Source: Nitrososphaerota archaeon (lineage in GTDB: Archaea; Thermoproteota; Nitrososphaeria; Nitrososphaerales; Nitrosopumilaceae). Taken from it: a stretch of DNA of 33,593 nt. The stretch's first letter is position 1. Each line of letters starts with the position of its first letter. Below the pieces are notes generated by a model that was not told the origin of the DNA, made no database searches, and saw nothing but the letters and a program-made list of their open reading frames with translations. Position numbers and translations under genes: made by a program. The stretch covers positions 1-33,593 of the forward strand of contig VBPL01000024.1 in the NCBI GenBank assembly GCA_005877205.1, in the 5' to 3' direction. Of the stretch, positions 1 to 33,593 are shown one piece after another.

Positions 1-98
1 CAACCGAAAATGGATGTTTCTATTCTAAAATTTCTAAATATCAGCTTAAATTTATCCACCGGAACAATACATAAATTTTGATTTCACTAATATAGTTA

Positions 99-440
99 GT
101 GCAAGAATGCGACTTTTGCGGTTCAGAGTTTGGAGATCACACGTGTTACTTTTGTGATAAACATTGTTGTACTTCGTGTATGACAGATGATAGGACACGA
201 TGTAAGAAATGCTTTATAACTAAACGCAAACTTGGATGGAAAGTTTTCAAGCGAAACAAAATTCTGTTAGGATTTCTTGTATTTGTTTGGGCTTACACCG
301 TTTTTCCAGTGCCGTTTATACCAGGAATTGATCCAACATTTTATTGGGTGTCCTTGGGGGTAGCTATAATGATAATGATACCACTAGGGCTTCAAATGTT
401 CTTTTGGTCTAGAGAACCACCCGTGTCAGACCTTAAATGA
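99..440 (+). CDS. small Cys-rich zinc-finger protein with two membrane segments
   Basis: 113 aa, GTG start. The N-terminal 40 residues hold nine cysteines (C4, C7, C16, C19, C23, C24, C27, C35, C38) and H14/H22, spaced like a B-box/AN1-type double zinc finger. Two hydrophobic stretches at about 54-70 and 82-102 look like a membrane hairpin, with a basic stretch between finger and membrane. An AT-rich TATA-like element (cataaattt, about 25 bp upstream) fits a leaderless transcript starting at the GTG. Its 3' end overlaps convergent leuB by 8 bp. I cannot assign a function; a membrane-tethered zinc finger is as far as the sequence goes. Confidence 0.75.
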   Translation: MQECDFCGSEFGDHTCYFCDKHCCTSCMTDDRTRCKKCFITKRKLGWKVFKRNKILLGFLVFVWAYTVFPVPFIPGIDPTFYWVSLGVAIMIMIPLGLQMFFWSREPPVSDLK

Positions 441-1449
441 TCTTGGATATTACCTGCTGAGCAAATTCTTTGGTAGTCTTGTTACCGCCAATATCCTTTG
501 TCTTTGTGCCGTCTCGAACAACTCCGTAAACGGCATCTTCTATTTTCTTGGCAACTGCATAGCACCTGTCGTCGTTATTTTTCATACCTAGCCACTCAAA
601 CATCATCTTGGCAGAGAGTATGAAAGACGATGGATTAGCAGCATGCTTTCCTGCTATATCAAAGGCAGCCCCGTGAACAGGTTCAAACAAAGCAAAATTG
701 TCTCCAATATTAGCAGTAGGTGCCATACCCAGCCCTCCTACTACCTGAGCAGCCTCGTCAGATAGGATGTCTCCGAACAGATTGGTTGTTACTATTACAT
801 CAAACGATCCTGGTTGTCTTATCAGATTCATCGCACAGGCGTCTACGTACATCTGCTCAAATGCTATGTCTGGATAATCATTTGAGATTTCTTGGCATGA
901 TCTGGCAAAAAGACCATCAGTTTTTCTCATGACATTTGATTTGTGAACACAGGTAACCCTTCTTTGCTTGTTTCTCTGGGTTGCTGTTTTGAATGCATAC
1001 TTTGCAATTCTTTTTGAGGCCTTTTCAGAAATTGTTCTTAGAGCAACCGCAGAATCGCCAATATCAAATTCCATTCCGGTGTAAAGATCTTCAGTGTTTT
1101 CCCTTACTATGACCAAGTCGATATTTTCTCCAAGTGCTGGCATGTTTGGATAAGACTTTGCAGGTCTGATGTTTGCATAAAGGTCAAGGGTTCTTCTCAA
1201 GACTACAATTACGTCCGCTGCGCTTTCACCTACTGGTGCCTTAAGACAGGCGTCTGATTTTTTTATTGTTTCAAGAGTCGAATCTGGGAGGGCCCTGCCT
1301 GTTTTTCTTAGAGTCGTATCTCCAGCTTCTAGTTTTTTGAGTTCGATCTTTAATCCGAGATTATCGTTTATTGTTTGTAACACATCAATTACGGCATCAG
1401 ATATTTCTGGACCTATGCCGTCTCCTGTTATTAGAGAAATTCGATACAT
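433..1449 (-). CDS. leuB: 3-isopropylmalate dehydrogenase (LeuB-type decarboxylating dehydrogenase)
   Basis: 338 aa, the normal length for the isopropylmalate/isocitrate dehydrogenase family. It would oxidise and decarboxylate 3-isopropylmalate with NAD+ in leucine synthesis. Visible motifs are the substrate loop LRRTLDLYANIRP (residues 84-96), ENTEDLY with catalytic Tyr123, Lys170 in VHKSN, and metal-binding Asp203/Asp227/Asp231 in the NLFGDILSDEAA block. The LxxxLDLYANxRP loop favours LeuB over isocitrate dehydrogenase; a homoisocitrate-type activity cannot be excluded. The ATG abuts the leuA stop with no spacer, so it is the last gene of ilvB-ilvN-leuA-leuB. leuC/leuD are not in the window. 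Confidence 0.9.
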   Translation of the reverse strand: MYRISLITGDGIGPEISDAVIDVLQTINDNLGLKIELKKLEAGDTTLRKTGRALPDSTLETIKKSDACLKAPVGESAADVIVVLRRTLDLYANIRPAKSYPNMPALGENIDLVIVRENTEDLYTGMEFDIGDSAVALRTISEKASKRIAKYAFKTATQRNKQRRVTCVHKSNVMRKTDGLFARSCQEISNDYPDIAFEQMYVDACAMNLIRQPGSFDVIVTTNLFGDILSDEAAQVVGGLGMAPTANIGDNFALFEPVHGAAFDIAGKHAANPSSFILSAKMMFEWLGMKNNDDRCYAVAKKIEDAVYGVVRDGTKTKDIGGNKTTKEFAQQVISKII

Positions 1450-2967
1450 CTAATGTCCCAGATTTTTTTGCTTGAGAATTTTTTTGAGCATAATTCTATT
1501 TATGCCATCAATCATAGCTTGAACGCTTGTAATTACAATATCTTCGCCTATTGACTTTGCAGAAGCTTGATTGCCGTATGCATCCTCAACCTTTATTGTT
1601 ACCTCGCAAAGCGCTTCTGAACCGCCAGAAATAGAATCCAGTCGGTAGTCCTTTATCTTTACTTTTGCTATCTCACCTGTAATTTTTTGAATTGCATTAA
1701 TTGAGGCGTCTACAGGCCCCACTCCATAATCTGTGCTTATGAAGTCTTTTCCTTCTATGTTCAACTTTACAAATGCGTACGGCATGTTTCCTATGCCGGT
1801 AGATACGGAAAAGCCAGTCAAGTGCACTAATCTTTTCAATCCAGGCTGTTGCATTATTTCTCCTGCAATTGAAAGAAGTTCTACATCAGTTACGTGCTTT
1901 CCTTGATCTCCAAGCTTCTTTACTTTGTCTAGGATCTGGTGTGTTTGTTCCCTAGTTGGCTGAATGCTGTATTCTTCAAGCATAGCTGCAACCCCATGAG
2001 TACCTGCATGCTTTCCGACCTGAAACCATCTTGTTCTGCCCACAAGTTCAGGACTGATTGGTTCGTAAGTTAATGGATTACTTAACACGCCGTGGGTATG
2101 AATGCCAGATTCGTGTCCAAAGGCATTTTCTCCAACTATGGCCTTGTTTGGTTGGACCTGAACTCCGACTATCTTTGAAATGTACCTTGAGGTTTCGTAT
2201 AGGAGCTTTGTGTTTATGTTTGTCTCGTATTTGTTGTCAAACTGAAGACACTGTAACGACATTACTAATTCCTCAAGTGAAGCATTTCCTGCTCGTTCTC
2301 CAATTCCATTAATTGTCACATGTGCGCATTGTGCACCTGCTTGGATGGCTGCTATCGCATTTGCCACTGCTAATCCAAAGTCATTATGACAATGGACGCT
2401 GACAGGAAGACGAGTTGCTTCAATAGTATCCTTTGTTACAGCTGCTAGGTATTGTGGCGTAGAGTAGCCAACTGTATCTGGTATGTCTATTCTATCTGCC
2501 CCAGCTTCTGCGACTGCCTTGAAGACTTTTTTTAGGAATTCTCTGTCAGTTCTCGTAGCATCTTCTGCAGAAAATTCAACTTGCAGACCTAGAGACTTGG
2601 CATACTCGACAGCTTCGACAGCTTTTGCTAATGCTTGCTCTCTTGTTATCTTTAGCTTGTATTTTAGATGAATATCTGAAGTTGCGATAAAAGTGTGAAT
2701 GTATTTTAAACCTACTGATACAGAAGCGTCAATATCTTTTTTCTCGGTTCTTGCCAATCCACAAATCTCTGACCTTAGATTAGCGGCTGCTATAGATCTG
2801 ATTGCATTCATTTCACCATCAGAAATGATTGGAAATCCAGCTTCTATGGCATCTACTCCAAGAGTATCTAGTTTCTGTGCTATTGCAAGCTTTTGTTCTG
2901 GAGTTAACGCTACTCCGGGAGTCTGTTCTCCATCTCTTAGCGTAGTATCAAAAATTCTAACTTTCAT
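1450..2967 (-). CDS. leuA: 2-isopropylmalate synthase (LeuA/CimA family)
   Basis: 505 aa. Condenses acetyl-CoA with a 2-oxo acid, normally 2-oxoisovalerate, as the first committed step of leucine synthesis. The TIM barrel shows metal-binding Asp8, the RDGEQTPG motif (11-18) and the HCHND motif (His192/His194). After a linker, residues of about 380-500 form the LeuA C-terminal allosteric domain, with the GPVDA motif, the region that gives leucine feedback inhibition in this family. Citramalate synthase is a close paralogue and cannot be separated by eye, but the intact regulatory domain and adjacent leuB favour LeuA. The start overlaps the ilvN end by 11 bp (translational coupling). Confidence 0.88.
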   Translation of the reverse strand: MKVRIFDTTLRDGEQTPGVALTPEQKLAIAQKLDTLGVDAIEAGFPIISDGEMNAIRSIAAANLRSEICGLARTEKKDIDASVSVGLKYIHTFIATSDIHLKYKLKITREQALAKAVEAVEYAKSLGLQVEFSAEDATRTDREFLKKVFKAVAEAGADRIDIPDTVGYSTPQYLAAVTKDTIEATRLPVSVHCHNDFGLAVANAIAAIQAGAQCAHVTINGIGERAGNASLEELVMSLQCLQFDNKYETNINTKLLYETSRYISKIVGVQVQPNKAIVGENAFGHESGIHTHGVLSNPLTYEPISPELVGRTRWFQVGKHAGTHGVAAMLEEYSIQPTREQTHQILDKVKKLGDQGKHVTDVELLSIAGEIMQQPGLKRLVHLTGFSVSTGIGNMPYAFVKLNIEGKDFISTDYGVGPVDASINAIQKITGEIAKVKIKDYRLDSISGGSEALCEVTIKVEDAYGNQASAKSIGEDIVITSVQAMIDGINRIMLKKILKQKNLGH

Positions 2968-3448
2968 TACCGTGTCCTCTCTCTAATGCAGATATGCCAG
3001 TTCGTGCTATCTCTAGAATTCCATATCCACGTATCAAGTCCTCAAAAGCATCTATTCTGTCAGGCGTTGCCGTGATCTCCACTATCATAGAGGACTTCCT
3101 TACATCGTGTACATTACATTTGAATGCGTTCGCAAGATCAGTTATTTCCATTATATCGGAAGGTTTGTTTATTTTTATCTTCATTAGGACTAGTTCGCGG
3201 TATATGCTCTTTTTTTCGTCTAATAGTTTTACTTCCACAGTATCTATCAACTTGTCTAGTTGCTTTATTATTTGATTGAGTTGTTTTTCTTCTGCCGAGG
3301 TAGTGATTGTCATCTTTGAAAATTCTGGATTCTCTGTTACGCCAACTGAAATGCTATCTATGTTGAAGTTCTTTGCTCTGAAAAGATTGGTAATCTTAAA
3401 CAGTACTCCAGGCTTATTTTCCACTAGTACCGATATTATGGACCACAT
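2957..3448 (-). CDS. ilvN: acetolactate synthase small (regulatory) subunit
   Basis: 163 aa from the ATG at 3448. A TTG one codon upstream is also open, but the family's N-terminus is M-W-S-I-type and the ATG is the better start. The N-terminal ACT domain (about 2-75) has the VENKPGVLFKI signature that binds branched-chain amino acids; the C-terminal half is the small-subunit domain. It activates the catalytic subunit and confers valine feedback. The gene sits 9 bp after ilvB and overlaps leuA by 11 bp, so the four genes form one transcription unit. Confidence 0.92.
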   Translation of the reverse strand: MWSIISVLVENKPGVLFKITNLFRAKNFNIDSISVGVTENPEFSKMTITTSAEEKQLNQIIKQLDKLIDTVEVKLLDEKKSIYRELVLMKIKINKPSDIMEITDLANAFKCNVHDVRKSSMIVEITATPDRIDAFEDLIRGYGILEIARTGISALERGHGNES

Positions 3449-3457
3449 CAATATCCA

Positions 3458-4981
3458 CTACGACGGTAAAATCATATCCTTGAGCGATGTTCCTGGCGCA
3501 ACAAATGGAAGTACGTCTTCTTCTGGATCTATTGGAATATCTATGACGGTTGCGACATCGCTCTTTAGCGCAGTCTGTACTGCCTTTCCAACATCCTCGA
3601 TGGTTTCGGCTCTTATTCCTTGTGCTCCGTAAGACTCTGCTATCTTTACATAATCAGGACAGTTCTTCAGATCTATTCCAATCATTCTTCTATCGTAAAA
3701 AGTCCTTTGCCACTGGGCTACCATGCCAAGTGAGAAATTGTTCATCAAAAATACTATGACTGGTAAATTTTCCAAGACAGATACTGCAAGCGAATTTTCC
3801 GTCATGTTGAAGCTACCTTCTCCTGCAATATCAAGGACAGGAACATCTGGCTTTGCAGCTTTTGCTCCTATGGCTGCGGGAAAACCCCACCCCATTGTTC
3901 CAAGACCTGTTGAGCTGAAGAAAGTACCGGGATGTATTACATCAAAGAATAATGATGCCCACATCTGATGCTGTCCCACTTCAGTAGTCACTATGGATTG
4001 AGGAGGTAACACCTCCCTTAATTTACGAAGAAGCTTTGCAGCACCTAAAGGATGTGGGTGAAGCTTTAGATTCTGTCTAAAGTACTCTCTTGTCTCATTT
4101 ACATGCTTTAACCAGGGACTATCTCCGCTACGTTTTATTGCCTTTTGAATTAGCATTTTTACCATTATTCTAAGTGAAGCTTTCACATCTCCCACAACAG
4201 CTACGTTAGTAGTCTGATTCTTTCCAATCTCTGCAGGATCCACATCCATGTGTATGATCTTCAAATGCCTTTCAAATTCCTCGAAAGTACCAACTGATCT
4301 GTCTGAGAATCTTGAACCACATGCCAGTACACAATCTGCTTCTACCATCATCTTATTTGCTTCAGCATGTCCATGCATTCCAATAGGACCAAGTGAAAGC
4401 GGATGATTTTCAGGGAATGATCCTTTTCCTTTGAATGTAGTTACTACTGGTATCATAAGTAGCTCCGCTATTGTTTGAAGTTCAGCAAAGGCACTAGAAA
4501 TTATTACACCACCACCAGCTAAAATTATGGGTTTTTCAGAGGTAAGTAACATTTCTATTGCCCGTTCAATTTGTTTAACATCTGGATCAACCCAAGGATG
4601 GTATCCCCTAATCTTTATCTCAGATGGAAAGATCATTTCTGCTTCATTTTGTTGAACATCTTTTGGAACATCTATTAACACGGGGCCAGGTCTTCCTGTA
4701 GATGAAATGTAAAATGCTTTCTTTACTACCTCGGGGATTTCTGCTGCACTCATTGGTTGAAACGCATACTTTACAATGGGATTCGTAATGCCAATAATGT
4801 CACTTTCTTGAAAAGCGTCCCTGCCAATCATTTTTGAAGGCACCTGGCCCGTAACAGCTATCATTGGAGAAGAGTCTGCTTGTGCGGTTGCGATTCCAGT
4901 AACTATGTTCGTAGCGCCTGGACCCGAAGTCGCAAAGCATACTCCTGGTTTTCTGCTTACTCGTCCATAGTCATCTGCCAT
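3458..4981 (-). CDS. ilvB: acetolactate synthase large subunit, intact part lacking its N-terminus
   Basis: 507 aa from the internal ATG at 4981. ThDP-dependent condensation of two pyruvates, or pyruvate plus 2-oxobutyrate, in Val/Leu/Ile synthesis. Visible are the SGPGATN phosphate loop, the central FAD/TPP domain, and the C-terminal ThDP domain with the GEGSFNM...NN metal/diphosphate motif. The family is about 550-590 aa. The missing N-terminus, including the catalytic glutamate in RHEQ, is encoded just upstream in another frame (4982-5172); a 26-bp tandem duplication at 5077-5128 separates the two. Without one copy the product would be 562 aa from ATG 5172. As drawn, this ORF cannot make an active enzyme because the ThDP-activating Glu is outside it. 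Confidence 0.85.
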   Translation of the reverse strand: MADDYGRVSRKPGVCFATSGPGATNIVTGIATAQADSSPMIAVTGQVPSKMIGRDAFQESDIIGITNPIVKYAFQPMSAAEIPEVVKKAFYISSTGRPGPVLIDVPKDVQQNEAEMIFPSEIKIRGYHPWVDPDVKQIERAIEMLLTSEKPIILAGGGVIISSAFAELQTIAELLMIPVVTTFKGKGSFPENHPLSLGPIGMHGHAEANKMMVEADCVLACGSRFSDRSVGTFEEFERHLKIIHMDVDPAEIGKNQTTNVAVVGDVKASLRIMVKMLIQKAIKRSGDSPWLKHVNETREYFRQNLKLHPHPLGAAKLLRKLREVLPPQSIVTTEVGQHQMWASLFFDVIHPGTFFSSTGLGTMGWGFPAAIGAKAAKPDVPVLDIAGEGSFNMTENSLAVSVLENLPVIVFLMNNFSLGMVAQWQRTFYDRRMIGIDLKNCPDYVKIAESYGAQGIRAETIEDVGKAVQTALKSDVATVIDIPIDPEEDVLPFVAPGTSLKDMILPS

Positions 4982-5076
4982 GTGTGATGCGGATTGTTCA
5001 TGCCTTACCTGTATGTGTCGTATGTTGCTCTTGTATAGCTCATCATAAATTGGTAGATTTGCACCGCCGGGCAGTC

Positions 5077-5128
5077 CGTAGACTATGTTTGTACCCTCTT
5101 TCCGAAGACTATGTTTGTACCCTCTTTC
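5077..5128. repeat. 26-bp imperfect tandem duplication inside ilvB
   Basis: 5077-5102 and 5103-5128 are identical except at the third base (cgt versus cga). Because 26 is not a multiple of 3, the second copy shifts the ilvB frame by two bases. Confidence 0.95.
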
Positions 5129-5172
5129 TCTAGGGCAACCATTAAAGCTCTTGCACCTGACATTCTTTCCAT
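5083..5172 (-). pseudogene. ilvB: frameshifted 5' end of ilvB
   Basis: From ATG 5172 the frame reads MERMSGARALMVALEKEG and then enters the duplicated 26-nt unit, changes frame relative to the rest of ilvB, and stops at TAG 5085-5083 after 29 codons. Deleting 26 nt joins it to the downstream frame as ...NIVYGLPGGANLP... and RHEQSASHMADDYG, a standard ALS N-terminus with the catalytic Glu at residue 50 and a total of 562 aa. Whether the break is a true mutation, a population variant or an assembly error cannot be told from sequence alone. Confidence 0.85.
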
Positions 5173-5194
5173 AATTTTTATCACCAAAAGAATT

Positions 5195-5211
5195 TGCTGT
5201 AGTTTACAGCA
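5195..5211. promoter_or_regulatory. 7-bp inverted repeat upstream of ilvB
   Basis: TGCTGTA - 3 nt - TACAGCA is a perfect palindrome 23 bp upstream of the restored ilvB start. It could be a repressor operator or a leader hairpin. A second short hairpin (gctc-3-gagc) lies about 45 bp further upstream. The regulator is unknown. Confidence 0.35.
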
Positions 5212-5295
5212 GAAGGTCGACTAGCAGCAAAATACTAGAAATGCTCGCCGAGCCTCCTAACTTCATATCAGTCTATCAATTTCCCCATAAAATAA

Positions 5296-5305
5296 TTTAT
5301 AAATA
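5296..5305. promoter_or_regulatory. TATA-like element between ilvB and the SnoaL-like gene
   Basis: tttataaata in an AT-rich stretch of the 195-bp divergent intergenic region. It could serve the rightward gene (start 5368) with a short leader, or the leftward ilvB with a leader of about 90 nt. A second AT-rich element (cttaaaatt, 5321-5329) is nearer the rightward gene. Confidence 0.4.
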
Positions 5306-5367
5306 TTACTAGTCAAACCGCTTAAAATTGCTAAAAACTGAGAGGCCAACGTGAGAATATTTCATTA

Positions 5368-5847
5368 GTGGATAAGCAAGTGAGTCTCATTGCTCAATCT
5401 TTCACAAGACTTAAACGAGAATTATCTCAAGCAATATCGATTTTGGGAGACAAAGACGAGATGCTTGAGATAATTACAACTTTCTTTAACGCCGGAAAAA
5501 CAAAGAACTTGGCCCCACTGAGTGTAATACAGCTTGACGATGCAAGATTCTCTAGCTATAGCGATGTTCCTCCACTTGATCTCAAGGATTATGCCACAAC
5601 TATTGCACTGCAACAATTGAGATTTGTAAGTATATCAGATTATGAATTTGAAATTAAGAATGCACGGGTGGATATGTTCGATAATTGTGCAGTTACAACC
5701 TTTACTGTACGACAAACGGGTATGATTGTTGACAACTATAGCTTTCGAGGGCAACACTATACCATGGAAAGCAGAGGAACTTTTGTTTTTATAAAAACTT
5801 CAAAGTGGAAAATAATCCACATACACTTGTCAAGGATTTCTGATTAA
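5368..5847 (+). CDS. SnoaL/NTF2-like domain protein
   Basis: 159 aa, GTG start. The N-terminal 35 residues are probably helical. From about residue 36 the pattern matches the NTF2-like/SnoaL_3 fold: helices, then alternating strands ending in RGTFVFIK...KWKIIHIHLS, a typical final strand of this family. No catalytic set can be assigned; such folds serve as small-ligand-binding or association domains. It is transcribed divergently from ilvB, and its TAA shares the 4-bp sequence ttaa with the stop of the convergent aldolase gene. Role unknown. Confidence 0.7.
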   Translation: MDKQVSLIAQSFTRLKRELSQAISILGDKDEMLEIITTFFNAGKTKNLAPLSVIQLDDARFSSYSDVPPLDLKDYATTIALQQLRFVSISDYEFEIKNARVDMFDNCAVTTFTVRQTGMIVDNYSFRGQHYTMESRGTFVFIKTSKWKIIHIHLSRISD

Positions 5848-6701
5848 GCAGATGTTACTGCCTTCACTTTAGCTGTTTTCACTTTAGCTGTTTTCGCTTT
5901 AGCTGTTTTAGCTTCGCCTTTTAGCTTTTTGAAAATCTCATGTGCTTCCTTGACTGTTACATTTTGATGTACGATTGCTTTTACAGCCTTGATCATAGCA
6001 ACTGGATGATCTGATTGCCAGATGTTTCTTCCCATATCGACTCCAGACGCTCCAGATTGAATCGCATCGTAAGTTAATTTGAGCGCATCTAGTTCTGTTG
6101 CAAGCTTTGGACCTCCAGCTATTATGACCGGTACCGGGCAACTTTTCACAACTTTTTCAAAATTCTCACAGTAGTACGTCTTGACTAAATGCGCTCCGAA
6201 CTCAGAAGCAATTCTACAAGCAAGTCCAAGATACCTGGCATCTCGCTTTTCAAGTTCTTTTCCAACTGCGGTGACAGCAAGTATTGGTATTCCATACTCT
6301 TCACCCTCGTTGACCAAGTTTCCAAGGCTGACTAATGATTCGTGTTCGTATGGAGCTCCAACGAAAATTGACATGGCAAGAGCGGATACGTTCAACCTAA
6401 TGGCATCTTTGACGGAAGTAGTAATCTTTTCGTTGGAGAGATCTTTTCCTATTATGCTTGTTCCTCCGGAGACTCGTAACACTACTGGAATTGGAAAGTT
6501 AGCATCTACCGATGTTCTTAACACGCCTCTTGTAAGCATCAATGAATCGGCATGAGGTAGTAGTGGTGTTATGGTCTTACGAGGTTCTTCTAGTCTCTCC
6601 GTTGGGCCTAAGAAGTAGCCATGGTCTACTGCTAACATTACACCGCGCCTATCGTTTGGTTTTATTATTCTTGCCAGGCGATTTTTTAAACCCCAATCCA
6701 T
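5844..6701 (-). CDS. class I aldolase of the ADH synthase / LsrF family with a Lys-Ala repeat tail
   Basis: 285 aa from ATG 6701 (MDWGLKNRL), preceded by the SD-like ggaagatgat; a longer 303-aa reading from 6755 would overlap the upstream gene by 32 bp. Best match is 2-amino-3,7-dideoxy-D-threo-hept-6-ulosonate synthase, the archaeal route into dehydroquinate, or a fructose-bisphosphate aldolase relative. The AVDHG motif (D26/H27), Schiff-base Lys174 in HLVKTYY, and the phosphate-binding GGP and MGRN loops are visible. Residues of about 263-285 form an extra tail of KTAK[AV] repeats encoded by a 15-bp tandem repeat. It is about 10 aa longer than the ~273-aa archaeal enzymes, and the excess lies mainly in this tail. 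It lies 22 bp downstream of an MDR dehydrogenase on the same strand. Confidence 0.8.
   Translation of the reverse strand: MDWGLKNRLARIIKPNDRRGVMLAVDHGYFLGPTERLEEPRKTITPLLPHADSLMLTRGVLRTSVDANFPIPVVLRVSGGTSIIGKDLSNEKITTSVKDAIRLNVSALAMSIFVGAPYEHESLVSLGNLVNEGEEYGIPILAVTAVGKELEKRDARYLGLACRIASEFGAHLVKTYYCENFEKVVKSCPVPVIIAGGPKLATELDALKLTYDAIQSGASGVDMGRNIWQSDHPVAMIKAVKAIVHQNVTVKEAHEIFKKLKGEAKTAKAKTAKVKTAKVKAVTSA
5863..5907. repeat. 15-bp x3 tandem repeat encoding the Lys-Ala tail
   Basis: The unit ttcactttagctgtt is present at 5863-5877 and 5878-5892, with one change (ttcg) at 5893-5907. It encodes K-T-A-K-[AV] on the minus strand at the C-terminus of the aldolase. The periodicity is likely to vary in copy number between strains. 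Confidence 0.9.
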
Positions 6702-6723
6702 ATCATCTTCCAAAAAATTTGCC

Positions 6724-7767
6724 TTAGTTAAGCGTTTCTGCATTTGTAATGACAATCTTCATAGAATCATTCCCTTGGTGAGCATATTCTAATGCCTTTG
6801 CGGATTCTGAAAGATCAAATTTATGAGTAATCAATCTCTTCACGTCGATTGTACGATCTTCTATCAATTTGAAAGCTGTATTTGTATCATTTTCTGATGC
6901 TGCGTAACTTGGTGTAATGGTAATCTCTTTGGAGTAAACTTTGCTTACGTCCATGAAGATTTTTGCATCTCTTGAAGGAACTCCAAACAATACAACAGTT
7001 CCACCTTTTCTTACAAATTCAATTGATTGAGTAATGGCATCAAGACTGCCAGTCGCTACCATTACCACGTCCACACCGCGGTTTTGAGTTTTTGAAAGAA
7101 GTTTCTGGTACACATCAGCTGAAGTAGATCTTATTGCTTCTGTTATCGCAAATTGTTTGGCAAAATTCAACCTAAAGTCATTTATGTCCAGGCAAAAAAT
7201 CTCTTTTATTCCGAAGATTTTACTTATCATGACATGCATCATTCCAGTAGGACCAGCTCCTAGAATCGCAACCGAGTCTCCCTTTTTGAATTTAATTTTG
7301 TTCCATGCTCTTATGCAACATGCAAGTGGCTCTATCATAGCGGCTTCCTCGAAGCTTATGTGGGCTGGTAATTTTATCACGCCGCCATGCGATACGTTCC
7401 ATTCCGGCACCACGAACTCTTCAGCAAGCCCACAAGGTGTCAAGTTAGTTTCCGAATATTTTTGGCACATGGTTTCATTTCCATGGAGACAAAGATAACA
7501 TGAGTAACAGGGAACATGATGGTGTACAAAGACTCTGTCGTCAGTCTTGAAATTCTTAACGTTGAGGCCAACTTGTGACACTATGCCTGCAGGTTCGTGA
7601 CCTAATCTCATAGACGGCTGATTATATTGGCCATAGATCTTTTCAAGATCAGAACCACAAACGCCACAGGCTCTCATTTTTACTAGAATGTCTCCATTAT
7701 CAATTTGTGGTCTTTCGACATTTTTTATCTCTACATTTGACGGCCCTCTTACATACGCAGCCTTCAT
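6724..7767 (-). CDS. zinc-dependent medium-chain (MDR) alcohol/polyol dehydrogenase
   Basis: 347 aa. Catalytic zinc site C37, H57-E58 (GHEPAGIV) and E146. Structural zinc cysteines C87, C90, C93 and C101. Rossmann motif GAGPTG (170-175), with Asp194 at the end of the second strand, favouring NAD(H). The fold is that of threonine, sorbitol or other polyol dehydrogenases; the substrate cannot be read from sequence. It is upstream of, and probably co-transcribed with, the ADH-synthase-like aldolase (22-bp gap), so a role in processing a sugar or aromatic-pathway intermediate is conceivable but unproven. Confidence 0.85.
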   Translation of the reverse strand: MKAAYVRGPSNVEIKNVERPQIDNGDILVKMRACGVCGSDLEKIYGQYNQPSMRLGHEPAGIVSQVGLNVKNFKTDDRVFVHHHVPCYSCYLCLHGNETMCQKYSETNLTPCGLAEEFVVPEWNVSHGGVIKLPAHISFEEAAMIEPLACCIRAWNKIKFKKGDSVAILGAGPTGMMHVMISKIFGIKEIFCLDINDFRLNFAKQFAITEAIRSTSADVYQKLLSKTQNRGVDVVMVATGSLDAITQSIEFVRKGGTVVLFGVPSRDAKIFMDVSKVYSKEITITPSYAASENDTNTAFKLIEDRTIDVKRLITHKFDLSESAKALEYAHQGNDSMKIVITNAETLN

Positions 7768-7866
7768 ACGTTAATCAAAGGATTTTAGATTCTTGTTTAT
7801 TTGTACTATGTGATCCGTTCCGAATAAAATTATTCATTCAGTCCCGTCAGTGATTCTCATAGAAAA

Positions 7867-7876
7867 TAGTATTAAG
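7867..7876 (+). promoter_or_regulatory. TATA-like box for the peroxiredoxin gene
   Basis: tagtattaag is centred about 27 bp before ATG 7898. This supports the internal ATG over the in-frame GTG at 7850. Confidence 0.45.
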
Positions 7877-7897
7877 CTCTTTTGTAACACCATAGTT

Positions 7898-8356
7898 ATG
7901 AAAGAAGGAGACCATGCATTAGATTTCGAACTTCCTGCAAACGACAGAAGTACAGTGAAGCTTGGTTCATACGAAGGAAAGAAGAATGTTGTTCTTTGTT
8001 TCTACCCGAAAAACCACCTATTTGCTTGCCCATCTAAAAAAGTATTCAAAATGGCAGAGGCTACGATACAAGCTTATCCAAAGATAAGAGAGTTGGGAGC
8101 CGAACTTTTCGCTATATCTGTGGATACAGTAGAAGATCAGAAGAAATTCGTTGATGAATACAAAATTCCATATTGGCACTTGAGTGATACCAAAAAAACA
8201 ACGTGTAAGACATATGCAGGCCTAAATTTGGCCGGTCTCGCGAAAAGAACTACTTTCATTATAGATAAAGACGGTAAAATTGCAAAGATATTTCATGACA
8301 TTAATGTTGAAAAACATGGACAGGAAATTGTGGAGTTTCTACAGACCTTAAAGTGA
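7898..8356 (+). CDS. peroxiredoxin (AhpC/TSA, BCP-like) with atypical active-site motif
   Basis: 152 aa from ATG 7898 (MKEGDHALDFEL), where family homology and a TATA-like box agree; the frame is open back to GTG 7850. Thioredoxin-fold thiol peroxidase that would reduce H2O2 or organic peroxides. The peroxidatic cysteine is C44 in FYPKNHLFACPSKK, and the conserved Arg is R117 before TFIID. The usual P-x3-T-x2-C motif here reads P-K-N-H-L-F-A-C, so the Thr is Leu and the following GCT is ACP. C103 and C34 are candidates for a resolving cysteine. It is divergent from the MDR dehydrogenase. Confidence 0.85.
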   Translation: MKEGDHALDFELPANDRSTVKLGSYEGKKNVVLCFYPKNHLFACPSKKVFKMAEATIQAYPKIRELGAELFAISVDTVEDQKKFVDEYKIPYWHLSDTKKTTCKTYAGLNLAGLAKRTTFIIDKDGKIAKIFHDINVEKHGQEIVEFLQTLK

Positions 8357-8378
8357 GTTTTCTTGGACTTTCAATAAA

Positions 8379-8386
8379 TTTTTAAA
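8379..8386 (+). promoter_or_regulatory. TATA-like box for pdaD
   Basis: tttttaaa lies about 26 bp before GTG 8409, consistent with a leaderless message. Confidence 0.45.
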
Positions 8387-8408
8387 GATCTGAAATGAGA
8401 CTTGATTG

Positions 8409-8960
8409 GTGCTAGATCTTGTTGCAAGAAAACTGTTTCTAACCCGAGGCAAAGGCGTACACCAAGACCAGCTAACAAGCTTTGAGTATGCACTACGTGA
8501 TGCTGGAATTGCCGGTACGAACTTGGTTCTAATCTCAAGCATTTTCCCACCTGGCGCTAAACTCATTTCAAGAGCCGAAGGATTAAAATTGATAAGACCG
8601 GGTAGCGTACAGTTTGTAATATATGCGAAACAGCAGAGTAACGAACCTCATAGATTAATGGCGGCATCTGTAGGAATTGCGGAACCTAAGGACAAGACAA
8701 AGTATGGTTATCTGTCAGAATATCACTCATTTGGTGAGACCGAGAAAGAAGCAGGAGATTATGCTGAAGATATCGCTGCACAAATGTTGGCCTCTTCCTT
8801 AGGCATTGAATTTGACATAAACAAGAGCTGGGACGAAAAAAGAAAACAGTGGAAGATCTCAAACCAAATTTACAAAACTAGAAACATAACCCAAAGTGCT
8901 GTTGGAGATCCAAAGGATAGATGGACAACGGTATTTGCAGCAGCAGTCCTGATATTGTAG
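8409..8960 (+). CDS. pdaD: pyruvoyl-dependent arginine decarboxylase
   Basis: 183 aa from GTG 8409 (a TTG one codon upstream is the alternative). Decarboxylates arginine to agmatine, feeding polyamines. The proenzyme is expected to cleave itself between S43 and S44 in LVLISSIFPPG, leaving a pyruvoyl group on the beta chain. Glu104 in the YLSEYH segment corresponds to the proton-donor Glu of PvlArgDC. The C-terminus ends in the typical FAAAVLIL strand. A monocistronic gene, convergent with the next one (2-bp gap). A deoxyhypusine-synthase-like gene lies 4 kb away. Confidence 0.92.
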   Translation: MLDLVARKLFLTRGKGVHQDQLTSFEYALRDAGIAGTNLVLISSIFPPGAKLISRAEGLKLIRPGSVQFVIYAKQQSNEPHRLMAASVGIAEPKDKTKYGYLSEYHSFGETEKEAGDYAEDIAAQMLASSLGIEFDINKSWDEKRKQWKISNQIYKTRNITQSAVGDPKDRWTTVFAAAVLIL

Positions 8961-8962
8961 AA

Positions 8963-10129
8963 TTATCTTCTCACAAAGAGGTAGACGGCAGCTCCTCCAG
9001 CAACTACAATTCCAATTAGAGCATATATGGAATAGTCAAGTGTAGTTTTTCCTGAATTAATTTCACCGGTATTTTGGTTTGGTTGACCCATAGAACTTCC
9101 AACGGTCAGTGACAAATCGTCATTTGTTGCAGATGTTGTAGTTCCAAAAAGATAAATCGCAGAAATTTTCTGTCCGCTTTCAGGATCGAAAATCCAGCCA
9201 GATTTGGTGAGGTCTGCCGGGAACTTTTGGCCGTTTTTAATTGTGGTTGGAGCAAGGTTTCCTCCATGGCCTGTTACTGAAATATCATGATTAGAAAGTA
9301 CTACTACTTCCACGATTGAATTTAGAGGAAAGAAACCCACATTGAAGTAACTAGATCTATCTATCTTACTTACTCCGAAGAGCTCAAGGGGTTTTATGTT
9401 GTCTATTGTAGTCTTTATTGGGAACTGTCGACCAGCCTGTAATTGGTAAATTGATGCATCGTTTCCTGGTGTAATTGCAAAAGTAACAGTAGAGTTTGCA
9501 TTTTGTGTCATTGTTTTTGCAACATCATAAAAGCCACCATCATCACGTATCTGTTTTGGAATAAGTATCGAAGTTAATCCGTCATATAGGTAGGAAGAAT
9601 CAGGTCGCGACATTGTATAAACTACTGATATGGTTCTATTTCCTGAAACAACCCCTGATGTTCCAAGCGCAGTATTTAGCTCACCTTTCGGGTTTATGTA
9701 TACAGAATTAAATTGAGCGTTAAGAGCAAACGCCTTGTTAATATCACCAATAAGGGTATCTCCAACCTTGTGAGCATTTGATTGAATTTCAGTAATGTTG
9801 TAGCTTTCCAACAATGAAGGTTGTACCATGTTTACTAGAACGCAAGCTTGATCCTGTACACCAAGAACGCAGTTATCTGCATTGGTAATTACTACCGATG
9901 TCACATTTGCTGTGTTGCGTATCTTTTCAGCTAGCTCTGGCGGTATACGCATCTCAACAGGGCTAGTGGACGTTAATGTGACAAAAGCAGTAGTTTGATT
10001 TTGTAATTTCTGATCGACCAGCACTCCGGCTGTTTCTCGATAGGATGCCAGTTGAGGTTGTTGAGCATGAACCGCTGCTATAGAACTCGAAAAAATTGTT
10101 AAAATCAATAACAGAGATAGTGATTTCAT
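8963..10129 (-). CDS. secreted, C-terminally membrane-anchored protein of unknown function
   Basis: 388 aa. Signal peptide at 1-22 (hydrophobic core, AVHA|QQ cleavage-like site), a long extracellular part rich in beta-forming, Ser/Thr/Asn segments with several N-x-S/T sequons, and one transmembrane helix at about 367-386 followed by basic residues (FVRR). The topology is that of an archaeal type I surface protein. One cysteine pair (NC...AC, around 87-95) could form a disulphide. A TATA-like gacttaatag sits in the 32-bp gap upstream, so it has its own promoter. I recognise no domain. Confidence 0.8.
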   Translation of the reverse strand: MKSLSLLLILTIFSSSIAAVHAQQPQLASYRETAGVLVDQKLQNQTTAFVTLTSTSPVEMRIPPELAEKIRNTANVTSVVITNADNCVLGVQDQACVLVNMVQPSLLESYNITEIQSNAHKVGDTLIGDINKAFALNAQFNSVYINPKGELNTALGTSGVVSGNRTISVVYTMSRPDSSYLYDGLTSILIPKQIRDDGGFYDVAKTMTQNANSTVTFAITPGNDASIYQLQAGRQFPIKTTIDNIKPLELFGVSKIDRSSYFNVGFFPLNSIVEVVVLSNHDISVTGHGGNLAPTTIKNGQKFPADLTKSGWIFDPESGQKISAIYLFGTTTSATNDDLSLTVGSSMGQPNQNTGEINSGKTTLDYSIYALIGIVVAGGAAVYLFVRR

Positions 10130-10161
10130 TGAATGCCACTTTTGGGGTCTAACTATTAAGT

Positions 10162-10404
10162 CTAACCTCTTAGTTTCTCTATTTTTATTGCAAATCTTTG
10201 AAACGGTTCTTCCTTAAAATGTTCTTTGCATACTAGAATGATTTCTTCTGGATCAGGCCCACAATCATAAGTGATCAAGTACTCTGGTTGATTACTGCAG
10301 CAACGTGGATATTTCACTTGGGCATTATTTGCAGTTATAAAATAAAATAGTTTAGTTCCATCCAAATAGTTTAAATTATAATGAATACTGTAGGCTTTTG
10401 ACAT
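10162..10404 (-). CDS. small putative zinc-binding protein with a C-terminal C-x2-H motif
   Basis: 80 aa. C35/C36, C48 and the C59-K-E-H62 motif suggest a single zinc site. The LVCKEHF end closely resembles LCKEHY in the protein at 14165-14377 and FCQYH in the one at 24989-25207. There is no signal peptide or membrane segment. A 12-bp palindrome (cggtttgaaccg on this strand) directly precedes the ATG. No TATA box stands out in the 61-bp gap to the peptidase gene, so the two may be co-transcribed. Function unknown. Confidence 0.7.
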   Translation of the reverse strand: MSKAYSIHYNLNYLDGTKLFYFITANNAQVKYPRCCSNQPEYLITYDCGPDPEEIILVCKEHFKEEPFQRFAIKIEKLRG

Positions 10405-10429
10405 CGGTTCAAACCGTAGGGGAACAATT

Positions 10430-10461
10430 GCCTGGCAGCTGAGGGCGCTTGGCTGCCAGGC
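10430..10461. other. GC-rich hairpin between pepF and the small zinc gene
   Basis: Perfect 10-bp arms GCCTGGCAGC / GCTGCCAGGC. On the plus strand the stem extends to 14 bp through two wobble pairs plus A-T and G-C, closing a GGCG tetraloop. The minus-strand RNA would lose the two wobble pairs. It begins 4 nt after the pepF stop. It is much richer in G+C than its surroundings. Possible 3'-end stabiliser, attenuator, or part of an unannotated plus-strand RNA. Confidence 0.6.
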
Positions 10462-10465
10462 GCTT

Positions 10466-12238
10466 TTACTTGATTAATTTGCCAAGTCTTTCTGTCTGAT
10501 TCTTGATATATGAAAATCCGTCTTGCCAGAATGCCTCGGATGAAATGTCTAATCCGTGTTCTTTGAGCAGTTCTTCGGGTTTTTTTGAGCCTCCGGCAGA
10601 AAGAATCTCAATATAATTAGGAACAAAGGATCTGCCCTCTTGTCTATATCGCTGGAACAAGGAAAGTGCAAGAAGATTTCCAAAAGAGTATGAATAGCAG
10701 TAAAAGGGGGAATGATAAAAATGTGGAATACACGTCCACTCTACACCAAAATCCGATGAAAGAACAACTGAGTTTCCAAATTGCCCCTTGAGGGTTTTCA
10801 TATATTCAATCGTAATGTCTTGTACGGTAGCACCTTCTCCTATTCTTTTATGCGCCGCAATTTCAAAGACGGTAAAATAAGCTTGTCTTGCGATAGTCGA
10901 ATACAAGTCATCTAGATGTTCAAACAGTATTGATAATCTTTCTTCGTCACTAATCTCGTTTAGGATCTGATCAAATAATAGCATCTCAGAGAATGTTGAA
11001 GCGGTCTCAGCTAACGGTAACGGTGCTTCCTGTATGAAAATTGATTTATCCGAGGCAGCCATACTATGAATTGCATGACCCAATTCATGTGCTAAAGTAA
11101 AAACATCATTTGTTTTTCCCTTAAAATTTACTAAAACATATGGAGTTATCTTTGGTGTTATTGTACTACAAAATGCACCGCTTCTTTTACCTGGTCTAAC
11201 TTCTGAATCTAAATGACTTTCGACAAAGATTTTTCTTGCAAATTCCCCTAGCTTGGGACTAAAGTTATGGAGAGTTTGAAGAACTAATCTTACTGCCTTG
11301 TCATAGTTGTATTTTCTTTCCTCTCTTTTTTGTATTGGCGCATAGACATCATATCTTCTTAGTTTTTTAACATTTAGAATCCGTGCCTTTTGACTGAAAA
11401 ATGTGCGAAATACATCTGAATTTCTTTTACAGAGAGAGAGGAGAACATTCACCGTTTTATCATCCACATCATTTCCGATGTTTCTGACAGAAATTGGAGA
11501 AGAATATCCCCTTATCTGGATGCATTCGTCTTTCCAGTTTTGGGCAATGTTTTGATATATTTCTCCGAGAACCCCTTTATTTCTATCATATTCTGATAAC
11601 AGAGTCTTGTAGGCGATTTCTCTTATCCTCGATTTTGGACTTCGTATTAGTTGACTAATTTCTTCTCTGTTGTACTTCCTTGTCTTACCATCAATTTTCA
11701 CAACAAACTGAAAGGCATTAGTTATCTTGTCGTATAATTTTACTAGTGCAGAATGTCCCGTAACATCCAATGTGTTGATTATCTTTTCTTCAGGCTCGGT
11801 AAGCGAGTACTTGGCCAATAACCTCTTGTTTCTTAAGAACTCACGTAGTTCACCGACAGATTTCATTAACCTTTGTGCATTTTTCTCGTCAATTTGCTTC
11901 TTCCACCATTGATCAAAAAATAAGGTGTGGTTTTCTATTTCCGCACTAAATTTGCGCATTTTCATCAGTAACGATGTAGCCTTGTCGGATTGAGTATCTG
12001 ATGAATATTCAAGAGAGGCATAGCCAGATACTATGCTAAATTTTTCCGTGATATCTTCTAGGCTACGAAGTAATGACAAAAACTTTCTTTCAGATATTTT
12101 TGGTCCTAAACTCTTCTTATTTTTTTCAAAACTTCTTACCTTTAATTCTATTTCATAGAGTGTTTTGTTAAAGGCAGGAGAATACGGGTCTTTTACAAGT
12201 CCACTTAGGTCCCATCTTCCTTGCCTAAAAACACGCAT
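10466..12238 (-). CDS. pepF: M3 family oligoendopeptidase (PepF-like metallopeptidase)
   Basis: 590 aa, the usual length for PepF/M3B enzymes. A cytosolic zinc peptidase that cleaves short peptides. Zinc motif HELGH at 384-388, with the third ligand Glu411 in LPLAETAST. The N-terminal half is helical, as expected of the M3 fold, and the C-terminus carries the substrate-binding HFYHSPFYCYSYSFG segment (catalytic-site His/Tyr region). The TATA-like agtattttaat is centred about 29 bp upstream of the ATG. Followed by a strong hairpin. Confidence 0.9.
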   Translation of the reverse strand: MRVFRQGRWDLSGLVKDPYSPAFNKTLYEIELKVRSFEKNKKSLGPKISERKFLSLLRSLEDITEKFSIVSGYASLEYSSDTQSDKATSLLMKMRKFSAEIENHTLFFDQWWKKQIDEKNAQRLMKSVGELREFLRNKRLLAKYSLTEPEEKIINTLDVTGHSALVKLYDKITNAFQFVVKIDGKTRKYNREEISQLIRSPKSRIREIAYKTLLSEYDRNKGVLGEIYQNIAQNWKDECIQIRGYSSPISVRNIGNDVDDKTVNVLLSLCKRNSDVFRTFFSQKARILNVKKLRRYDVYAPIQKREERKYNYDKAVRLVLQTLHNFSPKLGEFARKIFVESHLDSEVRPGKRSGAFCSTITPKITPYVLVNFKGKTNDVFTLAHELGHAIHSMAASDKSIFIQEAPLPLAETASTFSEMLLFDQILNEISDEERLSILFEHLDDLYSTIARQAYFTVFEIAAHKRIGEGATVQDITIEYMKTLKGQFGNSVVLSSDFGVEWTCIPHFYHSPFYCYSYSFGNLLALSLFQRYRQEGRSFVPNYIEILSAGGSKKPEELLKEHGLDISSEAFWQDGFSYIKNQTERLGKLIK

Positions 12239-12314
12239 TCTATTTCGAGATGTTTGCTGTTATTAAAATACTACGTGACAAAAAGAAATAAATTTTTTTC
12301 ACTGAGTACAGTTT

Positions 12315-12745
12315 TTAAGGTTTCACTATTTCTGGCTGACTAATGGTTGCTTTACTACTAATTGCCAGTACTTGTTTGTTAAGCCAGTCCCAGAAATCTT
12401 TTTCAAATTTATGTGCACGATAGGTCTCTGCCGCTGCAACTGCCACAGCACCCGCAAGTGAAACGGCACTTGTAAGAAGCGCAGGTACGGCAATATCTCT
12501 TCCCCATGCCCAGTTCGCAAGGTTAACTCATACTGGTTATTCGACCCTACAATGAGAATCTCTACATCTCTTATACTGCCTGTTACTATGGCGAGTTTGC
12601 CACCTTTGTGAGCTTTGACGCTCCAATAGTTATCTTGCTTATCCTCGTGAATTATCTGTAAACCTAAATCCAGTAAGTGTTGTTTTGTAGAAGTTACCAG
12701 ATTACCTACATCCAGATTGTTTAGGTTTACACGTTCTTCTTTCAT
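12315..12745 (-). CDS. conserved hypothetical protein, apparent one-base frameshift
   Basis: From ATG 12745 the first 79 residues read as a compact alpha/beta domain (...GSNNQYELTLRTG). The frame then continues as an unconvincing Arg/Gln-rich stretch to a stop at 12326. Adding one G to the ggg run (plus strand ccc, 12509-12511) restores an alternative frame, AWGRDIAVPALLTSAVSLAG...FEKDFWDWLNK, ending at TAA 12317-12315. It has a clear hydrophobic helix at about 84-106 and gives a 143-aa protein. I recall similar C-termini in thaumarchaeal proteins, but that is memory, not a search. Read as given, the ORF is 139 aa (12326-12745). Confidence 0.65.
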
Positions 12746-12847
12746 ATGAGATAATAATTGGTTTGGTATTTAGGTGTAGATTAACAAAGTTAAATAATTT
12801 TTATTGTTTGAAAACTGGTCATTATAGTGTACGAATGATACGCGGAT

Positions 12848-12856
12848 CTTAAATAT
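12848..12856 (+). promoter_or_regulatory. TATA-like box for the 39-aa C2H2 gene
   Basis: cttaaatat is centred about 25 bp before ATG 12877, a leaderless arrangement. Confidence 0.4.
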
Positions 12857-12876
12857 CAAAATTGTAAATATAAAGT

Positions 12877-12996
12877 ATGAGCATGACAGCATGGAAATGT
12901 TATAGGTGTAACCTGACATTCAAGGAAAGATCTCACGCTGTTATGCATCAGAACATATCGCGACACACCGCAATACAAGTAGAAATAGCAGCATGA
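12877..12996 (+). CDS. 39-aa C2H2 zinc-finger microprotein
   Basis: ATG 12877 (ATG 12883 is also possible), stop TGA 12994-12996. Contains one finger, C8-x2-C11-x12-H24-x5-H30 (CYRCNLTFKERSHAVMH...RH), with the Phe of the classic C2H2 core four residues after C11. A TATA-like box about 25 bp upstream and a run of eight T directly after the stop look like a complete minimal transcription unit. Likely a nucleic-acid- or protein-binding finger. The target is unknown. Confidence 0.75.
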   Translation: MSMTAWKCYRCNLTFKERSHAVMHQNISRHTAIQVEIAA

Positions 12997-13004
12997 TTTT
13001 TTTT
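12997..13004 (+). terminator. T-tract terminator after the C2H2 microgene
   Basis: Eight consecutive T begin at the base after the TGA; archaeal RNA polymerase terminates at such tracts without needing a hairpin. Confidence 0.5.
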
Positions 13005-13070
13005 CAAGAAGCTATTTCTCATTGGTGTGTTACATATGGAATAATTATTTAGAAGACTAGACTTGGCAAG

Positions 13071-13080
13071 TATTTATTTA
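13071..13080 (+). promoter_or_regulatory. TATA box for the DHS-like gene
   Basis: tatttattta is centred about 28 bp before GTG 13104, consistent with leaderless transcription from that GTG. Confidence 0.5.
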
Positions 13081-13103
13081 ACCCCAAATTAGATTACCCG
13101 TTC

Positions 13104-14168
13104 GTGGATCATCACAACTTTCGAGGAAAAGATATCCCACACTTGAAAATTAAGCCAAACATGGGTATTGATGATTTGGTTGAGATCTTTGCAGGCACCG
13201 CTTATAATGCACGGCAGTTAGGGGAGGCGGCAAAACTGTATCGCAAAATGATTGAAGATGATGCTACCATTTGCCTTACAATATCTGGAGCTATGACTCC
13301 AGTCGGATTTGGTGGCCTTTTCAAATCTCTTATAGAAAGAGGATTCGTTGATTGGATAATAGCAACAGGAGCAAATGTATACCATGAGGATCATTTTGCC
13401 TGGAATCTTCCTGTAAAACAAGGGCATTTTGAGGTAGATGATATGATACTGTATGAGAAGGACATTGTGAGAATAAGAGATGTCTACATCAAAGGAGAAG
13501 AAACTCTGAAGGCAGAAGACAAAATTGTACAGAAAATATTTACCAATAAACTGATCAATAAACCATTTACAACTGCGGAATTCTGTAACGCAATGGGCAA
13601 GTATTCGAAGGAACATTCGAAGTATCCAGAAAAGAGTTTTGTTGTGGCGGCTTATGATTATGACGTTCCAGTTTACGTTTCAACTTTAAAAGATTCATCA
13701 CTTGCACTAGATTTGGCTCCGCTTAGACTGGCAAACAAGATTTACAATGTGGATTTTGTCCGAGAAATACTGGAGCAAGCTGCAATCGTATACCATTCAA
13801 AAAAGTCTGGGATAGTTGAGATCGGAGGAGGGGTGCCAAAAAATACGGCACAACAAACTGGTCCACTACTGGATCAGATACTTGGACTCGGACATGGAGG
13901 ACAAAACTACATAATTCAGATAACCGACGCAAGACCGGATACGGGAGGACTCTCTGGAGCAACTTTGCAAGAAGGAAAAAGTTGGGGCAAAGTCAAGGAT
14001 TCACATGAAGATGTAATAATGGTTTATGCGGATGCAACTATTGCATTTCCAATACTGTGTCTCTATGCGTTGAGCACGGAAAAACCCAGAAAACCAAAAC
14101 GGCTTTACAAGAAATTGGGAAAATACTACACTGACTTGACTAAGACTTACTTTAACAAAAGACGTTAG
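13104..14168 (+). CDS. dys: deoxyhypusine synthase family protein (DHS-like)
   Basis: 354 aa, GTG start. DHS transfers the aminobutyl group of spermidine, or related amines, to a lysine of aIF5A. The NAD-binding TGAN (88-91) and GGG (241-243) motifs and the active-site Lys296 in SWGKV are present, as is the DARPD...SGA block. Two conserved stretches differ from canonical DHS: the K-H-H after GGG is K246-N-T, losing the catalytic His, and the TDGSLGD-type loop reads KDSSLALD. It could be a diverged true DHS or a DHS-like enzyme acting on another amine. It shares a 4-bp stop overlap with the convergent small zinc gene. Confidence 0.8.
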   Translation: MDHHNFRGKDIPHLKIKPNMGIDDLVEIFAGTAYNARQLGEAAKLYRKMIEDDATICLTISGAMTPVGFGGLFKSLIERGFVDWIIATGANVYHEDHFAWNLPVKQGHFEVDDMILYEKDIVRIRDVYIKGEETLKAEDKIVQKIFTNKLINKPFTTAEFCNAMGKYSKEHSKYPEKSFVVAAYDYDVPVYVSTLKDSSLALDLAPLRLANKIYNVDFVREILEQAAIVYHSKKSGIVEIGGGVPKNTAQQTGPLLDQILGLGHGGQNYIIQITDARPDTGGLSGATLQEGKSWGKVKDSHEDVIMVYADATIAFPILCLYALSTEKPRKPKRLYKKLGKYYTDLTKTYFNKRR

Positions 14169-14377
14169 AATCTATCGTATCTGGCTCTTTCTACCTCTCT
14201 CTCGTCCTTGGTTGCTTTTTTCCATTCCTTGTAATGTTCTTTACAAAGAACAGTTTTCTTTGACCCTGCTGGAATACTCAAACCAGTTCCTTCTACCTTA
14301 GAGGTCGACAAAGAACGAACGCCATCTTTGTCACATCCTGAGACGTTACATTTTGCGCCTTTTGATATGATCCCCAT
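14165..14377 (-). CDS. small putative zinc-binding protein (C-x4-C ... C-x2-H)
   Basis: 70 aa. C10-x4-C15 and C45-x2-H48 (LCKEHYKEW) would make a treble-clef-like knuckle, followed by a charged helical tail (KKATKDEREVERARYDRF). The middle (ST-SKVEGTGLSIPAG) is probably a beta hairpin. A TATA-like gatataatatt is centred about 26 bp upstream of the ATG. The C-x2-H ending matches the proteins at 10162 and 24989. Function unknown. Confidence 0.75.
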   Translation of the reverse strand: MGIISKGAKCNVSGCDKDGVRSLSTSKVEGTGLSIPAGSKKTVLCKEHYKEWKKATKDEREVERARYDRF

Positions 14378-14473
14378 GAATATCCCTTAATCTCAATATT
14401 ATATCAGGTTTTTTAATTCAAGTTGCTACACCATCTTCTTATTGTAAAATAAGACCTACCAAGTCCATTATTA

Positions 14474-14484
14474 ATGATATAAAT
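14474..14484 (+). promoter_or_regulatory. TATA box for the phosphatidyltransferase gene
   Basis: atgatataaat is centred about 29 bp before ATG 14508. This argues for that ATG over the TTG at 14487. Confidence 0.5.
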
Positions 14485-14507
14485 TATTGACAGATGGTTG
14501 TTATCCG

Positions 14508-15086
14508 ATGCTTAACAACTTTCGAGAAGGTCTTAAACCCACCCTCCATAGTATTGGTAAAACGTTTGCATCTACAGGCTTGTCTGCCAATTTCTGGACT
14601 GCCGTAGGTCTAGCATTTGCCTTTGCCGCTGCAATAATTTATGCTATTCATCTGGAATATTCTTTTGTATTGGGAGGGGTTCTTCTGCTTGTCTCTGGGT
14701 TTTTTGATATTGTAGACGGTCAAGTTGCTCGTATTACAGGAAAAACGTCAATGAAAGGGGCCTTTCTTGATTCTGTTTTTGACAAGATTGCCGAAGTTGC
14801 AATATTTCTTGGCATACTAATTGGAGGTTATTCGGAAGGATATCTTGTAGTTTTAGCTATCACGTTGTCGCTTCTTGTGAGTTATACAAGAGCAAGAGCA
14901 GAATCACTAGGTGTTCAACTTCAAGGAATAGGTATAGGTGAAAGAGCAGAAAGATTACTTGTGATTGCAATCATCGGAATGGCTGGGGATGGCTTTCTTA
15001 ATTATGCGGTAATAATCGTAGCTGTAATTGCTGCAATTACATTCATCCAGAGAATAATATCTACGTGCCGTGGCATGAAGAATTGA
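14508..15086 (+). CDS. CDP-alcohol phosphatidyltransferase (archaetidylinositol phosphate synthase type)
   Basis: 192 aa from ATG 14508. Membrane enzyme that joins a CDP-activated lipid (CDP-archaeol) to a polar alcohol such as inositol-1-phosphate. The family signature is complete: D67-x2-D70-G-x2-A-R-x8-G84-x3-D88-x3-D92 (FDIVDGQVAR...GAFLDSVFD). About six hydrophobic segments surround it. The alcohol cannot be proved from sequence; inositol phosphate or glycerol phosphate are the usual archaeal choices, with the short N-terminus and overall size favouring the AIP synthase group. Its TGA abuts the convergent eS26 stop with no spacer. Confidence 0.85.
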   Translation: MLNNFREGLKPTLHSIGKTFASTGLSANFWTAVGLAFAFAAAIIYAIHLEYSFVLGGVLLLVSGFFDIVDGQVARITGKTSMKGAFLDSVFDKIAEVAIFLGILIGGYSEGYLVVLAITLSLLVSYTRARAESLGVQLQGIGIGERAERLLVIAIIGMAGDGFLNYAVIIVAVIAAITFIQRIISTCRGMKN

Positions 15087-15374
15087 CTATCGTAATCTGC
15101 CAGTCTGGCGTCTAGAATCGGCGGACCTGATCTTTAGTATGCCAAAGTGAATTGCACACGAAATACAGTACCACTTTAGAACAGTAGGTGCAGCAATGTA
15201 TGCGCCCTGAGCTCGTAATTCTTTTGCCAAACTGTGCTCGACCAGATTTAGTCTTGAGGTCACTTTCTTTGCCTTGTCACGAGGAACAGTCGCACCACAG
15301 TTGGAGCATTGAATGCGATTAGAGGATCCTTTACCTCCCTTCTTTCGTCCGCGACTTGCACGCTTTAATGGCAT
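15087..15374 (-). CDS. rps26e: 30S ribosomal protein eS26
   Basis: 95 aa, basic. The eS26 zinc site is C23-x2-C26 (CSNCGATVPRDKA) and C70-x2-C73 (YCISCAIHFGI), and the N-terminus MPLKRASRGRKKGG is typical. Component of the small subunit near the mRNA exit channel in archaea and eukaryotes, absent from bacteria. TATA-like gatataaag sits about 25 bp upstream of the ATG. Confidence 0.95.
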   Translation of the reverse strand: MPLKRASRGRKKGGKGSSNRIQCSNCGATVPRDKAKKVTSRLNLVEHSLAKELRAQGAYIAAPTVLKWYCISCAIHFGILKIRSADSRRQTGRLR

Positions 15375-15394
15375 GATGTATCTGTAATATGCCT

Positions 15395-15403
15395 CTTTAT
15401 ATC
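15395..15403 (-). promoter_or_regulatory. TATA box for rps26e
   Basis: gatataaag on the minus strand, centred about 25 bp before the ATG at 15374. Confidence 0.5.
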
Positions 15404-15425
15404 TTGTATCTAGAGGGAATCTAAC

Positions 15426-15435
15426 GAATTTAAAT
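15426..15435 (+). promoter_or_regulatory. TATA box for the 36-aa zinc ribbon and pfkB-nadK genes
   Basis: gaatttaaat, about 27 bp before ATG 15458, is divergent from the rps26e box. It probably drives the zinc ribbon, PfkB and NAD kinase genes together. Confidence 0.45.
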
Positions 15436-15457
15436 CACCGATTTGTTAAGATGACCT

Positions 15458-15568
15458 ATGCGGGGCTTGTGCCACATATGCCTAAGTTCCAACGTTGAGT
15501 TAACCTTAGAGAAGGGCCAAGTAATCTGTCATTCTTGTCTTCAAAAACAGAAACAGAAAAAGGACTAA
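15458..15568 (+). CDS. 36-aa zinc-ribbon microprotein
   Basis: ATG 15458 to TAA 15568; an in-frame TGA two codons upstream fixes the start. C5-x2-C8 (LCHIC) and C24-x2-C27 (ICHSC), 15 residues apart, make a minimal zinc ribbon, followed by a Lys/Gln-rich tail (QKQKQKKD). It lies 25 bp before pfkB and has a well-placed TATA box, so it is the likely first gene of the zinc ribbon-pfkB-nadK unit. Function unknown. Confidence 0.7.
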   Translation: MRGLCHICLSSNVELTLEKGQVICHSCLQKQKQKKD

Positions 15569-15593
15569 ATGGAAAGATATCGCCAAGGAATAG

Positions 15594-16469
15594 ATGAAAC
15601 TGGCAATATTTTCTCATTGTACGATAGATGAAATATCGCGAAGCGATAACGTCGTTGAAGCGGCTGGAGGTCCTGCATGTTATTGCGGAATAACTGCAAA
15701 AAACATGAAATTTGATGTTGATCTTCATACTAAGGTAGGAGCAGATTTTACATTTGTCTCTGGTTTAGAGAGCAAAGGCATCTTTCTTTCCAAAAATTCG
15801 ATCTCAAGTAATCCGACTACAAGATTCTTATTGAAAATATCTGACTCAGAGAGGGAATTATATTTAAAAACAGTGTGTGACCCGATAGAATTTAAAAACT
15901 CAGACGCTGATGGCGTTATCGTAAGTCCAGTCTTTAACGAAGTTCCAGAAGAAACTCTTGATCAGATAAAGAACTCTTTTGATTTCACTTTACTTGATCC
16001 GCAGGGGTATCTTCGCCGTGTTGGAAACGATAAGAAAATATATTTGGAAAAAACATTGTTTGATTTGTCGAAAATAAGTGCCATCAAAACTGATCCGGAT
16101 GAGGCTTTCTATCTTACAGGACTCAAAGACAAGGAAGCCATGGTTGCTTTGCAGAAAAAAGGAATCAAGTACGTCCTTTACACTAACAAGCAGGATATTA
16201 CAATGCTTGCAAAACAACGACTTTATAATTTGCGTATTCCGAACATGCAAATTGGAGATACAACTGGAGTAGGAGACATATTCTGCGCAGCCTTTGCATG
16301 TGCATATCTGAAAGAAAATGACCCTCTTTGGGCAATTTGTTTTGCGGTAGGTGCGGCACAGGCTGCTCTTGAGACAAGAGCAACCGCACTTTCCAAAGTG
16401 CCGTATGGTGGTGATATAGAACGAAATGCTGCCTACTTGTATAATCTTGCAAAGTTTTCTCAGGTCTAG
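15594..16469 (+). CDS. PfkB-family (ribokinase-like) carbohydrate kinase
   Basis: 291 aa. The N-terminal GGPACYCG motif and the C-terminal signature GDTTGVGDIFCAAF, with catalytic Asp in GVGD, define the family. It phosphorylates a sugar, nucleoside or polyol with ATP. The substrate cannot be decided; inositol or nucleoside kinases of archaea are in this group, and the nearby phosphatidyltransferase makes a cyclitol kinase an attractive but unproven guess. Second gene of a rightward unit, 31 bp before nadK. Confidence 0.85.
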   Translation: MKLAIFSHCTIDEISRSDNVVEAAGGPACYCGITAKNMKFDVDLHTKVGADFTFVSGLESKGIFLSKNSISSNPTTRFLLKISDSERELYLKTVCDPIEFKNSDADGVIVSPVFNEVPEETLDQIKNSFDFTLLDPQGYLRRVGNDKKIYLEKTLFDLSKISAIKTDPDEAFYLTGLKDKEAMVALQKKGIKYVLYTNKQDITMLAKQRLYNLRIPNMQIGDTTGVGDIFCAAFACAYLKENDPLWAICFAVGAAQAALETRATALSKVPYGGDIERNAAYLYNLAKFSQV

Positions 16470-16500
16470 GCTTTTATTGTGCAAGACCTGAATCACAATT

Positions 16501-17493
16501 GTGAGAGTTGCAATATACAGTCAAGACCAAGAACAAACAGTCAAGTCAGTTAAACTGTCTTTGGAGAGCCACGGCGTAGAATCAGTAATTCTAGGAAATA
16601 AAACGCTAACAAAAGATGTTGACTATGTAATCGTGACAGGCGGAGACCGTGGAGTAAGAACATACTTTCATAAATTTACTAACTCAACCATCCCGGTTTT
16701 AGGAATCAATGAATTTGAATCAAGCGGTTATCTAGCTCAGACTGATCTTAAAGAATTTCCAACTTACCTGAACAGACTTAGGAAAGGCGACTTTACGATA
16801 GAACACCTCACACGAGTTGATGTAAAAATAGATGGAAAGCTTGTCTATCCAGCACTAAACGATGTTGCAATCTTTTCTTCTAAGAGCGCCACCTTGGTTG
16901 AGCATGTCTTGCGTGTAAATGGCGAAGAGGTCTGGCATGACAGTAGCGATGGTGTGATCGTATCTACACCAATTGGTTCGTCTGCATACTCAATGTCAGC
17001 TGGTGGACCAGCGATTTATCAAAATTCCAAGGTACTATGCATTGTTTCAGTAAATTCACTTGATATTACAAGACGCCCACTTATAGTGCCAGAGGATAGC
17101 TTCATAGAAATTGATGACATATCGTCCAGTTTGCGATGCGAAGTCGTAATGGACGGCAAAGACAGGTTCAAAGTTGACAAAATTGTAACTTGCACAAAAT
17201 ATCCTCAACCCGCAAATGTCATTCGTATGAAAAAGGATTCTACTACGGTTTCGGCACTTACAAAAAAGGTCAAACTTGCAGACGAGCTCCTAAACATGCC
17301 TCCAAGTTCCAAATTATTACTGAAAACTCTCCAATACGAAGGCTCACTTACTCAAAAAGAACTAGCCGCAAAGACCCTCCTTCCTGACAGAACGGTTAGG
17401 CTGGCTTTGCGACACCTACTTGACAAAGGTTACGTAAAAAGAAGGGTTTCACTGCGCGATACTCGTCAAAGAATTTATGAGGTTCCAAAGTAA
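16501..17493 (+). CDS. nadK: NAD kinase with C-terminal winged-helix domain
   Basis: 330 aa, GTG start. Makes NADP+ from NAD+ and ATP/polyphosphate. Kinase domain at about 1-255: GGD (47-49), ND (120-121), SDGVIVSTPIGSSAYSMSAGGP-type motif at 149-170 (D150, STP 155-157), and VMDGKD (216-221). The normally invariant GGDG-T/N loop is GGDRGVRT here. Residues of about 268-328 form a winged helix-turn-helix (LTQKELAAKTLLPDRTVRLA recognition region, then a K-R-R wing), MarR/ArsR-like, not part of ordinary NAD kinases. This suggests a kinase that binds DNA or regulates in response to NAD(P). Convergent with pyrG, 1-bp gap. Confidence 0.88.
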   Translation: MRVAIYSQDQEQTVKSVKLSLESHGVESVILGNKTLTKDVDYVIVTGGDRGVRTYFHKFTNSTIPVLGINEFESSGYLAQTDLKEFPTYLNRLRKGDFTIEHLTRVDVKIDGKLVYPALNDVAIFSSKSATLVEHVLRVNGEEVWHDSSDGVIVSTPIGSSAYSMSAGGPAIYQNSKVLCIVSVNSLDITRRPLIVPEDSFIEIDDISSSLRCEVVMDGKDRFKVDKIVTCTKYPQPANVIRMKKDSTTVSALTKKVKLADELLNMPPSSKLLLKTLQYEGSLTQKELAAKTLLPDRTVRLALRHLLDKGYVKRRVSLRDTRQRIYEVPK

Positions 17494-17494
17494 C

Positions 17495-19111
17495 TTATGC
17501 GATAGAAGAAGCATTTACGAAGGCCTCAAATGATTCTTCGGGATATCCGGGTCTACTATTAAATTCAGGATGGAACTGAACTCCCAAGTAGAATTTGTGA
17601 GAAGGAATTTCAAGTATCTCCATGCGTTTTTTGCTATCGCTGTATCCTGAAAATCTTATTCCCTTTGAAGTAAATAATTCAAGATATTTTTGATTAAACT
17701 CGTATCTATGTCTGTGTCTTTTGTATATGGTATTTGATTTGTAGAGCTTGAACGCAAGTGTGTTATCTTCAACTTTGATTTCGTTTGCTCCAAGCCGTAA
17801 AGATCCACCCTTGTTTTCTATGATTTTTTGTTCTGGGAGAAGATCAATGACAGGGTTTTCTGTATTTGGAGCAATCTCTGTGGAGTTTGCGCTGGAGAGT
17901 CCGCAGACGTATCGACCGAATGCTACAGCAGCCAGCTGAAAACCAAAACATATGCCAAGATATGGTATGTTCTTCTCTCTTGCATAATTTGCTGTTTTTA
18001 TTATGCCTTCAGATCCGCGCTCTCCAAATCCACCAGGAACAATAATTCCACTGTACTGAGAGAGCTTGTCTAAATCACCATTCAATTCTTCTGAATCGAT
18101 CCAAATCCAATCGATAACAACTTTTTTTCCCAGTTTAGCTCCAGCATGTTTTAATGCGTGGTTTATACTGACGTAACTGTCGGCTAGCTTTACATATTTG
18201 CCAACCATTGCTATCTTCACCTTTTCCTGTGAATTCAGAAATGAGTTCACAATGGCATTCCACATATCCCAATTTGCTGACGTATTTAGCAATCCAACTT
18301 TTCCAAATTTCTTGAAAATGACATCAACTATTCCTTGGTCGTACAGCATTTGCGGTACCATGAGAATAGATTCTGCGTCATGACACGAAAACACATCTTT
18401 GGCAGAAACGTTAGAGAATAATGAAATCTTCTTCTTGGTATCAACTTCAAGTGGTCTACTACATCTGACTGCTAGTAGATCAGGTTGAATACCGATTCGT
18501 CTAAGTTCTTGAACACTGTGCTGAGTGGGTTTAGTCTTTTGTTCTCCTACGACATCTAACGAAGGAGCTAATGTAACGTGAACAAAAAGAACATTCTCTG
18601 GACCCTCTTCTAATCTCAATTGTCTTAACGCTTCAAGGAATGGTAAGCTTTCTATGTCTCCGACAGTTCCTCCACATTCAACAACAAGGATATCGAGGTT
18701 TTCGGTTTTTGCAATTTTTTTAATTCTATCCTTTATTGCATCTGTAACATGCGGTATTATCTGGACACACGCACCAAGATATTCGCCACGCCTTTCTGCT
18801 TCTATTACGCTAGAGTAGATCTGAGCTGTAGTAATATTATGCGTTCTTGGTATGTTTTGATTAAGAAATCTCTCATAATTTCCAATATCCATGTCGCACT
18901 CACCGCCGTCTTCTGTAACGAAGACCTCGCCGTGGGCAATTGGGTTCATTGTTCCAGCATCATAATTCAGGTAGGGATCAATTTTCACGCAGGAGACTTT
19001 CTGATTAGAAAGCTGTAAAAGTTTCGCAAGAGATGATGATATTACGCCTTTTCCAAGGCCAGACATAACACCCCCTGTCACGAAAATGTACTTTGTAGAT
19101 TCTGTCTGCAT
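17495..19111 (-). CDS. pyrG: CTP synthase (glutamine hydrolysing)
   Basis: 538 aa, normal length. Amidates UTP to CTP using ATP and glutamine. The N-terminal synthetase domain has the [13 protein letters not shown]-loop (11-22), Mg-binding Asp residues (DGGECDMD), and the [11 protein letters not shown] motif. The C-terminal glutaminase has C388 (GICFGFQ), H514 and E516 (FHPEF) as the catalytic triad. An AT-rich box (aaataaaaa on the minus strand) in the 32-bp gap to trpA probably gives it its own promoter downstream of the trp operon. Confidence 0.95.
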
Positions 19112-19143
19112 ATCTATGATGGAAAAATGGTATTTTTATTTGT

Positions 19144-19950
19144 TTATTCTAAAATTGTGGCCTTCTTTAATTCCTTTGCAAACGACGCTATTTTGGTTTC
19201 GATCTTTTGTTGAGGCGTTTTTTCAATTAGCCGCAAAAACGCACTTCCTACTATTATCGCATCTGCCCCATTTCGTAAAATAAATCTTGCTTGATCTTTG
19301 GTGCTGATTCCAAATCCTACGCCTAGGGGTATTTTTCCGTTGATGGCTTTCTTTGTAGTCTTAATTGCTTCCAAGGTATATTGCTTGAATTGTTGCTGTA
19401 TCCCTGTAGTCCCAAACACTGAGACTAAATAGAGAAAACCTGATGATGCATTAGCTATTGTAGTTATTCTTTGGGGAGACGTATTTGGAGAAATTAAGAA
19501 GATTGCATCAACATTATTTCGATGAGCCGCATTCAAAAAATCCTTGGATTCTTCTACTGCCATGTCTGCTAGAATCAAACCATCAATTCCGACTTTTTTG
19601 ACCATTGAGACAAATTTATCATAACCATTTCTGTATAACAGATTTGCATACGTCATCAACACCAGGGGAATCTGAGTTTCTTTTCGAATCTTCTTCACTA
19701 GATTAACAAATTTGGTAAGATTCATGCCTTTTCTTAGAGATAGGTAGCTAGCATTCTGGATAATTGGTCCATCGGCCAAAGGATCTGAAAAAGGAAGTCC
19801 TAGCTCGATAATATCGGCGCCCCCCTTGACTAGACCTCGCACGGCAGAAATGGTTCCTTTTTCATTAGGATATCCCGCCACAAGATAGGCTATGAGTGCC
19901 TTCTGTTTCTTGCGCTTTAGCTCTTGAAATTTATCTTTTATTCTTGACAT
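19144..19950 (-). CDS. trpA: tryptophan synthase alpha subunit
   Basis: 268 aa from ATG 19950; a GTG two codons upstream (19956) is also possible. Cleaves indole-3-glycerol phosphate to indole and glyceraldehyde-3-phosphate; the indole passes to TrpB. With this start the catalytic Glu and Asp fall at E49 ([10 protein letters not shown]) and D60, the classical numbering. The phosphate-binding GVGFGIS and GSAFL loops are present. It overlaps the trpB 3' end by 20 bp and is the last gene of the trp operon. Confidence 0.93.
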
Positions 19951-21133
19951 TTTCACTCAAATATTTTTCTACTACTTCGACATCCTTGTCTCCTCGTCCA
20001 GACAGGGTAACAACAATTGTTTCACTTTTTGGCATTTTCCTTGCTATCTTTATGGCATGTGCAACGGCATGCGATGATTCGAGAGCAGGTATGATTCCTT
20101 CATGTTTTGCAAGCAATAGGAACGCTTGAACAGCATCATTGTCACTTACAGTGTCGTACTTTACTCTATTGATATCCTTCAGATATGCATGTTCTGGTCC
20201 CACTCCAGGATAATCCAGACCAGCTGCAATGCTGTGTGTGTCACTTATCTGCCCCTCCTTGTCTTGTAGAAGATACGTCAACATGCCATGAAGAATGCCC
20301 TTTGATCCGATTGCAAGTGTAGCGGAATGGTGGTCAGTTTTTATTCCCTCACCTCCAGCTTCAATTCCAAACATTTCAGTGTCTTCATCGATGAGAGGAT
20401 AGAACGTACCGATTGCGTTAGAGCCTCCACCAACGCATGCAACTACAGAATCCGGAGATTTCTTTCCTATCTCACTCATTTGTGTCAAGATCTCTTTTCC
20501 TATGACTGACTGAAAATCCCTTACCATGACAGGATATGGATGCGGACCAACTGCAGACCCCAGTAGATAATATGTTGTTTTGACGTTTGTTATCCAGTCA
20601 CGTATAGCTTCATTTATTGCATCTTTGAGAGCCTGTGTTCCTTCTTTAACTGGATGAACAATTGAGCCAAGCAACTTCATTCTGAAGACATTAAGCTTTT
20701 GTCGCTGAGTATCCTTGTATCCCATGTAGACTTCTGACTGTAATCCAAGAGCAGCACAAGCCATGGCAGTTGCAACACCATGCTGTCCCGCACCTGTTTC
20801 TGCGATAATTCTCTTTTTCTTCATCCTTTTTGCAAGAAGCCCCTGTCCCAATGTATTGTTGATTTTATGTGCGCCACCGTGAAGTAAATCTTCCCTTTTG
20901 AGATAGATCTTGGCGCCTCCAGTAGCTTCGGAAAGGTTCTTGGCAAAGTAAAGTGGAGTTGGTCTGCCTGCATACTGAGTTAGGTAGTAATCTAATTCCT
21001 TTCTGAAATTGATATCATCTTTGAATCTTAGGTAGGCCTCTTCCAGCTCTTCAACTGCAGGAACCAACGTTTCTGGTATGAACCTGCCTCCAAACTCTCC
21101 AAATTTGCCATTTTTTGGATATTCTAATTTCAT
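19931..21133 (-). CDS. trpB: tryptophan synthase beta subunit (TrpB1 type)
   Basis: 400 aa. PLP enzyme that joins indole and serine into tryptophan. PLP Lys90 in HGGAHKINN, catalytic Glu112 in AETGAGQHG, and the PLP-phosphate loop GGGSNAIG. Length and the compact N-terminus ([13 protein letters not shown]) match TrpB1, the form that pairs with TrpA, not TrpB2. Start overlaps the trpC stop by 4 bp (ATGA). Confidence 0.95.
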
Positions 21134-21894
21134 ATTGCCAATACCAACTTTGAGACTAATCCCTTGATATCTTTACTCTTCATTATGCCGCTTCCTACAA
21201 GAAAGGCATCTGCGCCGCAATCGTGAAGAAATCTAATGTCGCCGGGAGATTCGATTCCACTTTCTGAGATTATAATTCTGTCTTTTTTTCTATCTTTCAG
21301 AATATGTTGGGTAGCTTTCAAGTCTATCTCCAACGTATCTAAATCGCGATTATTTATCCCAAGCAAATCTGCCTCTGTTTTAACAGAACAAAGAAATTCT
21401 TTCTGGGTGTGACATTCCAATAGAACTAAGAGTTTTTTCTTGTGTGCGTATGCAATAAACTCATCAATTTCCCCTGCAAAGTTTTTGTCAAAGATTCCTT
21501 GTATAAGTAAAATAATGTCAGCACCTAACTTTTCTGCAGCATCGATTTGTATTTTGTCTACTATGATATCTTTCATCAAAAGAGGGGCATTTACTTGCCT
21601 TCTGATTTCGGAAAAATATTCAGGAGAGCCGTTAAACAAGTATGGTTGTGTTAAAACAGAAAGTCCTACGGCTCCTCCTTCTATCATGGATTTTCCTATA
21701 TCTACAGGATCTGATATTTGACGAATATTTCCAAGTGACGGCGATGAAAATTTAACCTCTGTAATCAATGACGCATGAACATTTTTCTTGATTAGTGTTA
21801 TAATGTTTTTACCAGATTTTGCTAATTTGTGTTCTATCTCATAAATCCCTTCATCAATTGCTTTTTGCGAATTTTGAGCAAGTTTCTGTAGCAT
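21130..21894 (-). CDS. trpC: indole-3-glycerol-phosphate synthase
   Basis: 254 aa from ATG 21894; a TTG at 21903 overlaps the trpD stop as TTGA and could be used. Ring closure of CdRP to indole-3-glycerol phosphate. TIM barrel with [10 protein letters not shown] (Glu/Lys of the active site), MKDIIVD, NNRDL, SESGI and GSGIM motifs. A stand-alone TrpC: no TrpF domain is fused at the C-terminus, as in some bacteria. Confidence 0.93.
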
Positions 21895-21899
21895 GTTTT

Positions 21900-22946
21900 T
21901 CAATTCTTTTCAGACTCCTCTACTTTTTCTATATCACCACAATATCTAATTAAATTCTTGAAAAGGTCGTATGATTTACCACTTTTGATTACTTCAAATG
22001 AAATTTGTAATGCCTCATCAAACTTGTTTGAAATGCCTCCGACTATCAATCCAGCAGCAGCGTTTAATGCGGTAATCTCAATTCTTGGTTTTGTGGCTCT
22101 CCCATTGAGGACAGATACAAACGCGCTGATTGCTTCACTCTTAGCTGATACTTGGATTTCGCCAAGATTGGATTTTGTCAGGCCCAATTCTGCAGGATCT
22201 AGTACGTAGGTAAAAATTTTGCCATTGCTAAGATGGCATATGTGGTTTTTTGATGTTGTTGACAATTCATCGAGACCATCATCAGAAATTACTGTCATGA
22301 CATTTTCTGATCCTCTGGATCTGAGTAGTAATATCACCCGTTGAAGATATTGCGGCGAAAATACACCGACTAGCTGGTTTTTTACAGCTGCCGGATTGCT
22401 TAGAGGGCCAAGTAAGTTGAAGGCCGTTTTCATGCCTAGCAGTTTTCTTGCTTCCGCAACATTTTTCATTGCCGGGTGAAATTTCTGTGCAAACATAAAT
22501 CCAATTCCAAACTTTTCTATAATTTCTTTGACTCTATTTGGTTCCATATTTAGATCATATCCAAAATACTCGAAAATGTCTGCACTACCATTTATTCCGG
22601 AAACCGATCTGTTTCCATGTTTTGCAACATTACCTCCACCTGCTGCTATCACAAAAGCAGCAGTAGTAGAGATATTGAACGTGCTCATTTTGTCTCCGCC
22701 AGTTCCACATACGTCAATAAACTTGCCTTGTCGTTTGGGCTGTATGTGAACAGCATGCGCTTGCATCTTGTCAAGCATGGCAAGTAATTCATTATCGGTC
22801 TCCTCTTTTTCTGTTAAATTTTTGAGAAAATTTGCAGTCTCTTGCACTGAGCTTCTTCCCTCTAATATCTCATCCATGATGTAAGACATTTCATCATAGC
22901 TTAGATCATGCTTGGACGAAAGCTTGCTAGTAATCTCTGCAATCAT
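21900..22946 (-). CDS. trpD: anthranilate phosphoribosyltransferase
   Basis: 348 aa. Transfers phosphoribose from PRPP to anthranilate. CGTGGDKMSTFNIST (PRPP/Mg loop), KHGNRSVSG, and the DD metal pair in SDDGLDELS are all present. Standard nucleoside phosphoribosyltransferase class III fold: N-terminal helical domain, then the alpha/beta domain. Start overlaps the trpG stop by 4 bp (ATGA). Confidence 0.95.
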   Translation of the reverse strand: MIAEITSKLSSKHDLSYDEMSYIMDEILEGRSSVQETANFLKNLTEKEETDNELLAMLDKMQAHAVHIQPKRQGKFIDVCGTGGDKMSTFNISTTAAFVIAAGGGNVAKHGNRSVSGINGSADIFEYFGYDLNMEPNRVKEIIEKFGIGFMFAQKFHPAMKNVAEARKLLGMKTAFNLLGPLSNPAAVKNQLVGVFSPQYLQRVILLLRSRGSENVMTVISDDGLDELSTTSKNHICHLSNGKIFTYVLDPAELGLTKSNLGEIQVSAKSEAISAFVSVLNGRATKPRIEITALNAAAGLIVGGISNKFDEALQISFEVIKSGKSYDLFKNLIRYCGDIEKVEESEKN

Positions 22947-23530
22947 TTTCGGATCAACTTTAAGAAATTACTTAGGATCTTCTTTCCTTCTCCAGTCATT
23001 ACAGATTCTGGATGGAATTGTACTCCTTCTATGAGATACTTTTTGTGGCTTACGGCCATTATCTCTTTGTCATCTTGGGCTACGGCTGTTACTCTCAATA
23101 CGTCAGGAATTATTGTTTTATCGCCTACTAAAGAATGATATCTTGTAGCCCTGAATGGGTTTTCTACTCCTTCAAACAAAGCAGACTGATAATGTTCTAT
23201 AGGACTTGTCTTTCCATGTCTTACATTTCCGGCATTGACTACTTTTCCACCAAAGGCGTGTATGATGCCTTGATGACCAAGACAAACCCCAAGAATTGGC
23301 TTGGTTGGGCCAAGCTCCGTTATGACTTTGTTGCATATTCCAAAGTATTTTTCGTCCTCCGGTGTACCTGGTCCAGGTGATATAACTATGGCATCATAAT
23401 TTCCTTTTCTGATCTCATCTAATGTTATCTTGTCATTTCTAACAACATCTGAAGTTACAGTTAGCTCACCTAACAGCTGTGCTATGTTATATACAAACGA
23501 ATCATAATTGTCTATTATTAGAAATTTCAT
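22943..23530 (-). CDS. trpG: anthranilate synthase glutaminase subunit
   Basis: 195 aa. Class I glutamine amidotransferase that supplies ammonia to TrpE. Catalytic C83 (GVCLGHQG), H173 and E175 (FHPES), and the oxyanion motif SPGPGTP. A paralogue could serve aminodeoxychorismate synthase as well, but the operon context fixes the Trp role. Overlaps trpE by 4 bp (ATGA). Confidence 0.93.
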   Translation of the reverse strand: MKFLIIDNYDSFVYNIAQLLGELTVTSDVVRNDKITLDEIRKGNYDAIVISPGPGTPEDEKYFGICNKVITELGPTKPILGVCLGHQGIIHAFGGKVVNAGNVRHGKTSPIEHYQSALFEGVENPFRATRYHSLVGDKTIIPDVLRVTAVAQDDKEIMAVSHKKYLIEGVQFHPESVMTGEGKKILSNFLKLIRK

Positions 23531-24882
23531 TTTGAAGCCTCCTTAAGAGCTGATATCATAGCATTTGCTTTATGTTGAATTTCCATCCATTCATTTTCAG
23601 CTACCGAATCTGAAACAATGCCAGCTCCAGCCTGCACGAATCCTTTTTTTCCATCCATAAAGATTGTTCTAATTCCGATAGCAAAATCACAGCAACCATT
23701 GAAGGAAAAATATCCAATTGCTCCGGCATAGGATCCTCTTGCGTTAGGTTCTAGATCGTCTATTATTTCCATGGCTCGAATTTTAGGAGCGCCAGAAACA
23801 GTTCCTGCGGGAAAAACTGCTTTTATCGCATCAAACATGTTATATTTTTTGTCCAAATTGCCAACAACATGCGTGACCATGTGTTGAACATGACTGAATC
23901 TTTTAACTGCCATTAATTCTTTTACGTACACAGAACCATATTTACAAACACGTCCAATATCGTTACGTCCCAAGTCTACCAACATCGTGTGTTCAGCGAG
24001 TTCCTTTTCATCGTGAAGCATCTCTTCTTTTAATACCGCATTTCTTTCTTCGTCATGGGTAATTGGCCTAGTTCCAGCTATGGGGAAAGTCTCAACCACG
24101 TTTCCAGTAATTCTAAGCAGCATCTCTGGGCTTGAGCCTATTATTGTTCTGTTTCCCAGTTTCATGTGGTAAAGATATGGGGATGGGTTAATCTGTCTAA
24201 GTGTCTTGTACACCTTCAGGAAATCGCCTTCAGCACTAAAATTGAATTTTCGTGAAAGTACAACCTGGAAGATATCTCCATCGTGTATGTATTTCTTAGC
24301 GCGTTTTACCATGTCATCAAATTTGTTGTGGTCTAGATTCTCAGATATAGTTGATATTGAAAATTTGCCAAAAGTAGTAGCAGCAGAAGACAATTTTTCA
24401 GCCCTGCTCTTGTCGTAGAAAAAATAGAACAATTTTCTTTCTTTGTTGTCATAAAGAATTCCGTCTGTATAAATTCCAAATTCCATTAGAGAAGATTGAT
24501 CTTCTGTGTGAGAATTTGGAATTTTTTCCCACAATCTAATTGCGTCATAATTGATTATGCCTACGGCACCGCCGACGTATCTATATTTCTGATCTGGAAC
24601 TTGATAGAGAAGCTTCTTTACCTCTGATAATGGGTCTGTTGTTTGAATGGTAACAGTCGATCCATTTTTGTAATGCAGTACAACTCTGTCCGAATAACCT
24701 TTTACTATTATCGATGGGTCAAACCCGATAAGAGAGGTTTCTGATAATTCTTCTGGGCCGGTTAATGACTCATATAGGAAAGTATAATCAAAGTCTCTTG
24801 AAATCTTGTTGTATAGATCAAATTGGGAGCCAGTGTATTCTAGGGGTACTACCTTGAGATTTGAATGTCCAAATGTGGCCAC
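23527..24882 (-). CDS. trpE: anthranilate synthase component I
   Basis: 451 aa, GTG start at 24882. Converts chorismate to anthranilate with ammonia from TrpG. C-terminal chorismate-binding motifs are present: PIAGTRP, DLGRNDIGRV, PAGTVSGAPK, and AGAGIVSDS near the end. The N-terminal segment FLYESLTG resembles the LLES tryptophan-binding site, so feedback inhibition by tryptophan is likely. First gene of the operon. A TATA-like element at 24908-24918 lies about 31 bp upstream and would give only a very short leader, so there is no room for a peptide-type attenuator. Confidence 0.94.
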   Translation of the reverse strand: MATFGHSNLKVVPLEYTGSQFDLYNKISRDFDYTFLYESLTGPEELSETSLIGFDPSIIVKGYSDRVVLHYKNGSTVTIQTTDPLSEVKKLLYQVPDQKYRYVGGAVGIINYDAIRLWEKIPNSHTEDQSSLMEFGIYTDGILYDNKERKLFYFFYDKSRAEKLSSAATTFGKFSISTISENLDHNKFDDMVKRAKKYIHDGDIFQVVLSRKFNFSAEGDFLKVYKTLRQINPSPYLYHMKLGNRTIIGSSPEMLLRITGNVVETFPIAGTRPITHDEERNAVLKEEMLHDEKELAEHTMLVDLGRNDIGRVCKYGSVYVKELMAVKRFSHVQHMVTHVVGNLDKKYNMFDAIKAVFPAGTVSGAPKIRAMEIIDDLEPNARGSYAGAIGYFSFNGCCDFAIGIRTIFMDGKKGFVQAGAGIVSDSVAENEWMEIQHKANAMISALKEASK

Positions 24883-24907
24883 CCATATTGAGAATCTCTC
24901 TCTAACT

Positions 24908-24918
24908 CTATTTAAAAC
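24908..24918 (-). promoter_or_regulatory. TATA box for the trp operon
   Basis: gttttaaatag on the minus strand, about 31 bp before the trpE GTG at 24882. Confidence 0.45.
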
Positions 24919-24940
24919 TAAGCCATTGGTTTCTTTAGGT

Positions 24941-24959
24941 TACGGTATGGTACGGTACC
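24941..24959. promoter_or_regulatory. TACGGTA direct repeat between divergent trpE and small zinc gene
   Basis: tacggta-tgg-tacggta is a 7-bp direct repeat (24941-24947, 24951-24957) that lies upstream of both TATA boxes in the divergent region. The position suits an activator/repressor site or BRE-adjacent operator for the trp operon. The binding protein is unknown. Confidence 0.35.
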
Positions 24960-24968
24960 TTTATATGC
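24959..24968 (+). promoter_or_regulatory. TATA box for the 72-aa zinc protein
   Basis: ctttatatgc, centred about 26 bp before ATG 24989; this argues for that internal start over the frame's opening at 24806. Confidence 0.5.
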
Positions 24969-24988
24969 AATCATGCGTAAATTATATC

Positions 24989-25207
24989 ATGTCTCAAGTC
25001 TTGGTGACACGTGCCGATAGAAGCAAGATCTTACTCTTTCAGGACCTTTATTTTGGAAAGAAAAAAGTACCTGTAGCAACTACAGTAAAAGAAGTAGTCT
25101 GTACTATATGTGAAAATGGTCTGGAGGAAGGAGTTTCTGTGACAGGGAAAAAAATTGGACAAAAAATGAGATTTTTCTGTCAATATCATTTACCAAAAGA
25201 CATTTGA
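24989..25207 (+). CDS. small putative zinc-binding protein (C-x2-C ... C-x2-H)
   Basis: 72 aa from ATG 24989 (MSQVLVTRAD), which sits about 26 bp after a TATA box; the frame is open much further upstream into trpE. C38-x2-C41 and C64-x2-H67 (FFCQYH) enclose a beta-hairpin-like stretch (NGLEEGVSVTGKKIGQ), the same layout as the protein at 14165-14377. Divergent from the trp operon and convergent with ilvD (27-bp gap). Function unknown; its position invites the guess of a regulatory partner, without direct evidence. Confidence 0.75.
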   Translation: MSQVLVTRADRSKILLFQDLYFGKKKVPVATTVKEVVCTICENGLEEGVSVTGKKIGQKMRFFCQYHLPKDI

Positions 25208-25234
25208 CAATTCAAAACTGAATCGAAAATATTT

Positions 25235-26911
25235 TTAGAATAGAGGTTTCGTGATTGCACCTTCTGATGCAGATGTTACAAGAGACGCATATTTGGCAAG
25301 AACGCCTCGTTCATAATTTGGTTTTCTTGGTTTCCATTCTTTTCTTCTTTGAGCAAGCTCACTTTCAGATACCATGAGGTCTACACTATTTTTCTCCAAG
25401 TCGATCTTAATTTCGTCTTCGTCTTTTACTAGTGCAATGTTTCCGCCTACAGCAGCTTCAGGTGATACATGTCCTATCATAAGTCCTCGAGTTGCTCCAG
25501 AGAATCTTCCGTCAGTTATTAGTGCAACTTTTTCGCCAAGCTTCTGACCTACAAGAGCCGCTGTTACGCCTAGCATCTCTCTCATCCCAGGGCCGCCTTT
25601 GGGCCCTTCATATCTTATTATTACAACATCATTTTCTATTATCTTGCGTTTTGATATTGCATCAAATGCATCTTCTTCTCTATCAAATACTCGTGCTTTA
25701 CCTCTGAATTGCTTGGAGTAAACTCCAGCTACTTTTACAACCGCGCCGTCCGGAGCAAGAGATCCTCTGAGTATAGTGAGTGTTCCGATCTCGTGAATTG
25801 GAGATTCAATAGATTTGAGAACTTTCTGGTTTGCGTCAAATGAGATTGGAATGGAATCTAAATTCTGCTTTAGTGTTTTACCTGTAGCTGTTATGGCATT
25901 TTCGTTCAAGAGGCCTTTTTTCTGGAGGCTTTTCATCAGTAATGGAATTCCGCCTATCTTGTCCAGATCCAACATGACATAGTATCCTCCAGGCCTCATA
26001 TCTGCAATATGAGGCGTCTTTTTCCTTACTCTTTCAAAATCATCAAGTGTAAGTTTTACTCCTATCTCACGGGATAACGCCAAGAGATGCAAAACAGCAT
26101 TTGTCGAACCGCCGATTGCATTAGTTACAGCAATGGCATTCTCAAACGCTTCATATGTCAGAATGTCTTGGGGTCGTATGCCATTTTCCAGTAAGTTAAG
26201 AACAGCTTTACCACTTTCGTATACTATTTTTTCACGCCTTGGATCCTCTGCTGGTGGAGACGCACTTCCAGGTAAGGCAATTCCAATAGCTTCGCTTATC
26301 GACGCCATTGTATTTGCAGTATACATTCCTCCACAGGAACCAGCATTTGGACATGCAACATTTTCCAAATTTTTGAGTGCTTCAATGGTTAACTGACCTG
26401 CTTCATAAGCACCGACTGCTTCATACACATCTTGAATAGTTACTTGCTTGCCTTCGTAAATTCCTGGCATTATTGTTCCACCATAAACGAAAACTGACGG
26501 AATGTTCAGACGTGCCATGGCCATCATTGAACCCGGAAGACTCTTGTCACACCCTGCGATTCCTACAAGACCATCATATTGATGTGCTCTTATCATAAGC
26601 TCGATAGAATCAGCGATAATCTCTCTGCTAACTAAAGATGATTTCATTCCCTCGTGTCCCATAGCGATTCCGTCACTTACTGCAATAGTCGAAAATTCTC
26701 TTGGAGTTCCGCCAGCATCTTGCACGCCGGCCTTTGCCTTTAGAGCCAATCTTCCCAAATGTATGTTACAGGGCGTAGCTTCGTTTCCAGTGTGAGACAC
26801 TCCAATGAACGGTCTTCCAATGTCATCATCGGTAAGACCCATTGCTTTATACATCGCTCGATGAGGAGCTCTTGATGGTCCTTCTACTACATTTCTGCTT
26901 GATATTTCCAT
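25235..26911 (-). CDS. ilvD: dihydroxy-acid dehydratase
   Basis: 558 aa, normal length. Dehydrates 2,3-dihydroxy-isovalerate/methylvalerate to the 2-oxo acids in Val/Leu/Ile synthesis. Fe-S ligands C48 (ATPCN), C121 (GIAGCDKS) and C193 ([11 protein letters not shown]); K123 is the Lys usually carbamylated to bind Mg. It is the only other ilv/leu gene in the window besides the ilvB-leuB operon; ilvC is absent. TATA-like taaaatttaa is about 30 bp upstream. Confidence 0.95.
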
Positions 26912-26977
26912 TAGAATACAGAGGGGTTGATACTGGTTAAATTTTAGCTTTACATTGAAAAGTATGAATTCTACGCG

Positions 26978-26987
26978 TTTTTAATAA
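26978..26987 (+). promoter_or_regulatory. TATA box for the FN3/SHOCT gene
   Basis: tttttaataa centred about 27 bp before ATG 27010. Confidence 0.45.
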
Positions 26988-27009
26988 TCGGCAATATTGA
27001 AAGTTTGGT

Positions 27010-28176
27010 ATGAATAAAAGGGAGTTATCTCTGTTATTGTGTCTCTCACTTGTTGCGTCTTCCACTTTGATTCCAGCATATGCAGAAGTAAACACACTTA
27101 AAACTAATGCTGCCTTTTACAAGGGAGGAAGTAAACTCTATTTTTCAGGAACAATTCAGAACAACGATCCTTCTAGTGTTACATTGCTAATCTTTAATCC
27201 AAACAATGATTTCATATTGCTCTCATCAGGAATCGCTGACGCTGATCACACATTTGAGATAATAGTTGATACTAGTACATCCGATAATCAACATAAATTC
27301 TCAGTTAAAGGAATTTACAACGCAACGGCATTCATTGCCAATAAGACAAGTGGAAAAACCGTAAGTTTTGTCTTTTCACCTGATGGGTCTCCTATTGTCC
27401 CCTCTTCACCTATTGGTCTGACAGCTTCGCCTCGTTCCTCTAATGAAATTGATCTCAGCTGGTCCAGTCCTACAAACAATGGCGGTTCATCAATATCAGG
27501 ATATATAATTGAACGAAATGATGGAAATGGATTTGTTGCAGTTCAAAACACGCAAACAACAACATATCAAGACACGGGTTTGGCTCCAAGCAAACAGTAT
27601 TCCTATAGGGCATCCGCTATTAATTCGGCTGGAACGAGTAATCCTTCTAATGTTGTATACGCAACTACACTGTCTGCGCAAACTCAGACGACACAAAGCA
27701 ATACCCCTACTTCAGGTACAACTAACGACCAATCTATTGACAAAATAATTCAACATAGAATCGAGGCTGCAAAGAAGCTAAAAGAACTAATTGATCAACA
27801 GAACGGACGACATCTAAGCACTGCCTTGCAAGAAAACATAGGAGTTGGAGATTCGATTGGAAAACCAAGCGTAGAAAGCTCTGGCATGGCATCGCTTTTT
27901 ACCTCATCTGGGGAATATGATTTCAAAAATGTTTTGTACCCATTGATTGCATTAGGTGGAGTTGGAATTGTGGTTACTATTTTATACGCAAAAAAGAGAA
28001 ATCCGCTAAGAGCAGATAATCTATCCGCAATAAAGCAAATAGAATCGCCCTATATTCCATCTTCTGACGGATCTGAAGATGACTATGCATTGATGATCTT
28101 AAGAAATAGATTGGCAAAAAGCGAAATTACTGTACAAGAGTACAGGTCAATAAAAGATGCACTCGACGAACCCTAG
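27010..28176 (+). CDS. secreted FN3-domain membrane protein with cytoplasmic SHOCT domain
   Basis: 388 aa. Order: signal peptide at 1-25 (AYA|EV); an Ig-like beta domain at about 28-123; one fibronectin type III domain at about 133-222 (SPIGLTASPRSSNEIDLSW ... SAGTSNPSN); a Thr/Ser/Gln-rich linker; a helical stretch at about 241-265; a transmembrane helix at about 308-327; and a C-terminal SHOCT-like module at about 358-386 (DDYALMILRNRLAKSEIT.EEY-like, ending in a conserved Leu helix). The outside part looks adhesive or ligand-binding and the SHOCT part is intracellular. No enzyme motif. Its TAG shares 4 bp (ctag) with the next gene's stop. Confidence 0.8.
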   Translation: MNKRELSLLLCLSLVASSTLIPAYAEVNTLKTNAAFYKGGSKLYFSGTIQNNDPSSVTLLIFNPNNDFILLSSGIADADHTFEIIVDTSTSDNQHKFSVKGIYNATAFIANKTSGKTVSFVFSPDGSPIVPSSPIGLTASPRSSNEIDLSWSSPTNNGGSSISGYIIERNDGNGFVAVQNTQTTTYQDTGLAPSKQYSYRASAINSAGTSNPSNVVYATTLSAQTQTTQSNTPTSGTTNDQSIDKIIQHRIEAAKKLKELIDQQNGRHLSTALQENIGVGDSIGKPSVESSGMASLFTSSGEYDFKNVLYPLIALGGVGIVVTILYAKKRNPLRADNLSAIKQIESPYIPSSDGSEDDYALMILRNRLAKSEITVQEYRSIKDALDEP

Positions 28177-28775
28177 GTAATTAGCTTAAAAGCATCTACT
28201 CTTGTCAATTGATCATTTATCTGGGTTTCATTCTCGTTGCCGTACGAGATTAGCATTCTGTCATTAGCTTTGAAAACATAATTTCGAATATCTGGAACCT
28301 CGTGATGATTTATGAAAAACTTTAGACTCCACTTGTCATTTGTACAAAACTCGCGTTTATCTGGAAAAGTAAAACACTTGTCAGTAAGCCCTATGCGCAG
28401 CGAATCAAAGAGAAATCCAAGTGTTACATTTGCTGCATGCATATGCACTGTCTCTCCGTTATCTTTCTCAAAATGAATGTAGGGACTTTTGAGTTGATAT
28501 GCAAGTGATGAATAATCAAATTGTTGACCATAAATCATGGTCAAGAGGCCTGCATGGATATGAATTCCTCCCAGAGGGCCTGCACCTGGTGGTACCCCCT
28601 TGGGCGTAGTTTGACTTGATAGCTCGTAGAAATTGTAACTTGAAATAGCCAGAACTGCAACTATCCCAGCTAAAATTGCTAATCCTACGGCCTTGTACTT
28701 GAATTGTTGTTTTTGACGCTTTTCATAAAAGCTTTCCCGTTCTTGATCACGCTCCTCTCGATCTTTTTTGCCCAT
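28173..28775 (-). CDS. membrane protein with His-rich extracellular domain
   Basis: 200 aa. A charged N-terminal region (1-27) is cytoplasmic, then one transmembrane helix at 28-47, then an outside domain. That domain has H72/H74 (GGIHIHAG), H101, H111/H113 (VHMHAANV) and the pair C134/C144, followed by a beta-grasp-like end (LKFFINHHEV ... RMLISYG). Histidine pairs placed like this suggest a metal site, and the two cysteines a disulphide. I recall similar thaumarchaeal proteins sometimes labelled disulphide isomerase, but no CxxC is present, so I do not adopt that name. Function unknown. Confidence 0.75.
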   Translation of the reverse strand: MGKKDREERDQERESFYEKRQKQQFKYKAVGLAILAGIVAVLAISSYNFYELSSQTTPKGVPPGAGPLGGIHIHAGLLTMIYGQQFDYSSLAYQLKSPYIHFEKDNGETVHMHAANVTLGFLFDSLRIGLTDKCFTFPDKREFCTNDKWSLKFFINHHEVPDIRNYVFKANDRMLISYGNENETQINDQLTRVDAFKLIT

Positions 28776-28905
28776 TGAACGATAAACGTCAAAATTTTAC
28801 CCTAATTAAACTCAGCGTAAAATCCGATAAGATTTTGATTATTCTGTTTTAGGTGCTTCATACTTTCAAGTTCTATAATCTGCAAACCCAGTATTTGTTG
28901 CATTA

Positions 28906-28915
28906 CTTTAAATAA
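28906..28915 (+). promoter_or_regulatory. TATA box for the HIT gene
   Basis: ctttaaataa centred about 26 bp before GTG 28937. Confidence 0.5.
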
Positions 28916-28936
28916 AATACCTAATCGCAGAATCAT

Positions 28937-29347
28937 GTGGACTGTCTTTTTTGTGATGTGATTAAAGGAAAACGATCAGCACATGTAATTTACGAAGATA
29001 AGACTCACCTTGCTATAATGGATAAATATCCAATACAACACGGTCATTCCCTTGTGATTCCAAAAGAGCATTATGAAAGAATGATAGATATGCCAATCGA
29101 GAGTGTTTCGGTATTGTTTTCAAAGGTTCCTTTGATTGCACGTAGCATATTAGCTGCTACCGGTGCGGAAGGATTTAACATAGCACAGAATAATGGTAGG
29201 GCAGCTAATCAGATCGTCCCTCATGTGCACGTCCATATCATACCTAGATATATCAAAACTGGAAACCCATGGGCAAGAAGAATAATTGCAAGTGATGTAG
29301 AACTAGAGGAATTAGCTACAAAAATTAGGAATTTTATAAAATCATAA
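28937..29347 (+). CDS. HIT family hydrolase
   Basis: 136 aa, GTG start (an ATG two bases earlier is out of frame). Histidine triad HVHVHII at about 113-119 with the catalytic middle His. The N-terminal MDCLFCDVI with the C-x2-C pair is common in HIT proteins of the HINT/FHIT-like branch, which hydrolyse nucleotide phosphoramidates or dinucleoside polyphosphates. A well-placed TATA box supports the GTG. Its 3' end overlaps convergent thioredoxin by 6 bp. Confidence 0.9.
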   Translation: MDCLFCDVIKGKRSAHVIYEDKTHLAIMDKYPIQHGHSLVIPKEHYERMIDMPIESVSVLFSKVPLIARSILAATGAEGFNIAQNNGRAANQIVPHVHVHIIPRYIKTGNPWARRIIASDVELEELATKIRNFIKS

Positions 29348-29662
29348 TAATTCCTTTATCATAGATTCCATATCAGCTTTTGTCAAACCCACGTGTTTTT
29401 TTGCATCTCTTCTTGCTATGATCCTGCCTTTTTCAAAGGCAATCATCGTAGGAACAGCTTGAATATTGAATCTGTCCCAGAACGGGTTTTCCTCCTCGTC
29501 TACCAGCGCTGTCATTTTTCTTGTACCATCTAGTTTAGCAGCTTCAAAGGTTGGCTTGAAGTTTGTACAGTATGGACACCAGCTAGCATAAAAAAGCACC
29601 AAAGTTTTCTGGTTGTTATTTAGTAATTTGGAATCAAATTCTTCTGAAGTTAAATGTTCCAT
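29342..29662 (-). CDS. thioredoxin-fold protein with CPYC active site
   Basis: 106 aa, single thioredoxin domain. Active site C29-P-Y-C32 (SWCPYC), unlike the CGPC of ordinary thioredoxin and like glutaredoxins or some archaeal redoxins; cis-Pro71 in AVPTM. Cytosolic, no signal. A possible partner of the peroxiredoxin at 7898, but that is inference. TATA-like taaataatt is about 25 bp upstream, so it has its own promoter 51 bp after prf1. Confidence 0.88.
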   Translation of the reverse strand: MEHLTSEEFDSKLLNNNQKTLVLFYASWCPYCTNFKPTFEAAKLDGTRKMTALVDEEENPFWDRFNIQAVPTMIAFEKGRIIARRDAKKHVGLTKADMESMIKELL

Positions 29663-29713
29663 AATATAGCTTGAAGACAGAAATTATTTAGAGCTAACTA
29701 TTGTTATATGGTA

Positions 29714-30988
29714 TCATTGATTTGGATTATATCTCAAAAAGGCACCTACTTTGCCGATGCTCGAAAGCATAGTGCCATATTCAGTTGTTCCTGATACTAC
29801 CTCTACTTTGGCTCCCGTATCGCCTGCAAGTAGCGCCAGATAATCTACAATATCGCGCTCTGATGATTCAAGATCCATGCTTTTGCAGCTAGGACATGGC
29901 TGGCTGAGTAATTCTTGTATCCTAGAAATTACCTTGGGCCGTTCTAAGATTTCGGTTTGAACATTTTGGCATCTTTTACACGTTATGTCGATTTTACGCA
30001 GGTTGGTATCATCTGTTACCAGAACCATATCAACTACGTTTCTCTTGAGAAGAGAAATAATCTCCTTTAAACCGTACGTAGCAAGACCTTTGGAATAATG
30101 TATGTCATGAAAGAGTTTTTCAACAAGTTTTTTCTCCTCGACCATTCTATAATCTGTAAGGACATCCTGTGCCTTACCGAAAGCCTCCCGAACTCCTTCA
30201 GAGCCTGCATAAGACGTATCAAGTGCAGCTATTATCATGTTCTGAAGTCTGTACTCTAGGTATTCTTCCTTTATGAAATTCTCTTTTGTTGGACCAGGAC
30301 CGGAGATGATAAGACCTTTTATTGGATAGATATCGACAAAATATTCTTTTGTGGTATTTGCAACTCTGTTATAATAATCGTTTAATTCCATTTCCCGTAA
30401 TCTTTCAAACCTTCTTGCAGATTGACCTCCTTGTCTATGTTTTCCGGCTACTCCAGACGAAGTTTCTGATAATACATCGAGTTTGTCTCCATGTAGCAAT
30501 CCCCAACCAGCATCTTTTGCGTCTAGCGCCAGAAAACCTATCATGTTTTCATCTTTGAGCATATCTTTTAGGATTTCCACATGAAAATGGTCGTCACATC
30601 TGTAAAGAAATGTTTGAAGCTCTTTTGGTGGCTCTATTTCGTATAGTTTTATCACTTCGCTTCCTATTGGACCGCCGCCTTCTGGTGGGAGTGCACCACA
30701 AAACATAACAAGACCATTGTCTGGTGGTTTCTTGTACAGTTTTAATCTCTGAATCACTCTTGAAAGCGCATCTACCACATGAGTCCTAGTAAGATCTGAT
30801 TTTATGTTGTCAGCAGTACCTTGTTCTTCTCGCAATCCATTAATGACCTCATGAAGGGCTTTTTTTGGAGGCACATAGAGCGAAATCAATTCGGTCCCTC
30901 GTCCAGATTTATCAGATAGTTCTTCGAGTGTTTTTCGCAACTTGTATAATTTTACAGAATCTTGCTTTTCGATTTTTGGTTTGACCAT
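29714..30988 (-). CDS. prf1: peptide chain release factor aRF1
   Basis: 424 aa. Recognises all three stop codons and triggers peptide release. NIKS at 61-64 and YRCDDHF at 129-135 (stop-codon decoding); GGQ at 187-189 in KHRQGGQSARR (hydrolysis); C-terminal zinc ribbon C337-x2-C340 and C365-x2-C368. The length is standard for archaeal aRF1. It starts 21 bp after the DsbA-like gene on the same strand and may be co-transcribed with it. Confidence 0.97.
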   Translation of the reverse strand: MVKPKIEKQDSVKLYKLRKTLEELSDKSGRGTELISLYVPPKKALHEVINGLREEQGTADNIKSDLTRTHVVDALSRVIQRLKLYKKPPDNGLVMFCGALPPEGGGPIGSEVIKLYEIEPPKELQTFLYRCDDHFHVEILKDMLKDENMIGFLALDAKDAGWGLLHGDKLDVLSETSSGVAGKHRQGGQSARRFERLREMELNDYYNRVANTTKEYFVDIYPIKGLIISGPGPTKENFIKEEYLEYRLQNMIIAALDTSYAGSEGVREAFGKAQDVLTDYRMVEEKKLVEKLFHDIHYSKGLATYGLKEIISLLKRNVVDMVLVTDDTNLRKIDITCKRCQNVQTEILERPKVISRIQELLSQPCPSCKSMDLESSERDIVDYLALLAGDTGAKVEVVSGTTEYGTMLSSIGKVGAFLRYNPNQ

Positions 30989-31009
30989 TCAATTACATCC
31001 TAAACGAGG

Positions 31010-31684
31010 TTAGATGCTGTCAAGAGTTTGCTTAAAGACAGAAAAGGGCTGTGCACCCAAAATCTTTGTTACTTTTTTGTCTGAAAATATGATAAACGAA
31101 GGGGTTCCATTTATCCCAATATCTTCTCCGAATCTTTGGTTGTCCAATACCTTTTGCTCATACTTTCTGGTATTGACGCATTTATCAAATTGTGTTACAT
31201 CGAGACTTATATTAGTAGCAAACTGATCTAGTGATTTTTGATTCACCCATCCGGTTCTTTCCCCACCCCAGTTATAGTATAATTCATCATGATACTGCCA
31301 ATATTTGCCTTGATCGTTTGCACAGTATGACGCTTCCGCAGCAAGGACAGAATCTGCTCCATTTAATGGGAAGTCACGAAATACGAAGTTGGCTTTTCCA
31401 GTCTCAACGTATTGTTGGATTAATTGGTCTTTAGTGTTTTGATGAAAAGCATGACAATAGGTACATTGGTAATCTCCCCATTCTATAATGGTAATCTTGG
31501 CATTTGGGTTCCCAAGTAAGGGTGATCCATTTTCAGCTAATGTTTGAAGTGTAAGCTGGGTGGGCTTATTTTCGGTTGAGACCTGAAGTGTAGGTTGATT
31601 GGATCTATCTTCTTGTGGATAAAGAAAATACGCTGATACAATTATCGCAGCTGTTATTGGAATGGCAACGTAGTATTTTTTCAC
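31010..31684 (-). CDS. DsbA-family thiol-disulphide oxidoreductase, membrane-anchored
   Basis: 224 aa, GTG start. N-terminal transmembrane/signal anchor at about 5-22, then a linker, then a DsbA/DsbG-like thioredoxin domain with CTYC (C74/C77 in WGDYQCTYCHAF) and cis-Pro195 (NGTPSF). Two further cysteines (C121, C169) may form a structural bridge. It faces the outside and probably forms or reorders disulphides in exported proteins, such as the surface proteins in this window. TATA-like gaatattaag is 26 bp upstream. Confidence 0.88.
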   Translation of the reverse strand: MKKYYVAIPITAAIIVSAYFLYPQEDRSNQPTLQVSTENKPTQLTLQTLAENGSPLLGNPNAKITIIEWGDYQCTYCHAFHQNTKDQLIQQYVETGKANFVFRDFPLNGADSVLAAEASYCANDQGKYWQYHDELYYNWGGERTGWVNQKSLDQFATNISLDVTQFDKCVNTRKYEQKVLDNQRFGEDIGINGTPSFIIFSDKKVTKILGAQPFSVFKQTLDSI

Positions 31685-31705
31685 GCTGTTTGTGGACGTT
31701 GGAAA

Positions 31706-31715
31706 GAATATTAAG
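31706..31715 (-). promoter_or_regulatory. TATA box for the DsbA-like gene
   Basis: gaatattaag on the plus strand (cttaatattc on the gene's strand), centred about 26 bp before GTG 31684. Confidence 0.45.
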
Positions 31716-31765
31716 ATTGTTTAACCTGGCTTTGTAGGAAAATTGACGCAAACAATTCTATTCTC

Positions 31766-32251
31766 TCACTGTAAATGGTTTCCACAGTTGTAGCAATATT
31801 TGGCAGTATTTCTTTTTGGTGTTCCGCAAATATCACAATTTTGGTGATCTTTTAGTTTAGGTAGAGATGACTTGAGTATAAGATTCTCTGATGCCATATC
31901 TGAACTAATCCAAGATGGTAATGTGGTAATATCAGCACCATCTTTAGGTTCTATAGGATATGGGTTTATCCGCGCAGCAAGATAAGAGGGGATTTCAGAT
32001 GAAATTTCATAGCGGGAGGAGGGTTCAGAAGCGACCAAAACCGGTTCCTCTCTGTTCTTCACTTTAAAACGATCCTCCTCAATTTTGAGATATTCCGTTG
32101 GTTTTATGTCTGTGCTCGTTCGTGATATCTCTGCTTTGCAATAATACCCAATAAGATATTCCATCGTTAGTTTTACTCCAACACCTAGCCTATCTGAAAT
32201 CATCTTTAATTCCTTATAATGTTTGGCGCTAACCGGAATACTAATTCCCAA
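31766..32251 (-). CDS. hypothetical protein with C-terminal zinc ribbon
   Basis: 161 aa from TTG 32251. A TATA-like atattaatataag (32268-32280) about 24 bp upstream supports this start; ATG 32203 is the alternative. The N-terminal 45 residues look like a short helix pair of ribbon-helix-helix type (SIPVSAKHYKELKMISDRLG). The middle is Pro/Ser-rich and probably disordered. The end is a zinc ribbon with C139-x2-C142 and C153-x2-C156 (CDICG ... CYNCG). Probably a DNA- or protein-binding regulator. Function unknown. Confidence 0.7.
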   Translation of the reverse strand: MGISIPVSAKHYKELKMISDRLGVGVKLTMEYLIGYYCKAEISRTSTDIKPTEYLKIEEDRFKVKNREEPVLVASEPSSRYEISSEIPSYLAARINPYPIEPKDGADITTLPSWISSDMASENLILKSSLPKLKDHQNCDICGTPKRNTAKYCYNCGNHLQ

Positions 32252-32848
32252 CCCGATGTCTTATGATCTTATATTAATATAATGTTTACTGAATATATTC
32301 GTATTTTTTAGATACAAAACAATGTTCGATCGGATTGTATTCATATATCAGTCTAGGTTGGCTAGTTCACATGAATGGATCAATTATCAAAAACATGCAG
32401 AAACGTCATTCCTGAACAATAGATATTTACTGTGTTAACAATAGCTTGTAAAGCTTAGCACTTCCCATTGACCATTAAGGGCGGTATTAAAACCCACTAC
32501 AAATACCAATGAGCCAAAATTTTTGCCTCTTGTGTTAGGTAATTAGTAAATATGTAAGGGTTTAAACATTTTCTAACGTTGTCATAATATGGCGTATCAT
32601 TTCCAAAAACGGCAGAATATGTTTATTATTGTTGAAATCTAATTTTTGTTTGGGTTGGTATGTCAGATATATTTCTAGAAATAGTGTGGACATCAAACAA
32701 AACCATGGATTTGTCAAGTCGTACAGCGACAATTTTGGAATAAGGTTCCAGAATTATTCTGCGCTAGATTAATCTACTACAAGGCTGGTTTTCATTTGGT
32801 TGGGTCCGGATGCTGTTGTAACAATCAAAAATACTTGGTCCTCTTTAG
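32252..32848. other. 597-bp region without a clear gene
   Basis: AT-rich stretch between the zinc-ribbon gene and the NHL gene. It holds the TATA box of the leftward gene (32268-32280). In the frame ending at TAA 32772 a GTG at 32686 opens 28 codons (VDIKQNHGFVKSYSDNFGIR...) that look protein-like and could be the decayed end of a surface-protein gene. A second open frame ending at 32904 overlaps the NHL start out of frame. No RNA gene or long inverted repeat was seen. Confidence 0.5.
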
Positions 32849-33593
32849 ATGGGCCATCAAAGGTGGGGAACGATTTTAGAGATCAAATTAAATTCTTGCC
32901 TTAAAATTGCTTTCTTAGCACTTCTTTCATTCAATGTAGTAGAATCACCGCTATTCATCACGACGAGTCTCTGGCCAGATATTTATGAGGCAAAAAATGA
33001 CGGTCGTCTAATTAAGCCTGTCTTTGCATCTACATCCGATGTCATCATAATTAGTGATCACTTAAAGCATCCAACCAGTGTTGCAGTCGACAGTAGCGGC
33101 AACATCTATGTTTCAGATACACTCAATGACGGAATAGTAGTATTTGATTCATCAGGCAACTTGTTGAAAACAATTGGTTCTGCAAGTGGACTTCAGCATC
33201 CAACCAGTGTTGCAGTTGACAGTAGCGGCAACATCTATGTTTCAGATACTATCAATAATAGAATAGTAATATTTGATTCATCAGGCAACTTGTTGAAAAC
33301 AATTGGTTCTGCAGGCAGCCAAGCTGGGCAGTTCAAACATCCGGAGGGTATTGCAGTTGATAACATTTGTAACATCTATGTTGCAGATACACTCAATGAC
33401 AGAGCACAGAAAATAACGCAGTGCATGGGACATAACTTAGCAGTACAACTTGCCGATTCAGTAGGAGTAGACGATGGACTAAGTGCTATTACATCTAGAC
33501 CTACATCAGTACAACTTGCCGATTCAGTAGGAGTAGACGATGGACTAAGTGCTATTACATCTAGACCTACATCAGTACAACTTGCCGATTCAG
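32849..33593 (+). CDS. secreted NHL-repeat protein with 22-aa tandem repeats (3' end outside window)
   Basis: At least 248 codons from ATG 32849 (an in-frame TAG precedes it), running off the window. The N-terminus has a hydrophobic signal-like segment (CLKIAFLALLSFNVV at about 17-31) ahead of a linker. Three NHL-type beta-propeller repeats follow, with periods of 43 and 47 aa (HPTSVAVDSSGNIYVSDT, again, then HPEGIAVDNICNIYVADT). A 22-aa repeat (VQLADSVGVDDGLSAITSRP-TS) begins after the NHL part and is still going at the edge. Typical of large thaumarchaeal cell-surface proteins. NHL propellers bind protein or carbohydrate; no enzyme motif is visible. Confidence 0.8.
   Translation, partial: MGHQRWGTILEIKLNSCLKIAFLALLSFNVVESPLFITTSLWPDIYEAKNDGRLIKPVFASTSDVIIISDHLKHPTSVAVDSSGNIYVSDTLNDGIVVFDSSGNLLKTIGSASGLQHPTSVAVDSSGNIYVSDTINNRIVIFDSSGNLLKTIGSAGSQAGQFKHPEGIAVDNICNIYVADTLNDRAQKITQCMGHNLAVQLADSVGVDDGLSAITSRPTSVQLADSVGVDDGLSAITSRPTSVQLADS
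33068..33248 (+). repeat. near-identical 129-bp NHL coding repeats
   Basis: The unit starting at 33068 recurs at 33197 (129 bp = 43 codons) with almost no base changes over its first 50 bases (one, gtc to gtt). A third, more diverged unit starts at 33338. Such identity suggests recent duplication or gene conversion. Confidence 0.8.
33443..33593 (+). repeat. 66-bp perfect tandem repeat in the NHL gene
   Basis: Copies at 33443-33508 and 33509-33574 are identical, and a third begins at 33575 (19 of 19 bases match before the window ends). In frame: 22 codons per unit. Confidence 0.95.

Follow-up and report, generated by a model that had tools for sequence, protein, structure and literature searches.

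We analyzed a 33,593-nucleotide stretch of a Nitrososphaerota archaeon genome (contig VBPL01000024.1 of GCA_005877205.1; hereafter the window) and find that a gene joining a NAD kinase fold to a winged helix probably encodes a kinase-derived, NAD(P)-sensing transcription factor that controls NAD biosynthesis. We put the probability of this reading at about 0.72. The evidence is computational and comes from the fold of the protein, the loss of a conserved kinase loop, a retained NAD site, the gene neighborhood, a palindromic sequence, and the tie between that palindrome and the fused protein. Somewhat less firmly, we lean towards placing the protein in an ancient archaeal family of NAD(P) sensors, built on a NAD kinase without its phosphate loop, which would share one operator from Thorarchaeota to the ammonia oxidizers and have nearly a single target, nadA, in some genomes. 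No description of a NAD kinase carrying a helix-turn-helix or winged helix, or of an archaeal NAD regulator, was found in the open-licence literature, and, judging by the papers searched, no regulator of archaeal NAD biosynthesis would have been described before this one. The control of archaeal NAD synthesis likewise yielded no description, and a named protein, operator, and target make the question testable, both in culturable ammonia-oxidizing archaea and by heterologous protein work. The relevant features of the window are as follows.

15458..15568, + strand: 36-aa zinc-ribbon-like protein (CxxC...CxxC), first gene of a conserved unit found in most Nitrosotalea loci
15594..16469, + strand: PfkB-family kinase, directly upstream of the fused gene (PF00294, synteny)
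16501..17493, + strand: NAD-kinase-like/winged-helix fusion gene (ORF, relatives, Pfam, AlphaFold2)
16639..16662, + strand: codons of the degenerate GGDG loop, GGDRGVRT, residues 47-54 (GGDGT in canonical kinases)
16855..16863, + strand: LND codons, residues 119-121, the N-(D/E) NAD-binding motif (N120 invariant in 79 orthologs)
16948..17010, + strand: codons of the Gly-rich motif, DGVIVSTPIGSSAYSMSAGGP, residues 150-170, intact (sequence comparison, 79 orthologs)
17242..17292, + strand: linker helix joining the kinase fold to the winged helix, residues 248-264 (AlphaFold2)
17302..17484, + strand: predicted winged-helix DNA-binding domain, residues 268-328 (Pfam, AlphaFold2)
17386..17427, + strand: recognition helix, residues 296-309, with R297, T298, and R300 conserved (AlphaFold2, 79-sequence alignment)

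The fused gene is a 330-aa ORF with a GTG start. An initial annotation made from the sequence had recognized NAD kinase motifs followed by a winged helix at residues 268-328, and Pfam, AlphaFold2, and Foldseek all agree with this assignment. Pfam places NAD_kinase at residues 33-97 and NAD_kinase_C at 119-228, both exceeding the gathering score, while HTH_24 exceeds its cut-off at 272-313 and MarR_2 sits at its cut-off. In an AlphaFold2 model built on an alignment of 79 orthologs (mean pLDDT 89, pTM 0.72) the NAD kinase fold runs to about residue 242, assigning this part of the protein to the NAD kinase fold. The tail, whose identity had been left to structure prediction, is modeled with high confidence as a textbook winged helix, with helices at 268-280, 285-292, and 296-309 and strands at 313-316 and 324-327; the curated-cut-off profile match and this fold together make it a winged helix of the MarR/HTH_24 type. 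The top Foldseek matches to the model are all NAD kinases, and the Protein Data Bank yielded no chain matching across both domains. The concern that the extension arose from mis-joined ORFs and would be lacking in close relatives can be dismissed, as it is present there in the same frame and without stops. By the names attached to its nearest loci, the window's genome belongs to the genus Candidatus Nitrosotalea. The gene is essentially full length, at 86-92% identity, in 31 of 36 congeners of the window's genome, is split across frames in two (G016 and G036), and is absent from three (G012, G024, and G028) whose assemblies are 54-84% complete. The frame-split copies L065, L066, and L158, from G036 and from Nitrosotalea sp. 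TS (G016, the source of L158), may reflect assembly error or decay.

Two roles had been suggested for the C-terminal domain, namely reporting NAD(P) state to transcription or mediating oligomerization. Under the latter, the protein would be an ordinary NAD kinase isoform using its winged helix for oligomerization or protein contacts only. NAD kinases do assemble into dimers and tetramers, and in human NADK the C-terminal helix lies at the dimer interface (PMC12052686), but nothing in our results favors such a role here. Few parts of the family are as well conserved as the recognition helix, in which R297 is invariant and T298 and R300 are almost invariant across 79 sequences, and the neighborhood and palindrome evidence presented below would have to be coincidence. 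We regard this explanation as very improbable. Reporting of NAD(P) state to transcription, by contrast, is strongly supported by the nadA, nadC, and aspartate dehydrogenase neighbors, the palindrome, and their pattern of presence and absence.

The fused architecture is widespread in archaea. It was found in the ammonia-oxidizing genera Nitrosopumilus, Nitrosotenuis, Nitrosopelagicus, Nitrososphaera, Nitrosocosmicus, and Nitrosocaldus, in Terraquivivens, Vulcanisaeta, a Thorarchaeon, and one MAG labelled Thermoplasmatota, and in many other Thermoproteota families, usually with an intact separate NAD kinase alongside. In nearly all congener genomes a short NAD kinase of about 271 aa, lacking a winged helix, is present as well, and that of the window's genome (L031; G000:C57:9139-9759) has the loop GGDGT; with this intact enzyme available, NADP synthesis does not require the fused copy. 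In a tree of kinase domains the fused proteins form one group with a support of just 58, which makes a single origin likely and no more. A third, very divergent NAD-kinase-like group (L045, L046, and L047, from families f7, f8, and f10) has GGDG and a poorly conserved Gly-rich motif.

The strictly conserved GGDG motif that marks NAD kinases is lacking in the fused protein. As the initial annotation had observed, the loop at residues 47-54 is GGDRGVRT (TGGDRGVRT at residues 46-54), GGDG having become GGDR. The loop was readable in 118 fused proteins; GGDG[T/S] occurs in none of them, and GGDG is wholly absent from 115, the other three having GGDGD in sequences related to each other. Arg or Lys occupies the fourth loop position in 103 of the 118, and the variants include GGDKG, GGDRG, GTDSD, GDDRD, GRDRD, GTDRF, GSDRT, and GEDSD, with the first Gly and the Asp (G-x-D) retained in every one of the 118. 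By comparison, 33 of 34 unfused NAD kinases keep GGDG and the remaining one has SGDGT, a count from which L158, L164, and L171 were left out as broken pieces of fused genes. The dinucleotide site has been kept: N120, D150-G151, P157, G159-S160, Y163, G168-G169, and D218-G219 are invariant in the 79 fused orthologs, and both the N-(D/E) motif and the Gly-rich TPxGS(S/T)AY motif of NAD kinases are present. The N-(D/E) motif has an NAD-binding role (PMC12052686), and the GGDG loop sits at the ATP phosphates and the NADP 2'-phosphate in published structures (PMC5890153). To judge from sequence, this pattern most likely describes a dinucleotide site that still binds but has been released from catalysis. 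With GGDG[T/S] lost and the site kept, the protein would most likely bind NAD(H) or NADP(H), and its phosphorylation of NAD has most likely been lost or become slight. We would guess that a basic residue near the 2'-phosphate position could favor NADP(H).

Since the loop loss is common to all fused members, a former kinase is more likely than the "metabolic kinase" of the initial annotation, and the idea of a true NAD kinase with a mere loop variant is likewise weakened by the uniformity of the loss. A related alternative is that of a bifunctional trigger enzyme, which would still act as a NAD kinase while binding the palindrome to control nadA, with its catalytic state as the signal. The loop Asp is kept in all fused members, so residual kinase activity is possible, and the NAD-binding motifs are all intact. 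Nevertheless, the loop Gly and the Thr/Ser after it are changed in the fused members at just the position facing the ATP phosphates and NADP 2'-phosphate, whereas unfused kinases, including those of the same genomes, keep GGDG. We therefore consider a trigger enzyme unlikely, though deserving of attention.

The genomic surroundings connect the kinase-derived regulator to NAD biosynthesis. When genes neighboring distant fused genes were clustered and their names checked with NCBIfam, mostly above curated cut-offs, quinolinate synthase NadA was the most recurrent cluster outside the ammonia oxidizers (13 distant loci, within three genes), closely followed by NadC and aspartate dehydrogenase; NCBIfam confirmed nadA, nadC, and NadX. 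By our own estimate, based on about 1700 genes per genome, chance would place nadA within three genes at about 0.15 of 44 loci. The fused gene adjoins nadA, mostly divergently, in at least eight lineages, the nadA-linked loci belonging to families f4, f29, f33, f50, f67, and f82, the Nitrososphaeria lineage L160, and the Thorarchaeon L169, and more such divergent pairs are visible from the coordinates of other loci. At several nadA loci nadC, aspartate dehydrogenase, and the fused gene lie in one gene run; in two runs containing the fused gene and nadA (L230:1489-3033 and L234:1406-2953) NadC and aspartate dehydrogenase are themselves fused into a protein of about 515 aa. Several lineages lacking nadA have a transporter gene opposite the fused gene instead, encoding an MFS aromatic-acid:H+ symporter in L057, L059, L203, and L204 and an APC permease in L218, L221, L223, and L224, and L206 has an ABC substrate-binding protein in that position; all are candidate importers of an NAD precursor. 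Counting against a regulator, nadA lies on another contig in the window's genome and does not adjoin the fused gene. Simple co-occurrence of nadA and the fused gene proved a loose link, with nadA alone in many Thermoproteota and the fused gene alone in some. In the sampled genomes of family f42 (G304, G415, G444, G498, and G516 compared with G297, G331, G349, and G525) the two genes look mutually exclusive, which also counts against this reading.

A palindrome, GGCAA-N3-TTGCC, recurs at these promoters. It was first spotted in divergent intergenic regions and upstream of nadA in the window's genome, and its occurrence at the fused gene was tested against 200 dinucleotide shuffles. With at most one mismatch it lies upstream of the fused gene at 17 of 52 distant loci, against a mean of 0.34 and a maximum of 3 in the shuffles; the 17 loci come from ten lineages, and related loci are not independent. 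The Thorarchaeon has a perfect copy, GGCAACAATTGCC, upstream of its fused gene. At all 28 Nitrosotalea nadA loci the palindrome is present with zero or one mismatch, around position -90 relative to the conserved start. In a set of genomes that took no part in motif discovery, it was present upstream of nadA in 14 of 18 with the fused gene and in none of 22 without it. Exact copies are rare: one in G118, at nadA; two in G107, one of them at nadA; and six in the window's genome, where only that between nadX and nadA (G000:C44:27450-27462) is clearly intergenic. The copy of the nadA promoter is TGGCAAATATTGCCA. In G105 a tRNA-like sequence replaces nadX upstream of nadA, and the palindrome remains with one mismatch. 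Other promoters count against the regulator reading, as no recognizable palindrome was present at those tested in families f32 and f45 and parts of f33 and f50, and the window has no good copy near the operon of the fused gene. Upstream regions of 23 Nitrosotalea operons, when aligned, contained no palindrome, and their conservation was limited to the TATA region. The suggestion that the protein acts at its own promoter (15426-15458) in the window is thus not borne out, and the predicted target there is nadA on the other contig.

These results also bear on whether a different regulator acts on the palindrome and nadA, the fused protein being a passenger of the neighborhood. These genomes do encode further proteins whose winged helix is of this type, and another member of that family could in principle read the palindrome. 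However, the fused gene is preceded by the palindrome even where a transporter replaces nadA (L204, L203, and L059), and it is missing at nadA in the 22 genomes without the fused gene. A passenger role accordingly appears improbable.

We infer that the fused protein binds DNA and a dinucleotide ligand, and propose the following mechanism. The former NAD kinase fold, with its dinucleotide site kept, would be the sensor, and ligand binding would change how two (or four) winged helices sit on GGCAA-N3-TTGCC. The target in the window's genome would be nadA, whose quinolinate synthase serves de novo NAD synthesis; lineages lacking nadA would have the neighboring transporter gene as target, its substrate probably being an NAD precursor. 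A dinucleotide-free dimer may bind, activate nadA, and limit its own gene, with NAD(P) releasing the dimer; control could also have the opposite sign. Archaeal activators usually bind upstream of the TATA box. The nadA palindrome is upstream of a TATA-like box, at a distance of about 10 bp in several Thermoproteota and of about 40 bp in ammonia oxidizers, and this position would fit activation when NAD is low. At several divergent loci the palindrome stands 22-32 bp ahead of the start codon of the fused gene, where it could block transcription, as would fit auto-repression.

A comparison with known systems shows both likenesses and disparities. NAD kinases (PF01513/PF20143; e.g., A. fulgidus 1suw, L. 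monocytogenes NADK1, and P. aeruginosa 7qvs) have the fold, the N-(D/E) motif, and the Gly-rich motif in common with the fused proteins. In contrast, the fused members are without GGDG[T/S], have an added linker helix and winged helix, and are encoded among NAD biosynthesis genes with a separate intact NAD kinase present. As the GGDG motif is missing, the fused protein should not be filed as NAD kinase (EC 2.7.1.23); fused genes are probably annotated simply as such, and metabolic models of ammonia-oxidizing archaea may consequently count a non-kinase. The bacterial repressor of NAD genes NrtR consists of a Nudix-type sensor and a winged helix (PMC6800001). Like NrtR, the fused protein joins a winged helix to an enzyme-like fold taken as the sensor, is encoded next to nad genes that it is predicted to control, and has a predicted palindromic operator. 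Unlike NrtR, it is archaeal, has its own palindrome, and has a NAD kinase fold as its sensor, with no match to a Nudix domain in Pfam or NCBIfam; it would work like NrtR in these respects and is not a member of that family. An essential kinase turned sensor would parallel the use of the Nudix fold in bacteria. NadR of enterobacteria, which is NAD-responsive, combines a helix-turn-helix with NMN adenylyltransferase and ribosylnicotinamide kinase. Both proteins join a DNA-binding domain to an NAD-metabolism enzyme domain, but the NadR enzyme domains differ and its helix-turn-helix is N-terminal, and neither enzyme domain has a match in the fused protein in Pfam or NCBIfam. NiaR is a niacin-responsive repressor of the Bacillus/Clostridium group, Fusobacteria, and Thermotogales (PMC7713382). 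It too is a winged-helix regulator, acting on genes for NAD biosynthesis and niacin uptake. The ligand domain of NiaR is a 3H domain, unrelated to that of the fused protein, in which Pfam finds no 3H match. The fused protein is a member of none of these three families.

The placement of the gene in a unit with a PfkB kinase and a 36-aa zinc ribbon holds, both being upstream on the same strand with synteny kept. The order zinc ribbon, pfkB, fused gene is retained in most Nitrosotalea loci examined, where the fused gene converges on pyrG (CTP synthase), and pfkB directly precedes the fused gene in most ammonia-oxidizing archaea. More than 20 Nitrosotalea genomes conserve the 36-aa protein in front of these two genes; it belongs to no Pfam family, and no function tying it or PfkB to NAD was found. 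Elsewhere in the window, a 70-aa ORF on the minus strand (14165-14377), beside the deoxyhypusine synthase gene and without a Pfam family, keeps its place by the CDP-alcohol phosphatidyltransferase gene in distant ammonia oxidizers (L052, L055, and L056). The winged-helix type of the fused protein also occurs in two other settings. In Nitrososphaeria (L067-L071; e.g., L068 at about 427-1428, + strand) it is fused to a ComA-like protein of the phosphosulfolactate synthase family (PF02679, E 3.9e-64), which by sequence appears to be a second enzyme-like protein bearing it. Stand-alone winged-helix proteins of 85-92 aa with a C-terminal Cys-rich segment (L072, about 456-731; L073, about 357-611) show 42% identity to the domain in the window.
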